DNA from: Dyella acidisoli
GTDB lineage: Bacteria; Pseudomonadota; Gammaproteobacteria; Xanthomonadales; Rhodanobacteraceae
Reading direction: 5' to 3'
Assembly (NCBI RefSeq): GCF_030160295.1
Contig: NZ_BSOB01000046.1
Span: 124,001-188,000 of the forward strand
DNA length: 64,000 bases
This document shows positions 1 through 64,000 of this stretch, in pieces. The position numbers and the translations under genes are program-made. Position 1 is the stretch's first letter; every line of letters starts with the position of its first letter. The notes below the pieces were generated by a model, which saw nothing but the letters and a program-made list of their open reading frames with translations, was not told where the DNA came from and searched no databases.

Positions 1-707
1 CGCATTTCAAGCCCAACGGAGAAAAGGTGGTGGGCGATGAGCGAGGTATGCGGGGTGTAAGGCCACCTACGATCGGCCATGCCTGGATTGAATATGCAAG
101 CACCGCCACAAGCTCCTCCTACGGTGAGCTAGGAGCCGACTGGAACGTCCCATCAGCGCCAAGCGTCAATAACGGCCAGACGATTTATCTCTTCCCTGGC
201 CTGGAGGATTACAACGATGTTGTGACGATCCTTCAGCCGGTGCTGGGTTGGAACTCCGACTATGCTTCCGCGTGGGGTATCGCCAGTTGGAATTGCTGCG
301 TGAGCGGCACTGTGTTTGAGGCCACACCGACCCGAGTCAATGTCGGAGACAAGATCGCCGGCTACATGTGGGATAACTGTGCTTCGGGAACACTCTCGTG
401 CACTTCATGGGATGTGCTCACCGAGGATCTGACCACGGGAAACTACTCGGAACTGATGGGCACATCGAGCCAGGGGCAGACCTTCAACTGGGCCTTTGCC
501 GGCGCCTTGGAGGTTTACAACGTCTATCAGTGCAGCAACTTCCCCGCGGGTGGCTCATTCGCCTTCTATGATTTGGAGCTCTACAACGACAGCTTTGTCG
601 AGTACTCCAACCCGGGTTGGACCTTTACCAACCTGTCCTCTGGATTGACCCCGCAATGCGGTTACGGGGCAACGCTGTCACCAGCGACGGTGACGCTCTA
701 CTACTGA
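1..707 (+). CDS. Secreted eqolisin (peptidase G1)-like protein, 5' end cut by window edge
   Basis: The reading frame is already open at the left edge, so the true start is outside the window; a GTG at 27 is only an internal candidate. The visible part is rich in Trp, Tyr, Ser and Asn, as in an extracellular beta-sandwich. It carries an ADWNVPSAPS stretch, then TILQPVLGWN, and later FAGALEVYNVYQC. These resemble in order the N-terminal strand, the catalytic-Gln segment (AILQTG) and the catalytic-Glu segment of glutamic (G1) peptidases such as scytalidoglutamic peptidase. That is my motif reading, not a search result. Several Cys suggest disulfides and export. Its last 42 codons and the following 90 bp are duplicated at 3869-4084. 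A secreted lectin-like protein of unknown role is the alternative. Confidence 0.6.
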   Translation, partial: HFKPNGEKVVGDERGMRGVRPPTIGHAWIEYASTATSSSYGELGADWNVPSAPSVNNGQTIYLFPGLEDYNDVVTILQPVLGWNSDYASAWGIASWNCCVSGTVFEATPTRVNVGDKIAGYMWDNCASGTLSCTSWDVLTEDLTTGNYSELMGTSSQGQTFNWAFAGALEVYNVYQCSNFPAGGSFAFYDLELYNDSFVEYSNPGWTFTNLSSGLTPQCGYGATLSPATVTLYY

Positions 708-758
708 TTACTTTCATCAGAGCATTTCACTGCGCATGTAGTCATAGTGTCAGGGGAT

Positions 759-788
759 GGAGGTAGCTAAATACCGGTAGCTACCTCC
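759..788. repeat. GGAGGTAGCTA palindrome (family copy A)
   Basis: Perfect 11-bp inverted repeat GGAGGTAGCTA / TAGCTACCTCC with an 8-nt loop, about 50 bp past the stop of the first gene. It is one of about nine related stem-loops in the window. It may act as a terminator or mRNA-end stabiliser, but it has no U-tract. Confidence 0.7.
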
Positions 789-1039
789 GTCTCGCCGCCA
801 CGGCCACTTCTGGTCAGGTTCATTTATGAGCGAGCATGTCGCAAAAGGCGAGCCTGATTCCGTATATACCCGCCCGTGTTCTTTGACGGGCTACATGAAG
901 GCCATATGACAATCGCCCCATCCCATGGGGCGAAGTGAGCGCCAAGCCCCGCGAACGCAAAGGAACTGCTAGACCCGCCAACCATGTGTGGCACACTAGA
1001 TCGAACGGCGGCCCGACAAACCGCCAACAGGGACGAATC

Positions 1040-1635
1040 ATGTCAGCACAGCCAAAGAGCGTCGCATCGACGCTCCTGCCGGTTTGGGAAGTGCGATACG
1101 CATCGATCAACGACTACGCCATGGTTATCTCCTTAGATGACTATGAGTCACTAGTAGGCCAGTTCAGGATTGATGGCACCCCTAAAAATTGGATGGACCG
1201 CCCTCTAGTGGGATTCGTCGATAGCAAACGACGCAAGAATAAGTGCCCACCTGCTGACGTTAGGCGATGGTCCCCGAAGTTCTGGTAATCAATGAAAGGG
1301 CCAAAGAGGCGCCCGAATCTTTCCTATCAAAGTTCGGGCAGCTGCAGGAACTTGATTGCGAGGGAACTGGTGAGATCCGCTATTTCTACAACGTGACGAA
1401 CGTTGTGCCATGTGCAGACATCGAACATTCCTAAAAGATGCGACTCGGGGACATCAAGATGGAATCGTTCAACAAGTCCCAGTCGCCCAAGGAGGTTGCT
1501 GCTTTCAAAGACCCTTCGACAGTGAAAGTACGTATCTATATCAATGATGCCGGAAGAGTGATCATTGACCCTTTCATAGCTTCGACGACGCTAATCGGCA
1601 TTGAGTGCGGCCCATTGGAGCCTCTCCGAGGTTAA
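1040..1635 (+). pseudogene. Broken Imm11-family (DUF1629-like) immunity protein gene
   Basis: An ATG at 1040 with an upstream AGGGA opens a frame that ends at 1288. The similarity then continues in another frame from about 1267, stops at a TAA at 1432-1434, and resumes in the same frame at 1438 to the stop at 1635. The pieces line up with the intact protein encoded at 35414-35971: FLSKFGQLQELD against FLSRFGQLLEID, YFYNVTNVVPC against YYYNVTNVVSC, and AAFKDPSTVKVRIYINDAG against AVFKDPLTVTGRIYVNDGG. One frameshift and one nonsense codon therefore inactivate it. No toxin gene remains beside it, so it looks like an orphan immunity gene in decay. Confidence 0.75.
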
Positions 1636-1673
1636 TGCCGGCGTCTAAATTGTTTCCCCAGAAAGATGGGCAA

Positions 1674-1700
1674 AGGTAGTTAACAGGGTTAATTACCTCC
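1674..1700. repeat. AGGTAGTTAA palindrome (family copy B)
   Basis: Imperfect inverted repeat AGGTAGTTAA / TTAATTACCTCC directly after the broken immunity gene and before the start of the next gene. It is a member of the GGAGGTAGTTAA palindrome family. Confidence 0.6.
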
Positions 1701-1747
1701 GCCGCCGGCTGTCCTGCTTTGTCAGTGTTTTACACAAGGAGATGAAC

Positions 1748-3793
1748 ATGCGTAATTTTCTATTGGCAGCAATAGCTTTGTTGTTACCTTTAGCGGTATG
1801 TGCCACGAATACGGCGCAGAGCTCACGTGCGTTGAATACAACGCATCAAACGTCATCGACAACAGCCCCAGCTCCCACTCTTGTGTCGGGGCAGACTGTT
1901 GACTACGACAATTACGGCATCTTGTTGTACGGTGCAAACTACGACGCAAATACTTACGTGGACATACGTTCCACCACAGGCTCCAATATCCTGGCGTCCG
2001 TGCAACCGCCGAACATCACCTATTTACCCGGCTCAGTGAATGGAGCACTGTCATTCAGAATCAACGATCCGACATTGCAGGGCTTGTTGACGACACAAGG
2101 ACTTCGGTTTTACGTCGTTAGTCCGACTGCTGGCTATCAGTTTGCAGGACCACTAACCGTTGTTCGGGGATCTCCGTCTTTACCCAGTCAGCCCGCGGCA
2201 TTTCACTCGGTCTATTTTCACATATCCCTTGGTTCGTTCTGGGCGGCACTTGCAGACGACACTGGCAGCCCCAGCCCGCGCCAACAGATGGTTTGGTCGC
2301 TTAATAATGAAATGCAGATGATAAGGGCTTCGGGCATCGACACCATTACAGTACCTTTGCCGGACAACGATGGCTGGGAGAGCCAGCACGGGGGCGGCTT
2401 CTCCTACGACCCCGTCAATCATCCATCACCGCAGTTTGCAGTTGGACAGGAAATTGTTCTGCGTATCGCGGCAGCAAATAATCTAAAGGTGATATTTGTC
2501 ATCATTCCGTCTCTCTATCGTGAAAGTACAGACGGTCGATCAGCGTGGAATGGCTTGGCTGATCAGTATGATGTGACCCCGACCACGGATGGGGCGCTGA
2601 ATTACATTCACAGCCTGATTGACCCAGCGTCAATGTATGGCGGCGTGATGACTACGGAGCTTTCCACCATCGGCCTAACTGACGGTCCGATTGGGTCCTA
2701 CTACAAGGATCCTCGCGTGCTTGGCTTCATTTTGGCGCCAGAACTTAACCCTGAAGTTGTGTCAAGCGAAGGCATAGAAACGCACAAAGCTTTTTTTGAT
2801 AAGTACTGGAACTGGTTTTACAACTTGGTTCACTGGAATGGATCAAACACGGCGTTTGCTGGTCTGTATTTAATTGGCTCTCCGAACAGCCCTGGTGCAG
2901 CCGCCATGGTCCCAATTATCAAGGACTTCAAGTCCTGGTTTGCCCCGGGAAGCGGCTATTCGATGCCTGATTTGATTGGCATCGAGGGTTACGGCGGCGC
3001 TGGTTACCCGCTGCAGAATGCTGGAGCTGATATGAATGTGATGGTTGATGCAGTGGTTCACGCGGATACCACTGACTATCCCAACGACTACACCATCTCT
3101 CCGCAGAAAGTCTTCATAGGTGAGGCAAATACGGATGAGCTGTCGAATCCTTATACCAACCAGTATTACCAGTACATGCAGCAGTTGATCGCAAAGCGTG
3201 GGCTAGCGGGTGTGCAATGGTTCGAAAGTGACACGTTGTCAGACGGCACGCCACCAGCGCTAGGAGACTCGGGTTACGATTTGTTTGAAACTTCTTTTAC
3301 TGCATACGGAACAAAAACATTTCCTGGGACGTTGCCTTCCGGTTTTTCGTGGCACTACCCAAGCACTTCTATCAACTACGCGGATCCGACAACATACAGC
3401 TCGTCCACCGACAATTTTCCTGCGACATGGGGCACGATTTCATATACTGCCCCCACCGCCAAGGGATATTGGTACGGCGAAGGTATTTCTAATTTCACGA
3501 GCGGCAAAAATGTAGTGGCCTATGCGTACCCCAATCCAATGACTGGCAACTCGTCAGGTCTCGCGGTCACTACCGTTTATTGGGACGCGACGGAGATGCC
3601 TTCGGTGATTACTGTTGAAATCCACATGAATTCGCCAAATGGCACCCTGTTCTCTGGCGGTGGGGCTGCCGGAAGTGCGGTCACAGGAACGTGGGTGTCG
3701 AAGGGGACAACGTTTTATGTGCAGGACGTAACGGGAGGCAAGCCTTTGACGTCTGCAAATACTCTGGCGGTCATATACGCTGACGTCCAGTAA
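1748..3793 (+). CDS. Secreted TIM-barrel glycoside-hydrolase-like protein
   Basis: About 681 aa. The ATG at 1748 sits 6 nt after AAGGAG and is preferred to the ATG at 1742, which abuts the same ribosome site. The N terminus MRNFLLAAIALLLPLAVCA is a signal peptide. A beta-rich segment (about residues 40-140) precedes a region with barrel-type strands and Trp/Tyr-rich loops (about 155-530). GFILAPELNPEV and VFIGEANTDE each place a Glu at a strand end, as the acid/base and nucleophile of clan GH-A enzymes do; this is an inference. The C-terminal roughly 130 aa look like a carbohydrate-binding or beta-sandwich module. It lies between two direct copies of a 216-bp segment (579-795 and 3869-4084), which suggests the segment was rearranged or acquired. 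Substrate unknown. Confidence 0.7.
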   Translation: MRNFLLAAIALLLPLAVCATNTAQSSRALNTTHQTSSTTAPAPTLVSGQTVDYDNYGILLYGANYDANTYVDIRSTTGSNILASVQPPNITYLPGSVNGALSFRINDPTLQGLLTTQGLRFYVVSPTAGYQFAGPLTVVRGSPSLPSQPAAFHSVYFHISLGSFWAALADDTGSPSPRQQMVWSLNNEMQMIRASGIDTITVPLPDNDGWESQHGGGFSYDPVNHPSPQFAVGQEIVLRIAAANNLKVIFVIIPSLYRESTDGRSAWNGLADQYDVTPTTDGALNYIHSLIDPASMYGGVMTTELSTIGLTDGPIGSYYKDPRVLGFILAPELNPEVVSSEGIETHKAFFDKYWNWFYNLVHWNGSNTAFAGLYLIGSPNSPGAAAMVPIIKDFKSWFAPGSGYSMPDLIGIEGYGGAGYPLQNAGADMNVMVDAVVHADTTDYPNDYTISPQKVFIGEANTDELSNPYTNQYYQYMQQLIAKRGLAGVQWFESDTLSDGTPPALGDSGYDLFETSFTAYGTKTFPGTLPSGFSWHYPSTSINYADPTTYSSSTDNFPATWGTISYTAPTAKGYWYGEGISNFTSGKNVVAYAYPNPMTGNSSGLAVTTVYWDATEMPSVITVEIHMNSPNGTLFSGGGAAGSAVTGTWVSKGTTFYVQDVTGGKPLTSANTLAVIYADVQ

Positions 3794-3832
3794 TACAGGC
3801 ATCAAAAGCCGTCTGAAAACCCAAAAAAATGG

Positions 3833-3868
3833 GACGGAGGCAACAAAAGTAATTTAATTGCCTTCGTC
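3833..3868. repeat. GACGGAGGCAA palindrome (family copy C)
   Basis: GACGGAGGCAA / TTGCCTTCGTC, an 11-bp inverted repeat with one G-T mismatch, 40 bp after the hydrolase stop. It abuts the start of the duplicated 3' tail of the first gene. Confidence 0.6.
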
Positions 3869-3870
3869 TC

Positions 3871-3996
3871 CACAACGACAGCTTTGTGGAGTACTCCAAC
3901 CCGGGTTGGACCTTTACCAACCTGTCCTCGGGGTTGACCCCGCAATGCGGTTATGGAGCAGCGCTGTCACCAGCGACGGTGACGCTCTACTACTAA
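3871..3996 (+). pseudogene. Duplicated 3' fragment of the eqolisin-like gene
   Basis: Forty-one codons plus a stop read almost exactly as the C terminus of the protein ending at 707, from NDSFVEYSNPGWTFTNLSSG to SPATVTLYY. No start codon or N-terminal part precedes it. Similarity extends beyond the stop through the downstream palindrome to about 4084, so the repeat unit (579-795 and 3869-4084) is DNA-level and about 216 bp. It is a remnant, not a working gene. Confidence 0.85.
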
Positions 3997-4048
3997 TCGC
4001 TTTGTTTAGAGCATTTCACTGCACATGCAGCCATAGTGTCAGGGGGAT

Positions 4049-4078
4049 GGAGGTAGCTAATTACCGTTAGCTGCTTCC
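4049..4078. repeat. GGAGGTAGCTAA palindrome (family copy D)
   Basis: GGAGGTAGCTAA / TTAGCTGCTTCC with a 6-nt loop. It is the duplicated counterpart of copy A, carried at the end of the 216-bp repeat. Confidence 0.65.
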
Positions 4079-4258
4079 GTCCCTGACATATCCCCAGTTT
4101 TTAACAGCCCTCTCCCCAGTTGCTCGATAACCACAGCGGCCGAGTTACGTGCCCCTATTTCGCCACGTAATGCCCGGCGACAAGCCCCCTATGAATGGCT
4201 GGGTCATCGTAAGATATCGGCGGATCGTCGCGATGATGTGCGGCGAAAAGGGGGCAAT

Positions 4259-6529
4259 ATGGGAAAGCGCTTTACCGCGTCTGGCGCAATCTGCGCCTGG
4301 TTTGCATGCATTTCAGCGATGTGGCTTGTAGGCATGTGCGGGCCTTTGCTCGCCGCCACGCCGCCGCTGCAAATCAACGCCAATACGCCATTACGCGCGG
4401 ACGCGCTGTCCAAGGCCGAGTTCGACGCTATCGTGGCAGAAGCCAATGCCGTAGTCAGCGCGCCACGTACTGGTGCGGACATACCGCTACCGGCAGCATG
4501 GAAAGCGCTTAATCGGGAGAAGATGTTCGCGATGCTGACCATGCCGGACTTCGGCAGTATTCCCGAAAGAGCCCGCGACGTGCTGATTGATCAAGCCGCC
4601 ACTTGGGATCTGCTCACCTTCACACGACCGTCCGACGCAGTCGAACTTTGGCGGCGCCTGTTGCCCTCCGCAAACCTTCCCCCCAAATACTTAAGTCCGA
4701 CACGCATCGACCTCGACGCGACCTGGTCTCCCACATCTGTAGCGATGGCCGAGGTTGTCGACTGCTTTCCCACGATCGTGTGGAATGCGCAGGGCGATCC
4801 TCTTGTGTTGACCTCGGTCAAAAATGCAGCGTGGCAATGGTCCAATAGCATCGGCTGGGATGGAATGAGTCGCTGCCTGCCTGAGGCCGGCATGTTCTCA
4901 AGCGATCTCCCGCCCAAGTCAGTCATTGCGCAAGCGGGAAAAATTCTCATCCAGAAGCTTTCCGATGAAGTGCTTCAAGACGGCTGCACGCGGTCAGGCG
5001 CGGATAGCTGCGTGGTACTTTTGCAGGCGCTCTATGGGCTCGACCCGAACAGTTCAAAGCTTCCCGATGTCATCAAGCACATGGAGCCGTCCTATGCGCT
5101 GGATACACCTATCTCCATGCCGTCGAGACCCACGCCCTCCACGGGCAGGTTGACGCGCGAGGAAGTGCTTCCCGCGCGCGAGGAAATATTGCACCGCACG
5201 TTTTTCCTAACGATGAAACTCCCCGTACTGCTGAAACATCCTGAGGCATGGCCGGCCGGCGAACTGGACAAGACGGTGGTCCAGGCCGTGGCTTTGGCTT
5301 TGGAACTGCACCGCTTGGAATACATGAGCGCTAGTCACCTGACCGAGAATCGCTATTTCGCCAATCCATGGCAATGGATCACACCGATGCAGCAGGAGCG
5401 CGTAGCCGACGCGATGGCCAAAGCGGGCGTCGCCTATGCGATGCGACACGGTTGTGAAATCGGTAGCGACAGCTTCAGCGAAGGCACGCCAGATTTCTGG
5501 AAGGCCTTTGTCGTTGAAAACATAGTGCTGAATCACGGTGATTGCGGTCGGTCTCCCAGCCTGGATCTAGCTCAATTGGTTCAGGCTACGGACGCAGAGC
5601 GCGCCCGTCTCATGCAGCCATTAAAACCAGCTGCAGCCGCACTGATGACCCAAGGTGAAGTACGCGATCACGCCCTTGATCTAGTAGCCGATGCGTGTCA
5701 CGCAAAAAAGAACACTGCCGCCGACCCTTTCGAACTTTGCGCGGGCATCGCCTCACGCGACGCAGCCAAGCTGGCGCAAATCAAGGCAAAGGCTGCCGAA
5801 GTGGCAGCACACATGCCAAAGGTTGATCCCCTCGCTTGCGATCGAAGCACGATCGTTGCCGCCGCCAAAGCGCTGCACTTTACGACCCAGGAAGATTTCT
5901 GGGAAGGAACGCATAGCAATTGCCGGAAAGACCCTTCGAACACCAGTCAAGCCATCGTTGCACTTACCTATCGTGCGGGTGAAGAAACGACAGGTAAGGC
6001 ACAAGAGAATACCGACGGTGATTACGACCTTGATATCGTCAGCATCGACCTCGCTACGAATACCATCCTAGCGCACACGCATCAGTCCCAAGCCATCCCA
6101 AGCGATGCGGTGATGTTCGACTCGCTAACTATCGACACGGCCCGATACATTCTTGCGCCTGGCCAGCGTGCATTCGGCATTCGGATCGACCACGGCGCAC
6201 ACTGCTATCAGTGCGCATATAGTTTTACCGAACTCACGCTCTATCTGGTCGATGGTCAGCAGCTCAAAGAAATCCTGAGCATCAATGCAGATGTGCAGCG
6301 CTCCGCGGACACCGATGCATGCCCAAATGCGGTAAGTAGTTCGAAAACGAAAGTCTCCATCGGCAAAGGCACAAGTCACGGATTGGCTGACATTGTGCTA
6401 TCCACAAGCACATCCGTCGATGCCAACAGCGAAGACGGTCAACCGAAGAAATGTTCATCCACTTCGTCTAAAACCAGCACGATCCACTTTGATGGTGTTC
6501 GCTACCCTTGGGTGAAAGAGGACACGTAA
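4259..6529 (+). CDS. Large exported protein of unknown function
   Basis: About 756 aa from the ATG at 4259, which has AAGGGGG just upstream; a GTG at 4238 would add seven residues. The N terminus (MGKRFTASGAICAW, then a hydrophobic stretch ending in LLAATPP) is a signal peptide. The body is mostly helical, with Cys pairs (CFPTIVW, CTRSGADSC, CHAKKN, HCYQCAYSF) that fit a periplasmic location. The C-terminal 200 aa look more beta-rich and hold the HCYQC motif. I do not recognise a family. It stands alone, with a REP-like palindrome 30 bp downstream. Confidence 0.75.
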   Translation: MGKRFTASGAICAWFACISAMWLVGMCGPLLAATPPLQINANTPLRADALSKAEFDAIVAEANAVVSAPRTGADIPLPAAWKALNREKMFAMLTMPDFGSIPERARDVLIDQAATWDLLTFTRPSDAVELWRRLLPSANLPPKYLSPTRIDLDATWSPTSVAMAEVVDCFPTIVWNAQGDPLVLTSVKNAAWQWSNSIGWDGMSRCLPEAGMFSSDLPPKSVIAQAGKILIQKLSDEVLQDGCTRSGADSCVVLLQALYGLDPNSSKLPDVIKHMEPSYALDTPISMPSRPTPSTGRLTREEVLPAREEILHRTFFLTMKLPVLLKHPEAWPAGELDKTVVQAVALALELHRLEYMSASHLTENRYFANPWQWITPMQQERVADAMAKAGVAYAMRHGCEIGSDSFSEGTPDFWKAFVVENIVLNHGDCGRSPSLDLAQLVQATDAERARLMQPLKPAAAALMTQGEVRDHALDLVADACHAKKNTAADPFELCAGIASRDAAKLAQIKAKAAEVAAHMPKVDPLACDRSTIVAAAKALHFTTQEDFWEGTHSNCRKDPSNTSQAIVALTYRAGEETTGKAQENTDGDYDLDIVSIDLATNTILAHTHQSQAIPSDAVMFDSLTIDTARYILAPGQRAFGIRIDHGAHCYQCAYSFTELTLYLVDGQQLKEILSINADVQRSADTDACPNAVSSSKTKVSIGKGTSHGLADIVLSTSTSVDANSEDGQPKKCSSTSSKTSTIHFDGVRYPWVKEDT

Positions 6530-6560
6530 TGAGCTGGTGAGACGCGATAAAGTATCGTGC

Positions 6561-6589
6561 CGTCATCCCGGCGAAGGTCGGGATGACGA
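6561..6589. repeat. REP-like palindrome (CATCCCGGCGAAGG type)
   Basis: The hairpin CGTCATCCCGGCGAAGGTCGGGATGACG lies between two convergent genes. It belongs to the dispersed family also seen at 45191, 48324 and, in the variant form, at 52542, 59162 and 63512. Confidence 0.8.
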
Positions 6590-6695
6590 TACGCTCTGAA
6601 ACAAAATCGCCGTAAATATCGACCTTTCGCCTGAAAGACTAAAAACGCGGAGGCACCTCAGCCTACTTCTCTTCTATTCCAACGATCCATCTAAT

Positions 6696-7277
6696 TCAGC
6701 CGCCGCCATTTCCCTTGTAAATTAGAAAATTACCCTGCCGCTGTTTTTTTGGCTCATTGAAGATGGCGATGCCGAGCTGCTTCGCCATGTCTTCCAACAT
6801 TTCGTCGGGCGTCGTGAGATGAGTCGTCGAATCCTCTTGATAGGCATAACTCGCTATCGCTTGCCCGTTGGATGTGCTTAGAACACGCAACGCGATACTT
6901 GCGCGGCTTGAGTGAAACGCCACGAGCCCCGCGCGGTGGTAATCCTGGACCTCGCCGTTTATGACATATCGGTAGCCTTTGGCCTTGGCATACGCGATCG
7001 CCGCATCGTCAGCGAGCTGTGCCTTGGCTCCAACGGGCCTTGGCAGCGAGACGGCGTGCAGATCAGGCTTTTGCGAAAGTACGCGGACAAAGATGGAACC
7101 CGCATTCGCCCCGGAACCGTCACAATCCGTCTGATTAGCGATACTGCAGTCCTCGAACATCACCACGGCAACAGTGCCTCCGTGGGGAATGCGATGTTTT
7201 ACCGTGATGGATGGGGCGGTGGCACATCCGGCCAACAGCATCACCGTTGCCAACAGAGCGCGTGTACGCATGGTCAT
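6696..7277 (-). CDS. Lipoprotein, DUF4823/LpoB-like
   Basis: 193 aa. The N terminus MTMRTRALLATVMLLAGCATA carries a lipobox (LLAG-C), so the mature protein is probably lipid-anchored. GTVAVVMFEDCS, a central YRYVINGEVQDY strand and LEDMAKQLGIAIF near the C terminus resemble small lipoproteins of the DUF4823 or LpoB/CsgG-like fold, which act in the periplasm. The exact role is not known. A GAGAG element lies 8 nt before the ATG. It is convergent with the preceding exported protein. Confidence 0.75.
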   Translation of the reverse strand: MTMRTRALLATVMLLAGCATAPSITVKHRIPHGGTVAVVMFEDCSIANQTDCDGSGANAGSIFVRVLSQKPDLHAVSLPRPVGAKAQLADDAAIAYAKAKGYRYVINGEVQDYHRAGLVAFHSSRASIALRVLSTSNGQAIASYAYQEDSTTHLTTPDEMLEDMAKQLGIAIFNEPKKQRQGNFLIYKGNGGG

Positions 7278-7574
7278 AACTGACTCTCTCCAAGCCTTGA
7301 AAGTGCCATCGCTACGGAACAGGAAAAGACACCAAACTTCTTTATTTGTGCATCAAAGAACAGTCAAGTTCTTTTTAGTGAGAGGACAAGCTTGCCAGAA
7401 TGAGATGGCGTGACATAGGCGCGCAAATTATTACGGCAAACACACTGATGGCACGAACATCGTCCGGCCAGTGACCTTGCGCCTCCCCCAACCCGATTGT
7501 CGGTTTTGACCCGTGTCATTCGTCGAGATAAGTGAGTAGCCCGAATTGTCGTCCACGATAGGGAGAAGACCACC

Positions 7575-7934
7575 ATGAAGAAATATCTGCTCGCCATCTA
7601 TCAGCCTGGCGCAGATGGCGAAATGCCACCGCGCGACGAGCTGGACAAGATCATGCAGGAAGTACGGAACATCCGCGAGGACATGAAAGCCTCTGGGGCT
7701 TGGATCTTCTCGGGTGGCCTGGATTCGCCAAGCACGGCCACTCTGTTACGGCCTCACGGCAGGGACACGCACATGATTGATGGGCCGTTTGCGGAATCGA
7801 AGGAATATATCGCTGGCCTTACGATCGTCCAAGTTCCCGATCTGGATGTGGCACTGGAATGGGCTCGGAAACTGGTCAAAGCGACCGGGCTTCCGATTGA
7901 AGTGCGGCCTTTCCTAGAACAGAGCGCTGGCTGA
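7575..7934 (+). CDS. YciI-like (YCII-related, DGPF) protein
   Basis: 119 aa, the usual length for the family. MKKYLLAIYQP at the start and the HMIDGPFAESKEYIAGLTIVQV motif core (DGPFAE) mark a DGPF-type YCII domain, a dimeric alpha/beta ferredoxin-like fold. Members often sit beside ECF sigma factors; none is next to this one. GGAGAAGACC precedes the ATG by a good distance. The biochemical function is unknown. Confidence 0.85.
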   Translation: MKKYLLAIYQPGADGEMPPRDELDKIMQEVRNIREDMKASGAWIFSGGLDSPSTATLLRPHGRDTHMIDGPFAESKEYIAGLTIVQVPDLDVALEWARKLVKATGLPIEVRPFLEQSAG

Positions 7935-7967
7935 CTTTAGATCCATGGCTAAGAAAGTTTGAACGCT

Positions 7968-8408
7968 ATGAACGTGGTCAAGAGCACGATTTTGCCTATG
8001 GCTGCCGCACTGGTGGCTGCGATGTTGATAAGCAGCATCTGGTATAGCCCCATGCTATTTGGCCGTCCATGGATTGCACTGCGCAGCGAATGGCTGCATG
8101 TCCAACCCAACGCATATATCGCTCCGTGGAAACCTCTGGTGGATATCGTGCGTGAAATCGTCGTCGCCTACGTGCTTACCTATCTCACCGCTCAACTCAA
8201 AATCAATCGCCTTACCAGCGCTGCGGCTCTCGGCTTCTTGGTATGGCTTGGATTTCCCGTCGTGATGCTTGTTGGTGCGAGTTTATGGGATGACAAGCCC
8301 TGGGCTCTGAGCTTCATACATGCAGGTGACTGGTTCATCAAAATGCTGGTGATGCCCATAATCATCACAGCGACACGTCGCCTAACTCTTGCATCGAAAC
8401 AGACCTGA
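7968..8408 (+). CDS. DUF1761-like inner-membrane protein
   Basis: About 146 aa from the ATG at 7968; a TTG at 7959 would add three residues. Four hydrophobic segments are visible (about residues 5-25, 50-72, 80-100 and 115-135). The first helix is followed by SSIWYSPMLFG, a Trp-Tyr-Ser-Pro signature common in DUF1761 proteins. It follows the YciI-like gene by 33 bp, so the two may be cotranscribed. Function unknown. Confidence 0.75.
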   Translation: MNVVKSTILPMAAALVAAMLISSIWYSPMLFGRPWIALRSEWLHVQPNAYIAPWKPLVDIVREIVVAYVLTYLTAQLKINRLTSAAALGFLVWLGFPVVMLVGASLWDDKPWALSFIHAGDWFIKMLVMPIIITATRRLTLASKQT

Positions 8409-8649
8409 TCTGAAGGCACAAAACTCGCGAGAAGGCAGCAGCGGGATCATTTCCTGAAAGGCACCCTACCCCGCTTTACCGCCCGTGTTGGCGCGGTGTT
8501 TCGCACTGTGGGAGGCAACCTGTATCAAGAGTGTTACACGTTGACGCCATGCGATATTGGCGGGACCATTGCGCCCGTTTGTTGCGTCAATGTAGGTGAT
8601 TTCGTTCGAAATGAATCGTCACACCGCTCATTAAACCTAGGAGGTTTAT

Positions 8650-9198
8650 ATGAAAATCAGTCGCAGCGTTCTCGCCGGCATCTTTGTACTACTCGGCACA
8701 CTTGCAACATTCCAACCCTCGAATGTGCACGCACAGACCAATGCAGATATTACAAAAGATGCATTTGAAGTCACCGTGCAAATCAACATCAACAATTTTG
8801 TCTTCACTCCCATCAACATTCCGACTGGAAAACGACTAATTGTCCAAAGTGTGAATCTCTCAGGTGCCGCACAAACGGCCGGGGCTTATGTGCAGCCCAT
8901 CGTCGTTGCTGCCTCAAAGCTTGGCGCTGGCAGCTTCAACTACAGCTACTTTGGACCCAACCCTTCCGCTGTTGATCCAACACAGTTTTATGCGTCCTAT
9001 CCGACAACCATCTATGCGGATACGTTGATGGTAGGGCCAGCGTTCGCAGGCTACACGCCGACATTCTTGGCATTTAATGTGGTGATCAACGGATATCTCG
9101 TCGATGCTCCCAAAGTCGCGGCCTCGGCAAGCGTCAGCCAGCAAGATCAGGCCCCTGATCTAAAGCAGCTTGGAAATCGCAGCATCGTTACTCATTAG
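8650..9198 (+). CDS. Small exported protein of unknown function
   Basis: 182 aa. A near-ideal ribosome site (AGGAGG) lies 6 nt before the ATG. MKISRSVLAGIFVLLGTLATF...VHAQ is a signal peptide with a VHAQ cleavage site. The mature part is beta-rich (INNFVFTPINIPTGKRLIVQSV), a pattern shared with the smaller exported protein encoded at 13142-13570 (NFTVTAPAGQYETYFVNLPTG). The two may be distant relatives. No domain is recognised. Confidence 0.75.
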   Translation: MKISRSVLAGIFVLLGTLATFQPSNVHAQTNADITKDAFEVTVQININNFVFTPINIPTGKRLIVQSVNLSGAAQTAGAYVQPIVVAASKLGAGSFNYSYFGPNPSAVDPTQFYASYPTTIYADTLMVGPAFAGYTPTFLAFNVVINGYLVDAPKVAASASVSQQDQAPDLKQLGNRSIVTH

Positions 9199-9229
9199 AA
9201 ACGTCTCATCATCAACCTAGAAAATGAGA

Positions 9230-9266
9230 TTGGGGTAGTTAATTTCGCTCAACTACCTCTGTCTCG
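9230..9266. repeat. GGTAGTTAA palindrome (family copy E)
   Basis: GAGATTGGGGTAGTT / AACTACCTCTGTCTC flank an 11-nt loop, 30 bp after the stop of the small exported protein. Family member with extended outer pairing (GAGA/TCTC). Confidence 0.65.
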
Positions 9267-9371
9267 TTTTCCACCTCCACCCCGTTTTTCTTTCCACGGC
9301 CGCTGATCCAGCGAGCCTGCTATGCTTGGCCCACACGGCGCGGGGGCGCCGCTCGTCAGGGAAGTGACATC

Positions 9372-10274
9372 ATGGCAACACGTTCCAGAGGGCCTTCAGC
9401 CGGCTTTGGCTGGCTGAATCGTGGCATTCGTATGGGTTTCCGCCATCCCAAGCCACTGTTCGGTGGCGCAGTTCTTGTGATGCTGGCGGCGCTGATTCCG
9501 TCGTTCATTACACTGCCCATGCAATTTCATTCGCTGCATTCGGGCACGCCATTACCGCCGACCATTTTCGGTTGGATCATGGCGATATCCATGCTGTTCG
9601 GTCTGCTTATCTTGCCGCTCTACGCCGGCTACCTGCAGCTGGCCGATGCAGCAGAGCGTGGGCTTCCCGCCCGCGTAGGCGATGTCTTCAAGCCCTATCG
9701 AGACGGTAAAGCACTGCGCATTGTCGGCTACGGGGTCGCGATGATGGCGATTTACCTGGCGATGTTGGCCATCGTCATCGTGGCGACCGGCGGCGGCATC
9801 GCCCACTGGTACATGGAGGTGCTTACCGCACAGGCCAATCATCAACCCCCACCGGCAACATTACCCGACGGTTTCTGGATCGCCGTATTACTCATCATGG
9901 TGCTCGGTATTTTCGTGATGGGTTTCTATTCGATCGGTCTTGGCCAGGTGACACTTGGCAACCGCAGCGTGTTCGGCGCAGTTGGCGATGGCGTGATCGG
10001 CGCACTGAAGAACCTGCTGCCGCTGCTCATGCTCGCAGTGGGCTCTGTCCTTATTTGGATCGCTGTCGCCCTCTGCTTTGGGATATTTGCCCTTCTGCTC
10101 GCCCTGATTGGCAAGCTCGTGGGCCCATGGGTAGTGTTTGTGCTGATTATTCCGCTCTATATTGCTTTGCTTCTCGCGGTATTCACGACGATGTTCGGGG
10201 TGATGTATCACTTATGGCGTGACGTGTGCAGCGATGACATCGTAGCGGGAACGGCTGAAGCAACCGCCGTTTGA
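9372..10274 (+). CDS. BPSS1780-like multi-pass membrane protein
   Basis: 300 aa with about six transmembrane segments. The N-terminal GFGWLNRGIRMGFRHPKPLF motif, a Trp followed by a run of basic residues before the first helix, and the following hydrophobic pattern match the BPSS1780 family of uncharacterised inner-membrane proteins. A palindrome at 10296-10315 closes the transcript. No role is known. Confidence 0.75.
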   Translation: MATRSRGPSAGFGWLNRGIRMGFRHPKPLFGGAVLVMLAALIPSFITLPMQFHSLHSGTPLPPTIFGWIMAISMLFGLLILPLYAGYLQLADAAERGLPARVGDVFKPYRDGKALRIVGYGVAMMAIYLAMLAIVIVATGGGIAHWYMEVLTAQANHQPPPATLPDGFWIAVLLIMVLGIFVMGFYSIGLGQVTLGNRSVFGAVGDGVIGALKNLLPLLMLAVGSVLIWIAVALCFGIFALLLALIGKLVGPWVVFVLIIPLYIALLLAVFTTMFGVMYHLWRDVCSDDIVAGTAEATAV

Positions 10275-10295
10275 TAAAAATTACATGCTTGCATA

Positions 10296-10315
10296 AGGGC
10301 GGCTGCGGCCGCCCT
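10296..10315 (+). terminator. Hairpin after the BPSS1780-like gene
   Basis: AGGGCGGC TGCG GCCGCCCT, a perfect 8-bp GC-rich stem 20 bp past the stop, followed by AAAAC rather than a T-run. Possible terminator on either strand. Confidence 0.5.
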
Positions 10316-10386
10316 AAAACTGGGGTAGCCTCGCCACAGTCAAGCCGCGTATTAGATTACGGATAGTTTTAAGGACAGGGGAATGT

Positions 10387-11982
10387 ATGGAAGGCAATCG
10401 TGAAGGTGTAGGCCGGACTGGCCTAGTCGAACAGCCGCGCGATCGGCGACTTTTGGCCGTTGCGCTGATTCTGATTGTGCTGGCGATTCTCTTGGTGCTT
10501 CGTGCGTGGGTTAATTGGCGCCATAGCCATCAGGTCCAGCAAGCCGATGCGGATTACGGGTCTTTCATGGCGGCAGTTCACCAGGCTGAAGATATTGCCG
10601 ATCCGTTGCAGCGTTGCCTGGATTACCCCAGTCTGCCGGGGGCCCATTGGCACGATGACACCACGCGTGCTTACTGTCAGCTACGCAACCTGCATAGCCT
10701 TTCCCACGCCGACATCACCGCACTCTTGGCGCAGGGCAAAGCTGGCGACGTGGACAAGGCGTTTCAGGGCTATCTGGATGCGCAGTTGCATGATCCTTCG
10801 CAACCAGGTGTCTTCGATGCTGCGTTCTATGCAGCAGGTTTTGATCATTACGACGCGAGCACTCGTAAGCTTGTCGATCAATGGAAGCAGCAGGCACCGG
10901 ATAGCGCTTTTGCTTTGATCGCCAGCGGCATGCAGTATCTCGACGCGGCCCAGCAGGCAAGAGGATTCGGTTGGGACGACGACCTGACCGACAGCCAGAG
11001 AGAAGGCATGGAGGAGCAGTTGGCACAGGCTCGCAACGAGCTGAGTCGAGCTATATCGCTCCTGCCAACTGCAACGCCAGCTTATCGTTCGATGATGTAT
11101 GCCTCTGCGCTCACTGGCGATCGCGGCAACATGTATCAAGCCGCCAAAGCAGGATTGAAAGTTGATCCGGCGAACTACGCCATTCGCAGTCAGATGATGA
11201 ACCAGGCGCAGCCGAAATGGGGCCATATGTTCGGCGGCGAGCGAGAGCAGAAGCGAGAAGCCGAAGAACTGGTGGCCCGCAATCCGCTGTTGCGCATGGT
11301 GACTTCTCTGCCTGCAGTTTATTCCGCCACGTGTAATTGTGGCGGTGCGACTTTCGAATACGTGCAAAAGGTTCCGGACGCTGTGGATGACAACGTCAGT
11401 TACCTAAGTATCAATGATTTGACCAAAGTGACGTATAACGAAGATCCTCGCCTAACCATTGAGCTCTATTCCGAATCGTTGCGCTTTCATCCCACCGACC
11501 CCGATGTGCTGCGATGGAGAGCGCAGCTCATGATGAAGCTTGGTGATCCCAAGGGTGCGCTGGAGAGCATTCTGCAGGTGGCGCAGCATTTCCCTTGCAA
11601 CAATGATGTTGCGCTGGCATTGGCGAATATCTACAACCAAACGGGCCACGTGAAAGAGTCCGAAGATACATACGAGGCCATTCTGCAGCGTGATCCCGAC
11701 CACCAGAAGGCCATGGCCTGGTTGGGTGATCTGTATAACCATGCTGGTCATCAACCAGAAAAAGCCAAAGCGCTGGCAGATCGATTAATCAGCAGCCACC
11801 CCGAAAATCCGGACGGCTATATCGTGCGATCCTGTTATTTGATGGACCACGATTTGCCGGGGCGCTACGAGACCATTCACTACTTTATCGATCACTTTGG
11901 CGATCGGGACGAATTCAAGTCGCAGGTGGCGGAGATGCGAGCCTATCTGGCCAAGCACCCGGAGAAAACGGGGCAAGGATAG
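10387..11982 (+). CDS. TPR-repeat protein anchored by one N-terminal helix
   Basis: 531 aa. One hydrophobic helix (about residues 22-42, LLAVALILIVLAILLVLRAW) follows a short cytoplasmic tail. The rest is alpha-helical. Tetratricopeptide-type repeats are clearest at about residues 370-490 (VLRWRAQLMMKLGDPKGALE, VALALANIYNQTGHVKESED, AMAWLGDLYNHAGHQPEKAK). TPR proteins act as scaffolds, and this one probably presents its repeats to the periplasm. No partner is encoded next to it. Confidence 0.8.
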   Translation: MEGNREGVGRTGLVEQPRDRRLLAVALILIVLAILLVLRAWVNWRHSHQVQQADADYGSFMAAVHQAEDIADPLQRCLDYPSLPGAHWHDDTTRAYCQLRNLHSLSHADITALLAQGKAGDVDKAFQGYLDAQLHDPSQPGVFDAAFYAAGFDHYDASTRKLVDQWKQQAPDSAFALIASGMQYLDAAQQARGFGWDDDLTDSQREGMEEQLAQARNELSRAISLLPTATPAYRSMMYASALTGDRGNMYQAAKAGLKVDPANYAIRSQMMNQAQPKWGHMFGGEREQKREAEELVARNPLLRMVTSLPAVYSATCNCGGATFEYVQKVPDAVDDNVSYLSINDLTKVTYNEDPRLTIELYSESLRFHPTDPDVLRWRAQLMMKLGDPKGALESILQVAQHFPCNNDVALALANIYNQTGHVKESEDTYEAILQRDPDHQKAMAWLGDLYNHAGHQPEKAKALADRLISSHPENPDGYIVRSCYLMDHDLPGRYETIHYFIDHFGDRDEFKSQVAEMRAYLAKHPEKTGQG

Positions 11983-12043
11983 GTAGCGACGCCAGGTTGC
12001 AAGCAGACGGTTTCGCACGTATTGAGTGGGATTTTCCGAAGAA

Positions 12044-12119
12044 CGGTTCCAGGCTCATTTTGCAATATGACTCCGATCCACGATTTCGATCAGATCGATA
12101 AGGAGTCAACCTGGAACCG
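12044..12119. repeat. 76-bp intergenic element with inverted ends (copy 1)
   Basis: Bounded by CGGTTCCAGG and CCTGGAACCG, with an internal TTGCAATATGACTCC and the palindrome CGATCAGATCG. Two further copies at 32165-32237 and 34288-34359 share order and most bases. The size and inverted ends suggest a non-autonomous mobile or REP-like unit. Confidence 0.8.
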
Positions 12120-12193
12120 CCTTATCTGCTTTAAACCCGAGCCGCGGGCTCCTAAACTTCCGTCAGGTCGAACCTTGCGAAGAGGCGAGCGCG

Positions 12194-13039
12194 ATGCTGA
12201 GCTGGCAAGTGGGCCGGGTGAAGATCACTCGCATTGTTGAGATGGATTTGCCGGTGCCGGTCGAGTGTGTGCGGCAGGCCACGGCGGCGGAGCTGCGCAA
12301 GCTGGCGTGGCTCTATCCGCACTTCGTCAGCGAGGATGACAGCATTCTGAAGCTCAGCGTGCACGCGCTGCTGGTCGAAGCGCCGGGGCTGAGGCTAGTT
12401 GTCGATACCTGCGTAGGCAACGACCGCCCGCGCGAGATCACTGGTGGCGAGCCGTTGGCGACGCCGTTTCTGCAACATCTTGACGAGGCCGGCTGGTCGC
12501 GCGATGGCGTCGACGCCGTGGTATGCACGCATCTGCACGTCGACCACGTCGGCTGGAACACGATGCTCGAGAACGGCAAGTGGGTACCGACTTTTCCGAA
12601 GGCACGCTACCTCATCGGTCGGCAGGAGTACGAGTTCTGGCGCACCTATGATGACGAGGAGCAGCAGACGATGCTCGGCGATAGCATCAAGCCGGTCTTC
12701 GACGCGGGCCTCGTCCAACTGGTGGAGCTGGACCATGTGATCTCGCCGGAGATCCGGCTCACGCCTTCCATCGGCCACACGCCGGGCCATGTCAGCGTGA
12801 TGATCGAGTCCGAGGGTGAGCGCGCGGTGATCACCGGCGACATGACCCATCATCCGTGCCAGCTAGCGCACCCTGATTGGATGTTCGGCGACAGCGATCC
12901 GGACGCCGCCGTGCTCACCCGCTGGCGTCTCTTCGCCGAGTGGGCCGATCGGCCCACTCTTGTCATCGGCACCCACTTCGCCGCTCCCACTGCCGGCCGC
13001 GTCGTTCGCGATGGTGCAGCGTTCCGGCTTGCGGTGTAA
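12194..13039 (+). CDS. MBL-fold metallo-hydrolase
   Basis: 281 aa. The beta-lactamase-like metal site is complete: HLHVDHVGW (HxHxDH), the GHTPGH histidine, the GDMTHH aspartate and a late GTHFAAP histidine. A di-zinc or di-iron hydrolase is expected. Overall it resembles the quorum-quenching-lactonase/AttM-like or broad esterase branch, but the substrate cannot be told from sequence. AGAGG precedes the ATG. A strong hairpin at 13073-13103 ends it, so it is probably monocistronic. Confidence 0.85.
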   Translation: MLSWQVGRVKITRIVEMDLPVPVECVRQATAAELRKLAWLYPHFVSEDDSILKLSVHALLVEAPGLRLVVDTCVGNDRPREITGGEPLATPFLQHLDEAGWSRDGVDAVVCTHLHVDHVGWNTMLENGKWVPTFPKARYLIGRQEYEFWRTYDDEEQQTMLGDSIKPVFDAGLVQLVELDHVISPEIRLTPSIGHTPGHVSVMIESEGERAVITGDMTHHPCQLAHPDWMFGDSDPDAAVLTRWRLFAEWADRPTLVIGTHFAAPTAGRVVRDGAAFRLAV

Positions 13040-13072
13040 ACGAGCCACACTCCTGAACCTGTGGACCTTGTG

Positions 13073-13103
13073 AGCAAAGGGGTCATTTGCTGACCCCTTT
13101 GCT
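13073..13103 (+). terminator. Terminator-like hairpin after the MBL-fold gene
   Basis: AGCAAAGGGGTCA / TGACCCCTTTGCT, a perfect 13-bp stem with loop TTTGC. It lies between convergent genes and may serve both. Confidence 0.7.
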
Positions 13104-13141
13104 GCTTGTGCATCGAGACCAGACGCTGGCTAGACGTTGGC

Positions 13142-13570
13142 CTAAACCGATCGGGAAACCAACCGACACCGTTTGCCTTCCGGTGCGGCCCGCTTGCAAT
13201 ACACGTCAACGATGGCAACCGTGTTTTGGACAGAGTCGTTCAGCAGGAACCGTTTCGCCACGCCTGGCCCGGCTGAGTTGTCGATAGCCACAGCGACGAA
13301 CGGCTGCGAGGCCGTACCCTGCATCCGTAGGGCTTCCGACCTCTCGGCCGCTCGCTCCGCTTGTACGTACTGGCTGTGCGTGTTGCCGACCAAGGCCTCC
13401 AATCCGTAACCCGTGGGCAAGTTGACGAAGTAGGTCTCGTATTGGCCCGCTGGTGCGGTAACGGTGAAATTTGGCAAATTGGTGGCGTGGGTCTGGTTTT
13501 GGGCGACGCTGGTGCTGCCGACGCAGGCAAGACCGAGCGCGGTGGTCATGGCAATGAGCAGGCGTTTCAT
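13142..13570 (-). CDS. Small exported protein of unknown function
   Basis: 142 aa from the ATG at 13570, with GGAG 7 nt upstream; a TTG four codons earlier is not needed. MKRLLIAMTTALGLACVGSTSVAQ is a signal peptide. The mature part starts with a beta segment (NFTVTAPAGQYETYFVNLPTG) resembling the exported protein at 8650-9198. One Cys near the C terminus (DVYCKR) and another in CRLV could pair. No family recognised. Confidence 0.7.
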   Translation of the reverse strand: MKRLLIAMTTALGLACVGSTSVAQNQTHATNLPNFTVTAPAGQYETYFVNLPTGYGLEALVGNTHSQYVQAERAAERSEALRMQGTASQPFVAVAIDNSAGPGVAKRFLLNDSVQNTVAIVDVYCKRAAPEGKRCRLVSRSV

Positions 13571-13990
13571 AGAGGACTCCAAAACGGGCGCCGATGTCCG
13601 TTAGCGAATGGTGGGGATGGTCCGGAGAAACAAAACGAGACGAAAGGCGAAACAAAAACGGACGAAGTTCGCTAAACGCTAGTGACGATCTTCATCTCGC
13701 TTCCGAATGGTGGACTCTTATGTGCGTCATTCGTCGAGTGGCGATGCTGGTGTAGTTGTTCTACGTCGCTGACTATGTGTCCTTCGCTGCTGGTCAGCAT
13801 CATGCCCGCTGTTGGATAACACCTCCGCTGGATATGATCGCAACTGCTGGTCGTTATCGCCATGCTGTTTGGCATCACGCAGCTTGGTCAGAGCGCCTCG
13901 TTACCCTAGCAACGTGCAACGCGCGAACAGGGGGCAAACTGTAGCTAATGGACGACGAAGGTCAGTTCTAGACGTGTCTGTGAAGTGAGA
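13571..13990. other. Intergenic stretch with no recognisable gene
   Basis: Between the exported-protein gene and the IS21-type element. I see only short, uncoupled reading frames and no repeat family member. One end of the insertion element probably lies in its last 30 bases. Confidence 0.5.
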
Positions 13991-14017
13991 GCGAAGGCTG
14001 GATGTCCCAGCCTTCGC
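13991..14017 (-). terminator. Hairpin downstream of istB
   Basis: GCGAAGGCTGG / CCAGCCTTCGC, a perfect 11-bp stem with 5-nt loop, 11 bp past the istB stop. Possibly a terminator for the transposition operon or part of the element's end. Confidence 0.55.
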
Positions 14018-14028
14018 TTCGTCTGAGT

Positions 14029-14760
14029 CTAGACTGCCTTCTTGCGCAACGAGTCACCCTTGAGTTCCATACGGTGCGAAGCATGCAGAAGACGGTCCAG
14101 GATGGCATCCGCGATTGTCGGTTCGCCAATGTAGCTGTGCCACTTGTCGGTGGGGAGTTGCGCGGTGATGATGGTCGAACGTGTGTCGCAGCGATCTTCG
14201 ATCAATTGAAGAAGCTCCTGCCGCGATCCGGCTCGAATCGGAACCAAACCCCAATCATCAAGGACGAGGACGTCGATACGCTTGAGTTGCGATCGAAGGC
14301 GAAGCAGCCGTCCGTCGGAACGCGACAAGTCGAGCTCATCCAATAAATTGGAGACCCGGTGATATTGCACAGTCAATCCTGACCGCATGGCCTGCACGCC
14401 AAAGGCACACGCTAACCAGGTCTTTCCTGTGCCAGAGGGACCGGTCAGGATAAGGTTTTGGCTCGTGGTCACCCAATCACAGAGCGCCAACGAGTCAAGT
14501 TTCGACCTGTCGAGCTGCCGACTCGCACGAAAGTCGATCGCCTCAATGCTTGCGTTGGGGTATTTGAGTTTTGCTGCTTTGATCAGGCGATTGAGCTTAC
14601 GGGTATCACGCTCGACGTATTCTGCGTCCACTAGCATCGCTAGACGATCTTCGAACGATAACTCCTGGATCGAGGGAGACTCACGTTGTCTGCGCAGTGC
14701 TTGGGCCATGCCGGGCAATCGGAGGCCGCGGATCTTGTCTTCGGTTGCTTGAATGATCAT
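14029..14760 (-). CDS. istB: IstB-like ATPase of IS21 element
   Basis: 243 aa, normal length. It is an AAA+ DnaC/IstB-type ATPase that assists target choice by the IstA transposase. The Walker A motif GPSGTGKTWLACAFG sits near residue 100 and Walker B VLVLDDWG near 170. The N-terminal part (LRLPGMAQALRRQRE, LSFEDRLAMLVDAE) is typical of IstB. Its ATG overlaps the end of istA (ATGA), which couples translation. Confidence 0.95.
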   Translation of the reverse strand: MIIQATEDKIRGLRLPGMAQALRRQRESPSIQELSFEDRLAMLVDAEYVERDTRKLNRLIKAAKLKYPNASIEAIDFRASRQLDRSKLDSLALCDWVTTSQNLILTGPSGTGKTWLACAFGVQAMRSGLTVQYHRVSNLLDELDLSRSDGRLLRLRSQLKRIDVLVLDDWGLVPIRAGSRQELLQLIEDRCDTRSTIITAQLPTDKWHSYIGEPTIADAILDRLLHASHRMELKGDSLRKKAV

Positions 14761-16277
14761 GGAGTCTTCTCCCTGTAGTAGTCCGCGCCCCTAATGTTGC
14801 TGTGTGCAGGAACGTCGTTCACGATAGGATCCTCAGGCTCACGATACCGGCCTGACTGCAAAAGCGATTTCACCGTACTGAAGGAAAGCGCCTGGATCTC
14901 CACGGCTCGAGCACACGCCAACTCGAATGCCTCCTTGCCGTATTGCTCGCAAAGTGCCATCAGTTTTGATCCGTTGGGGATGCCAAGCTGAGGGCGGCTG
15001 CGCCGAAACTGCTCATGCATAACGTTTGCCGCCGCCTTGCCGACAGTGCTCGCCCAGGCATTGAGTTCGCTCTCCGAATGAAGGTGATAAATACGATGGT
15101 TTGAGGGACAGTGCATGGGCTCGGTGACAGTTTCCCCCGTGACGATAGAACGACGGTGTGTGGCAACACGTTTTCGCTCCAGGAAAATCTCCACCACTTT
15201 TTCACTCACATGCGCACGGACGGTTTTGGCAACTAAGTCGTACGGAACGGAATACCAACTGCCGTCCACCGCGACGTGATAGGTCTTGTCAACGCGTATC
15301 TTTCCTGTCCACGTGCCGGGTGAATAGGGAATGCTAGGAAGCGTACGCAAAAGATGCTTCTCTTCTCGCTCAAAAACTGCGTCACGGCTTTCGCCTGTTC
15401 GGCGGCGTTGCTTGGCATTGAGTAGATCTAGGTAGATCCGTATCGATCGATTGATCTCTTCCAGAGAGAAAAACTGCATGTTTCGCAGCTTGGCAAGAAC
15501 CCAAAGCTGAACAATGCGGACCGCATTCTCTACCATGGATTTGTCCTGGGGCCGAAGCGGACGGGCTGGATCGATTAGTACGTCGTACTGGTCGGCGAAA
15601 GCCGTGTATTGGGGGTTGATTCGTCGCGCTCCCGCACCGATGACGGCTGCCTTTAGATTGTCGCTGACAACAAATTCGGGAACACCCCCAAAGTACAGAA
15701 ACATTTCTGCGTGAGACAGCAAGAAGTCACTCGATTGCTGAGTTTCTGTCGCATGCGCAAAGATCCTCATTGAGTGCCCCAGCACGCCAACAAATATCTG
15801 GACCGAAATGGGACGATTGCGCTCCCTGCAAAAAAACTGCAGTCCTTTCCCTGAATAGTCGACGTACACGCTTCGCCCAGGTGGGTGCCACATCCGCATG
15901 GTCAAGTCGTTGCGTTCTTCATAATCCCGCCAGTGATGAGTGAACTGTGCGTACTTGTACGCGGTGTACGGATCGCTCTCGCGATACTCTTCCCAGAGCA
16001 ACATCTTCGTCACGCCAGGCTTCTTGAGTTCCTGTATCAATGCTGCGTAATCGGGCATGCGTTTGGTAATAGCTCGACCAACATCTTTGTTGAAGGTGGC
16101 ATCTAATGATGCGTCGTCGAGACCATGAAGCATGCTCCAGTTAAGCGACTTTTCTTTCGCGATTCGTCGATATCGGCGAATAGTGACCGGCGAGCAGCCA
16201 ACAAATTCGGCAGCATCTGTCGGCGAAGTGGACGTATTGAGGGCTGTCTGCACGAGCAGCCTGAGATCTTCAGCCAT
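14757..16277 (-). CDS. istA: IstA transposase of IS21 element
   Basis: 506 aa from the ATG at 16277, which has GGGAG 5 nt upstream; the longer frame to 16349 adds an unlikely leader. An N-terminal helix-turn-helix (TDAAEFVGCSPVTIRRYRR) precedes the DDE catalytic core: Asp in YVDYSGKGLQF, Asp in FVVSDNLKAAV, and Glu in DKSMVENAVR. The C-terminal beta-barrel region (VAVDGSWYSVPYDLV) is complete. It cuts and joins element ends together with IstB. No frameshift or stop is present, so it may be active. Confidence 0.95.
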   Translation of the reverse strand: MAEDLRLLVQTALNTSTSPTDAAEFVGCSPVTIRRYRRIAKEKSLNWSMLHGLDDASLDATFNKDVGRAITKRMPDYAALIQELKKPGVTKMLLWEEYRESDPYTAYKYAQFTHHWRDYEERNDLTMRMWHPPGRSVYVDYSGKGLQFFCRERNRPISVQIFVGVLGHSMRIFAHATETQQSSDFLLSHAEMFLYFGGVPEFVVSDNLKAAVIGAGARRINPQYTAFADQYDVLIDPARPLRPQDKSMVENAVRIVQLWVLAKLRNMQFFSLEEINRSIRIYLDLLNAKQRRRTGESRDAVFEREEKHLLRTLPSIPYSPGTWTGKIRVDKTYHVAVDGSWYSVPYDLVAKTVRAHVSEKVVEIFLERKRVATHRRSIVTGETVTEPMHCPSNHRIYHLHSESELNAWASTVGKAAANVMHEQFRRSRPQLGIPNGSKLMALCEQYGKEAFELACARAVEIQALSFSTVKSLLQSGRYREPEDPIVNDVPAHSNIRGADYYREKTP

Positions 16278-16399
16278 ATATCTCCCATCTCTTTGTTCAA
16301 GGCACACCAAATCCGCAGCGCTTGGTGAGCACTGTTGACAGAGGGCCAAAAGAGCGCAAAAATCGGAGACGCAAGCCCATCACGACTTTGCATCTCAAG

Positions 16400-16427
16400 C
16401 CCGGCGAACTCTGTTCGTCGGGTTTTT
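16400..16427 (+). terminator. Rho-independent terminator without a visible upstream gene
   Basis: CCCGGCGAAC TCT GTTCGTCGGG followed by TTTTT, oriented rightward. Nothing on the plus strand between 13040 and here would use it, so the IS21 element may have separated it from its gene. Confidence 0.65.
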
Positions 16428-16582
16428 GCGTTGATGACCCGAGGAAAAGCAAGTGATGAAGGGTGTTAAGCCATAGATCCTCCTTCCAGGCGTGATAACT
16501 AAGTGGACAAAGGAGCGCCAGGACGCCTGCAACCTACGCCCGAACGATGTAGTTGAAGGCGCGTAAAGAAGCGTTTTCGCTT

Positions 16583-16888
16583 TTAAGAAGGGTTTCCAGC
16601 AGCGATACCCGCAGTGGCTTCGCCATAGCTGGCAGACAGTTCTGTCGAGGCTAGCCAGGCCGCCACGTGCTTCGCACACGCGAAACGTCCCCGGCGACCT
16701 TCAATGGTGACCACTGGCACCGGAAGTGCGCCGCGGCAAGCCGCTTGTCGCAAGGCCGATGCAGAGGGATAGGCCAGACACTTCACTAAATTGGCGCCTG
16801 TAATGAGCGGCCCATACAGCCGGAGCAGTTGCTCCTCAAGCTCATTAATGCGAGAGAGTGTGACCTGGCGTGACACTTTGTTTTGCAT
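16583..16888 (-). CDS. Small protein, possibly DNA-binding
   Basis: 101 aa. A helical N terminus (LSRINELEEQLLRLYG) is followed by a stretch (NLVKCLAYPSASALRQAACR, then a basic GRRGRFACAKHVAAWLAS) that resembles an excisionase/MerR-like winged helix of phage and plasmid origin. No clear ribosome site. It lies between the IS21 element and an unrecognised gene, and may be a mobile-element remnant. Confidence 0.4.
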   Translation of the reverse strand: MQNKVSRQVTLSRINELEEQLLRLYGPLITGANLVKCLAYPSASALRQAACRGALPVPVVTIEGRRGRFACAKHVAAWLASTELSASYGEATAGIAAGNPS

Positions 16889-17014
16889 GGTAGCTTGGCG
16901 TGAGACGGTGATTGCCGAATGCTATCGAACCGAACTTGAACTCGATAAGGGGGGACAGAGTTGATGACTTCAGTACCCCCACCGAGCCCCACAACGATAA
17001 AGTAGCGCTTCCCG

Positions 17015-17815
17015 ATGATCCCAAATCTCTCCCCCAGTGATCCTTCGGCCCAACTACTTCGACTGGCACGTTGTAAAGCGGCTGCAACACGTCAGGGTCT
17101 AATGGAACTGTTCGGAACCGTCTCTAACAATCAATTGGAGGTCATCATCGATAAAAAAAGACGCACGGCTTCGCAAGAGAACATCCTGACGCGAAAGTAT
17201 CGGAGATATGAAGTTCTATCAGCCACGGATGCGCCTTCCGTCATGACTGATCAAACCATTCAAAAGATCGAGAAGGTGGTTGGGACAAAGACGCTTTTGC
17301 AATTTTTTCGTGATCACGCGCTTTGGGAATTGCTTACGGAACCGCTGATACCTTTAGAGCGTGTCCGGCAGATCATGACGGAGCTCCCACCCATCTTACG
17401 GGCAAGACTATTTGTTCAGATGGACGCGCGTGATCCACAAACGTGGTCGCGGTATCCACTTAAACGCGATGAGGTCCTCGAAATTCGTGACGAGCGATCA
17501 CTGGATGCCTTGGTTGCTCTTCTTGCCCTATGCCGAGAGGCACAGGTTATCGGCCATTTTCCAGGTCATGTCCTTCCCATGTTATGTGCATTCGAAATAT
17601 TGCCATGGGTACTTATTGCGAATAGCTGGTTGCGCGCCTGTTGGCTCGATCTTTTTGATTGCCTGAAGGAGTCGTTCTGGTCCAGGGAATATGGAGGTTT
17701 TACGTACTCGAATGACCTCAACATAAAAAACATGCAGATCGCAATGATCACGGTCCTACGAAACAACAAGGACCCCCATCTTCCGATAACAGGCGGGAGA
17801 AAACATTCGAAATAA
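17015..17815 (+). CDS. Unrecognised protein in accessory DNA
   Basis: 266 aa with no signal peptide. The N-terminal third is basic (IIDKKRRTASQENILTRKYRRY); the middle is helical (LLQFFRDHALWELLTEPLIPLERVRQI); a hydrophobic segment (VLPMLCAFEILPWVLIANSW) lies at about 185-205. I do not recognise a family. The ribosome site is weak. Codon and base use look less GC-rich than the core genes, fitting recent acquisition alongside the IS21 element. Confidence 0.45.
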   Translation: MIPNLSPSDPSAQLLRLARCKAAATRQGLMELFGTVSNNQLEVIIDKKRRTASQENILTRKYRRYEVLSATDAPSVMTDQTIQKIEKVVGTKTLLQFFRDHALWELLTEPLIPLERVRQIMTELPPILRARLFVQMDARDPQTWSRYPLKRDEVLEIRDERSLDALVALLALCREAQVIGHFPGHVLPMLCAFEILPWVLIANSWLRACWLDLFDCLKESFWSREYGGFTYSNDLNIKNMQIAMITVLRNNKDPHLPITGGRKHSK

Positions 17816-18029
17816 TCGAGCTTGTGAATTACGCCACTATATGTGGCAGCTTCGATCACACTGGCTTGTTGAACCGGGGGCACTCCGTTTTGAGTGCAAC
17901 CTTCTTCACTTGTGCGTAACTGCCAACCGCAGGAGCCAATATTAGGTCTCAGCGAACTCGCGCCGATCACTTGATTTCAATCTCAGCGCGCTAGCCTTGC
18001 GGTCTCGTAATTCTGGCTTGGCTGGCACG

Positions 18030-18875
18030 CTACTTATCCACCGCAAAGGTCTGCTTCCATGCCCTGGGCGTCATGCCACATTGATGCTTGAACGCCCTCG
18101 ATAGCGCGGCCTCGCTGCCGTAGCCCACTTCTACAGCAATCATTTTCAACGGCCGGCCTTGACGGAGCGCTTGCTGCGCTAGCCCTATCCGCCAACTCTG
18201 CAAATACGCACCAGGCGTGCACCCCACGGACAAACGAAACGTGCTGGCAAAGATGCTGCGCGACATGCCTGCCCTGCGAGCGAGAGACTCCAGCGACCAG
18301 TCCTGTTCGGGTTTCTCATGCATCGCCACCAATGCGTTACGCAGCTTGGGGTGCGACAAACCTGCCAACATGCCACCAGCAATCTGGCCGTTCTCCATGA
18401 GATGACGCAGAACCTGGATCAGCACCACCTCAAACAACCGATCGACCAATGGGTGTCGGCCGCAGTTGTCACCAAACGCTTCCTCGAAAAGCAATGCCAA
18501 TACCGGCTGCGCTCCATCGACGCTGGTGAGTGGCAGGTAAACGAAATCCGGCAAGGCGCTTACGATTGGATTTGCAGCGCCACCTTCAAAACGAAGCTCT
18601 GCGCATACCAAATCGATGCCGCACTGTGCGTCCGGCACAAAGCGGCGAGAGATCGGACGCGGATAGAACAGCAGGGCCGGTGCTTCCACCTGCAGCGATG
18701 GACGTCCTGGATGAAGAACCTCCATCCCGCCACGCCGGATCAGGTGCATTTGTCCGCTTTCGGGTGGCGCAGAAAAGTCCGTGATGCCGCATAAGGCACC
18801 GGACTGAAACATCCGCGCCCGAACCGGGAAGTGATTCAGCAGCGCATCAAGACGATCGGTGCAGAGGTTAGCCAA
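18030..18875 (-). CDS. AraC-family transcriptional regulator
   Basis: 281 aa. The N-terminal half is a cupin-type sensor (SGALCGITDFSAPPESGQMHLIRRG) like the AraC_binding_6 group. The C-terminal 100 aa hold two helix-turn-helix motifs: SLESLARRAGMSRSIFASTF and LKMIAVEVGYGSEAALSRAF, followed by GMTPRAWK. The gene is divergent from the Ohr/OsmC-like gene with 114 bp between, so control of that gene and the esterase after it is the likely role. The inducer is unknown. Confidence 0.9.
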   Translation of the reverse strand: MANLCTDRLDALLNHFPVRARMFQSGALCGITDFSAPPESGQMHLIRRGGMEVLHPGRPSLQVEAPALLFYPRPISRRFVPDAQCGIDLVCAELRFEGGAANPIVSALPDFVYLPLTSVDGAQPVLALLFEEAFGDNCGRHPLVDRLFEVVLIQVLRHLMENGQIAGGMLAGLSHPKLRNALVAMHEKPEQDWSLESLARRAGMSRSIFASTFRLSVGCTPGAYLQSWRIGLAQQALRQGRPLKMIAVEVGYGSEAALSRAFKHQCGMTPRAWKQTFAVDK

Positions 18876-18989
18876 AAAAGCACTCCTAGTTAAATTTCTC
18901 GGACTTTATGTGATCCATAGTCCTGAATCCAGCCCTACATTGCCCGTGCCAAACAAGGGCAATCACTTCCAGATTTAAGGGCAAGCATC

Positions 18990-19415
18990 ATGTCGATCGA
19001 GAAAATTCTGTATCGCGCTCAGGCCACCGCCACGGGTGGCCGTGAAGGAAGCGCCATGTCTTCGGACGGCGTCTTGAAGGTTCAGTTGTCCACACCTCGG
19101 GAGCTGGGCGGTGCCGGCGGCACGGGCACGAACCCGGAGCAGCTGTTTGCGGCTGGCTATTCAGCCTGCTTTCTCGGCGCGCTGAAATTTGTGGCGGCCA
19201 TCGAAAAGATCACGCTACCGAATGCCGCCAGTGTCACGGGCACCGTCGGTATCGGCGTCATTCCTACCGGTTTCGGTATCGAAGTCGAGCTGGTCATCGG
19301 CTTGCCGGGACTGCCCGAAGATATCGCACAAGCGCTGATTGAGAAGGCTCACATTGTTTGTCCGTACTCGAACGCCACGCGCAACAACATCGATGTGCGC
19401 TTGAGCCTCTCCTGA
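18990..19415 (+). CDS. Organic hydroperoxide resistance protein (Ohr/OsmC family)
   Basis: 141 aa, typical length. Two conserved cysteines are present: Cys60 in [14 protein letters not shown] and Cys124 in [13 protein letters not shown]. In this family they form the thiol pair that reduces organic peroxides in the cytoplasm. The [15 protein letters not shown] motif favours the Ohr subgroup. It heads a likely two-gene unit with the esterase 27 bp downstream, opposite an AraC regulator. Confidence 0.92.
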
Positions 19416-19442
19416 TCAAACGCGCTTTCCGAAGGAACCATC

Positions 19443-20459
19443 ATGAAACTCAAATCCACATTTCTTGCCGCTTCGATCGCTTTGCTCGCCGCAAGCGGTG
19501 CGATGGCTGCAGAGGATACTTACGTCGAACACGGCACTCAGGCCTTCCTCGACACACTTGCAAAAGCAGGCGGCAAGCCGCTCGAAACGCTCTCTCCCGC
19601 TGATGCACGCCAGGTATTGGTGAATGCCCAGAAGGGCGCTCACCTTGCGCCGGCCGATGTAAGCGAAAAAACCATCGTGTCCGATGGCAAGCCGATCAAG
19701 CTCACCATCGTGCGCCCTCATGGCGTGAAGAGCGTCCTGCCTGCCTTCATGTTCTTCCACGGTGGCGGCTGGGTGCTGGGCGATTTCCCAACGCACGAGC
19801 GCTTTGTCCGTGACTTGGTGGCCGATTCCGGCGCTGTCGCGGTATTCGTCAACTATGACCCGTCGCCGGAAGCCCATTACCCCGTGGCGATCAACCAGGC
19901 GTATGCGGCCACGAAGTGGGTTGCCGAGCATGGTGCGGATATTCAAGTGGACGGCAAGCGCCTTGCCGTTGCCGGAAACAGTGTGGGCGGCAACATGGCT
20001 GCAGTCGTTGCGCTGATGGCGAAAGCCAATAATGGTCCCACGCTGCGTGCCCAGGTGCTGTTCTGGCCGGTGACGAACGCTAGCTTCGATGACCCGTCCT
20101 ACAACCAGTATGCGAATGGCTACTTCCTAACCAAGAACATGATGAAGTGGTTCTGGGATGCCTACACGACGGACACTAAGCAACGCCAGGAAATCTATGC
20201 GTCGCCGTTGCAAGCGACTTCTGCTCAGCTCAAGGGTTTACCACCAACACTGATCCAGACCGCTGCCAACGATGTGCTCCGTGACGAAGGCGAAGCCTAT
20301 GCGCGGAAGCTCGATGCCGCTGGCGTGGATGTCGTATCCGTTCGCTACAACGGCATGATTCACGATTTCGGTTTGCTCAACGTGTTGTCCGATATTCCGG
20401 CCACCCGTGCGGCACTCCATCAGGCAAGCGAAGAGTTGAAGATGCGTCTTCAGAAGTAA
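19443..20459 (+). CDS. Exported alpha/beta hydrolase, HSL (fold-3) type
   Basis: 338 aa. A signal peptide (MKLKSTFLAASIALLAASGAMA) is present. HGGGW at about 106-110 is the HSL-family oxyanion motif. The nucleophile is Ser180 in GNSVGG, and a late DVLRDEGEAYA Asp and MIHDFG His complete the triad. It probably hydrolyses small esters in the periplasm. GAAGGAACC precedes the ATG. It shares a transcript with the Ohr-type gene and ends at the terminator at 20475-20512. Confidence 0.9.
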   Translation: MKLKSTFLAASIALLAASGAMAAEDTYVEHGTQAFLDTLAKAGGKPLETLSPADARQVLVNAQKGAHLAPADVSEKTIVSDGKPIKLTIVRPHGVKSVLPAFMFFHGGGWVLGDFPTHERFVRDLVADSGAVAVFVNYDPSPEAHYPVAINQAYAATKWVAEHGADIQVDGKRLAVAGNSVGGNMAAVVALMAKANNGPTLRAQVLFWPVTNASFDDPSYNQYANGYFLTKNMMKWFWDAYTTDTKQRQEIYASPLQATSAQLKGLPPTLIQTAANDVLRDEGEAYARKLDAAGVDVVSVRYNGMIHDFGLLNVLSDIPATRAALHQASEELKMRLQK

Positions 20460-20474
20460 GTCGAAGGTGTATTG

Positions 20475-20512
20475 CCATTGCCGCGCACCGTTGGTCGCGC
20501 GGCAATGGTTTT
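20475..20512 (+). terminator. Terminator after the esterase gene
   Basis: CCATTGCCGCGC / GCGCGGCAATGG, a perfect 12-bp stem followed by TTTT. It is 16 bp past the stop. Confidence 0.85.
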
Positions 20513-20768
20513 GCAGGGACTCGCGGTAAGACGTTCCTGGATACGACGGGCGGGCTGGCCATATCGGTCGTTCATCCAACCCCGGCAAAGATCGCCCAAC
20601 TATTTGATTTTACATAGTGTTCCGTAAAGGCGGACGGCCCATAGTGGCCTGGCGAAGGCCCCCTGTGGGGTACCCGAACAAAAATTAGTTGGACCGCGAA
20701 TCCTTTTTGCTTCCAGCGTCCTCTTAGGGATTGAGGAATGTCCCTCTTGCCTCCCTGAGGAATCCATC

Positions 20769-20993
20769 ATGTCCACCATCCGTGCTGCTCTCTACGTCAA
20801 GAATGTTCCTACCTGGGAACGCGTGGTCCGGATTATCGTATCCGCAGCCATCATCGCCGTCGGCCTCGTTCTACTAAACCAGCCGTGGAACTGGCTCGTC
20901 GTCGCTAGTGGTGCTGGTTTCGCACTGTCGGGTATTTTCGGTTTCTGCCCTGCGTGCGCACTGGCTGGTCGTCGATTGGCCAAGGACTCATAA
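20769..20993 (+). CDS. DUF2892 (YgaP-TM-like) membrane protein
   Basis: 74 aa. ERVVRIIVSAAIIAVGLVLL and WLVVASGAGFALSGIFGF form two membrane helices, followed by FCPACALAGR, the Cys-Pro-x-Cys motif usual in DUF2892 proteins. These domains also occur fused to rhodanese. AGGAATC precedes the ATG. The next gene starts 2 bp after its stop, so translation is coupled. Confidence 0.85.
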   Translation: MSTIRAALYVKNVPTWERVVRIIVSAAIIAVGLVLLNQPWNWLVVASGAGFALSGIFGFCPACALAGRRLAKDS

Positions 20994-20995
20994 CG

Positions 20996-21511
20996 ATGGA
21001 CCTCGCGCGCCATGAAGTCCTTTTGAAGGATGCTCGCGCCGGCGATGCCGATGCGATCAACCAGGTGTTGGCTCTGTGCCAACCGGACATCCGCCGCTAT
21101 GCTCAGCGCACCTGCATGATTTCCGATGTGGACGATGCCATACAGGAGAGCCTGATCATTCTCTCCCGACGCATTAGTTCGCTTCGCGCTGTGGCCGCTC
21201 TGTCTAGCTGGCTGTTCCGGGTTGTACGGCATGAGTGTCATCGCATGGCGCGCAAGGCCCTACGTGTCGATCCGTGGGATGACGAACGAGCCGAAACATA
21301 TCTCTCTGTCCATTCCTCCGAGGAATTGCGACACGACCTGGCGGCGGCACTCGAATCGCTGCCGCCGCACTACAGGGAGATCTTGATGCTGCGTGACATT
21401 GAAGAATTGACCATCAATGAGATCGCTGCACAACTTGGTGAATCGCGCGCAGCAACAAAGAGTCGCCTTCATCGCGCTCGCCAATTGACCCGCGAATATC
21501 TTCTTGGCTGA
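20996..21511 (+). CDS. ECF-type sigma-70 factor
   Basis: 171 aa from the ATG at 20996. Region 2 is visible in DVDDAIQESLIILSRRISSLR and WLFRVVRHECHRM. Region 4 is LPPHYREILMLRDIEELTINEIAAQLGESRAATKSRLHRAR. Both promoter-binding halves are present. No anti-sigma gene lies beside it; the neighbours are a two-helix membrane protein and an exported lipase, so control may be transcriptional or involve the membrane protein. Its regulon cannot be told from here. Confidence 0.9.
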   Translation: MDLARHEVLLKDARAGDADAINQVLALCQPDIRRYAQRTCMISDVDDAIQESLIILSRRISSLRAVAALSSWLFRVVRHECHRMARKALRVDPWDDERAETYLSVHSSEELRHDLAAALESLPPHYREILMLRDIEELTINEIAAQLGESRAATKSRLHRARQLTREYLLG

Positions 21512-21576
21512 CCCATCAAACAGTCGCCTATGCGCCCCTTGCGCTGCGACCAACTTCGAACTTTGAGGAAATTGAA

Positions 21577-22587
21577 ATGAAAACCATGCCTCACCGCTTG
21601 TTCAAAGCGCTGATGGCCGGCGCCCTCATCACCGCGTCGACCTTCACGTATGCCTCTAACTCTAATGCATGCCAGGGCCCGAAGCCGGGTGCGATGGCGG
21701 CCTATCAAACGATGGCTATGCAGGCCAATGACGGCGTATGCCTTCAGCTGTTTTCTTGGAAGGCCACGCAGAGTCCACCACGGGGTGTTGTCGTGATCGT
21801 TCACGGTCTCCGAGACCACTCTCTTCGTTACGACGATTTCTCGCGAGAGCTTTCCGAGCACGGCTTCGCCGTCTTCGCACAGGATCTACGCGGACATGCT
21901 CACTCGGGCGGCCGGCGCCAACGCTTCAATTCCATGGCGCAGATGGTGAGCGATGTCGACCTTGCCGTGAACGAAGCGAAGAAGGAATATCCGGGCGTGC
22001 CAGCGTTCGTGTATGGACATAGCTTGGGCGGCCTAATTACTACGGAGTACGCGCTCGCACATGCGAACAAGCTGGACGGTGTCATTCTCAGCGGAGCTGC
22101 CTTGCAAAGGCCGCATAGCGTGAGTGGAATTCAGGTTGGCCTCGCCCGAATCATTGCTTCGATTGCCCCTGGTGCCAACGTCGTTGCAGTCGATGATAGT
22201 GAGTTCTCGCGAGACAAGGACGTCATGGCGTCTCTCGCAGACGATCCATTGATCAGCCATCAGAAGTTACCTGCCGCCAGCGCCGTCGCCACCATCAACG
22301 GCATGGCGGACGTGCAAAAAAAGATGGGGCAGATCACGATGCCGATATTGGTCCTCTATGGCACCGGCGATAAAGTTAATCCGCCCGAAGGAAGCCAAAC
22401 GCTCTACTCCGCGGTGAGCAGTCGAGATAAGGCATTGAAGGCGTATGACGGCGCCTATCACGACATTCTGCACGACCCACAACGTGCGCATGTCACCGCT
22501 GACGTCATCGCCTGGCTGAGCAAACACGCGCCTTCTCAACAAGTCGCCGCCATCAACGGCACCGCAAGCGATGCGACTGAGAACTGA
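21577..22587 (+). CDS. Exported alpha/beta hydrolase (monoacylglycerol lipase/S33-like)
   Basis: 336 aa. A signal peptide (LFKALMAGALITASTFTYA) is followed by the fold: oxyanion HGLRDHSLRYDDF, nucleophile Ser in VYGHSLGG, Asp in GTGDKVNP, His in GAYHDILHD. This matches the serine aminopeptidase S33/Hydrolase_4 domain of monoacylglycerol lipases. GAGGAAATTGAA precedes the ATG. It follows the sigma factor by 65 bp and is probably cotranscribed. Acyl-glycerol or another small ester is a reasonable substrate. Confidence 0.88.
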   Translation: MKTMPHRLFKALMAGALITASTFTYASNSNACQGPKPGAMAAYQTMAMQANDGVCLQLFSWKATQSPPRGVVVIVHGLRDHSLRYDDFSRELSEHGFAVFAQDLRGHAHSGGRRQRFNSMAQMVSDVDLAVNEAKKEYPGVPAFVYGHSLGGLITTEYALAHANKLDGVILSGAALQRPHSVSGIQVGLARIIASIAPGANVVAVDDSEFSRDKDVMASLADDPLISHQKLPAASAVATINGMADVQKKMGQITMPILVLYGTGDKVNPPEGSQTLYSAVSSRDKALKAYDGAYHDILHDPQRAHVTADVIAWLSKHAPSQQVAAINGTASDATEN

Positions 22588-22650
22588 GTCAGTGATGCAG
22601 CGCTGATTGGATCAAATCACGACCGGATACCTTCAATGCAAGGTCGGCGG

Positions 22651-22677
22651 AGTGTGCTGCAGAACAAGTAGCACACT
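22651..22677. terminator. Hairpin between convergent genes
   Basis: AGTGTGCT / AGCACACT, a perfect 8-bp stem with 11-nt loop, between the lipase stop and the convergent SseB-like gene. No T-run, so the assignment is tentative. Confidence 0.4.
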
Positions 22678-22741
22678 TCAAGCCAAAGTGGCGCGCTGAA
22701 CCGACTGTGGCGGATGCTATCGTATGCAGCGGCTAAATTTT

Positions 22742-23491
22742 CTAATGACGTAACGACATCGGCCGTTGATAAAAAGGAGTGAAGCCTGCCTGCAAGATAC
22801 CTTCTCGATGTGACGGCTCGTCGGGCAGAAAGCGAACGATGAAGAATGTGGCTTTGACCCCGGATTGGATCGCTATCTCCGTCAACGTGTCAGCTAACAC
22901 TTTATCGGGAGGCTCATTTAGTCCCAATACTATCTCCGTGCGAGATTCCTTACCACGCGTAAGCTCATAGAGAAACGCCTGATTAACACGACCCGTCGCG
23001 TTGAACCATTCCGCCAATTTGACGGCGACCGGGAAAAGTGCATCGTCGGGTAACCGAAAGATCCAAGGCGCGTGACGAGATGGCCATTCTGCATCGTAAT
23101 GTGCCTCTGCGATGTAGCGACGCAGCAAGATTCGCTCTGCGGCCTGCAGCTCGAACGATGCCTCCGAAAGCGGGTTAACGATGTACGTTTGATCGCCAAG
23201 GGCTGCTAATAGCACGCGCATGGGAACACGTGCGAGTTGGGCTGGCGTAGGCGGCGCGAATGGCAGGCGCATTGCGCGCGTAAAGATGGGCACGAACGCC
23301 GTGCCATCAGTCTCTCGCCGCCATTGCACCAGATTGCGCTCCGGTGTGGCTTCACCTGGTCCCGGGGCTTGCCGCAAGATTACGACCACCCGTTGATGGC
23401 TCAGCTCTCGCAAGAAGGCCGCTTCTGCATGAGCATTACGATTGGCATGAAGCCACAGTGACTCCAATCGCTCTTCTTCTGTGTGTGCCAT
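22742..23491 (-). CDS. SseB-family protein
   Basis: 249 aa. The N-terminal half (LESLWLHANRNAHAEAAFLREL, then VPIFTRAMRLP and MRVLLAALGDQTYIVNPLSE) matches the SseB N-terminal domain, and the C-terminal half (KVLADTLTEIAIQSGVKATFF) its C-terminal domain. SseB proteins were first linked to enhanced serine sensitivity; many occur near secretion or toxin loci. The exact role is uncertain. It lies 75 bp after an unrecognised gene in the same direction. Confidence 0.7.
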   Translation of the reverse strand: MAHTEEERLESLWLHANRNAHAEAAFLRELSHQRVVVILRQAPGPGEATPERNLVQWRRETDGTAFVPIFTRAMRLPFAPPTPAQLARVPMRVLLAALGDQTYIVNPLSEASFELQAAERILLRRYIAEAHYDAEWPSRHAPWIFRLPDDALFPVAVKLAEWFNATGRVNQAFLYELTRGKESRTEIVLGLNEPPDKVLADTLTEIAIQSGVKATFFIVRFLPDEPSHREGILQAGFTPFYQRPMSLRH

Positions 23492-23566
23492 CGTTGGTTC
23501 CTACTCATCCACCCATTCGAAGGGGTTCGTTTTTCGCGCTGTCAAAAACAGCTCCAAGGAGGGGCG

Positions 23567-24361
23567 CTAATGGATGGTGCGATGACGTGCCATGGCAATC
23601 ATCAATGCATCAAGCGAAGGACGGACGGTGAGATATTCGTCATCCAGTCGTGTGACTTCGTGTGCAAAGATCGTTGCCAGAATGCTCATGGGCAGGTCTG
23701 CGGGACGCGTCATCCCCCGGATAGCCCAATTCTCGACGTGTGCCCGACGCGCAAAACTGGCAATCGCATCGGCAAAGACCTGACTCAATCGGGTGGCATC
23801 CATGCCACCTTGCTGATGCGTCATGGCGAGCGTTCGCATGGCGAGATAAATGAGATACATCACTTGGCTCGCGCTGAAATCTTTCAGCGCTCTACGTAGA
23901 GCATCGATCGCTTGGTCGGTCCATTCCGGGTTGTACCCGGACTTAGCCAGCGTCCAGCTCGCATATTGGGCTACCTCTGCTAAGGCGAGATCTTCCCAAA
24001 GAGCCAACAAGGCTTGGAATGTATCCTCGGACAGTTCGATATCCCGAAGCAGCGCCTTCATTTCCTCGTGCTGGCGCCGGCAATCACGTGGAGCCCAACG
24101 AATACGCCAGGCGATACTGTCGAACCCATGGCGCATCCAGTCTCGTGCAAGCAGCCAATCTTCGGCGTGCGACTGCGACACTTCGGGCTCGATGATTCCC
24201 AGTGCATGTAGCGAGAGCAGGATGCGCTGAGAATAGCTTTCGTGGGGCGCAAGCGGCTTGTTAAGGGCGTCCAGGGGCAATAGGCGTGTCAGCGAAATGT
24301 CCGCTCCCACTCGTACGGCCGCCGAGAAAAATAGGCTGGCGGTCAGGTCAGTCGGGTTCAC
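23567..24361 (-). CDS. Unrecognised helical protein, GTG start
   Basis: 264 aa, almost wholly alpha-helical, with no signal or membrane helix. The GTG start follows AAAGG. Visible motifs (DWLLARDWMRHGFDSIAWRI, LALWEDLALAEVAQYASW) do not point to a known family. It is transcribed divergently from the XRE-type regulator, and an operator-like palindrome lies between them, so this gene and the SseB-like gene after it may be that regulator's targets. Confidence 0.65.
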   Translation of the reverse strand: MNPTDLTASLFFSAAVRVGADISLTRLLPLDALNKPLAPHESYSQRILLSLHALGIIEPEVSQSHAEDWLLARDWMRHGFDSIAWRIRWAPRDCRRQHEEMKALLRDIELSEDTFQALLALWEDLALAEVAQYASWTLAKSGYNPEWTDQAIDALRRALKDFSASQVMYLIYLAMRTLAMTHQQGGMDATRLSQVFADAIASFARRAHVENWAIRGMTRPADLPMSILATIFAHEVTRLDDEYLTVRPSLDALMIAMARHRTIH

Positions 24362-24429
24362 GTCGTACCTTTAAGTTATTGAATTGGATGGCCCATTGGG
24401 ACGTGGGCGAGCTGCAAGGCAGCACTCCT

Positions 24430-24450
24430 ATACTAAGGAAGTCTTAGTAT
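24430..24450. promoter_or_regulatory. Operator-like palindrome ATACTAAG-5-CTTAGTAT
   Basis: A perfect 8-bp inverted repeat with a GAAGT spacer, between the divergent gene ending at 24361 and the XRE regulator. The size and symmetry fit a dimeric helix-turn-helix repressor site. An autoregulatory role is inferred. Confidence 0.65.
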
Positions 24451-24533
24451 GCAGGCAAATCCATGCCATCGAAGCTTCTCGCACCATAGCGAGGGCGCGA
24501 GAACTGGTGGCACGAGGAGGCAAAAAAGAGGCG

Positions 24534-24830
24534 GTGGTCGCCACGCGCCTGCGAGAGGCCAGGACGGCCACCGGATTGTCTCAGCGCGAACTTGGGATAC
24601 GTGCAGGCCTAGATCCCTCAGTGGCGTCCCCACGCATTAATCAGTACGAACGTGGCAAACACACCCCAGACACGAGCACGTTAGCCAAACTGGGCGAGGT
24701 CTTGGATTTGCCCATTGCTTATTTCTTCGCCAATGAGGACGATTTGGCCGATCTCATCGCAACGTACCATCGACTGTCTCCAACTCGAAAGCGGAGACTC
24801 ATAGCTTTGTTAAGGCGTCCTAATCGCTAG
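24534..24830 (+). CDS. XRE-family transcriptional regulator
   Basis: The core is an N-terminal helix-turn-helix: LREARTATGLSQRELGIRAG, then INQYERGKHTPDTSTLAKL and a LDLPIAYFFANEDD tail, as in Cro/CI-type repressors. The frame is open back to 24384, but that includes the palindromic operator. I chose the GTG at 24534, which has GAGGAGG upstream; a GTG at 24507 is also possible. No sensor domain is attached. It precedes the candidate defence genes by about 250 bp and is divergent from the unrecognised gene to its left. Confidence 0.75.
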   Translation: MVATRLREARTATGLSQRELGIRAGLDPSVASPRINQYERGKHTPDTSTLAKLGEVLDLPIAYFFANEDDLADLIATYHRLSPTRKRRLIALLRRPNR

Positions 24831-25075
24831 CCCCGATACTTGGCAGTTGGGACCACGCGGAACGACATTTGCTTTCTTTTGGTACTCGGACATCGCGACA
24901 AGATACTTGGGGCGTCAGAATTACGCAGAGGCCTGGATGAGTACTGTATCCGGCTTAACACCAAAGTCGATTGCGAACAGGCATGCCGTCGCATCGGCGT
25001 CGCACGAGCAGAAAAGTAAGTACCATTAGCCCATATCAATTAGCCAGTACGCCAGACTCTCTCATAGGAAAATGT

Positions 25076-25669
25076 ATGAGCGACATCCACAGTGACTTTG
25101 ATACAGCCAAGGCGATCTCAGATCTACTGAAAGAAAAAGATAAAGATCGCCAAAATCGAATTCTACGATGGGTTGCTGAGAGTTTAGAAATCAGCTTTCA
25201 GTCCCCCACTCCGGCAACTCCCAACGCGGCCACTGCAAACGCACCAACCGGACCAGGCGTCGGGGAAACTTTTGGGTTGCCAAAGAGCGCCCCAGATATC
25301 AAAACGTTCATGGAGAATAAAAAGCCAAGAAGCGACGTACAGTTTGCAACGGCTACCGCCTATTACTACCGTTTTGAATCCTCGCCGGATCAAAGAAAAG
25401 ATTCCATTTCGGCCGAAGTCCTGCAGGATGCAGCCAGATTGGTAGGCCGGCAACGGTTCGTGCAACCGCTCATGACGTTGAATAACGCGAAGAACCAGGG
25501 GTACATCGATCAGGTAAGTCGTGGAGCTTATCGCATTAACAGTGTTGGCGAAAATTTAGTGGCTATGACACTTCCAAACACTGGCGAAAACGCTGCTGTC
25601 TCAAAACGCGCAGCGAAGAAGCGGGCACCGACAGGAAAGAGGAAGGACTCAGTAAAACGGAAACGCTAA
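25076..25669 (+). CDS. Small protein with possible winged-helix domain, first gene of candidate defence operon
   Basis: 197 aa from the ATG at 25076 (AGGAAA upstream). A helical N terminus (FDTAKAISDLLKEKDKDRQN) leads to a Pro/Ala-rich linker. A compact region (about 85-165) follows, reading YYYRFES, SAEVLQDAARLVGRQRFVQP and SRGAYRINSVGENLVAM, which looks like a winged helix. The C terminus is strongly basic (KKRAPTGKRKDSVKRKR), so DNA or RNA contact is likely. It ends 14 bp before the HEPN-like gene. No named family recognised. Confidence 0.65.
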   Translation: MSDIHSDFDTAKAISDLLKEKDKDRQNRILRWVAESLEISFQSPTPATPNAATANAPTGPGVGETFGLPKSAPDIKTFMENKKPRSDVQFATATAYYYRFESSPDQRKDSISAEVLQDAARLVGRQRFVQPLMTLNNAKNQGYIDQVSRGAYRINSVGENLVAMTLPNTGENAAVSKRAAKKRAPTGKRKDSVKRKR

Positions 25670-25683
25670 AGCAGGATACGAGC

Positions 25684-26481
25684 GTGACTGACTCGCCATT
25701 AGATAAAATTGAACTAACCCTAGATGAGATCGAGAAAGCCAGAAGGAAAATCTCTGGCGGAACGTCAGTGCAGGTTACTCAACTAGATACTCTTCAATAT
25801 CTGAAGGCCACGGCTTACTCTTGGTTTCGCAGCCATCGGCCCAGTCTGGAAAATGTATTGCCGGCTACCAGTCTCTCGGCCGTGGATGGCCACTTGCAGC
25901 GCATTCTAGAGGCTACGTCGAAGGCATCAAGTAGAACAACATACAAGACATGCCTTAAAGATGCCAAAGCTGCAGTCAATCGATTGCGATCTGATTTGCT
26001 AACGGCAAATCCTATTTCTTCTTATGATCCTCCACCAAATTTCGCGGCTCTGGCGAGCGATACGCAAATGCAAGATATTCTCAATCGAAGATGGGATGAA
26101 TGTCAGAAATGCATAAGCGCAGAGGCCCATCTTGCGGCGACCATAATGATGGGAGGTCTTCTTGAAGCACTGTTCGTCGCCAAAGCGAATCGTTTAACAG
26201 ATAAACGCCCACTTTTTACTCAAAAGTCCACACCGAAGGACAACAAAACACAGAAACCATTGAGCCTTTCAGAATGGACATTGCGTCCTTATATCGAAGT
26301 GGGTCACGAACTTGGCTGGATATCTCGTTCCGGCAAAGATGTAGCTGCTGTGCTGCGCGACTACAGAAATTATGTGCACCCCGAAAAGGAGCGATCCCAT
26401 GGGGTTTCCCTGAATAACCATGACTCGGCAATGTTTTGGAGCCTGACTAAAAGCCTTGCGACGCAGTTGCTGACTCCGTGA
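25684..26481 (+). CDS. HEPN-like protein (putative ribonuclease)
   Basis: 265 aa with a GTG start. The N-terminal half is helical. The C-terminal 130 aa (SAEAHLAATIMMGGLLEALF, LRPYIEVGHELGWI, VLRDYRNYVHPEKE) have the layout of HEPN domains. Arg225-Asp226 and His232 form an R-D-x5-H motif like the Rx4-6H catalytic signature of HEPN RNases. HEPN proteins are common toxic effectors in phage defence and toxin-antitoxin systems. It is packed between the small protein and the STAND NTPase. RNase activity is inferred, not shown. Confidence 0.65.
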   Translation: MTDSPLDKIELTLDEIEKARRKISGGTSVQVTQLDTLQYLKATAYSWFRSHRPSLENVLPATSLSAVDGHLQRILEATSKASSRTTYKTCLKDAKAAVNRLRSDLLTANPISSYDPPPNFAALASDTQMQDILNRRWDECQKCISAEAHLAATIMMGGLLEALFVAKANRLTDKRPLFTQKSTPKDNKTQKPLSLSEWTLRPYIEVGHELGWISRSGKDVAAVLRDYRNYVHPEKERSHGVSLNNHDSAMFWSLTKSLATQLLTP

Positions 26482-26784
26482 CCCATTCGATGGCGGTGGT
26501 TATTGAAGCAGGATAGGCCACCGGCCATGTATTGATCATCGGGTTTACCGGCTCGCTTCGCGGCTTCTTCCGATCGACTCAACCCACTATACCGGGTCTT
26601 GTGCGCACACCGATAAAGTTGATCACCCGAACCAATCTTTCATGATCAGCGCGCCAGCATCCTGACTAGCGGAAGGCCATCGGCCGGAGTTGGCCAGGGG
26701 CAGCTATTGAACACGGGATTGCGGCCCATCTATCGAATCAGACCACAGCGGCCGCGCAGACCTGCTCTGTCTTATAGTTTGGCC

Positions 26785-29700
26785 ATGTCTTCCGCTCACG
26801 AATCGTTCTTGGCAGCACTAACTGGTCTGAGCAAAGACCAGATTCGGCAAGCTGGGCAAAGATACACGCCCGGGCTGGATCCTCGAGCGCCGAATCTGAG
26901 GATCAAATCGCTCTTCACCGCGATCGAGAACGTCGCCTGCGGGGCGGATGCTTTAGCAAGATTTCAGTCGATCCTTGATGCGTTTTCTCAGGCTTGGGAC
27001 CGTGCCGAGCACTGCAGCCAGCACCGCGCCGAAATTGAGGCGCGAGTAAACGATGCCCGTACATCCTTGTCAGCGATATTAACGCGTCTTCGTGCACGCG
27101 ACGCAGAGGCAGGAAATGAGTGGTTGGATCGGCTTTCCGGCATTGAAGGCGAACTATCGGCGGATCTGGCGCACTGGCGTGCGGAGGAAGCCAAGTTGCA
27201 GCCGGCCGACGCCGAAAGCGGCTACTCCCCTGTACGCAACACTATTCGAGGCAACATGAACGCCATCGATCGGTGTTTGGTCATTGTGCGTGATGAGAAG
27301 GAGTACATCCAGAGCGCGGCATTCAAAGTCCTGTTTGATCCGCAACTTCTGGTGAGCGGTGAGTGGGGCACGGGAAAGACACATCTGCTGTGCGATGTCA
27401 CTCAAGATCGAATCGGTCGCAACCAAGCGACTGTCCTTGTTCTGGCCAAGAACTTCCAAGGCGGCGTCGTTTCAGAAATCTGTGCGCGGATTGCGCCAGG
27501 GTGCACTCCGGCTGAGGTATTCGATCGACTCGAAGAATTGGTTGAGGGAACCGCAGAGCGCGCAGTCATTATCCTTGATGGCGTAAACGAAGGTCGTCGT
27601 CGTGAATGGCGAGAAACTGTCACCACTCTTCAAGCACTCGTTGCAGACCGCCCGAACATTGGGTTGATCGTTTCGTGCCGGACTCCGTTTGAGCCCATCG
27701 CCATAAGGCAGAAAGACCTAGAAAAATTTCATAAGGTCGTGCACCTCGGGTTCGACGATCAGGAATTCGATGCTCAGGCAGCCTTCTTCCAGTACTACAA
27801 CCTTCCGCTACCGGAAGTGCCGCTGTTGGACAGGGAATTCGCGCGCCCGCTCACGCTGAAGCTCATCTGTCAATCACTCCAGAACCTTACAGGCAAGAAG
27901 CTGGCGAAGGGTTTTGCAGGTATTGCATCGGGGCAAAGGGGAATGACTTATGTCCTCGAATCGTTCGTTAATCGCGTTGGCGAACCAATTGAGCGCGAAT
28001 TCGGTCTGGCGGCCAAGGGATGTTGGAGACTGTTGAAGGGAAGTGATCAAATTGCAGACAGGCGGGTCGCCGGGTTCGCACCGTGCATGGCGGCAAATCT
28101 GCGCGGCTATGTTCGTCGATCGGAGGCCGATCGCATCATCGCCGCTAGCTGCTCAGCGTTGAGACCGACGCAGCGCCGCCAGCTCCTTGATGTGCTGCGA
28201 ACAAACGGCCTCATCGAAGAGGATGCCGTCTGGTACTCGACTAAATCTGGATTCAAATCCCGGGTCGTCTTCCGACTTCCCTATCAACGATTCAGCGACC
28301 ACTTGATCGCACGACATTTGCTTAAGACATATCTCGATGTCTCTTCGGCTGTAACAATCAAGCGAAGCTTTGCAGCCAAATCACCCCTTGCGCGCATCTT
28401 CCGTATGCCCCGACGCTACCACCACGAGTACGCGGAGCCGGGTTGGGCACAGGCGTTAATTACGGAATTTCCAGAGCGTGTGGGGAAGCGACTACCACAC
28501 AAGAAGCGCGAGCTGTTTTTTGTTTTGCCCAAGCGAGCCCAAAACTTGAATGCCTACTTCGCGCCATTCATCGAAGGGATGTTTTGGCGCGACCCTGCAG
28601 CGTTCACTGAAGGAACGCGGGCCGTCATTAATCAATATCTGAACACTGGGTCGCGGGCATGGGAGCGAATGGTTGACGCATTGGCCGCCGTCTCCACCAA
28701 GCCTAACCATCCGTACCATGCCAAGCGCCTGTACGATTTCCTGGCGCATTATCCGATGCCGGAGCGCGATCTTCAGTGGTCCGAATATCTTCGGCGACGG
28801 TACGCATCGCCCACCATTCATAGACTGCTAACTTGGGCGGATAAGCTCAACGCAGCGAATATGACACAGCCCTCTGCGACTGAACTCGTTGTACTTCTCT
28901 CTCTGGTCCTTACAACGGTCGTTCGCAGCGATCGCGATCTAGCAACAAAGGCGCTTGTGTTGATCGGCGAAAGGTTTCCCGATGTGCTATTCACCCATGT
29001 CGTAACGAGCCTTAGATTCAATGATCCTTATGTGCCGGAACGCATGTTGGCGGCTGCGTACGGGACGACTTTGTCCCAAGTGGACTCGGAGTCGGCATCG
29101 ACGTTTCGACCTCAACTTGGGCGCCTCGCGAAAACCCTGTATCGAAAGATGTTCGCCTCCGGCGCACGTTACGCAACACGCCAGATTCTGATGCGAGACT
29201 ACGCACTCGGCATCATCCAAATTGCGCAGCGCGCGAATTGTGTTGCGCTACCCAAAGCCGCGATCCGAGATCTTGCACTGCCATTTCCGAACACATCTTC
29301 GACCTTTACCAGTGACGGCACACCTGATCCAGGCGTGAAAGAAGCTATCGGTCATGCCATTCAAATGGATTTCGGCAACTACACGTTAGGACGCTTGATC
29401 CCTGACCGGGCGAACTACGACGAAAATAACCCAGACTACGTAAGAGTCCGCGCGAAGATCGAACGACGCATGTTCGACCTGGGGTACCGAGCAAAGCTGT
29501 TCAAAGAGGTCGATAGGGAGATCGGCAATTCATCTTGGAATGCACAGGACCAGCAGAAGGTGGATCGGTATGGAAAAAAGTACTCATGGATTGCCTACTT
29601 CGAGATGTGGGGGGAGCGCGAGGCCGGGAGAAAGTTGCCGGACTGGCGTTTCGGTGAGAGAACATCAGATTGCGGTGTTGATCCAAGTTTTCCGAAACAC

Positions 29701-30678
29701 CCACCTGACTGGACGCCACCAATTCCTGACCTGTTTGGTGAATCAGACGTCGTCACCGAAGCCTGGGTCGAGGGTGGCTTCACACCGAACTGGAGTTCGT
29801 TGCTCGTGGTCCCTGAAATCAATGGGCATCCAGGTGAGTGGGTGCTCGTGGAGGGATTCATTCGCGGGACCGACGAGAGTCACGATCGCGAGCTCTTTGC
29901 CTTTTTGCGTGGAGTGTTTATCCCACGCAAAGAGGTAAGCAGTTTCAGGGAGAAGTTCCTTGCACTTGAGTACCCCGGGAACGACAAGATCCCGGATGGA
30001 GCTACGGACTACTATCTCTATGGAGGGGAGGCTGGACGTTGTCAGAACTATGCGCGGCAACTATGCCAGAGGAACGGCCGTTATCGTCGACAAATCGTGG
30101 AGGCGTTCGATCGACACGAGCGCGTGTATCCACAGGAGAAGACTTCGCGTGCCGTCATCAAAATCAATCCGATATCTGGTGAAGCAAAGGAGACAGGCAT
30201 TTCGTTTCGAGAACTACTCGGCCCGATCCCGAAAACGCGTCATGTCCCGGGCATCCGCCTTGAACTTCCGTTCATTCACTTTGGTTGGGAGTCTTACCAT
30301 TCGGCGCACAACGATTTCTTAGGTTTCACTCTCCCAGCGCCCAGTTTGATTCAACGGCTTGGCTTAGCGAGCAAGAATCGTGAGATCGATTTCTACGATT
30401 CAATGGGCAACCCCGGGACGCTCTATCGAGAGGCGGGAGACGGGTGGAAGGGAGATCGGCACCGCCTCTTGTATGTTCGTGCTGATCTCCTTCGGCGTTA
30501 CCTGGCAGACACGCGCCAAGTTCTGGTCTGGTGCAACTGGGGTGAACGAAACTGGCTGAAGAAGATGGAAGGTCACGCCGTGATCCGCGAGCCTGTCAGG
30601 CAACGGATCTACCAAGCTCATGGCCATATCCACCGCTCATTTTCGGTTTGGTCTGCTAAGGACTCGAAAGTGGTCTAG
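26785..30678 (+). CDS. Large STAND/NACHT-like NTPase, candidate anti-phage sensor
   Basis: 1297 aa from the ATG at 26785; a TTG at 26707 would add 26 residues. The N-terminal part (AGQRYTPGLDPRAPNLRIKSLF) resembles the RYTP-type start of some large defence ATPases. Walker A GEWGTGKTH lies near residues 192-200, Walker B VIILDGVNEG near 258, and an arginine-type sensor IVSCRTPF near 297. The remaining 900 aa are mostly helical, as in STAND sensors whose C termini recognise phage proteins. I see no recognised N-terminal effector domain, so the separate HEPN-like protein may be the effector. Its start follows that gene by 300 bp. Confidence 0.75.
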   Translation: MSSAHESFLAALTGLSKDQIRQAGQRYTPGLDPRAPNLRIKSLFTAIENVACGADALARFQSILDAFSQAWDRAEHCSQHRAEIEARVNDARTSLSAILTRLRARDAEAGNEWLDRLSGIEGELSADLAHWRAEEAKLQPADAESGYSPVRNTIRGNMNAIDRCLVIVRDEKEYIQSAAFKVLFDPQLLVSGEWGTGKTHLLCDVTQDRIGRNQATVLVLAKNFQGGVVSEICARIAPGCTPAEVFDRLEELVEGTAERAVIILDGVNEGRRREWRETVTTLQALVADRPNIGLIVSCRTPFEPIAIRQKDLEKFHKVVHLGFDDQEFDAQAAFFQYYNLPLPEVPLLDREFARPLTLKLICQSLQNLTGKKLAKGFAGIASGQRGMTYVLESFVNRVGEPIEREFGLAAKGCWRLLKGSDQIADRRVAGFAPCMAANLRGYVRRSEADRIIAASCSALRPTQRRQLLDVLRTNGLIEEDAVWYSTKSGFKSRVVFRLPYQRFSDHLIARHLLKTYLDVSSAVTIKRSFAAKSPLARIFRMPRRYHHEYAEPGWAQALITEFPERVGKRLPHKKRELFFVLPKRAQNLNAYFAPFIEGMFWRDPAAFTEGTRAVINQYLNTGSRAWERMVDALAAVSTKPNHPYHAKRLYDFLAHYPMPERDLQWSEYLRRRYASPTIHRLLTWADKLNAANMTQPSATELVVLLSLVLTTVVRSDRDLATKALVLIGERFPDVLFTHVVTSLRFNDPYVPERMLAAAYGTTLSQVDSESASTFRPQLGRLAKTLYRKMFASGARYATRQILMRDYALGIIQIAQRANCVALPKAAIRDLALPFPNTSSTFTSDGTPDPGVKEAIGHAIQMDFGNYTLGRLIPDRANYDENNPDYVRVRAKIERRMFDLGYRAKLFKEVDREIGNSSWNAQDQQKVDRYGKKYSWIAYFEMWGEREAGRKLPDWRFGERTSDCGVDPSFPKHPPDWTPPIPDLFGESDVVTEAWVEGGFTPNWSSLLVVPEINGHPGEWVLVEGFIRGTDESHDRELFAFLRGVFIPRKEVSSFREKFLALEYPGNDKIPDGATDYYLYGGEAGRCQNYARQLCQRNGRYRRQIVEAFDRHERVYPQEKTSRAVIKINPISGEAKETGISFRELLGPIPKTRHVPGIRLELPFIHFGWESYHSAHNDFLGFTLPAPSLIQRLGLASKNREIDFYDSMGNPGTLYREAGDGWKGDRHRLLYVRADLLRRYLADTRQVLVWCNWGERNWLKKMEGHAVIREPVRQRIYQAHGHIHRSFSVWSAKDSKVV

Positions 30679-31277
30679 CACGACTGCGTGATGTGTCGCG
30701 CGATGCCTGCTTTGGGTCGACTTCCACTGATAGGCGTCGACATACGGCTGATCATCGGCGATCGGTCGCGTGATGCGTTCGATACGGCGCCCCCAGTCTT
30801 TGTCGTTTCCGAAGGGTGACTATGGCGCAAGGGTGTCCGTCGGCGATAGGGAATGCTGATCTGGGATAAAGCCGTCGATCATTTTCGCGCACAGAAAGTT
30901 GAACAGCAGCGACAGCGGCAGAAACAGGAGCAGAATTAGAGACAGCCCAAATCAGCACACGCGACAGTGTTAAACAGCGGTGACGACAAACTACCCCAGT
31001 ACCACCATCGAGCTTGTACGTCGTTCGTCGAGATATCTGATGAGGGTGTCGACGATGTAGCCAACATGGAGGCAGCTTGTTGCTGCCCTACTTATTGAAC
31101 GGTGGCTGGCGAGATGTCGGCTGCGCGTGCGGCTAGCTGCGTGGCGCGCTGCGCATCGAGGAATATCGCCAGGAAGACTTCAGATTTTTTGAATGATCTT
31201 CATGCTTGTGCTCAGAAGTTTTGAGGGGATTCAGGCAGGCAAAACCACACATCCGCTCGCGCGGCGATAGGTTCGCT
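30679..31277. other. Intergenic stretch with decayed coding traces
   Basis: No intact gene. A short plus-strand tail (about 30853-30939, MLIWDKAVDHFRAQ...) and a minus-strand stretch near 31095-31185 reading FLAIFLDAQRATQLAARAAD look like ends of lost genes. Both are too short to name. Confidence 0.45.
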
Positions 31278-31500
31278 TATCGATGTCAAAGCAGCACGGC
31301 TGGGGCGGGGATGGCTGCCGATGTACTTGCCTCCCTTATTGCTTGCAGCGTCTCTTCCAGAAACGCTTGAGTTTGCCACTCCCATTCCAAATTAGGTACT
31401 ACGACAGTTGGATGGTCGACGACTACGGTAGGTTTAAATTAGCAAAGAGTCGTTGCACGATTCATGTGCAAGTGGTAACGCTTTTGCCCTCTGCAAGCAC
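31278..31500. repeat. Inverted duplication, left arm (partner 33455-33680)
   Basis: This stretch and the reverse complement of 33455-33680 match over about 220 bp with scattered differences. Shared blocks include GATGTCAAAGCAGCACGGCTG, CCACTCCCATTCCAAATT split by small changes, and CACGATTCATGTG. In one frame both read LIDVKAARLG and LEFATPIPN, the end of a lost membrane protein. Neither arm is intact. Confidence 0.75.
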
Positions 31501-31837
31501 GATCAAGGCCTTTCATTCTTCCTCTCAGTAACATTGTCGATAGATTCCAGTTAATGATTCGATACGAGGTTTTCGCCGATCCAAACGGTATCCACGTCAT
31601 AAGTCATGACAGCAATGGTCGTGGCCTCAGTCTCGATTTACGACCAACAAAAAGTCGAAGTTTTCGCTGCACGATGGCATTCACCCCTGCAGAGCTTGTC
31701 ATGCGTGGCGCCCCGCGCGCTCTATGCAAAATCCAACGCTCTAACTAAGAAACACGGCAGGCAAAAGCAAGCAAGGAATGCCCACCCACGGATTGTTGCC
31801 AAGCGTCAAACCCGCTAACCGCACTGGCTGATTCTTT

Positions 31838-32022
31838 CGCCAGCAGAAACGCGAAATTCGCTTCGCGTCGATACTCATGTTGACCGTTGCCATGAGTACA
31901 TTTGGCGCCATGACATTCCGCGTTGCTCATGCGAAGGAGACCAACTCGAGAATCGTCGGCAAGGTTCCCACAGATGGCACCATCACAGCGCATAGCGATA
32001 CCGGCATGTTCAGCCGCTGATT
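31838..32022 (+). pseudogene. Decayed copy of the small exported protein encoded at 33746
   Basis: It matches the gene at 33746-34141: the signal peptide region (FGAMTF...AHA), then an IVGKVPTDGTITAHSDTG equivalent. An internal stretch of about 165 bp is missing before the final CGCTGATTGCGCAAA. The start and the frame are lost. A decayed terminator (about 32040-32085), an 'icmF tail' and the 73-bp element follow in the same order as in the intact copy. Confidence 0.75.
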
Positions 32023-32097
32023 GCGCAAAGAGCGACACCGGAACAAGAACAACCGTCGGCAGACGGACCTTCTTTTTTGGGAGAGTGAGTATCGGCA

Positions 32098-32148
32098 TTA
32101 CATGTTGCGCCGATGCTCGCTACCCATGTCATACAGTGCGTGCGAGAT
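32098..32148 (-). pseudogene. Remnant of acyl-CoA mutase C terminus (copy 1)
   Basis: On the minus strand this reads ISHALYDMGSEHRRNM and a stop, matching the last 16 residues of the IcmF encoded at 43183-46749 ([16 protein letters not shown]). Nothing else of the mutase is present. It lies between the decayed terminator and the 73-bp element. Confidence 0.8.
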
Positions 32149-32164
32149 CTTCCCCAACGAAGAA

Positions 32165-32237
32165 CGGTTGCAGGTTCAATTTGCAATATGACTCCGCGCC
32201 AAGGTTTCGATCAGATCGATAAGTTAACCTGGAACTG
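32165..32237. repeat. 73-bp intergenic element with inverted ends (copy 2)
   Basis: CGGTTGCAGG ... CCTGGAACTG with internal TTTGCAATATGACTCC and CGATCAGATCG. Same unit as 12044-12119 and 34288-34359, somewhat decayed at its ends. Confidence 0.8.
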
Positions 32238-32280
32238 CTCTCCCTGATCGCCCCAAGAAAACAGGGCGTGTTCCGATTCC

Positions 32281-33057
32281 TTATTTGTTTGCGCGGAAGT
32301 GGAACCCCACTACCGTCCAATGTTCCACATCGCTCGACGCAAAAGTCATTTTAGCTATCGCTTGCGACGCCATTGCATTGAATGCCGCATAGTTATTCGG
32401 CTTGGTACTTCCAACCGAGATAATGTGTCCAGTTTTGTCCACCAAGACGGTCGTATAGACATCAACATTAATCGGCACGCCGTTCATATCCGTAGGCCAC
32501 GGCTGGCCGACATCCGGCACCACTCCCGCGGGTGTTGGAAAAATAGTGACTCTCTTGCCCTCTGCTGCCGCCACTTCTGCGGCAGAGATTCCAGGCAGGG
32601 GCTGTGTCTCGCAACGCTCTCCCTCCGGGATGTTCGGCAAAGGTGCCGACTTGGTCCCTGTCGGTCCAAAAGTTATGGGAGTCAGTACATACGACGAGGC
32701 AGGAAACCCGCTCTTTATCTCCGGATGATACGAAGCAGCGGCCATACGCCTTATTGCTGACTTATCCAGAGCATCATTTCCGCTGCTCTGTTCAATACAG
32801 GCTTCCACCACCACGCCTCGATAGTCGATCAACGTAAACACCGCCGTCGTTCCAGTGACGATGTGGCCATTCGCATCCAATGGCCATGGCTCTCCATCCA
32901 ACATAATCCGGTGCTGCGGTAGTTGCGAAGCACATCCCGCGAGGCCAGTCATAAGAGCCAAAAGCATCCATGTTTTACGCACAATCCCTCTACCGCGTCG
33001 CGTCACACATGCCAGCAACGCGTCGGCCGAAGCGGCAGTTCGTACCGATCTATCCAT
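32281..33057 (-). CDS. Lipoprotein with TonB-like C-terminal domains
   Basis: 258 aa. The ATG at 33057 has AAGGAGGGG 3 nt upstream, which supports the long form. The signal (TWMLLALMTGLAGC) is thus preceded by a 27-residue basic leader, and a lipobox LAGC is present. Two modules follow, at about 60-150 (FTLIDYRGVVVEACIEQSSG, LDKSAIRRMAAASYHP) and 175-258 (TVLVDKTGHIISVGSTKP, ASQAIAKMTFAS). Both follow the TonB C-terminal/energy-transducer pattern of variable-residue-plus-helix repeats. It probably acts in the cell envelope; the partner is unknown. Confidence 0.75.
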   Translation of the reverse strand: MDRSVRTAASADALLACVTRRGRGIVRKTWMLLALMTGLAGCASQLPQHRIMLDGEPWPLDANGHIVTGTTAVFTLIDYRGVVVEACIEQSSGNDALDKSAIRRMAAASYHPEIKSGFPASSYVLTPITFGPTGTKSAPLPNIPEGERCETQPLPGISAAEVAAAEGKRVTIFPTPAGVVPDVGQPWPTDMNGVPINVDVYTTVLVDKTGHIISVGSTKPNNYAAFNAMASQAIAKMTFASSDVEHWTVVGFHFRANK

Positions 33058-33454
33058 ACACCCCTCCTTTTAGACTCTTGAGTCCCGTACCAAGCTTGCC
33101 AGAGAGACGAATCTTCAGCCAAGTTCTTTCGCATGCCCCAAGTAGATATTCGCCAACGCACCGAATCAATCGGCCCCGACAGATTTCCAGCGGTTATTTC
33201 CGATAATTTCCCGCTAAAGCGGCCTCTCGTAGCCTTTTGGCGTCCGCCAAATCGATACGCGCTTTATGACCATGCTTACTCAGCAAGTGAAGTAAGTTGC
33301 TTCCGTTTAGAAGAGTTATCCGACGGAATCCCGGATTCCCGATTACTTATGGCCTATATGCCGTTTGGATCAGCAAAGACCTGGTGCCGGATCATTTGCC
33401 GGAATCTATCGGCAACGTTACAGAGAGGGAAAAGAAAAGGCGCTGATAGTGCTC
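33058..33454. other. Intergenic stretch with no recognisable gene
   Basis: Upstream of the TonB-like lipoprotein and before the right arm of the inverted duplication. No reading frame with a ribosome site or known motif was found. Confidence 0.4.
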
Positions 33455-33680
33455 GTGCCGGGCAAAAGCGTTACGACTTTCACATGAATCGTGTAACACC
33501 TCTCTGCTAATTTAAACCTATCGTCGCCGTCGACCATCCAACGATCGTAGTACCCGATTTGGAATGGGAGTAGCGAACTCAAGCGTTACTGGAAGAGACG
33601 CCGCAATCAATAAGGAAAGCAAGTACACCGGCAGCCCCCCCCACCCCAACCGTGCTGCTTTGACATCGATAAGCAAACCC
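33455..33680. repeat. Inverted duplication, right arm (partner 31278-31500)
   Basis: Reverse-complement match of the left arm. Its minus strand still encodes LIDVKAARLGWGGLPVYLLS and LEFATPIPN, the longest trace of the lost membrane protein. Confidence 0.75.
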
Positions 33681-33745
33681 ACCACCGCGTAAGCGGATGA
33701 GCGGTTTTGCTCGCCTGAATTCCCCAAAAAATCACGAGCACAAGC

Positions 33746-34141
33746 ATGAAAATCATCCAAGACTCCAAAGTCGATCGCCAGCAGAAGCACGGATTTCGCT
33801 TCGCATCCGTGCTCATGTCGACCTTTGCCATCGGTGCATTTGGCGCCATGACATTCAGCGCTGCTCATGCGCAGGACACCAACTCCAAAATCTTCGGCAA
33901 GGCTCCCACCGATGGCACCGTCACCGTGCACAGCGATACCGGCATTACCCGTCACGGCACCGCCAACGGCAAAGGTCGCTACACCCTCTCCTCGCTGCGG
34001 CCGGGGACGTATGTAGTGTCGCTGGAAAAGGACGGCAAGACGCTTGCCAGCTTGCCTGGCGTTCCGCTCTTCGTGGGCGTTGCGTCCGAAGTGGATTTTG
34101 CTTGCGACAACGATCAGTGCACGGCGTCACTCGCTCGCTGA
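33746..34141 (+). CDS. Small exported protein with carboxypeptidase-regulatory-like fold
   Basis: 131 aa. The N terminus is basic, then VLMSTFAIGAFGAMTFSAAHAQ forms a signal peptide. The mature part IFGKAPTDGTVTVHSDTGIT, followed by RYTLSSLRPGTYVVSLEKDGK, is the pattern of carboxypeptidase-regulatory-like (CarboxypepD_reg/SdrD B-like) beta-sandwich domains. Two Cys (DFACDNDQC) near the end could form a disulfide. A decayed copy lies at 31838-32022. It ends with a strong terminator. Function unknown. Confidence 0.75.
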   Translation: MKIIQDSKVDRQQKHGFRFASVLMSTFAIGAFGAMTFSAAHAQDTNSKIFGKAPTDGTVTVHSDTGITRHGTANGKGRYTLSSLRPGTYVVSLEKDGKTLASLPGVPLFVGVASEVDFACDNDQCTASLAR

Positions 34142-34162
34142 TTGCGCAAATGGCAACGTTGG

Positions 34163-34201
34163 AACAAGAAGGCCCATCGACAGACGGGCCTTCTTGTTTT
34201 G
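34163..34201 (+). terminator. Terminator after the small exported protein
   Basis: AACAAGAAGGCCC / GGGCCTTCTTGTT, a perfect 13-bp stem followed by TT. A mutated copy follows the decayed duplicate near 32040. Confidence 0.8.
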
Positions 34202-34219
34202 GGAGAGTGAGGAGCGGTG

Positions 34220-34270
34220 TTACATGTTGCGCCGATACTCGCTACCCACGTCATGCAGTGCGTGCGAGAT
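34220..34270 (-). pseudogene. Remnant of acyl-CoA mutase C terminus (copy 2)
   Basis: The minus strand reads ISHALHDVGSEYRRNM and a stop, the end of an IcmF/methylmalonyl-CoA mutase type protein. Only 17 codons remain. They sit immediately after the terminator and before the TIR element. Confidence 0.8.
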
Positions 34271-34287
34271 CTAACCCGACGAAGAAC

Positions 34288-34359
34288 GATTCCGGGCTCA
34301 CTTTGCAATATGACTCCGAGCCACGGTTTCGATCAGATCGATAAGTCATCCTAGAACCG
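34288..34359. repeat. 72-bp intergenic element with inverted ends (copy 3)
   Basis: CGATTCCGGG ... CCTAGAACCG with internal TTTGCAATATGACTCC and CGATCAGATCG. Third copy of the unit at 12044-12119. Confidence 0.8.
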
Positions 34360-34454
34360 CTTTTTCGAGCCCGCCACACAGCTCGTGCAACCCTATTTGA
34401 TCCCGATGCATCTCATCCGCACGTCCCTCAAACAGTGCAAGGAGGTTGGTGCAT

Positions 34455-34898
34455 ATGTCCGTTGAATCCATTTATCGGCCCGCCGTGCTGGCAAGCATCG
34501 CTGTGTGCATGCTGTCGTTTTCTGCCCGTGCTGCAGATCTGACTGTCACCGTGGATGGTCTACGCAATGCCAACGGTACGGTACGGCTTGAACTGGACGG
34601 TTCGGAAGCCGCTTGGAACAACAAGGCCAAAGCTACCGCCATGGGCAATGTCAAAGCGTCGGTTGGCGCGGTGAGCTACACCTTCAGCAACGTTCAACCC
34701 GGTACTTACGGGCTCGGCGTATACCAGGACGAGAACAACAGCGGCAAGCTGCGCACCAACCTGTTTGGGATTCCCAAGGAGGGCTACGGCTTCAGCAACA
34801 ATCCCTCCGTGATGCGCATGCCGACTTTCCAGGAAGTGCAGTTCACCGTGGCAGAGCAAAACACGACTGTCCTGATACATCTCAAACATGGCATATGA
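34455..34898 (+). CDS. Exported DUF2141-family protein
   Basis: 147 aa from the ATG at 34455, which has AAGGAGG 10 nt upstream. A signal peptide (YRPAVLASIAVCMLSFSARA) precedes a beta-sandwich. The motifs LTVTVDGLRNANGTVRLELD, FSNVQPGTYGLGVYQDENNS, GKLRTNLFGIPKEGYGFSNN and TFQEVQFTV are diagnostic for DUF2141. Proteins of this family are small and periplasmic or outer-membrane-associated; the role is not defined. Confidence 0.88.
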   Translation: MSVESIYRPAVLASIAVCMLSFSARAADLTVTVDGLRNANGTVRLELDGSEAAWNNKAKATAMGNVKASVGAVSYTFSNVQPGTYGLGVYQDENNSGKLRTNLFGIPKEGYGFSNNPSVMRMPTFQEVQFTVAEQNTTVLIHLKHGI

Positions 34899-34962
34899 AG
34901 GGATATGTGGTCCGATGATGTCGCCACCGGATGACGTCATTGGGAAAAATAAAAAATCAAAA

Positions 34963-35017
34963 CTGGGGTCAGGATGGACTTTCTTTCACTCAAATTTGAA
35001 AGTGCACTCTGACCCAA
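34963..35017. repeat. Palindrome of the GGGTCAG...CTGACCC type
   Basis: CTGGGGTCAG...ACTTTC pairs imperfectly with GAAAGTGCACTCTGACCC around a loop. Such units are commonly mobilised by REP-associated tyrosine transposases; no transposase gene is present here. It cuts the 3' end of the marC-like gene. A related palindrome is at 42633-42676. Confidence 0.65.
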
Positions 35018-35325
35018 GTTTCGTCTTTGTCGGACGAAAGGAATTCCCAACCCATCCTGCAGATCATGATGCCACCCGCCAACTGCACCACGGGAATCGA
35101 CAGCCCGAACAATTTCAAAATCCATGCGCCGACTATCAGGGTTACGGTGCAGACACAAAATGCGTACAGCGTGATCTGGCCTACCGCTCGCTTTTTTCCG
35201 ACTCTATCCAGGTGCGCAAAGTAAGGCATTACCACGAAGGCTGTACCTATGGGATTCACCACCGGAAACAGTGCCACCACGCCGATAAAGAGCAGATGGA
35301 TAAACTGGTGAAGTTCGGATGCCAT
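34990..35325 (-). pseudogene. marC-family gene truncated by a palindromic repeat
   Basis: The first 100 or so residues are MarC-like (FIHLLFIGVVALFPVVNPIGTAFVVMPYF, then TLIVGAWILKLFGLSIPVVQLAGGIMI): a helix pair with the conserved NPIG motif. The family is about 200 aa with six helices; here the frame runs after SSDKDE into the repeat and stops at 34990. The second half is absent from the flank. It is therefore probably non-functional. Confidence 0.8.
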
Positions 35326-35413
35326 GCCCACCAAACCTTATTTAGAGGAATGATCTGCCTGTACGGCTTGCGCTCATGATGCCAAGGATCATGCTGGAGT
35401 AGCCTGACGACAA

Positions 35414-35971
35414 TCATAGGCCTGCGCGGGCGAAGTCCATGCCCGTGATGCCATGCTCTTTGATCTGTTGTTCGAGCAGAGCCTTGCCGCCGTCATTGAC
35501 GTAAATACGGCCGGTCACGGTCAAAGGGTCTTTGAACACGGCAGGTTCGGAAGGAACGGCCGACGTATTGAAGACCTCATCCTGGATAGCGCCTGACGCG
35601 CGTCTCTTGCTTCGCTTAGGATCAATACAGGACACCACATTGGTGACGTTGTAGTAATACTCCGTTTCCCCTTCAACGTCGATTTCAAGCAGTTGCCCAA
35701 ATCGCGACAGAAAGCCCCCTAAAGCGTCCCGGGCTTTTTGATTAAGCACCAAGACACCGAACAAGAACGGGGTCAGGTCGGTTCGCGGCTTGGGTGTCTT
35801 GCGTCTTGAGTCACCTTTGTCCCGAACCAGGCGCATTGGTTCATTCCAGACGACGGGTTTGCCCTCTCCACCGAGCTGCATTAACAGGTCGGCGTCGCCC
35901 TCCGCTTCGGGAGGCAACACTATGGTTTCAACCTTGTTGATAAGGTCATTAGTGATTAGCCAAACGGTCAC
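35414..35971 (-). CDS. Imm11-family immunity protein
   Basis: 185 aa. A central FLFGVLVLNQKARDALGGFL, GQLLEIDVEGETEYYYNVTN and CIDPKRSKR order matches the DUF1629/Imm11 family of polymorphic-toxin immunity proteins. It starts inside the last codons of the nuclease gene (4-bp ATGA overlap), as toxin-immunity pairs usually do. It should bind the AHH nuclease and protect its producer. A broken relative lies at 1040-1635, so the locus may have had several toxin-immunity pairs. Confidence 0.8.
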   Translation of the reverse strand: MTVWLITNDLINKVETIVLPPEAEGDADLLMQLGGEGKPVVWNEPMRLVRDKGDSRRKTPKPRTDLTPFLFGVLVLNQKARDALGGFLSRFGQLLEIDVEGETEYYYNVTNVVSCIDPKRSKRRASGAIQDEVFNTSAVPSEPAVFKDPLTVTGRIYVNDGGKALLEQQIKEHGITGMDFARAGL

Positions 35972-36723
35972 GGCCTATCGTCCTTACGATAAGGGAAGGT
36001 TCCAAAAACGAGGTCTTGCTTGATGTCGCGAAGCTTCCCGCGCCCGGCATCGCTATCGCTGGGAGATGCCTGACGGAGCTCATTGAAAACGGCAAGGTGA
36101 TACACAGCGGTATGCACGACTGAATGCCTGGTGGCGCTTTTAAGGCGGCGATCGATGACTGCCACCTTTTTGTTGCGGGGAAGGAAAACGCCGTTATCGA
36201 CATCGTCGATACCAATGCCCCATCCATAAAGGCGTATACGGGATGGGGCGGCGCCCTTGGCACGTGCAGACACAATGTGATGCGCGTCGACCTGGCCTCG
36301 CGGTTTGACTTGTCCCGCCGCAATCATATTTTTGCCGAGAACATCAGAATGGCTGAAATTCTTGCGTTTTGCATCGGCTTCCAAACTTTTCTTCGATACA
36401 GGCAAGGTCTTGCCTTTATCGTCGTATTGAACCTTCTCGACGGGTTCCAATTCCTCGACCGCTGCGTAGAACCTCGGGTGCGCGATCTGGTCTGCCTGGA
36501 ATGTTGTTTGAGCCGATGATGGCAGCACCATGCCGTTCTTTTGGCAAACCACCATTTTGACTTTGGTAAGCCAAATCGTGTGGACAAGTGCATAGGGATT
36601 TACGCGCTCTTGCCCAGCTCCGCCACCGTGGTACATCGTTGCAACGACGTACAAATCCGTCAGACCTGCATATTGCTGCTTGAACGGATTGACTCGTTCT
36701 GTCGAACCAAGTGCACTTGCCAT
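35968..36723 (-). CDS. AHH-family nuclease toxin
   Basis: 251 aa from the ATG at 36723, which has GGAGGGAG 2 nt upstream; the longer frame to 36828 is unlikely. The N-terminal 140 aa carry no known delivery domain. The C-terminal part has the AHH signature of HNH/EndoVII-type nucleases: VDAHHIVSA (His148/149), WGIGIDDVDNGVFLPRN, and RHSVVHTAVYHLAVF. Such nucleases cut DNA or RNA and are delivered by type VI or other export systems. It is paired with the Imm11-type gene. No secretion genes are in the window, so delivery is unknown. Confidence 0.85.
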   Translation of the reverse strand: MASALGSTERVNPFKQQYAGLTDLYVVATMYHGGGAGQERVNPYALVHTIWLTKVKMVVCQKNGMVLPSSAQTTFQADQIAHPRFYAAVEELEPVEKVQYDDKGKTLPVSKKSLEADAKRKNFSHSDVLGKNMIAAGQVKPRGQVDAHHIVSARAKGAAPSRIRLYGWGIGIDDVDNGVFLPRNKKVAVIDRRLKSATRHSVVHTAVYHLAVFNELRQASPSDSDAGRGKLRDIKQDLVFGTFPYRKDDRP

Positions 36724-36832
36724 ATCTCCCTCCGTTGGACGGCCAATGTTTCCGCATAAGGCAGCGGCACGAGCCGGGTCGCGTTGAACCGATACATGAG
36801 AAGTCGGGCAAGCATACTGAAAATGCACAAAT

Positions 36833-36848
36833 GGAGGTAACTACCTCC
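36833..36848. repeat. GGAGGTA palindrome (family copy F)
   Basis: GGAGGTA AC TACCTCC, the shortest member, about 110 bp upstream of the nuclease start. A related half-copy (GGAGGACTTAACTACCGCC) sits at about 36932-36950, before the protease gene. Confidence 0.65.
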
Positions 36849-37034
36849 GTCACGGTTATGAAGCACATGGGATTTTGCATTCGCATGACGGGACGCAAGA
36901 AGTATGACAAACACCCTTGCGGTAAACGGGAGGACTTAACTACCGCCAGCCCCTAATGGCCGAAGCGCCACCCTTTTCCGTACGCGGTTTTCTGTACTAC
37001 ATTTTTCAATACCTTTCGCCTGGATCTTCGCGCC

Positions 37035-37649
37035 ATGAGCACGCTAACGGATTGCCGGGTCAAGAGCTGGAATCAGACCACCCAGATTATCGATGCCGCC
37101 TTTCCCCACGCCCTGGATCTAAAGGGTGGGGTCTGCTACGGCAGCTGTGTCGAATGGCTCAAGCGACTCCGACAGGTTCCCCATGAGAGCCCGGACCATC
37201 GGATGGCCTACGTGTCTTCGCAAGCAAAGCTGATCGGCGGCCGGCAGCGTCTTTACGAGTCGGCTCAACGGGATGTAAAGGCCAGAACCGACGACTTCAC
37301 CGCAGCCGTCCATTTCCAGGTCATGAATCGACTGATCCAGATCGGTAAATTCGGCATGAGCATCGAATTCGTCGACGGCGGCGCGGAATTCACCCAGCTT
37401 GCCGACGCCTTGCCTGCGATGCGGAACGGCAACATGCCCTACGCGATGATCAACATATCCACGTTGAGTGGCGGGCACGCGATTTGTGCGCAGAACGCCG
37501 ATTCTATTCGTCTGTTCGATCCCAATTTCGGCGAGTTCGTCATCGGCGATGGCGACCTCGAAGCGTTTTTCGGTGATCTATCGTTGGCGAGCGCGCTCAC
37601 TGGCAACATGTACCTGTTTGTCAATGTGGCCCAGGTGAGCTTCGCTTGA
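37035..37649 (+). CDS. YopT-like (peptidase C58) cysteine protease domain protein
   Basis: 204 aa. Cys34 in KGGVCYGSCVEWL, His148 in STLSGGHAICAQ and Asp162 in RLFDPNFGEFVI give the Cys-His-Asp triad layout of YopT/AvrPphB-type proteases, including the small-residue-plus-Cys start of the first motif. Members are bacterial effectors that cleave host or target proteins. There is no signal peptide, export is unknown, and no immunity gene follows. It lies among toxin genes and palindromes, so an effector role is likely but unproven. Confidence 0.75.
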   Translation: MSTLTDCRVKSWNQTTQIIDAAFPHALDLKGGVCYGSCVEWLKRLRQVPHESPDHRMAYVSSQAKLIGGRQRLYESAQRDVKARTDDFTAAVHFQVMNRLIQIGKFGMSIEFVDGGAEFTQLADALPAMRNGNMPYAMINISTLSGGHAICAQNADSIRLFDPNFGEFVIGDGDLEAFFGDLSLASALTGNMYLFVNVAQVSFA

Positions 37650-37673
37650 CGGATACAAAACGATGCGCTGAAT

Positions 37674-37717
37674 CCGGGACAGAGGTAGTCAGCTCTATTT
37701 AACTACCTCCGTCCCGG
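37674..37717. repeat. CCGGGACAGAGGTAGT palindrome (family copy G)
   Basis: CCGGGACAGAGGTAGT / ACTACCTCCGTCCCGG, a 16-bp stem with one mismatch, 24 bp past the protease stop. It is the most complete member of the family. Confidence 0.75.
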
Positions 37718-37788
37718 TTGCCTTTGGGGTTGCACGAAGTACCCGGCTTGCCGAGGTACCAGAACAACTTGACCAAAGCGGATAAGAC

Positions 37789-37821
37789 TGAGGTGTTATA
37801 TGAGCTTAACTACCTCCGGCC
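37789..37821. repeat. GAGGTGTTA / TAACTACCTC palindrome cut by IS (family copy H)
   Basis: Palindrome ending in TAACTACCTCCGGCC at the left edge of the IS4-type element. The 9-bp target duplication is part of it. Confidence 0.65.
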
Positions 37822-39165
37822 CTGAGGTTTCCCCACGTTTTCATGTGGCAGCAAGGCTTGGTTGCAAGGTCTCGTAGGCGAGCGATCGTAGCCGTGCGAG
37901 ACATAGCCACCCAGGGTTGATGGGCCAGTCCCTAACAATCGCTTCGCGGCCTACCCGAATAATGGAATAGAGTCTTCGCATTGAGCGTGTAGGCGACAAC
38001 CAATGGGTGATCCCCGAGGCATCGCAAGCCAGACCCACAAGCCAGCTGGCGAATGACGCCATGGCATGGACCAGCAGCAGTATCTCGATGCGTGCGCTGC
38101 TGCGGGTAAGGCTATCTTCAAAGCCTTGTCCATAGCGATGGGACTTCAGATCGCGAAAGGACATTTCAATCTGCATACGCTTGGCATAGATATTCACCAA
38201 CTGCCTGGCATGAAGATTCAGTTCCGGCGAAGCGACAATCAGCCATGGCTCACGTTCGCGGGCCGCCGCCTGGCGACTGTTCTTCTGGCGTGAAATAAGC
38301 CCCAACCGATTGCAATCCTTGCGACCACGTGGTGCCTTGCCATAGACAGCCAACCGGCAGACCCATCGCGTCGCCCGTACGGTTTCCATCAAGCCCATGT
38401 CACGGGGCGTCGTGGTCGCCAGTGCGTAGAGGTCACGACAAGCTACCCACTGACTATCTTTATCGATGACCCCGACGGGTTTGACCAAAGTGCGATGCCG
38501 TAGTCGACCAACCCAGTGCCAGCCTAAGGATGAGACCGTTCGAAACCACGGGGTAAGGAAACCTGCATCGGTCACCAGAATCGGGCATACCTGCGGCGGA
38601 AGCAACGATCGCAAGGCATGCAGAAAGCGCTTATGGGCCTTAGGTGCTCCGAGCTCTTTACCCGGAAAAACCATGTCTAGAATCGGCAATGCGCGTCCAC
38701 CCACCGGTACTGCAGCTCGCAGCAGGCACCAGGATCGATCAGCCTTCAAGTCCGACCAGTCAATCACGATGAGAGGGTGTTTCGCTCGCAACAGCCATTG
38801 CGCCATATCGGCATAGATCTGAAATCGTTCTTGGTGGAGATGGCGGTTACTCAACAGTCGATCAAATGCTTTAAGTGGTGCTTTGACGCGTTCGGCACCG
38901 GGCCAAGAGCGTGCGACATCCATCAATGTCAGGCGCCGCCCTCGTAGCAGCGCTTCAACGGAACGCACTAATACATGGTTTCGCAACGCATGCATTGCAC
39001 CTAACGACCTGGACATACACTTCTGCAATACTCGACTCGCGCGCATGGGCGGCACTCTTTATTGTGCTTGGTCGCCTTGAAGAATGCGCCATGCGCGCAC
39101 TCTTATGCCACTCGGTACCGCCGTAAGTCGTTGATTGATCCACTAGAAACGTGGGGAAACCTCAG
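37822..39165 (-). mobile_element. Complete IS4-family insertion sequence, 1344 bp
   Basis: Both ends are visible: CTGAGGTTTCCCCACGTTT at 37822-37840 and its perfect inverted copy at 39147-39165. The 9-bp target duplication CCTCCGGCC flanks it at 37813-37821 and 39166-39174. One transposase gene fills it. The target is a GGAGGTAGTTAA-type palindrome. Intact ends and duplication suggest a recent event. Confidence 0.92.
37841..39046 (-). CDS. IS4-family transposase
   Basis: 401 aa from the ATG at 39046; a GTG three codons earlier is also possible. The DDE core is visible: Asp in IVIDWSDLKADR, Asp in LVTDAGFLTPWF, and the IS4-type Y-x2-R-x3-E-x6-K signature in YAKRMQIEMSFRDLK. The N terminus (VLVRSVEALLRGRRLTLMDV) has the usual helix-turn-helix. 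The frame is uninterrupted and the ends are intact, so the element could still be mobile. Confidence 0.93.
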   Translation of the reverse strand: MRASRVLQKCMSRSLGAMHALRNHVLVRSVEALLRGRRLTLMDVARSWPGAERVKAPLKAFDRLLSNRHLHQERFQIYADMAQWLLRAKHPLIVIDWSDLKADRSWCLLRAAVPVGGRALPILDMVFPGKELGAPKAHKRFLHALRSLLPPQVCPILVTDAGFLTPWFRTVSSLGWHWVGRLRHRTLVKPVGVIDKDSQWVACRDLYALATTTPRDMGLMETVRATRWVCRLAVYGKAPRGRKDCNRLGLISRQKNSRQAAAREREPWLIVASPELNLHARQLVNIYAKRMQIEMSFRDLKSHRYGQGFEDSLTRSSARIEILLLVHAMASFASWLVGLACDASGITHWLSPTRSMRRLYSIIRVGREAIVRDWPINPGWLCLARLRSLAYETLQPSLAAT

Positions 39166-39190
39166 CCTCCGGCCCCTTATCGGGGAGCAA

Positions 39191-39227
39191 ATAACGGTAC
39201 CTGGTACCGTTATTGGGTACCGTTATA
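39191..39227. repeat. ATAACGGTACC / GGTACCGTTAT palindrome plus third copy
   Basis: A perfect 11-bp inverted repeat with 1-nt spacer, followed 3 bp later by another GGTACCGTTAT. It lies between the IS element and the stop of the nuclease gene. It could be a terminator or a binding site. Confidence 0.65.
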
Positions 39228-39297
39228 CCTCCATGCAGCAACTCGATTGGTGGTGTTGCACTTGATTCTAGATACCACCGTCCTTTTTTCAGGACAC

Positions 39298-40023
39298 CTA
39301 ACGTGATATGGCAACTTCAGACATAAACTTCACAAGGTCACTAGCAACATCATAAAAAGATCGCCCAGCAATTGCGTTGCATAGTGTATTTACCCCAATT
39401 TCAAATTTTACACCACGCCTCGGATTAACGACGCACAATCTGTCAATATTGAATCGATGTCTAGAGTAATTCAAACATATATACGTAAATACCTGCCTCA
39501 AATCTTGAGATCGAAACCCACGATCCCCCCCTTTCAATTCGCACAATGCATCTCTTACTAGCAGATCGCCCTCGCCTTCTGAAACCATACCACACCCTGG
39601 AAAAAGCGGTGAAAATAGAAAATCCCCCTGCCCTCTTTCAGAGACAATAAAACGAAGAATCGACTTAGAAAGATCCACTACCTCATCGATCTCGTAACCA
39701 GCAATACTCGAAATATCTTTCACAGCACGCTTTTCGAGAGGTGCAATTTTCGCAATTGCCGAAATTTCAGCCTCCTTAACCAAATCCAAGTAAGAATACC
39801 TCTCAACCCCTATATCAAGCGCAGAATTCTGTGCCGCCATACGGGCAGTTATGAATGCCGCCTCGTTAATCAACGCCCTTCGATCGGGTGCCGAGTTGCT
39901 AGCAATTGCATAGTCGTAGCGCATCGGATTCAAGTTAACACGTCTTATAAACTGGTCTGCCATCGGCAGTAAATTCCGCCAATACGACGAAAAGCGTCTG
40001 GCAAACGTGCGTTCAGACATCAT
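39298..40023 (-). CDS. PD-(D/E)XK-type nuclease partner of reverse transcriptase
   Basis: 241 aa. Asp153 in EGEGDLLVRD and Glu162-x-Lys164 in ALCELKGGDR, with Gln173 in FRSQDLRQVF, reproduce the PD-(D/E)XK endonuclease site, followed by a helix and a LCVVNPRRG strand. The N-terminal 120 aa are helical and unrecognised. Its ATG overlaps the last codon of the reverse transcriptase gene, so the two are translationally coupled. A role as DNA-cleaving effector of an RT-based defence system is an inference. Confidence 0.75.
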   Translation of the reverse strand: MMSERTFARRFSSYWRNLLPMADQFIRRVNLNPMRYDYAIASNSAPDRRALINEAAFITARMAAQNSALDIGVERYSYLDLVKEAEISAIAKIAPLEKRAVKDISSIAGYEIDEVVDLSKSILRFIVSERGQGDFLFSPLFPGCGMVSEGEGDLLVRDALCELKGGDRGFRSQDLRQVFTYICLNYSRHRFNIDRLCVVNPRRGVKFEIGVNTLCNAIAGRSFYDVASDLVKFMSEVAISR

Positions 40024-41621
40024 AGAGGGAGCTCCGCGATAGATCTGCCCGCAACATTCTGGGATGCCCAGTCCCGAACAACCAACTCGAACGGCGTCAA
40101 TTCATCCTTTACGTGATTGCGCCAATGCCTTCCCTCATCTCCTAGCAAGTAATGGGAAACAATGAAAGCTCGACGCTCCCATACTCCCATAGAATGGAAG
40201 TAACTCTTTCGATCGGATATCCAGTAGCTTGCAAGCCACTTTGCCATTATCAGCAAAATATCTCGCCGTATTACTTCACTTGTTGACGAACGATAAAGCT
40301 GGGCAAGAATTGCCTCAAGTTCGTCACTACGTCGCAAAGCGATGACGCGCAGCGCATACGCGATATTAAGATCGATTTTTGACAAATGCGAATCTGATTT
40401 AATCAATCCGCCAAGAACTAGACCAACTTCTTCCTTTGTCTGATCATCAAGATCACTAAATGCCTCTCGAATAGCAAGCATGACGGCTCCAAACACTGGA
40501 GCGAGCGAGTCTAGGCTACGAAGCATAGACAGCACAGCATCACGCTTCTGAAGCGATGGGAGAAATTTGATTGCCTGAATTATCTTCCTTGTTGTTGGCC
40601 CATGAACCCGGCTCTTACGAAGCTCTTTAGTCAAGAGGCCATTGATGTCAAACCTTGCAATTTCGCTCCGGAGAATCTCATAGTCTTCTACAGCATTGGG
40701 CGAATAAGGATCAAATTGAAGAGATAGTCGAAGAAGTGAAGCGGAATCGGCTTGCTCAGCATCTTCATCTTCCAACTCAGAAGACGCCAAGAACTCTCTC
40801 GATGACATGATTCGAGTTTTCATCTTCTGAAGCGACAGACCCTCGTTGACCAACAGCTTTTCTGATATGTAGACAAGCGCTCGATAGGCATCCTCTTCAG
40901 TCTTTGCAAAAATGTGATAGTCGTCTGCAAAACGGCAAAAGCACAATCCATCAGAAACTAGCAACCTATCTGTTCGGTTCAAAACCAATTCTGACAACAG
41001 CCTCGACGCGGGCCCTCCCACAGGAAGACCATACGAAGCATTGTTCGAAAATTTCTGGAGTAAAGTCATTATTCGCTGGTGAATTCCACCACCAGAATTG
41101 AGCTGAAGAAGAGCATTGTCGAGCCGATGGTGATAAATACGAGAGTAGAAATCTGCAACATCACATACCAACACCCATTGAAACTGCTTTGCATGCTCTA
41201 TCGATTGGGCCTGAAAGCTCCGCCAACCATGTGCCGGGTCAAAAAGTGCGCCAGACTGAGCATCTGGCGCAAATCGATAGGAATGAACTATGCCGCGGTT
41301 GACATGTAATCTCGCCGCCTCGATAGAAGGCCCAAGCTCGATAACCATGGATAGAAGATACGCATTCCAGAGCGGATCAATTTGAGTAGCCCATCTGAAG
41401 CCTGTATATCCAACCGGCGCAAGAGCGCTTTGGTTCACCGGTGCATATCGACTCAAATGTTCGTCAAATGAATGATGCACTGCCTTTAATTGCTCTTGAA
41501 TTAAGTCAGGCCGATCTTCAAATATTCTGTTTTCAATGGGAAATGGAAAAACATCGGTGTCACCGAAGCGCGCAACATTTTTTACAGCCAAACGAAAGCT
41601 ATTTTCCACCCTATCCCCCAC
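40020..41621 (-). CDS. Reverse transcriptase of the defence-associated/UG type
   Basis: 533 aa. RT motifs are in order: RWATQIDPLWNAY, motif A VCDVADFYSRI (Asp154/Asp157), GLPVGGPASRLLSELVLNR (198-214), and the catalytic FADDYHIF (231-238) in place of YxDD. After the palm the last 270 aa are helical, as in Abi and 'unknown group' RTs whose C-terminal alpha-solenoid replaces the X/thumb domain. No maturase domain or group II intron RNA features are seen, and no retron msr/msd is evident. The PD-(D/E)XK partner follows directly. Low GC compared with its neighbours suggests transfer. Confidence 0.85.
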   Translation of the reverse strand: MGDRVENSFRLAVKNVARFGDTDVFPFPIENRIFEDRPDLIQEQLKAVHHSFDEHLSRYAPVNQSALAPVGYTGFRWATQIDPLWNAYLLSMVIELGPSIEAARLHVNRGIVHSYRFAPDAQSGALFDPAHGWRSFQAQSIEHAKQFQWVLVCDVADFYSRIYHHRLDNALLQLNSGGGIHQRIMTLLQKFSNNASYGLPVGGPASRLLSELVLNRTDRLLVSDGLCFCRFADDYHIFAKTEEDAYRALVYISEKLLVNEGLSLQKMKTRIMSSREFLASSELEDEDAEQADSASLLRLSLQFDPYSPNAVEDYEILRSEIARFDINGLLTKELRKSRVHGPTTRKIIQAIKFLPSLQKRDAVLSMLRSLDSLAPVFGAVMLAIREAFSDLDDQTKEEVGLVLGGLIKSDSHLSKIDLNIAYALRVIALRRSDELEAILAQLYRSSTSEVIRRDILLIMAKWLASYWISDRKSYFHSMGVWERRAFIVSHYLLGDEGRHWRNHVKDELTPFELVVRDWASQNVAGRSIAELPL

Positions 41622-41661
41622 TTAGTGTCATTCTCGAATAAAAAGCCCGGAATCCGTACCT

Positions 41662-41692
41662 GAGGTAGTTAACTTGGCTTAACCGCTTCCGT
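41662..41692. repeat. GAGGTAGTTAA palindrome (family copy I)
   Basis: GAGGTAGTTAA / TTAACCGCTTC with CTTGGC loop, between the reverse transcriptase start and the membrane protein stop. Family member with a mutated right arm. Confidence 0.65.
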
Positions 41693-41721
41693 CCCTGAAG
41701 TTTCTCTTTCCCATTCCGCAT

Positions 41722-42135
41722 TTACTTGACAAATATCGCCAAGATGCAAGCAACAGCGAGCCAGCCCGCTGCGACAATTGCAAGCATCTGTTTTGTGTAA
41801 AAGAAAAAGTGCCGCAAAGGGTTTTTAGGAAATTTAACCGTGGGCGAAGGGTTGTCCGCGTTTTTCAGCGCACGTGCCTTTTTGTACGCTCGATAGTCGA
41901 CAAAGTAGCCAACGAAGTATTGTAAAAGATCAAATGCGAGCGCGAGTAACGAAAGAAAGGCAATCGTCACCAACTCCCACTCCGAAATCTTTGCGAGCAG
42001 CGTTGGGGAATCCTTGCTTCCCGAAATAAATAGCCACGCAACAGCGAGCACGCCAAGCGCAACAGTCCGCACCTGCGTTGAAATTTGAGTGCTGAGCAAA
42101 TCGAGTCGCTGACTTGCTTCCTTTAAAGTCGCCAT
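41722..42135 (-). CDS. Small membrane protein upstream of the reverse transcriptase
   Basis: 137 aa from the ATG at 42135. The N-terminal coil (EASQRLDLLSTQISTQVR) is followed by three hydrophobic segments: TVALGVLAVAWLFI, LVTIAFLSLLALAFDLLQYF and MLAIVAAGWLAVACILAIF. I do not recognise a family. It is co-directional with the RT and nuclease genes, but a palindrome lies in the 100-bp gap, so operon membership is uncertain. Confidence 0.6.
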   Translation of the reverse strand: MATLKEASQRLDLLSTQISTQVRTVALGVLAVAWLFISGSKDSPTLLAKISEWELVTIAFLSLLALAFDLLQYFVGYFVDYRAYKKARALKNADNPSPTVKFPKNPLRHFFFYTKQMLAIVAAGWLAVACILAIFVK

Positions 42136-42259
42136 GAGATCAACTCTCTGTGAAGACCAACCTAGATATCTCACTGCCTTCCTCAGAACGAAATATTTGC
42201 AACTTCCTCTAGAGCGGGCAGTCCAACTTAAAAGTCAGCGCCGCCATCGTTCTCATTTA

Positions 42260-42586
42260 TTACCTACGAGCAGCCTTTTTCGCAGCGGCTTTCCGTGCCA
42301 TTTTTTTTGCCACGGCTTTGCGCATAGTCTTCTTTGCGGCCACCTTACGCGCTGACTTCTTTGCAGTTGCCTTTCTGGCTGCTTTCTTTGCACTAGCTTT
42401 GCGAGCCGCCTTCTTCGCCGAGACCTTTCGCGCGGCCTTCTTCGCTACCCTTCGTGGAATTTTCTTGGCAGCAGCCTTTTTCTTCCCAACTCGCTTCGCG
42501 GCGGCCTTCCTGCGGCGTACAGGTGTGGAAGTAATTAGCGGGCCATCCCAATCTTCATCGCCACCATCACTATCGATTGAACTCAT
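42260..42586 (-). CDS. Histone H1-like Lys/Ala-rich DNA-binding protein
   Basis: 108 aa from the ATG at 42586. After an acidic start (SIDSDGGDEDWDG) the rest is a degenerate repeat of KKAARK / AAKKx units, the hallmark of bacterial H1-like proteins such as Hc1/AlgP-type tails. It would bind DNA nonspecifically and affect chromosome compaction. The repeats at DNA level vary, so they are probably protein-driven. Its neighbours give no further clue. Confidence 0.8.
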   Translation of the reverse strand: MSSIDSDGGDEDWDGPLITSTPVRRRKAAAKRVGKKKAAAKKIPRRVAKKAARKVSAKKAARKASAKKAARKATAKKSARKVAAKKTMRKAVAKKMARKAAAKKAARR

Positions 42587-42632
42587 AACGCCTCTCCATG
42601 TATTCGAGCTCATTTAGGTTCAAAGATGGGAA

Positions 42633-42676
42633 ATGGGATCAGAGTGCTTTTTAGATAAAAGGCACTCTGATCCCAT
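42633..42676. repeat. ATGGGATCAGAGTGC palindrome
   Basis: A perfect 15-bp stem (ATGGGATCAGAGTGC / GCACTCTGATCCCAT) with 14-nt loop, related to the unit at 34963-35017. It overlaps the last codon of the small lipoprotein gene. Confidence 0.75.
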
Positions 42677-42795
42677 CATTCCCAACTAGCTTCTTTGCTC
42701 CGCAAACTCTCGCCGGAAGTGAGAGGTTTTGTCGAAATCCGCATACAGCCAATGAGCAGCGTGGCGATTGCCGCCACGACGATTAACCCTTTCAT
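42676..42795 (-). CDS. Small entericidin-like lipoprotein
   Basis: 39 aa from the ATG at 42795, which has GGGGAACA upstream. MKGLIVVAAIATLLIGCMRIS has a signal with lipobox LLIGC; the remaining 20 or so residues are polar. Its stop falls at the edge of a strong palindrome. It resembles small entericidin-type or other envelope lipoproteins, but is too short to place. Confidence 0.5.
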   Translation of the reverse strand: MKGLIVVAAIATLLIGCMRISTKPLTSGESLRSKEASWE

Positions 42796-43038
42796 TGTTC
42801 CCCTGCCCCTTTCCCCTAGAACCAGATTCCCGATGTAGATGCTAACAAGGCTGCGACACGGAAGTTGTAAAGGCGGCGTGACGAAAGGAGTCCGAGTAAG
42901 TAAGTGAACGGACATAGCTAACGAGCACGCAAATTGCTGACTAGCAAAACATGGCTTGCCCTGCCTAGAAGGAGGATCTTTGCTGGCTGACGGGCGATGA
43001 ATTGCGCTGCAAGTGATAAGAGGGTGAGAGCAAAATAG

Positions 43039-43065
43039 ATTCCCGCTTTTGCGGGAATGACGGCC
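43039..43065. repeat. REP-like palindrome (TTCCCGC type)
   Basis: GATTCCCGCTTTTGCGGGAATGACG hairpin, the GTCATTCCCGCGAAAGCG variant of the dispersed family. Confidence 0.75.
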
Positions 43066-43118
43066 ATTTCAGGCATTAACCAGAGTCTTGGCTAGATTGG
43101 GTTTTATGCTTCGCATGG

Positions 43119-43153
43119 CCCCTCACCCCGACCCTCTCCCCGGAGGGGAGAGG
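43119..43153. repeat. Dispersed CCTCACCCCGACCCTCTCCCC unit
   Basis: Contains the hairpin CTCTCCCC GGAG GGGAGAG. A second copy in reverse orientation lies at 59101-59141. Confidence 0.7.
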
Positions 43154-43182
43154 ATGTGGATGGTTTGAGGTGTCGCGCTGTT

Positions 43183-46100
43183 TTACATATTGCGGCGGTA
43201 TTCACCGCCGACTTCGTACAGCGCGTGACTAATCTGCCCCAAGGAGTTGTACTTCACCGCCTCCATCAACTGCTCAAATACATTCTTGCGTTCCCTCGCA
43301 GTGTTCTGCAGTGTCTTCAAGCTTTCCGGCGCCAGCGAATTACGAGCTTTACCGAAGGCTTGCACGTTTTCGATCTGCTGGCCTTTTTCTTCTTCCGTCG
43401 AACGAATCAACTCGATCTCGGTCGCAATTTCGCCACCATGATCCTTCGGCAGGAAGGTGTTGACGCCGATCAGCGGCAGGCTGCCATCGTGCTTCTTGTG
43501 CTCGTAATACATCGATTCTTCTTGAATCTTGCCGCGCTGGTACATGGTGTCCATGGCGCCGAGCACGCCGCCGCGTTCGCTGATGGCTTCGAATTCCTTG
43601 TAGACGGCTTCTTCGACGAGGTCGGTGAGGGTGTCGACGATGTAGCTGCCTTGCCAGGGGTTTTCGTTGAAGTTGAGGCCGAGTTCTTTGTTGATGATCA
43701 TCTGGATGGCTACGGCGCGGCGCACGCTTTCTTCGGTGGGCGTGGTGATGGCTTCGTCGTAGGCGTTGGTGTGCAGGCTGTTGCAGTTGTCGAACAGTGC
43801 GTACAACGCTTGCAGGGTGGTGCGGATGTCGTTGAACTGGATTTCCTGCGCGTGCAGGGAGCGGCCGGAGGTTTGGATGTGGTACTTCATCATCTGGCTG
43901 CGGGCGCTGGCGCCGTAGCGTTCGCGCATGGCGCGGGCCCAGATGCGGCGGGCGACGCGGCCGATGACGGTGTATTCCGGGTCCATGCCGTTGGAGAAGA
44001 AGAAGCTGAGGTTCGGCGCGAAGTCGTCGATGTGCATGCCGCGCGCGAGGTAGTACTCAACAATGGTGAAGCCGTTGCTGAGGGTGAAGGCGAGCTGGCT
44101 GATCGGGTTGGCGCCGGCTTCGGCGATGTGATAGCCGGAAATGGAGACCGAATAGAAGTTGCGCACCTTGTGGTCGACGAAGTACTGCTGGATGTCGCCC
44201 ATCATGCGCAGCGCGAATTCGGTGCTGAAGATGCAGGTGTTTTGCGCCTGGTCTTCTTTCAAGATATCGGCCTGCACGGTGCCGCGCACGGTTTGCAGGG
44301 TTTCTTCCTTGATGCGTGCGTAAGTGGCAGCGTCGACGAGTTGATCGCCGGTGACGCCGAGCAGGTTCAAGCCTAGGCCTTCGTTGCCCTTGGGCAGATC
44401 ACCGGAGTACGCGGGGCGCTTTTTGCCAGCGAAGAGTTCGTCCATGCGCTTTTGCGCAGCGGACCAGCGCGCGGAATCTTCCTTGAGGTATTTCTCCACG
44501 TTCTGGTCGATCGCGGTGTTCATGAACATCGCGAGGATGATTGGCGCGGGGCCGTTGATGGTCATCGATACAGAACTGGTCGGCGCGCTGAGGTCGAAGC
44601 CGGAGTACAGCTTCTTCATGTCGTCGAGCGTGGCGATGTTGACGCCGGAGTTGCCGATTTTGCCGTAGATGTCCGGGCGCGGTGCGGGATCTTCGCCGTA
44701 CAGGGTGACGGAGTCGAACGCGGTGGAGAGGCGCGTGGCGGCGCCGCCTTGGCTCAGGTAATGGAAGCGGCGGTTGGTGCGCTCGGGCGTGCCTTCGCCC
44801 GCGAACATGCGGGTGGGATCTTCACCGGTGCGGCGATACGGATACACGCCGCCGGTGTACGGATAGTGGCCCGGTAGGTTTTCGCGCATGAGGAAGCGCA
44901 GTTGATCGCCCCAGTCTTTGGTTTTGGGCGGCGACACTTTGGGAATCTTTTGGTGGCTGAGCGATTCGCGGTAGTTCTCCACGCGGATCACTTTGTCGCG
45001 CACCTTGTATTCGTTCACGTCGTCGGTGACGGATTTATAGAGCTTGGGCCAGTCGCGCAGCAGGTGCAGGGCTTCGTGGCTGAGTTCGCGCAGGGCGGCG
45101 TTGTAGCGTTGGCGCAGAACTAGAAGTGAACGATCTACCGACCCCTGCTGTGTTTCTGCTTTTAAGTCGTGCGCTTCGCGCGGCGTATTTGACTGGATCC
45201 CGGCCTGCGCCGGGATGACGACATGAAGATCGTCGTGCTCGTAACGCTCCAGCTGGCGCGGGAGTTTTGGGTCGCCGATTTCTTTCAGCGATTCGTAGTA
45301 GTGCTGTGCCTTGCTGGCGAATTCGGCTTCGCGTTCGATCTCGGCGTTGATGCCCCTGCCCTGCTCGGCGATTTCGGCGAGGTAACGCACGCGTGCGCCG
45401 GGAATCAGCACGGTGGCGCGCGGTTCTTTCAGCGTCACGTCCAGGTTCGGCTTGAAATCGCAGTGCGTGGTTTCGATGGCGTGCTCGCTGCCCTTGGCAG
45501 TGAGCTTGTTGCGCAACAGGCGGCACAGGTTGGTGAACATCCAGGTGACGCCTGGATCGTTGAACTGGCTGGCGATGGTGGGATACACCGGCACGTCTTC
45601 GTCTTTCAGGGTGAAGGCGTTGCGGTTGCGCTTCCACTGCTTGCGCACGTCGCGCAGTGCGTCTTCGGCGCCGCGCTTGTCGAATTTGTTGAGCACGACG
45701 AGTTCGGCGAAATCGATCATGTCGATTTTTTCGAGCTGGCTGGCGGCGCCGTAGTCGCTGGTCATCACGTAGACGGGGAAATCGACGAGGTCGACGATTT
45801 CCGAATCGCTCTGGCCGATGCCGGCGGTTTCCACGATCACTAGATCGTACGGCTGGCTCTTCAAGAAGTTGATGCAGTCGTGCAGCACTTCGTTGGTGGC
45901 AGCGTTCTGGCGGCGCGTGGCCATGGAGCGCATGTATACGCGATGGCTGCGCAGCGCATTCATGCGGATGCGGTCACCCAGCAGTGCACCACCGCTGCGG
46001 CGGCGCGTGGGATCGACGGCGAGCACGGCGATGCGCATCTGCGGGAAGGCGTGCAGGAAGCGCAGCAGGAGTTCATCCACCACGGACGATTTACCCGCGC

Positions 46101-46749
46101 CGCCGGTGCCGGTCATGCCGAGCACGGGCGTGTGCTTGCCGGCCAGCGACCATTCCTTGCGTAGGCGCGCGAGTTCGGCTTCGCTCAACTTGCCTTCTTC
46201 GATGGCGGAGAGCGTGTGGCCGATGCTGATTTCGTCGTCGATGTTGATGGTGGCCGGAACGATGGCTTCGTTCTGCTCACGCTTGGCGGCAGCGTTGCCG
46301 GCGCGGTGCATGACGTCTTCGATCATTTCCACCAGGCCGAGCTTCATGCCGTCGTTGGGGTGGTAGATGCGCTCCACGCCGTAGGCTTGCAGTTCGCGGA
46401 TTTCCTCCGGGGTGATGGTGCCGCCGCCGCCGCCGAACACGCGGACGTGGGCGGCGCCCCTCTCCTTGAGCATGTCCACCATGTACTTGAAGTACTCGAC
46501 GTGACCGCCCTGGTAGGAGGACAGCGCGATGGCGTCGGCGTCTTCTTGCAGCGCAGCACGAACCACGTCTTCCACCGAGCGGTTGTGGCCCAGGTGAATC
46601 ACTTCCGCGCCCTGCGATTGAATGATGCGGCGCATGATATTGATGGCGGCATCGTGGCCGTCGAACAGGCTGGCGGCCGTGACGAAGCGCAGCGGACTGG
46701 TTTCAGCCTGCGCGGAAGTGGCAGGAACGTGCTTGGCGGGGGAACTCAT
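43183..46749 (-). CDS. icmF: Fused acyl-CoA mutase (isobutyryl-CoA mutase, IcmF)
   Basis: 1188 aa from the ATG at 46749 (GGAG upstream). Order of domains: B12-binding ([16 protein letters not shown], then [14 protein letters not shown]; about residues 20-140), a MeaB/ArgK-like G domain ([16 protein letters not shown] near 211, then [18 protein letters not shown]), and the mutase TIM barrel ([33 protein letters not shown]-terminal [18 protein letters not shown]). It interconverts isobutyryl- and n-butyryl-CoA with its own GTPase chaperone. It is about 90 aa longer than usual, mainly through an in-frame repeat at 45191-45222. A single-gene unit. Confidence 0.93.
45191..45222. repeat. REP-like unit inside the icmF reading frame
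   Basis: GACTGGATCCCGGCCTGCGC followed by CGGGATGACGAC, the dispersed GTCATCCCGGCG unit in reverse orientation. In the frame it reads [11 protein letters not shown] at about residues 509-520 of IcmF, between the G domain and the mutase domain. Confidence 0.85.
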
Positions 46750-47043
46750 GGGGACTCCGAGAACGGTATGTTCCAAACGCAACCATTCTAATGGCCTTAC
46801 CTGTTAAACGGGTGCTTGCGTACGTGGGGCCGTGTCGAAAGATGGCGTGGGCTTCTCGCAACGGTGAGCGTGGATTGTTCAAACTACTTGAGTTGCCATG
46901 GATGGCACGTTGCCGTTCATGCCCGTCACGCCCGTGAGGGAAGGCAACTTTCATGGCGACCTGCGAATTTCAAGTTCCATCCAAATTTACTAAGCAGCGT
47001 TTCGAAATCGGCGTTACTGGATGCACTTTCAGGAGGAATCTTT
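46750..47043. other. Divergent intergenic region, icmF / symporter
   Basis: 294 bp holding both promoters. I see no gene or repeat family member. The final 20 bases include the AGGAGG site of the symporter. Confidence 0.5.
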
Positions 47044-48291
47044 ATGCAATCGACCGTTATTTCATCGACCGCTTCACACCGTTTTCCGCGGTTGCAAATG
47101 TGGCACCAGATTCTTATCGCGATGGTGCTTGGCCTGGCTGTCGGGCACTTCGTTGGCGAGCCCGCCAAGATGCTGGCGCCATTGGGTGACATTTTCATGT
47201 CGCTGATTCGCATGTGCGTGATACCGGTGGTGTTCGTATCACTGGTGTGCGGCATCGCTTCGCTTTCGGATATGGCGGCGATGCGGCGCATTGCGTGGAA
47301 GTCGATCGCAATTTATGCGGTAACGATGGCGATCATGGCCGCCGTTTCCATGGGCGTGGCGATGTTGTTCAACATCGGTGCCGGCTTCGGTCTTACGGTA
47401 AGTGGTCATGCGCCTGCGGAAACGCCGCCTAGTATTAAGGAGGCGTTGATCAACGCGATTCCCTCCAATCCGTTCAAGGCATTTGCCGAAGGCGCGCTGC
47501 TGCCGACGATCGTGTTCGCGGTCTTCTTTGCTTTGGCGATCAACTTGGCGGGCGAGGCGGCGACGCCGGTGCGCAATTTCTTCAACAGCCTTTCTGCCGT
47601 GGTGTTCAAGTTGATCCACATGGTGTTGAAGTTCGCGCCCATTGGCGTGTTCGGCCTGATGGCGTTTGTCACCGCGGACCACGGTTTCTCCGTGCTGGGG
47701 CATCTTGGCTCGCTGGTGGTGGTGAACTATGCCGTCATGTTGTTTTTCATGATCGTGGTTTGCGGCGTGCTGTTGATGCTGTGGCGAATCAACCCGCTGC
47801 CGTTCTTGCGCAAGATGCTGTCGGTGCAGTTGTTTGCGTATTCGTCGGCAAGCAGCGCGGCGACGCTGCCGTTGAATCTTGAGAATACCCAGGAGCGGTT
47901 GGGTGTGGACCCGCGCGTGGCGAGTTTTGTGCTGCCGCTAGGTTCCACCGTGAACATGGCGGGACTGGCGTGCTATCTCGGCACAGTCACCATTTTCGCC
48001 AGCAATGCGTATGGCATCGAGCTTTCGTTCGGTCAGTTATTGACGGTGATGTTGACGACCACGCTCGCTTCCATCGGCGCGGCCGGCATTCCCGGCGCAG
48101 CCTTGGTGGTGATGGGATTGGTGCTGTCGTCGGTTGGCTTGCCGCTGGAGGTGATTGCGGTGATCGCGGCGGTGGATCGGTTGCTGGATATGTGTTGTAC
48201 GTCGGCGAATGTGACGGGGGATTCGGTGACGGCGGTGGTGGTGGCGAAGTCGGAAGGGGTTTTGGATTTGGAGCGGTATGCGCAGGCTTAA
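47044..48291 (+). CDS. Dicarboxylate/amino acid:cation symporter (DAACS family)
   Basis: 415 aa from the ATG at 47044, which has AGGAGG 8 nt upstream; the longer frame from 46816 is a shadow. About eight membrane helices are present. ILIAMVLGLAVGHFVG, then SLIRMCVIPVVFVSLVCGIASL, then the SASSAATLP serine-rich hairpin loop and LPLGSTVNMAGLACY and GIPGAALVVM follow the GltP/DctA pattern. The aspartate DRLLDMCCTSANVTGDS in the last helix matches the substrate/cation site. It takes up C4-dicarboxylates or acidic amino acids with sodium or protons; which one is undecided. Confidence 0.92.
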   Translation: MQSTVISSTASHRFPRLQMWHQILIAMVLGLAVGHFVGEPAKMLAPLGDIFMSLIRMCVIPVVFVSLVCGIASLSDMAAMRRIAWKSIAIYAVTMAIMAAVSMGVAMLFNIGAGFGLTVSGHAPAETPPSIKEALINAIPSNPFKAFAEGALLPTIVFAVFFALAINLAGEAATPVRNFFNSLSAVVFKLIHMVLKFAPIGVFGLMAFVTADHGFSVLGHLGSLVVVNYAVMLFFMIVVCGVLLMLWRINPLPFLRKMLSVQLFAYSSASSAATLPLNLENTQERLGVDPRVASFVLPLGSTVNMAGLACYLGTVTIFASNAYGIELSFGQLLTVMLTTTLASIGAAGIPGAALVVMGLVLSSVGLPLEVIAVIAAVDRLLDMCCTSANVTGDSVTAVVVAKSEGVLDLERYAQA

Positions 48292-48323
48292 GTGTCACGC
48301 CGTACCACAATACTCATTCTCGC

Positions 48324-48456
48324 CTCACCGTCATCCCGGCGAAGGCCGGGATCCAGTGCAAATATGCTGTGCGAAGCACACAGCATAAAGAACGTTATGT
48401 GTGCTTCGCACGACGTATTCATACTGGATCCCGGCCTTCGCCGGGATGACGGTGAG
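48324..48456. repeat. 133-bp composite REP unit with perfect 34-bp inverted ends
   Basis: CTCACCGTCATCCCGGCGAA... at 48324-48357 returns as its exact reverse complement at 48423-48456. Each half is also a REP-like hairpin, and the middle has a smaller palindrome TGCTGTGCGAAGCACACAGCA. It lies between convergent genes. Confidence 0.85.
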
Positions 48457-48495
48457 GTAATACGAAGCGGTGAGGCTAGATTAGAATTTGCGTTC

Positions 48496-49419
48496 TTACG
48501 CCAACCCAAACGGCAAATTCGGCGAAGCCACTACGCGATCACCGACACATTCACCACGCAAAAACGCCAACGTTGCATTGATCACCTCTACCGCATCCAG
48601 AATGCGGTGATGTCCCAAGCCTTGCGTGGTAAGCAAGCGCGCACCGGGCCAAAAACGCGCATAACGCTCGCCCTCTTCCCATGGCACTTCGCGATCGTCC
48701 AGGTCGTGCACGATCAAACCAGGCTGGCCGAGCGATGGGACATGATGATGCACGTGCAATTCTCGCGCATGGATGCCAGTGCGGTTTTGGTACCAGGAAA
48801 GGAATGGCTCGCGCAGATGCTCGCCGAGACGCACAAAGCGGATGAAGCGGTTGGCGGCGGCTTCGATATCTGCGGCGGGCGCGATCAACACCAGGCGTTG
48901 TGCGTGCCAGTTTTCGTCTTGCGCCAACGCCACCGCTGCACCGCCCATGGAATGGCCAATCGCCAGCGCAGCGTTGCCGAAGTGTTTCCCGACCGCGCGC
49001 ACGGTGTTGATGAAATCCATCAGCGTGCAGAAATCGCCGCTGCTTGCACCGTGGCCGGGTTGATCGAACGTGACCACGGCAAAGCCCAGTTCACGCAGTT
49101 TCGCTACCCATGGCAGATAACGCAGGCCAAAGCTGGACCAACCATGCACTAGCAACGCGTACGGCTGCGTGGATGGATCTCCCCACACATACGTAGCGAT
49201 GGATTGACCGTTGATATGGAGCTCACTGCGCTGCATGTCGCTATCCGGCTGCGCGGCGCGCGAACGTGTGCGGCTGCTGGCGAAGGGTGTGCCAAACAAG
49301 CGTGCCGCGCGATCGAGCGTCTGCTTGGGTGCGAGTCGACTACCAACGGCAAAGCTCAGGCGCACAGCGCCGAGCTTGAACGAGTGATGCGAAGAGTGGC
49401 GACGCGTGGTGGCGGTCAT
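48496..49419 (-). CDS. Alpha/beta hydrolase
   Basis: 307 aa from the ATG at 49419 (AGGAGCTCGCC upstream). The fold is clear: HGWSSFGLRYLPWV near the oxyanion hole, nucleophile Ser in AIGHSMGG, Asp in VHDLDDREVP and His in GLGHHRILD. No signal peptide, so cytoplasmic. The 4-kDa basic start (RRHSSHHSFKLGAVRL) is unusual. The TetR gene starts 17 bp before it on the same strand, so the two form an operon and the regulator probably controls it. Confidence 0.88.
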   Translation of the reverse strand: MTATTRRHSSHHSFKLGAVRLSFAVGSRLAPKQTLDRAARLFGTPFASSRTRSRAAQPDSDMQRSELHINGQSIATYVWGDPSTQPYALLVHGWSSFGLRYLPWVAKLRELGFAVVTFDQPGHGASSGDFCTLMDFINTVRAVGKHFGNAALAIGHSMGGAAVALAQDENWHAQRLVLIAPAADIEAAANRFIRFVRLGEHLREPFLSWYQNRTGIHARELHVHHHVPSLGQPGLIVHDLDDREVPWEEGERYARFWPGARLLTTQGLGHHRILDAVEVINATLAFLRGECVGDRVVASPNLPFGLA

Positions 49420-49435
49420 GGCGAGCTCCTGTGTT

Positions 49436-50041
49436 TCAGGGCTGATAACTGGCGAGCAGGCGATCGAGCGCTGCCCAGGTATGTCGATGGGATTCGTCGA
49501 AGCCGAACAAGCTGGCGTCATGATGCAGGCCGAGCATCAATGAGTAGAGTTCAAAGGCGAGCTGATCGGCATCGGTATCCGCACGCAGGTCGCCCACTTC
49601 GACGGTTTGACGAATCGCGCGCATCACTTCGTTGCGCCAGCCGGTTTGCTGTTCTTTCACGCGCGTGCGCAGCGGGCCTTCTTCGCGTCCGTCGTATTCC
49701 ACGACGGCGCTGATCAGCACGCAGCCGTTGTAGTGAATACGGATCCATTCGGACCAGCGGTCCAGGACGGCCCGCAGGCGCTTGATGCCGCGCGGCTGTT
49801 GCACGGCAGGTCGGATCACGAAATCCAGGAAGCGTTTGGTGGCGGTATCCAGCAACGCCAGTTGCAACTCTTCGCGGGAGCCGAAATGGGCGAACACACC
49901 GCTTTTGGACATGCCTACGCCGAGCGCCAGGGCGCCGATGGAGAGGCCTTCCAGCCCGTCCTGGCGGGCCAGTTCGTAGGCGTGGTCGAGGATGAGCTCG
50001 CGGGTGGCGGCGCCTTTGCTGGGGGAGGTGGTAGCGTTCAT
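49436..50041 (-). CDS. TetR-family transcriptional regulator
   Basis: 201 aa from the ATG at 50041. The helix-turn-helix is ILDHAYELARQDGLEGLSIG, then GVGMSKSGVFAHFGSREEL. The C-terminal part (WSEWIRIHYNGCVLISAVVEYDG, LAFELYSLMLGLHHDASLFG) is the usual ligand domain, here resembling the TetR_C_6/C_33 type. It is upstream of and co-directional with a hydrolase, a common self-regulated pair. Inducer unknown. Confidence 0.9.
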   Translation of the reverse strand: MNATTSPSKGAATRELILDHAYELARQDGLEGLSIGALALGVGMSKSGVFAHFGSREELQLALLDTATKRFLDFVIRPAVQQPRGIKRLRAVLDRWSEWIRIHYNGCVLISAVVEYDGREEGPLRTRVKEQQTGWRNEVMRAIRQTVEVGDLRADTDADQLAFELYSLMLGLHHDASLFGFDESHRHTWAALDRLLASYQP

Positions 50042-50118
50042 GGCGGGCAAAATAGCACGACCGTTCGTTTTATTTCTAGGGGAAAAGTTGTGCCTTTTTC
50101 GTTAAGTCGCCAGAGATC

Positions 50119-50153
50119 TGCCCCCTCCCCACTACACGTAGGGGGAGGGAGTT
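50119..50153. repeat. CCCCCTCCCC...GGGGGAGGG palindrome
   Basis: CTGCCCCCTCCCCACTACACG followed by TAGGGGGAGGGAG forms an imperfect hairpin between the TetR start and the YXWGXW gene. It resembles the units at 43119 and 59101. Confidence 0.5.
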
Positions 50154-50288
50154 GGATCGCGCCCATCGCAAATGAATTCGGCTGTTTCCTGAACCACCGA
50201 AAGCAATCACGTCAACATCGCGCGATATGCTCGCGTTCCCCTCCCCAGCAACCGCTAACTGCGGCTGCGTACTTCAAGGAGAGAACAC

Positions 50289-50618
50289 ATGATCAGCATC
50301 ACCCGCAAACTCGCTCTTGTTGCAGGCATCGGCCTTGCGTTGGCCAGCGTGAGCTACACGCCGCCTGCTGCTGCACAAGTAAGCGTGGGCGTCGGCATCA
50401 ACGTGGCACCGCCGCCACCGCGTTTCGAACGCGTGCCGCCACCCCGTCGCGGTTTCGTATGGGTACCGGGTTATTGGCGCTGGAATCCTGGCTACCGTCG
50501 TCACGTATGGGTACCGGGTGCGTGGGTGAGTGCGCGGCCGGGATATCGCTGGTATCCGGGTGCGTGGGAGCGCCGTGGTCCGAACTGGTATTGGCGCGAC
50601 GGCCGCTGGGGCCCCTGA
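50289..50618 (+). CDS. YXWGXW-repeat secreted protein
   Basis: 109 aa. A signal peptide (LALVAGIGLALASVSYTPPAAAQ) precedes Pro/Arg-rich repeats of the type FVWVPGYWRWN, RRHVWVPGAWV and GYRWYPGAWERRG. The YXWGXW family is widespread in the envelope of proteobacteria; its function is not known. GGAGAGAACAC precedes the ATG. A second, lipidated family member follows 140 bp later. Confidence 0.85.
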   Translation: MISITRKLALVAGIGLALASVSYTPPAAAQVSVGVGINVAPPPPRFERVPPPRRGFVWVPGYWRWNPGYRRHVWVPGAWVSARPGYRWYPGAWERRGPNWYWRDGRWGP

Positions 50619-50754
50619 TCGCCTCGTAACGTAACAACCTGCGCTTCGTCCCACGACGAAGCGCAATGCTTCAACGGCAGGATGCCCACTAAACTTGCTC
50701 ACTGCACTGACCGGATCGACAGCATTCGATTCAACACCATCTGGGGAATTTTTC

Positions 50755-51129
50755 ATGTCATTGCGTTTTGCATCCTTGCTTGCCCTCGCTGGCGTCACAG
50801 TGGCTATGGCCGGTTGCGTAGTCGAACAACCGCATCCGCCACGTCGCGTTGTCTATGTCGAACAACAACCCGCTCCACCGCCGCCCCCGCCGCAGGTGGT
50901 TGAAGTCGTCGCCCCGCAGCCGCCGCCGGTGACCGTGATCGAAGAATTGCCGCCGCCGCGCCCTGGCTACATTTGGGCACGCGGTCACTGGCATTGGGAT
51001 GGCGGGCGCTATGTCGCAGTACACGGCCACTGGGAACCGGTGCGTCCTGGCTATCACTACGTGCACCCGCATTGGGAACAGCATCCGGATGGTTGGCACT
51101 TCCATGTGGGTGTGTGGGTTCAAGGGTAA
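50755..51129 (+). CDS. YXWGXW-repeat lipoprotein
   Basis: 124 aa from the ATG at 50755. MSLRFASLLALAGVTVAMAGC ends in a lipobox (MAGC). A Pro/Val-rich stretch follows (PPPPPPQVVEVV), then the repeats RPGYIWARGHWHWDG, YVAVHGHWEPVRPGYHYVHP and HWEQHPDGWHFHVGVW. It is probably anchored in the outer membrane. It pairs with the secreted relative upstream and ends at the terminator at 51150-51178. Confidence 0.85.
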   Translation: MSLRFASLLALAGVTVAMAGCVVEQPHPPRRVVYVEQQPAPPPPPPQVVEVVAPQPPPVTVIEELPPPRPGYIWARGHWHWDGGRYVAVHGHWEPVRPGYHYVHPHWEQHPDGWHFHVGVWVQG

Positions 51130-51149
51130 ACATCGTCTTCACGTATATC

Positions 51150-51178
51150 GAAACGCCCCGCTTATGCGGGGCGTTTTC
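51150..51178 (+). terminator. Terminator after the YXWGXW lipoprotein
   Basis: CGCCCCGC TTAT GCGGGGCG followed by TTTTCGTT, 20 bp past the stop. Confidence 0.85.
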
Positions 51179-51251
51179 GTTAGGTGGTTTGCTGCGGTGC
51201 GAAAGCGCTGTCTGCGCGGGTCGTACTAAAATTATTGGGATTACTCGAACA

Positions 51252-51274
51252 CCCCAGCCTCTTGCTGGGGTTTT
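51252..51274 (+). terminator. Hairpin with T-run before the leucine dehydrogenase gene
   Basis: CCCCAGC CTCTT GCTGGGG then TTTTGAG, 90 bp upstream of the start codon. It is either a second terminator for the previous gene or an attenuator-like leader hairpin. Confidence 0.6.
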
Positions 51275-51363
51275 GAGTTTCAGGCGCCAGGTCCTTGGCG
51301 GGGCCAACGCTTCCCCAACTCAGTGCCTTCCCCAGCACCGTCCTATGTGGAGTTCAAGTTCCA

Positions 51364-52467
51364 ATGATTTTCGAAACCATCGCTAAGACAGGCCACGAAG
51401 AAGTCGTCTTCTGCCATAACAAAGACGCAGGCCTGAAAGCCATCATTGCGATCCATAACACGGTGCTGGGCCCGGCACTGGGCGGCCTGCGCATGTGGCC
51501 GTACAAGACCGAGCAAGATGCAGTGAACGACGTGCTGCGCCTGTCGCGCGGCATGACCTACAAGAACGCCGTAGCCGGCCTGAACCTGGGCGGCGGCAAG
51601 GCTGTGATCATCGGCGATCCGTCGAAAGATAAATCCGAAGCGCTGTTCCGCGCCTTCGGCCGTTTCGTCAACTCGCTCAACGGTCGCTACATCACGGCTG
51701 AGGACGTGGGTATCGACGTGAACGACATGGAATACGTGTTCCGCGAAACCGAATACGTCACCGGCGTGCACCAGGTGCATGGCGGTTCGGGCGATCCCTC
51801 ACCGTTCACCGCTTACGGCACGCTGCAGGGTTTGATGGCCGCGCTGAACTTCAAGTACGGCAATGAAGACGTGGGCAAGTACAGCTACGCCGTGCAGGGC
51901 TGCGGCCACGTCGGCAGCGAATTCATCAAGCTGCTGCGTGAGCAGGGCGCGAAGGTGTTCGTCACCGACATCAACAAGGAAGCCGTGCAGCGTTGCGTGG
52001 ACGAGCTGGGCTGCGAAGCCGTGGGCCTGGACGAAATCTACGACGTGAACGCCGACGTGTACTCGCCCTGCGCACTGGGCGGCACAGTGAATGAGCAAAC
52101 GATCGATCGCATCAAGGCCAAGATCATCTGCGGCGCAGCCAACAACCAGCTGGCCACCGACGCGATCGGCGACGAACTGCAGCGCCGCGGCGTGCTGTAT
52201 GCACCGGACTACGCCGTGAACGCCGGCGGCGTGATGAACGTGTCGCTGGAAATCGACGGCTACAACCGCGAACGCGCCATGCGCATGATGCGCACCATCT
52301 ACTACAACCTGGGCCGCATCTTCGAAATCAGCAAGACGCAGAGCGTACCCACCTACAGGGCAGCGGACCGTCTGGCTGAAGAGCGCATCGAGTCCATTGG
52401 CAAGATCAAGCTGCCGCATATGGGTAACGGCGCGCCGCGCTTTGCTGGCCGCATGCGCGGGCAGTAA
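51364..52467 (+). CDS. ldh: Leucine (Leu/Phe/Val) dehydrogenase
   Basis: 367 aa, standard length. NAD-dependent oxidative deamination of branched-chain amino acids to 2-oxo acids. The catalytic stretch MTYKNAVAGLNLGGGKA and GGLRMWPYK are present, as are AEDVGIDVNDM and the Rossmann motif VQGCGHVGSEF with an acidic residue after the next strand (VTDINKEA), which favours NAD. It starts with the ATG at 51364; the upstream frame is non-coding. With IcmF nearby it fits branched-chain catabolism and precursor supply for branched fatty acids. Confidence 0.93.
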   Translation: MIFETIAKTGHEEVVFCHNKDAGLKAIIAIHNTVLGPALGGLRMWPYKTEQDAVNDVLRLSRGMTYKNAVAGLNLGGGKAVIIGDPSKDKSEALFRAFGRFVNSLNGRYITAEDVGIDVNDMEYVFRETEYVTGVHQVHGGSGDPSPFTAYGTLQGLMAALNFKYGNEDVGKYSYAVQGCGHVGSEFIKLLREQGAKVFVTDINKEAVQRCVDELGCEAVGLDEIYDVNADVYSPCALGGTVNEQTIDRIKAKIICGAANNQLATDAIGDELQRRGVLYAPDYAVNAGGVMNVSLEIDGYNRERAMRMMRTIYYNLGRIFEISKTQSVPTYRAADRLAEERIESIGKIKLPHMGNGAPRFAGRMRGQ

Positions 52468-52489
52468 GCGATCGTTAGCCTTCACTAAG

Positions 52490-52518
52490 AAGCCGCCGGG
52501 AACCCGGCGGCTTTTTTT
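52490..52518 (+). terminator. Terminator after leucine dehydrogenase
   Basis: AAGCCGCCGGG AA CCCGGCGGCTT followed by TTTTTT, 22 bp past the stop. Textbook intrinsic terminator. Confidence 0.95.
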
Positions 52519-52541
52519 GTTTCAAAGGCGTCAGTCTTTGT

Positions 52542-52576
52542 CGGCCGTCATTCCCGCGAAAGCGGGAATGACGCCG
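52542..52576. repeat. REP-like palindrome (TTCCCGC type)
   Basis: CGTCATTCCCGCGAAAGCGG followed by GAATGACG, between the convergent leucine dehydrogenase and FrmR-like genes. Confidence 0.8.
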
Positions 52577-52624
52577 AGGAATAGATGGGCATCTCAGCAA
52601 GTAAGCAGCCTCATGCTGCAAGCG

Positions 52625-52903
52625 CTACTTTATATAGGTCTTCAACGCCGCAATCAGCTCTTCCGCATCATGCTGCTTGGCCGCTAGCGAATGGCCGACA
52701 TCGTCCAGCAGATGTTCGCGTATGACGCCCTCGATCACCTGTGCCAGCAGTCCATTGATGGCGCCGCGCGCCGCGACGATCTGATGCAGGATCATCGAAC
52801 AGTCGTCTTCTTCGCTGAGGGAGCGCTCCAGGGCTTCGATCTGGCCGCGGAGCCGTTTGGCCCGATTGAGGAGCTTGGTTTTTTCTCGAACGGTATGTGG
52901 CAT
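52625..52903 (-). CDS. FrmR/RcnR-type (CsoR family) regulator
   Basis: 92 aa from the ATG at 52903. The family helix RLRGQIEALERSL, Cys35 (DDCSMILHQI) and ARGAINGLLAQVIEGV are all present, so it should form the four-helix disc tetramer that binds its own promoter. Pro2 and Cys35, the formaldehyde-reactive pair of FrmR, are present, as are His3 and His64; position 60, a His metal ligand in RcnR, is Val. An aldehyde sensor is thus more likely than a nickel sensor. No frmA/frmB or nickel gene follows; the next genes, NRAMP-type, are divergent. Confidence 0.85.
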   Translation of the reverse strand: MPHTVREKTKLLNRAKRLRGQIEALERSLSEEDDCSMILHQIVAARGAINGLLAQVIEGVIREHLLDDVGHSLAAKQHDAEELIAALKTYIK

Positions 52904-53103
52904 GACGCGAGTGTTCACGACGCAAGGCACTCGTGCAAGCTGACGCTGTAATGACGAATCTCTTTCTGCGCTTTTTTGCGTAAAATTTTCTGTCACCTGG
53001 TTGACACACGTATACCCCCATGGGTATCTTGCGCGAGCCTTCAGGAAGCCTTTCCTGCGGCATTTTCCAGATAACTCAACCAAGAGAAATGGACAGTAAC
53101 CCT

Positions 53104-53263
53104 CCTAGTCGATGCGCCAGCTTCGGATGCACCTATCCGGCGTTGGCGTGCCAGTTGAACAACGTAAGCCCTATCGGCGACCGCGCTCGGTCAGCCGGCG
53201 CTTTCCACGACTAGGAAAGTCCGGTTCGCCTCTCGCGCCGCTGAGGGCGCTTGACGAGGTGAG
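53104..53263 (+). ncRNA. Structured leader upstream of NRAMP locus
   Basis: CCTAGTCG at 53104-53111 pairs with CGACTAGG at 53208-53215, closing about 110 nt. Inside are TCGGAT/ATCCGG and a GACCG CGCT CGGTC hairpin extended by CGGC/GCCG. A GCGCC/GGGCGC hairpin and GACGAGGTGAG ribosome site follow, ending at the ATG at 53266. The arrangement is like a riboswitch plus expression platform, but it matches no class I know. Confidence 0.45.
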
Positions 53264-53265
53264 TC

Positions 53266-53580
53266 ATGAACAAGCTGTATTTGCGTGCAGTCCGCCGTCG
53301 CGCGGCTGGCGCCATCCATCTTCATAAAACCTGGGGCGGCACCTTGCACCGCGTGCGTTCTGCCGCGGCCGTTGCCCCGCTGCATTACGCTGCTCCCCTG
53401 CATGCGCAATGGCGCCGGAACGCCGCAACCGGCGTTTTGGAATGCCACTGGGTCGCTGATGCACCCGCCCAACCACGTCCGCGCCTGAGCAGCGCGCGCT
53501 TTACTTCCAAGTTCCGCATGCAATGGCGCCCTCGCGGTGCCGGCATGCGCCCTCCTTCGCGCCTGTGCGCTAACGGTTAA
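53266..53580 (+). CDS. Small basic Arg/Ala-rich ORF of uncertain reality
   Basis: 104 aa, MNKLYLRAVRRRAAGAIHLH onward, rich in Arg, Ala, His and Pro with no clear domain. A GAGGTGAG ribosome site precedes the ATG, directly after a stable leader hairpin. The composition could come from high-GC non-coding DNA, so the protein may be a regulatory leader ORF rather than an effector. Confidence 0.4.
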   Translation: MNKLYLRAVRRRAAGAIHLHKTWGGTLHRVRSAAAVAPLHYAAPLHAQWRRNAATGVLECHWVADAPAQPRPRLSSARFTSKFRMQWRPRGAGMRPPSRLCANG

Positions 53581-53689
53581 TCCCATGCGACCTCCTCCAG
53601 CCAGCGACAACCCACCTCCATTGCCCTGCCGCTTGAACGCGCACGCGATGCGCCCTGCTCACATCGTCACGACCTGAGCCGGCTCGCGT

Positions 53690-53716
53690 TCGTGTCGCCT
53701 ATGCGGCGATTCACGA
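53690..53716 (+). promoter_or_regulatory. Leader hairpin before small ORF
   Basis: TCGTG.TCGCC TATGC GGCGA..CACGA hairpin directly before GAGGATCGAGCC and the ATG at 53727. It repeats the architecture seen before the ATG at 53266. Confidence 0.45.
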
Positions 53717-53726
53717 GGATCGAGCC

Positions 53727-53897
53727 ATGCAACTCTCTCTTCTGCACGCACGCCGACCGCTGCACACGCCGGATCGGCTGCTCAACGTTTATTTCGCTTG
53801 CCGCACAGCCAGACCGTCTTCGCCTGGCTTGTTCATGACGCTGCTGCGCGCATCGTCGCGCTGGTATCGCGGCCTTGGGCGATCTACTCGCTCATAA
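53727..53897 (+). CDS. Small leader ORF upstream of AdoMetDC-like gene
   Basis: 56 aa: MQLSLLHARRPLHTPDRLLN... ending RGLGRSTRS. GAGGA lies upstream, after a hairpin. Basic and short, without a recognisable domain. Its placement, after a hairpin and before the AdoMetDC-like gene, suggests a leader peptide or nonfunctional ORF. Confidence 0.3.
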   Translation: MQLSLLHARRPLHTPDRLLNVYFACRTARPSSPGLFMTLLRASSRWYRGLGRSTRS

Positions 53898-53911
53898 CGC
53901 CTGAATCCGCA

Positions 53912-53936
53912 CCTCGGCTACGCACGTATGCCGAGG
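53912..53936 (+). promoter_or_regulatory. Leader hairpin before AdoMetDC-like gene
   Basis: CCTCGGC TACGCACGTAT GCCGAGG, a perfect 7-bp stem 55 bp before the ATG at 53992. It is the third hairpin-plus-ATG arrangement in 700 bp. Confidence 0.45.
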
Positions 53937-53991
53937 CTTTCCCATGCGTGCTGGCAGCGCGGCTGCCGGCCAAGAAAGCGAAGACACTCCC

Positions 53992-54426
53992 ATGAAAAAC
54001 ATCCATTTCGTAGGTGAATGGTTCGACTGCTGTGCGCCCAAGACGCTGCTCACCGACGCACAAGCCATCCAGACACATTGCATGGCGCACGTTACCCGTC
54101 GTCATCTGCCGATCCGTTACGAGCATTTCACCTCCACGGCGTTGGACGGCGTGATCGGGGCGATCACCGGCAACGGTATCCATCTGGTGGTGCGCACGTT
54201 TCCGCGTCGCGACGCGGTCATTGCGGATCTGTTCGTTGCGGACAGCGAACCGGCAGACATCGCCGCCGCCATGCAGGTGTTCAACGGCTTGCGTGACGAA
54301 TTCCGTCCGCTGCGCGCGCTGCTGCATCGCGTGCAGCGCGACGGCCAGTCGCTGCCGGTGCAAGGACGCACACCTCGCAAGCCCACGGAAGTCTTTCTGA
54401 CAAAACCGGTACGGAGAGTCATTTAA
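53992..54426 (+). CDS. Degenerate S-adenosylmethionine decarboxylase-like protein
   Basis: 144 aa from the ATG at 53992, close to the 120-130 aa of bacterial SpeD/SpeH. The N-terminal half aligns by eye: KNIHFVGEWFDCCAPKTLLT with the GRHLIVEYYDC start of AdoMetDC, and YEHFTSTALDGVIGAI with FHHFSPHGVSGVVVI. But the residues normally giving the Glu-Ser pyruvoyl cleavage site and the SHL.IHTWPE motif are replaced (GNGIHLVVRTFPRRD). It is therefore probably not an active decarboxylase. It sits 70 bp before the NRAMP gene and may be cotranscribed with it. Confidence 0.6.
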   Translation: MKNIHFVGEWFDCCAPKTLLTDAQAIQTHCMAHVTRRHLPIRYEHFTSTALDGVIGAITGNGIHLVVRTFPRRDAVIADLFVADSEPADIAAAMQVFNGLRDEFRPLRALLHRVQRDGQSLPVQGRTPRKPTEVFLTKPVRRVI

Positions 54427-54495
54427 GAGCCTGTTCAATATCTCCGCATAGCTCACATAGCCACTCCGTCTACCGCCTCACAACAAGGCTTCACC

Positions 54496-56139
54496 ATGAA
54501 TACGGTCATCCAATTAAAAGAATCCGACGATACCGCCGTGCTCGATAGCGCCCATGTGGGCGATATCCGCGGCGCACTCGGCACCATTGCCCACAACGAC
54601 CACGCACGGCGCGATAACTGGAGGGCGCGCTTGCGCACCCTGCTTGCCATTCTTGGCCCCGGCCTGATCGTGATGGTCGGCGACAACGACGCCGGTGCCT
54701 TCAGTACGTACACCCAGGCCGGCCAGAATTACGGCACGGTGCTGCTGTGGACGCTATCGCTGCTGATTCCCGTTTTGTATGTGAACCAGGAAATGGTGCT
54801 GCGGCTCGGCGCCGTCACCGGCGTGGGTCACGCTCGCTTGATCCTTGAACGCTTCGGCAAATTCTGGGGTGCGTTCAGCGTGATCGATCTTTTCATTCTC
54901 AACGCACTGACCATCGTCACCGAATTCATCGGCATCAGCCTAGGCCTGGATCATCTGGGCCTTTCGCGTAATTGGGGGGTGATGATTGCGGCTGCGCTGA
55001 TCATCATCACCGCGTCCACTGGCAACTTCCGGCGTTTCGAACGGTTTGCGCTGCTGCTGGTAGTAGGCAGCCTGCTGCTGGTACCGGTGCTGCTGATGGT
55101 GCATCCGCCCGTTGGGCAGATCGCGCACCACATGCTAGTGCCGAGCATGCCCAAGGGTGCGCCATTGAGCGATGTGATGTTGCTGATCATCGCCATCGTC
55201 GGCACCACGGTGGCGCCGTGGCAGTTGTTTTTCCAGCAGAGCTATGTGATCGACAAGCGCATCACGCCGCGCTTTATGAACTACGAGAAGGCGGATCTGT
55301 GGATCGGCATTGCACTTGTGATCATCGGCGCGGTGGCCATGATTGCCTTTACGGCTGCCACGTTTGCGGGACGACCTGAAATGGGACAGTTCGCGGATGC
55401 CGGCGCGGTGGCGGAAGGTATCGCCAAATACGTGGGTGCCACGCCCTCGGTACTGTTTTCGATCGCACTGATCGATGCCAGCATCATTGGCGCTGCGGCG
55501 GTGTCGCTGTCGACCGCTTATGCCGTGGGCGATGTGCTGGCCGTGAACCATTCGCTGCATCGCAAGCCTACGGAAGCGAAGCTCTTCTATGCGGTGTATG
55601 CGTTGCTGGTCGCAGTCTCTGCAGGATTGGTGCTGATTCCGAATGCACCGCTGGGCATCATCACCAATGCGGTACAAACCTTGGCTGGCATTTTGTTGCC
55701 TGGCGCGTCAGTGTTTCTGCTGCTGTTGTGCAACGACAAGGCCGTGCTGGGGCCATGGGTGAACAAGCCGATCACCAACCTGTTCACTACCGCGGTGGTA
55801 GGCGTGTTGGTATTGCTGTCGATCATCCTGACGGCCTCGGTGCTTTATCCCTCGATCACCAGCGCACAAATCATCAGCGTGCTCATAGGCGGTGGTGTAC
55901 TGGCACTGGCGATTGCCATCACGTTCGGGGTGATGCATTGGCGCCGCCCGACCGCCACGGTGCCGGAAAGCCTCACCGTCGACAAAACCCTTTGGCGCAT
56001 GCCGCCGCTGAGCAAGCTGCCTCCCGCGCAGTTGAGCCTACGCCGGCGCATATGGCTCGGTGTGCTACGTGCCTATCTGGCTGCGGCGCTGATCCTTGCC
56101 ATCGTGAAGGTGGTGCAGCTTGTGCTCGCCAAATCCTGA
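54496..56139 (+). CDS. Atypical NRAMP-family divalent metal transporter
   Basis: 547 aa with about eleven membrane helices and an N-terminal 45-aa cytoplasmic tail. The first-helix metal motif is GDNDAGAFSTYTQAG where standard NRAMP has DPGN: the Asp is kept but Asn is replaced by Ala. In helix 6 VGTTVAPWQLFFQQS stands where others have GATVMPHN: the metal-binding Met is Ala and the His is Trp. Loss of the Asn and Met ligands recalls NRAMP-related magnesium transporters, so Mg or another hard ion is plausible. Conserved partners upstream (AdoMetDC-like) are unexplained. Confidence 0.85.
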   Translation: MNTVIQLKESDDTAVLDSAHVGDIRGALGTIAHNDHARRDNWRARLRTLLAILGPGLIVMVGDNDAGAFSTYTQAGQNYGTVLLWTLSLLIPVLYVNQEMVLRLGAVTGVGHARLILERFGKFWGAFSVIDLFILNALTIVTEFIGISLGLDHLGLSRNWGVMIAAALIIITASTGNFRRFERFALLLVVGSLLLVPVLLMVHPPVGQIAHHMLVPSMPKGAPLSDVMLLIIAIVGTTVAPWQLFFQQSYVIDKRITPRFMNYEKADLWIGIALVIIGAVAMIAFTAATFAGRPEMGQFADAGAVAEGIAKYVGATPSVLFSIALIDASIIGAAAVSLSTAYAVGDVLAVNHSLHRKPTEAKLFYAVYALLVAVSAGLVLIPNAPLGIITNAVQTLAGILLPGASVFLLLLCNDKAVLGPWVNKPITNLFTTAVVGVLVLLSIILTASVLYPSITSAQIISVLIGGGVLALAIAITFGVMHWRRPTATVPESLTVDKTLWRMPPLSKLPPAQLSLRRRIWLGVLRAYLAAALILAIVKVVQLVLAKS

Positions 56140-56330
56140 AGGTGTCGCGCGCATGAGTCGTTCATGGCCCACCGCATGGTTCCGGCGCAGCCAGCCTCCA
56201 TCGTGCTGAGGCAAGCCGGCCGCTAGCGCCGGCGCTCCATCCATTTTCTCTCTGCACTGCTTCGACCGGCAAGCGCTTTGCGCTTGCTGCGGGCAGCGCT
56301 GTGCCAAAGATTTTCAAGCCGAGTTCTTCC

Positions 56331-57749
56331 ATGCAAATTCAAACTCAGATCGCCCGAAAACATTCCCCTACGCTGCTGTTCGTGCTCGGCACGATGGCTT
56401 GCACAGCAGTAACCCAGGCGCAGGACATTCGCCTCGCCTCCACCGATGCCAGCCGCGGTTCGCCGCCGCCCCCCGTTGAAACCAAGAACGCCAAAGACAC
56501 TACCGAGGAACGCTGGAATCTCCACGCGCAAACCACCTACGTGTATCAGCACAAGGATGGCTTCAGCGCGCCTTATACCGGTCCTCAAAGTCTGTCCACG
56601 TCGCCCGAATACAGTTACACCTCGACCTTCACGGCGTATTTGGGTGCGCGCTTCTGGAAAGGCGGCGAGATCTATGTCGATCCGGAAGTCGTCATAGGAA
56701 AACCGTTCTCGCATCTTTTTGGCTTGGCCAGCATCAATAACGGCGAAATCCAGAAGAACGGCGGCACGCATCCACGCGGTTACCTGGCACGCTGGTTTTT
56801 GCGACAAACCTTCAATCTGGGCGGCGACGCCGTGCACGTCGAGGATGGCCCCAACCAACTCGCCAGCAACTACGATTCGCGTCGCTTCGTGGTCACGCTC
56901 GGCAAGATCACCTTGACGGATATCTTCGAAAAGAACACCTACGCCAATGACCCACGCACGCAATTCCTGAATTGGTCGATGATCACCCACGGTGCGTGGG
57001 ACTATGCCGCCGATGCGCGTGCCTACACCATCGGTGGCGCGGGCGAGTTCTACTGGGACAACTGGGTGGTGCGCGTGGGCCGCTTCATGGAACCCAAAGA
57101 GGCCAACGGCACCACGCTCAATCATCGGATATGGACGTATCACGGCGACAACCTGGAAGTGGAACACGACCATACATTCGGCGATCTGCCCGGCTTGGTG
57201 CGCGTGCTGGTGTTTCGCAATCACAGCTGGGCCGGCAACTATCTGGATGCCATCGCCGCCGCTGAGGGCACCGGCAATCCGCCCGATGTGACCAGCGTAC
57301 GCAAAGCCTCATCCAAAGTGGGCTATGGCATCAGCTTCGAACAACGGCTTAGCAAGGACGTCGGCGTATTTCTACGTGCCAGCAGTGCCAACGATCGCAC
57401 CGAGGAATATGCGTTTACCGAAATCGACAACGATCTGTCGGGCGGTATTTCCGTTAACGGCACACGCTGGAATCGGCCAGACGATGTGTTCGGTGTCGCC
57501 TTCTCCACCGCAGGCTTGAACCGCCAGCATCGCCTGTATCTTGCCGACGGCGGCATGGGCGGCTTCCTGGGTGACGGCCAACTCACTCGTTACGGCAGGG
57601 AAGATGTGCTGGAGACCTACTACAACTATCACCTGTACAAAGGCATCCAGCTCAGCCCCGATTTCCAGGTCATTCTCAATCCTGGCTACAACGCGGATCG
57701 GCGCGGCCCCGTATTTATTTACGGCATGCGCATACATCTGGAGATCTAA
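56331..57749 (+). CDS. Carbohydrate-porin-like outer-membrane protein
   Basis: 472 aa from the ATG at 56331. Signal peptide (LLFVLGTMACTAVTQAQ). The mature part is an amphipathic beta-strand barrel. RWNLHAQTTYVYQHKDGFSAPY, then a GGEIYVDPEVVIGKPFSHLFG strand pair, AWDYAADARAYTIGGAGEFY and the final PVFIYGMRIHLEI (aromatic-terminated strand) match carbohydrate-selective porins of the OprB/AlgE-like type. It is probably a passive sugar or small-molecule channel. It is closed by the terminator at 57783-57806. Confidence 0.8.
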   Translation: MQIQTQIARKHSPTLLFVLGTMACTAVTQAQDIRLASTDASRGSPPPPVETKNAKDTTEERWNLHAQTTYVYQHKDGFSAPYTGPQSLSTSPEYSYTSTFTAYLGARFWKGGEIYVDPEVVIGKPFSHLFGLASINNGEIQKNGGTHPRGYLARWFLRQTFNLGGDAVHVEDGPNQLASNYDSRRFVVTLGKITLTDIFEKNTYANDPRTQFLNWSMITHGAWDYAADARAYTIGGAGEFYWDNWVVRVGRFMEPKEANGTTLNHRIWTYHGDNLEVEHDHTFGDLPGLVRVLVFRNHSWAGNYLDAIAAAEGTGNPPDVTSVRKASSKVGYGISFEQRLSKDVGVFLRASSANDRTEEYAFTEIDNDLSGGISVNGTRWNRPDDVFGVAFSTAGLNRQHRLYLADGGMGGFLGDGQLTRYGREDVLETYYNYHLYKGIQLSPDFQVILNPGYNADRRGPVFIYGMRIHLEI

Positions 57750-57782
57750 AGCGCCTCAAAAAACTGCACCAACCAGTTCGGA

Positions 57783-57806
57783 AAGCGCCGGAGTGCTCCG
57801 GCGCTT
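57783..57806 (+). terminator. Terminator hairpin after the porin
   Basis: AAGCGCCGGAG TG CTCCGGCGCTT, a perfect 11-bp stem, then GTCCTT. It is 33 bp past the stop. Confidence 0.75.
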
Positions 57807-58022
57807 GTCCTTAAGCACCCTCCCCAGCAGTCTGCTAGACTTTTTACCGCAAGAAAATGTGCGATAAGGCATTGCCTAGCTTGGCAAAGCTCAAAAGGGG
57901 AACCCGCTCCGCGGGTTAGAAACAATCAAAGCTTCCATCCAAGCCTTCGGCTGCAGCGCACTGGGTGCCTGCCGATATAGGCTTGGGGAAGATATGCAGG
58001 GCTGCACGGCGGGCTGGATGTT

Positions 58023-58292
58023 ATGAACGCAATCATGGAAACCGGGATCAGTGATGAGGACATCCTGCTCAGGCTCAAGGACGTGCTCGAGGAAACCTTC
58101 GAGATCGATCCCGCCAGGGTCACTCCCGATACGCACCTGTTCACCGACTTGGAACTGGACAGCATCGATGCCGTCGACCTCGCCATCCAGGTGCAGGACA
58201 TGACCGGCATGCGCATCAAGCCCGAGGATTTCAAGAACGTGCGAACGGTAGGCGACGTGGTCGCCACCGTACGCGCGCTGCTGACGCGCTGA
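58023..58292 (+). CDS. Acyl carrier protein of aryl-polyene/xanthomonadin cluster
   Basis: 89 aa. ELDSIDAVDLAIQVQ carries the phosphopantetheine Ser47 (DSI motif), as in aryl-polyene ACPs. Helix 1 (ILLRLKDVLEETFEI) and the TGMRIKPEDFKNVRTVGDVV end are typical. It starts the cluster in this window, and the genes after it are closely spaced, so it is probably the first gene of the operon. It carries growing acyl chains for the ketosynthases encoded at 62256 and 63634. Confidence 0.92.
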   Translation: MNAIMETGISDEDILLRLKDVLEETFEIDPARVTPDTHLFTDLELDSIDAVDLAIQVQDMTGMRIKPEDFKNVRTVGDVVATVRALLTR

Positions 58293-58311
58293 GCGCACGC
58301 GGAGTGCCTGC

Positions 58312-59094
58312 ATGCCTGATGCGCAAGCCCCCGCGGGAGCTTTTCAGCCCTGCGCGCTGATTCCCATCTATAACCACAAGGACACCATCGCGGCTACGGT
58401 GCACGCTTTGCGCGCGCATGATTTGCCGGTGGTGATCGTGGACGATGGCAGCGACGAAGCCACCCGTGTCGTGCTCGACGGCCTGGTTGCGCCGGGGGTG
58501 CAGCTGATTCGATTGGCGCGCAACAGCGGCAAAGGCAGCGCCATTACCGCGGGCATGATTGCCGCACGCGATGCCGGCTTCACCCATGCCTTGCAGATCG
58601 ATGCGGATGGCCAGCACGAGGTGGCGGACGTGCCGCGTTTTCTCGCTGAAGGCCGCGCATACCCGCAAGCGCTGATTTGCGGCCAACCGATCTACGACGA
58701 CAGCGTGCCGCGCGCCCGCTTGTATGGCCGGTACGTCACGCACGTGTGCGTGTGGCTGGAAACATTGTCGTTCATGCTGCGTGATTCGATGTGCGGCTAC
58801 CGTCTGTACCCGCTGGAAGCGACGTGTGCCGAGATCGATCGCGCGCCCCTGCCCGCGCGCATGGATTTCGATACCGAGGTGGCGGTACGCCTGATCTGGC
58901 GCGGCGTACCAGTACGCAATCTGCCGACCCGGGTAACGTATCCGGAAAACGGCCTGTCCCATTTCCATATGCTGCACGACAATTTGCGTATTTCTGCGAT
59001 GCATACACGGTTGCTGCTGGGGATGTTGCCGAGAGCGCCGGTGCTTTTGTGGCGTAAGCGCAAGAAGGAAAGGAGTGCAGCATGTACAGCGTGA
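58312..59094 (+). CDS. Family-2 glycosyltransferase-like protein
   Basis: 260 aa, with CGGAG upstream of the ATG. The GT2 fold is clear: ALIPIYNHKDTIAATVHAL, VVIVDDGSDEAT (nucleotide-binding Asp), GKGSAITAGM, and the metal-site QIDADGQHEV (DAD). GT-A-type enzymes in aryl-polyene and xanthomonadin clusters decorate or attach the polyene; the acceptor here is inferred. Its stop overlaps a candidate start of the LolA-like gene. Confidence 0.9.
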   Translation: MPDAQAPAGAFQPCALIPIYNHKDTIAATVHALRAHDLPVVIVDDGSDEATRVVLDGLVAPGVQLIRLARNSGKGSAITAGMIAARDAGFTHALQIDADGQHEVADVPRFLAEGRAYPQALICGQPIYDDSVPRARLYGRYVTHVCVWLETLSFMLRDSMCGYRLYPLEATCAEIDRAPLPARMDFDTEVAVRLIWRGVPVRNLPTRVTYPENGLSHFHMLHDNLRISAMHTRLLLGMLPRAPVLLWRKRKKERSAACTA

Positions 59095-59100
59095 CGCAAA

Positions 59101-59141
59101 CACTCCCTCTCCCCTCCGGGGAGAGGGCTGGGGTGAGGGGG
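59101..59141. repeat. CTCTCCCCTCCGGGGAGAGG unit
   Basis: Hairpin and adjacent GGGTGAGGGG, matching 43119-43153 in reverse orientation. It lies within the leader of the LolA-like frame. Confidence 0.7.
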
Positions 59142-59161
59142 CAGTCTTGCGCGATCCCCCA

Positions 59162-59247
59162 TGGCCGTCATTCCCACGAAAGTGGGAATCCATTTTCACG
59201 CCGGCATCAGAGCAAGATGGATTCCCGCTTTCGCGGGAATGACGACC
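59162..59247. repeat. Paired REP-like units
   Basis: CGTCATTCCCACGAAAGTGG... at 59162 and its inverted partner ending GGGAATGACG at about 59245, about 86 bp in all. The composite is repeated with changes at 63512-63599. Confidence 0.8.
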
Positions 59248-59255
59248 GTTCAAAC

Positions 59256-59867
59256 ATGTTCGCAAGATGTGTCCAACTCATCGCATTGCTGCTCGTTTGC
59301 TTCAGCGCGCACGCACAAAGCTCTGACCTGCTGCACATCATCGTCAATCAGCTAAGCCAACACATCGCCGTCCGCGCCACCTTTACCCAACAACGCCAAA
59401 GCCCCGCCCTCACCCAACCGCAAACCAGTAGCGGCCAACTGCTGTTCGTCAACGGCCACGGCATGCTCTGGCAGGTGCAGCAGCCTTACCAACAGACATT
59501 GGCACTGACCGGCACGCGCACCCTGCGCATCGATGCCGACGGCCACATGCAACCGATGCGCAGCGAGCGTGGCGTCAGCCAGATTTCGCAAATGCTGCAA
59601 GGCATGCTGACGGGGCAGCTCGATGACGTGACACGCCAGTTCGACGTGCGCGCAAACGGCAGCGCCGCGCAATGGAATCTGCAATTCACCCCGAAACAAG
59701 CGCGCGTGGCGCAGGTGCTGAAGAGCATCCAGCTCGATGGCGGTGTGTACCTGCAGCGCATTCGTATCGATATGCAAGACGGCACGCAAACCGATATCCA
59801 GATGACTGATACCCACGACGCCGGCCCGCTGAGCGCGCTGGAAAAGCACGCGCTCGGGCTGCCATGA
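59256..59867 (+). CDS. LolA-like outer-membrane carrier protein
   Basis: 203 aa from the ATG at 59256. MFARCVQLIALLLVCFSAHAQ is a signal peptide. HIIVNQLSQHIAVRATFTQQ, then QLLFVNGHGMLWQVQQPYQQ and TLALTGTRTLRI is the LolA-type half-barrel used in aryl-polyene export. An earlier in-frame ATG at 59082 (with GGAG) would add a leader made of two repeat families, which is an unlikely protein part. Ribosome binding at 59256 is weak, so coupling to the upstream stop may matter. It overlaps the MMPL gene by 4 bp. Confidence 0.85.
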   Translation: MFARCVQLIALLLVCFSAHAQSSDLLHIIVNQLSQHIAVRATFTQQRQSPALTQPQTSSGQLLFVNGHGMLWQVQQPYQQTLALTGTRTLRIDADGHMQPMRSERGVSQISQMLQGMLTGQLDDVTRQFDVRANGSAAQWNLQFTPKQARVAQVLKSIQLDGGVYLQRIRIDMQDGTQTDIQMTDTHDAGPLSALEKHALGLP

Positions 59868-62227
59868 CGCAACGGAGCTTGCGGTTACGTGCTGGATGGT
59901 TCGTGGCGATAGCGCTGCTGATCGCCTTGCTCTGCGCATGGCTGCTGCTTGGGCGTGAGCGTTCGCCCATTCAAACCGATCTGCTGGCCATGTTGCCGGC
60001 AACCGAGCGCAATCCGCTGGCCGAAGTCGCTGCACAACGGCTTGCCCACGCCAATGGCGATCGCGTGATGCTGCTGGTAGCCAATGCGGATGACGATCAC
60101 GCCAAGGCAGCAGCACGCGAATTGGGACAGGTGCTCGCGAAGGATGGCGTATTCGCCTCCGTTACCGCTGAACTGCCGCCATTCGATCTGCAGCAATTGG
60201 TTACGCCGTATCTGGCGCATCGCTTCGCGCTGCTGACTGATGCAGATCGCCAAACGCTTGAACAACCGGGTTATGACCCGCAGCAAGCGCTGGCCCAACG
60301 CATCAACGAACCATTCGTTACCGGCGTTGGCACACATCTGCAAGATGATCCATTCGGCTGGTTGCAACACTGGCTGGAACAGCAGCCCTGGAGCCGCTCG
60401 CCACTGCTGCCCGAAGACAATCTGCTGACTGCGCATCGTGATGACGGCAGCTACGTGCTGGTCACCGCCACGCTCAACGGTTCGTCGTATGACGACGCCA
60501 TACAGCGTCGCGCGTTGAGTGCGTTGAACCAGGCCGAGACTGCGATCGAACACGATCATCCCGGCACACACATGCTGCGTACGGGTGCGCTGTTCTATGC
60601 GGCCTCTGCGCGCAGCGATGCCGAGCGCGACGTGCATCGCGTGGGTCTGATTTCCACGCTCGGCATTGCCTTGCTGTTGCTTGCCGTTTTCCGATCGCCG
60701 TGGCCGCTGCTGCTAGCGTTTCTTTCCACTGCCATCGGCATCGTCGCTGCCACTACGGTAAGCGTGCTGGTGTTCGGACAGATCTATCTGCTAACGCTGG
60801 TGTTTGGCGCGGCGTTGCTTGGCGAGGCGGTGGATTATTCGATTCAATACCTCACCGCGCGTGCCAATGCCGGTGAGGCGTGGGAGCCACGCGGCGGTTT
60901 GCGGCAGGTTCGCCCTGCCCTGCTGCTCGCGCTGGGTACTTCTCTGCTCGGCTATGCCCTGCTCGGGTTGGTGCCATTCCCGGCGCTGCGCCAAATGGCG
61001 TGCTTCGCCATGGTAGGCATGGTGGCAGCATGTCTTAGCGTGTTCTTTCTGCTGCCTGCGCTATTACCGCGCCCGGCAAAACCGTTGTCTGCCGCATCCG
61101 TACGCCTTGCATTATTTCTGCAGCGGGCAATAACGTCTTTCGTATCCGGTTGGCATGGCAAGGTGCTTGCATTGTTGACCTTGTTGCTGGCCGTACCGGG
61201 CTGGTGGCAATTGCACCACGACGACGACGTGCACTTGCTGATTTCGCCGCCCGCCCAACTCGTTGCGCAGGAAAAGCAGATTCGCGATATCACCGGCGTC
61301 GGCAATGGCACGCAGTTCTACCTGGTGCAAGGTGACAACGAAGACCAAGTATTGCAACGCGAAGAAGCGCTGGAAAAGCGTCTGCAAGCGATGACGGATG
61401 CACAGCACCTGCAAGGCTGGCTGGGACTGGCCGGCATGGTGCCGTCGTTGCAGCGTCAACAAGCCAATCAGGCGCTGTTGGCACCGCTGTTTGCGCAGCC
61501 GGATCGCATGCGCCAATGGTTACATGGTGCAGGCTTTCGCGATGCCGATATCGATCGCTTTATCCAGGCTTGGCCCGGCACGCCTTTGGTTTTGCGTGAC
61601 TGGTTGAAAACTGCCGTTGCCACACCGTTTCGCTATTTGTGGATGGGCGACAACGGACAACATGGCGCGGCCTCGCTGGTATTACCGCAAGGCGATGCAT
61701 CGGGTGATCTACTGAAGCAGGCGGCGAAGGACTTGCCAGGCGTTACGCTGGTGGACAAAGCAGCCGGGGTATCCGATCTGTTCGGTCGCTATCGCCGCTA
61801 TGCCAGCATCTGGTTACTGGCGGCGATCCTGTTGATCGTGCCGGTGTTCGGCTGGCGGTACGGCTGGCGCAGCATGCCGCGCGTGCTCGCGCCGCCGGTG
61901 CTGGGTATTGGCTTCACGCTGGCAGCGCTGGGTTATCTGCATCATCCACTTACGCTGTTCCATTGGATGGCCTTGATGCTGGTACTCGGCGTCGGCGCGA
62001 ATTACGCGGTATTTCTGCGCGAAGGCGAACCCTACGTGGCGCATCGACCCGGCGCCATGTACGCGAGCGTGCTGCTCTCCGCCATCACCGCACTGTTGTC
62101 GTTCGGACTGCTGGCGTGGAGTTCGATGCCCGCACTGCGCGATTTCGGCCTTACCTTGCTGCTTGGCATCGGCTTCACTGCGTTGCTGGTGCCTGCCAGC
62201 GTGCCTGCGCGGAATCCTTCTTCATGA
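59864..62227 (+). CDS. MMPL-family (RND) exporter of aryl-polyene cluster
   Basis: 787 aa with two halves of the RND layout. The first has a TM helix (WFVAIALLIALLCAWLLLGR), a large periplasmic loop, and a helix bundle (VHRVGLISTLGIALLLLAVF, SPWPLLLAFLSTAIGIVAAT, TLVFGAALLGEAVDYSIQYL). The second repeats this (ASIWLLAAILLIVPVFGW and later TM helices to FGLTLLLGIGFTALLV). GEAVDYSIQY carries the central acidic residue expected for proton coupling. It likely moves the polyene lipid to the periplasm with the LolA-like carrier. It overlaps LolA (ATGA). Confidence 0.9.
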   Translation: MTQRSLRLRAGWFVAIALLIALLCAWLLLGRERSPIQTDLLAMLPATERNPLAEVAAQRLAHANGDRVMLLVANADDDHAKAAARELGQVLAKDGVFASVTAELPPFDLQQLVTPYLAHRFALLTDADRQTLEQPGYDPQQALAQRINEPFVTGVGTHLQDDPFGWLQHWLEQQPWSRSPLLPEDNLLTAHRDDGSYVLVTATLNGSSYDDAIQRRALSALNQAETAIEHDHPGTHMLRTGALFYAASARSDAERDVHRVGLISTLGIALLLLAVFRSPWPLLLAFLSTAIGIVAATTVSVLVFGQIYLLTLVFGAALLGEAVDYSIQYLTARANAGEAWEPRGGLRQVRPALLLALGTSLLGYALLGLVPFPALRQMACFAMVGMVAACLSVFFLLPALLPRPAKPLSAASVRLALFLQRAITSFVSGWHGKVLALLTLLLAVPGWWQLHHDDDVHLLISPPAQLVAQEKQIRDITGVGNGTQFYLVQGDNEDQVLQREEALEKRLQAMTDAQHLQGWLGLAGMVPSLQRQQANQALLAPLFAQPDRMRQWLHGAGFRDADIDRFIQAWPGTPLVLRDWLKTAVATPFRYLWMGDNGQHGAASLVLPQGDASGDLLKQAAKDLPGVTLVDKAAGVSDLFGRYRRYASIWLLAAILLIVPVFGWRYGWRSMPRVLAPPVLGIGFTLAALGYLHHPLTLFHWMALMLVLGVGANYAVFLREGEPYVAHRPGAMYASVLLSAITALLSFGLLAWSSMPALRDFGLTLLLGIGFTALLVPASVPARNPSS

Positions 62228-62255
62228 ATCTCTTTTTTGCACGGAGCACTCGTCG

Positions 62256-63479
62256 ATGAAGCGTGTCGTCATCACCGGGATGGGTGGTATTACGCCATTG
62301 GGACATGACTGGTCGCAGATCGAACCGCGCTTGCGCGCAGGCCGCAACGCGGTGCGCCGCATGCCGGAGTGGGATTTTTTTGAATCCCTGAACAGCCGGC
62401 TCGGTTGTCCTGTCGACGACTTCCAGATACCGGACTGGCCACGCAAGCATCTGCGTTCGATGGGACGCGTAGCGCAACTGGCGGTTGCAGCAAGCGAACG
62501 CGCCTTGTGCGATGCCGGGCTGCGCGACGATGTAACCATCAGCGATGGACGCATGGGTGTGGCGTACGGTTCTTCCGGCGGCAGCGTGGAGCCGGTGCGT
62601 GTGATGGGCCGCATGCTGGAGACCGGCTCCATGCAAGGTGTGACCGCCACCAGCTATGTGCAGATGATGGCGCATACCACGGCGGTGAACGTTGGCGTGT
62701 TCTTCGGTTTGAAAGGCCGCATTCTGCCAACGTCCAGTGCATGCACGTCCGGCAGCCAGGCGATCGGCTATGGGTATGAGACCATCCAGCAAGGTAAGCA
62801 GAAAATCATGCTGTGCGGCGGCGCGGAGGAATTGTCTGGCCCCGGCGTTGCGGTGTTCGATACATTGTTCGCCACCAGCACGCGCAACGACGAAGCGTCG
62901 CTCACGCCACGCCCTTTCGATCGCGCGCGTGATGGCCTGGTGGTAGGCGAAGGCGCCGCCACGCTGGTGTTGGAGGAATACGAACATGCTCGTGCACGTG
63001 GCGCACGCATCTATGCGGAAATCGTGGGCTTCGGCTGCAACTCCGACGGCAACCACATCACCCAGCCCACCAGCGAAACCATGGCTACAGCCATGCATCT
63101 CGCCTTGCAGGATGCACAGCTTTCCCCTGACGCCATCGGCTACGTGAGTGCACATGGCACCGCGACCGATCGTGGCGACGTGGCCGAAACCCATGCCACG
63201 GCACAGGTGCTTGGCAAGCGCGTGCCAATCAGCTCGATGAAAAGCTACGTGGGCCATACGCTGGGTGCCTGCGGCGCGCTGGAGTCATGGTGGGCAGTGC
63301 AAATGATGCGCGATGGCTGGTTTGCGCCGACTGTGAACCTTAGCGAGCCCGATGCGGCGTGTGCGGAGCTGGATTACATCGTGGGTGCAGGGCGCGCGTT
63401 GGGGGCGGAGTATGTGATGAATAACAATTTTGCGTTTGGTGGGATCAATACGTCGTTGGTGTTTAGGGCGTTGGGGTGA
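62256..63479 (+). CDS. Beta-ketoacyl-ACP synthase of aryl-polyene cluster (FabF-like)
   Basis: 407 aa from the ATG at 62256; the longer frame from 62163 overlaps the exporter. The catalytic triad is complete: Cys163 (SSACTSGSQ), His300 (SAHGTATDRGD) and His334 (GHTLGACG). It extends the polyene on ACP with malonyl units, alternately reduced by enzymes probably encoded beyond the window. In these clusters it acts as a heterodimer with a chain-length factor, which begins at 63634. Confidence 0.94.
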   Translation: MKRVVITGMGGITPLGHDWSQIEPRLRAGRNAVRRMPEWDFFESLNSRLGCPVDDFQIPDWPRKHLRSMGRVAQLAVAASERALCDAGLRDDVTISDGRMGVAYGSSGGSVEPVRVMGRMLETGSMQGVTATSYVQMMAHTTAVNVGVFFGLKGRILPTSSACTSGSQAIGYGYETIQQGKQKIMLCGGAEELSGPGVAVFDTLFATSTRNDEASLTPRPFDRARDGLVVGEGAATLVLEEYEHARARGARIYAEIVGFGCNSDGNHITQPTSETMATAMHLALQDAQLSPDAIGYVSAHGTATDRGDVAETHATAQVLGKRVPISSMKSYVGHTLGACGALESWWAVQMMRDGWFAPTVNLSEPDAACAELDYIVGAGRALGAEYVMNNNFAFGGINTSLVFRALG

Positions 63480-63511
63480 TGAGCGTGTCTTCTTATTCAA
63501 CGCCTGCTTTT

Positions 63512-63599
63512 CCGGCCGTCATTCCCGCGAAAACGGGAATCCATTTTTCTTCGATGCAAGAGGCAAAGATGGATTCCCGCTTTCGCGGGAATGACGGCG
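63512..63599. repeat. Paired REP-like units
   Basis: CGTCATTCCCGCGAAAACGG... and its inverted partner ending CGGGAATGACGGC, 88 bp between the ketosynthase and the chain-length factor. Same composite as 59162-59247. Confidence 0.8.
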
Positions 63600-63633
63600 A
63601 GGAAAAATTAGGCGCCGTTGCAAGAGTTAACTC

Positions 63634-64000
63634 ATGATGGAATTCCACATCCACCACCTCCACGCCTGGGCCCCCGGCCTCGACACTAACGAAGCCTGGC
63701 AGGCATGGGCCCATCACCCCACTCGCCGGCCCGACAACAACGAGCAACCAAGCTGCGATTTCCTGCCTACCATGCAACGCCGCCGCCTGAGCCGCCTGGC
63801 ACGCATGACCATGCACGCCGCATGGCCGCTATGCGGTGAAGAAGAACAACTGCCGTTCGTGTTCGCTTCACGCCATGGGGAAACGCCACGCACGTTCGCG
63901 CTGCTTGGTGATGTGGCTGATGAACAACCTTTGTCACCCACGCAATTCGGGCTGTCGGTGCACAATGCGATTGCCGGTCAATGGTCAATCCTGCGCGGTC
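63634..64000 (+). CDS. Ketosynthase chain-length factor, 3' end beyond window
   Basis: The ATG at 63634 or 63637 opens a frame to the right edge: MMEFHIHHLHAWAPGLDTNE, then CDFLPTMQRRRLSRLARM, FVFASRHGETPRTFALL and SPTQFGLSVHNAIAGQWSI. This order matches the beta-ketoacyl synthase-like N-terminal domain (PF13723) used as the partner of the ketosynthase in aryl-polyene clusters. Such partners usually lack the active-site Cys; that part lies outside the window. The gap to the previous gene holds only the REP pair. The annotation is therefore partial at the 3' end. Confidence 0.85.
   Translation, partial: MMEFHIHHLHAWAPGLDTNEAWQAWAHHPTRRPDNNEQPSCDFLPTMQRRRLSRLARMTMHAAWPLCGEEEQLPFVFASRHGETPRTFALLGDVADEQPLSPTQFGLSVHNAIAGQWSILRG

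Follow-up and report, generated by a model that had tools for sequence, protein, structure and literature searches.

In the window, by which we mean the whole 64,000-nucleotide stretch of Dyella acidisoli DNA that was analysed, we find a reverse transcriptase (RT) gene coupled to a gene encoding a PD-(D/E)XK nuclease (Table 1). The RT active site reads R230-F-A-D233-D234 with D154 also present; D154, D233 and D234 are invariant across the 7 RTs aligned, and RVT_1, at residues 139-277, is the sole Pfam domain found. The nuclease carries the motif D153-x8-E162-x-K164. Both frames are open and full length, with the conserved residues of RT and nuclease, and the G+C content at the pair is about 0.46 versus at least 0.53 in the adjoining 2-kb segments. 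A preliminary description of this DNA had reported the FADD active site, the overlap of the RT stop with the nuclease start and the nuclease motif, and all three are borne out.

Table 1. Features of the RT-nuclease region (window coordinates).
Feature	Position	Strand	Basis and remarks
AHH-type nuclease domain protein	35968-36828	(-)	Variable region of the pair
Peptidase_C58 domain protein	37035-37649	(+)	Variable region of the pair
IS4-family element, complete	37822-39165		Transposase 37841-39046; 19-bp perfect inverted ends
PD-(D/E)XK nuclease partner (RTasPDDEXK)	39298..40023	(-)	241 aa; PADLOC, alignment of 13 partners
ATGA shared by RT stop and nuclease start	40020..40023	(-)	4-nt overlap; sequence
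Drt8 reverse transcriptase	40020..41621	(-)	533 aa, GTG start; PADLOC, Pfam RVT_1, active-site alignment
Membrane protein	41722-42135		Real as ORF
Histone H1-like, Hc2-resembling protein	42260-42586	(-)	Small, lysine/alanine-rich, repetitive; below curated cut-offs

The upstream membrane protein of the preliminary description holds up as an open reading frame but not as a part of the system: tblastn (E 0.01) found no homologue of it in 31 comparison loci, several with only about 1.5 kb of flank. The histone-like gene was also rejected as a component, with one match of the repetitive protein in the same search, at L023. The IS4-family element lies directly behind the nuclease gene and has the 9-bp direct repeat CCTCCGGCC at each side. 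A 17-base motif, TTAACYNCYTCCGKCCC, occurs at 37699-37715, 37806-37822 and 41679-41695, one of these copies lying between the membrane gene and the RT; it has 4 copies genome-wide, 3 of them in the window region. The flank adjoining a conserved gene at 43183-46782, which we read as a fused CoA-mutase, varies among genus relatives, and the cassette was absent from the corresponding place in all 10 relatives fetched (of 15), indicating that it is cargo in a variable place. At 26707-30678 (+) we also observe an Avs2-like STAND protein (PADLOC Avs2, 527 bits) whose match runs from profile position 180 on, the usual N-terminal part seemingly missing; together with the RT pair, this protein gives the region the look of a defence island.

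The RT matches the PADLOC Drt8 model at 545.9 bits, with the next family, RT_UG21, at 117 bits, and its partner matches RTasPDDEXK at 192 bits (PADLOC-DB of 2023 in both cases); each of the two matches spans nearly the whole profile. We take DRT8 to be group UG7, and the primary DRT classification paper is said to be that of Mestre and others from 2022. With a Drt8-family RT, an adjoining PD-(D/E)XK gene and intact active-site residues in both, the window locus is, judged from sequence, almost certainly a DRT8 anti-phage locus, its defence function here being predicted. The preliminary description had taken the pairing of such an RT with a nuclease to be undescribed. This is ruled out, since both proteins match named PADLOC DRT components and the introduction of a 2025 paper (PMC12596737, the part consulted) describes the pairing, naming a PD-(D/E)XK domain as characteristic of DRT8. 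The pairing is already known, in a DRT class, DRT8, that has this nuclease as its partner. Two 2026 reviews (PMC13213688 and PMC13314766) state, in the sections consulted, that DRT8 confers resistance to phages by a mechanism yet to be established; among the titles and abstract openings of the paper collection searched for DRT8 and UG7, we found no paper centred on DRT8 mechanism.

All 13 aligned partners match the RTasPDDEXK family, and 14 residues are invariant among them (P20, N30, P139, G143, D153, L160, E162, K164, F170, D174, Q177, Y181, L184 and N200), with G152 almost so. The D, E and K first noticed in the window protein are thus kept in 13 of 13 nucleases, including both residues of ExK, and the pattern extends to D-x8-E-x-K...QxxxY, so that the D, ExK and QxxxY motifs of RecB/Cas4-like nucleases are present in every member. 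According to the part of PMC4625639 consulted, Cas4 shares a conserved QhxxY with other RecB-like nucleases. Among the folds listed, the best structural matches of the nuclease model are ACE1, AddB, AdnA, MGME1, Dna2 and RecB, a moderate predicted resemblance to RecB/Cas4/Dna2 nucleases that leaves room for families outside those lists. No RecB or Cas4 family was reached from the nuclease by sequence profile (Pfam, PDB sequences), and querying Pfam, NCBIfam and the PDB sequences with it gave nothing useful; a match to Cas4a2, at 0.0013, was seen in one of the 13 members, and 12 of 13 show weak matches to PDC-S61, a defence candidate. Cysteines for an Fe-S cluster occur in none of the invariant or near-invariant columns, and Cas4 proper was rejected, its four cluster cysteines being missing from the conserved columns of the 13 nucleases.

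The co-occurrence of the two genes proves conserved in relatives. We opened 20 distinct loci drawn from genome contigs, viral contigs, plasmids and further genomes, and found the nuclease directly behind the RT in 13 (the window, L002, L009, L010, L011, L012, L013, L014, L015, L017, L018, L051 and L052); at L012 a fragment of the RT is left, behind an IS3 element. No ORF with the nuclease motif was found in the other seven (L007, L008, L022, L023, L024, L053 and L056). The pair-bearing loci sit on chromosomes, plasmids, and prophage and satellite contigs. RT and nuclease overlap in all 13 paired loci, by 4 nt in 8 and by 11 nt in 5, lengths that rest on our choice of start codons, with alternative starts possible at several loci (the L010 record starts the gene later). 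Outside the count of 20 are L016 and the short partial match L020 (both unopened), L019 (a near copy of L013, with nuclease), the plasmid hits H2, H7 and H9 (unopened), and the E. coli records L047, L048, L049 and L057, relatives of L015 that all carry the nuclease, annotated as a hypothetical protein. Given the 546 and 192 bits to dedicated models, the 14 invariant nuclease residues, and the gene order and overlap shared by all 13 paired loci, the pair is not a chance arrangement. The L002 contig is labelled Nostoc; its RT groups with RTs of the window's phylum and its other genes look proteobacterial, so it is perhaps a contaminating contig in a Nostoc assembly.

In an unrooted tree built from 18 RTs, one branch separates the 12 full-length RTs accompanied by a nuclease from the rest, with support of 88/92, or 99/97 once the long row L024 is removed; being unrooted, the tree cannot separate gain of the nuclease from its loss. 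When two very distant outgroups were included, giving very long branches and with the L007 row truncated, no single branch set the nuclease-bearing rows apart. The nuclease-less RTs score 444-534 bits against Drt8 (5 of 7 scored; L053 and L056 left out), so a match to the PADLOC Drt8 RT model alone does not imply a nuclease. At L008:3986-7671, a Drt8-like RT without nuclease lies downstream of a DUF87 protein and is followed by a second RT gene that differs from it; L022 and L053 hold close relatives of this RT, also without nuclease, and the three are possibly another RT-based arrangement. At L024 a membrane-like gene lies behind the RT. We computed omega for 12 comparisons, of which 5 were saturated and 2 nearly identical; the 5 used, 2 of them with high synonymous divergence, gave 0.035 and 0.050 for the RT (2 comparisons) and 0.053, 0.079 and 0.090 for the nuclease (3). 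These values indicate that both genes are under purifying selection in the relatives where omega is readable.

Among the 197 genomes of the window's family, the nuclease family was found in 1, namely the window's own, and across 398 genomes of the phylum it was found in 4, strongly in this same genome and weakly in three (L004-L006), which have no RT within the stretch examined and look like other PD-(D/E)XK proteins. The RT was found in 4 of 398 genomes of the phylum (E 1e-30), in 1 of 369 of the class (E 1e-60) and in 4 of 385 in another class (1e-60), the last being L051 and L052 with the nuclease and L053 and L022 without. Phage records searched with the nuclease gave nothing useful, and scanning viral contigs with the RT as a single sequence was unproductive, as was a scan with the nuclease alignment A1; on viral contigs, the pair occurs in prophage-like surroundings. 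At L014, L015 and L017 a tyrosine integrase gene is followed directly by the pair. Of 5,426 complete E. coli genomes, 105 carry a relative of L015, always on the chromosome and with at least 80% of the two-gene query covered at each place; among the matches listed (60 of 105; 4 opened), an integrase gene lies under the match in 59 of 60 records. The neighbours at L048 are a polarity suppression protein, an ogr/Delta-like gene and a primase-helicase, a neighbourhood that is presumably as in P4-type satellites.

The model of the RT aligns over its whole length, 440-463 residues, with DRT4, DRT6 and AbiK, and residues 288-522 are predicted to consist entirely of helices, in agreement with the long helical C terminus of the preliminary description; its assignment to defence RTs of the UG/Abi kind is likewise supported, by these matches and by PADLOC Drt8. 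An RT domain with a helical-repeat C terminus is a feature of class 1 UG/Abi RTs, which the predicted structure shares, and class 1 members make untemplated DNA (PMC13174585 and PMC12632851, in the parts consulted). Overlap between the integrase gene and the RT start amounts to 8 nt in L014 and L015 and to about 20 in L017; the window pair (100 nt) and L049 (about 316 nt) are roomier upstream, and the space there is about 50 nt in L051 and 125 nt in L013, which has 47 nt downstream of the nuclease. No credible Rfam match was found around the window pair; the one hit within E 0.1, to a microRNA family of animals, scores far under the gathering threshold, coincides with an inverted repeat (42633-42676) and was rejected. 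Little or no upstream space in L014, L015, L017, L051 and L013 together with the lack of a credible Rfam match at the window pair fits class 1, leaving room for an RNA within the genes.

Short of even confidence, and mostly by inference, we favour the nuclease as an effector controlled by RT-made DNA. This proposal starts from the observed gene pair, the intact catalytic residues on both sides, the conserved coupling and the class 1 architecture of the model. The RT would be a polymerase of class 1 type, working without a noncoding RNA and producing protein-primed, presumably untemplated DNA; this DNA, attached to the RT assembly, would set the activity of the co-translated PD-(D/E)XK nuclease. 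Infection would alter the DNA or the assembly and release the nuclease, which would cut DNA and stop phage and host. DRT1 provides an analogy, its untemplated DNA governing a nitrilase effector (PMC13275509, part consulted). Additionally, the partner slot looks exchangeable, given the nuclease-less loci, the L024 gene and the tabulation of a PNP effector, Cap17, with DRT8 in the portion of PMC10952713 consulted. However, three loci retain the nuclease frame beside a broken RT, namely on a Comamonas plasmid, in E. coli EN-1077 (with an IS3 element) and in E. coli O177:H21 (a shortened RT frame, where a sequencing error is possible), and the reverse was found in none of the loci opened; an uncontrolled nuclease would be expected to be harmful, unless its activation depends on the RT. 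With an RT gene 2.2 times as long as the nuclease gene, three of three such cases have a chance of about 1/3 by our arithmetic and are weak evidence. The nearest structures also argue against an effector, AbiK being to our knowledge a single-gene system that acts without a nuclease partner. DRT4 and DRT6 likewise act without one, according to the part of PMC13213688 consulted.

A close rival, possible though doubtful, is that the RT-made DNA is toxic and that the partner is a dedicated RecB/Cas4-like nuclease steadily removing it, with the product accumulating when phage proteins block such nucleases or protect DNA. The invariant D, ExK and QxxxY argue for this role, as do the structural matches of the model, since resemblance to single-strand-processing RecB/Cas4-type enzymes is also compatible with breakdown of the RT product. 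Host nucleases are described as restraining the DRT3 product (RecBCD) and the DRT9 product (ExoI) in the part of PMC13174585 consulted, and that of PMC13213688 has the DRT4 product protected by a phage protein; the loci with a broken RT and a kept nuclease point the same way. DRT8 would then be, in a rather unlikely fuller version, a self-contained make-and-destroy circuit in which toxic DNA produced by an untemplated RT is cleared by the RecB/Cas4-like nuclease of the same locus, and phage anti-nucleases or DNA-binding proteins trip the circuit. If so, the locus would carry both poison and guard, whereas other DRTs borrow the guard from the host.

Restriction and other defence systems often contain PD-(D/E)XK nucleases, and the partner could attack incoming DNA alone, restriction-like, with the RT as a second layer and no mutual control. 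Survival of the nuclease frame beside a broken RT and the weak PDC-S61 matches are consistent with this, but we consider it quite improbable: the overlap in 13 of 13 loci and the single switch on the unrooted RT tree suggest a joint function, and the loci opened showed no modification gene next to the pair. That the pair is a degenerate cargo cassette without defence function here, as its absence from the 10 genus relatives, the single nuclease hit in the family's 197 genomes and the adjoining IS4-family element in a variable region might suggest, is very unlikely given two open, full-length frames with intact conserved residues and omega of 0.035-0.050 (RT) and 0.053-0.090 (nuclease) in relatives.

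Altogether, the window holds an ordinary DRT8, and the preliminary description is a correct, well-read account of a known system. With the DRT8 mechanism not established in the two reviews as consulted, the value of the locus lies in a testable comparison, which offers a class 1-type RT coupled to a nuclease that is RecB/Cas4-like in its model; the Drt8-like RTs without nuclease are a natural contrast for tests of the mechanism. For annotation, a PADLOC Drt8 RT match should be taken as no proof of a nuclease partner nearby.

Compared with RecB/Cas4/Dna2-type nucleases, the DRT8 nuclease is without conserved Fe-S cysteines and without a helicase part, and is not reached by sequence profiles. 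The window locus has the same two genes, the same order and the same PD-(D/E)XK partner as DRT8, and differs by sequence divergence alone, the closest RT found, that of L052, being 47% identical. With the class 1 UG/Abi RTs DRT4 (UG15), DRT6 and AbiK, the window RT shares, in its model, an RT domain and a helical C terminus; however, DRT4 and DRT6 are described as single-gene systems (PMC13213688, part consulted), whereas the window RT has a nuclease gene behind it. As in DRT1 (RT and nitrilase), the DRT8 pair couples an RT to an enzymatic partner, but the nitrilase of DRT1 is fused with the RT in one protein of class 3, whereas the window has a separate nuclease gene and a predicted class 1 fold.
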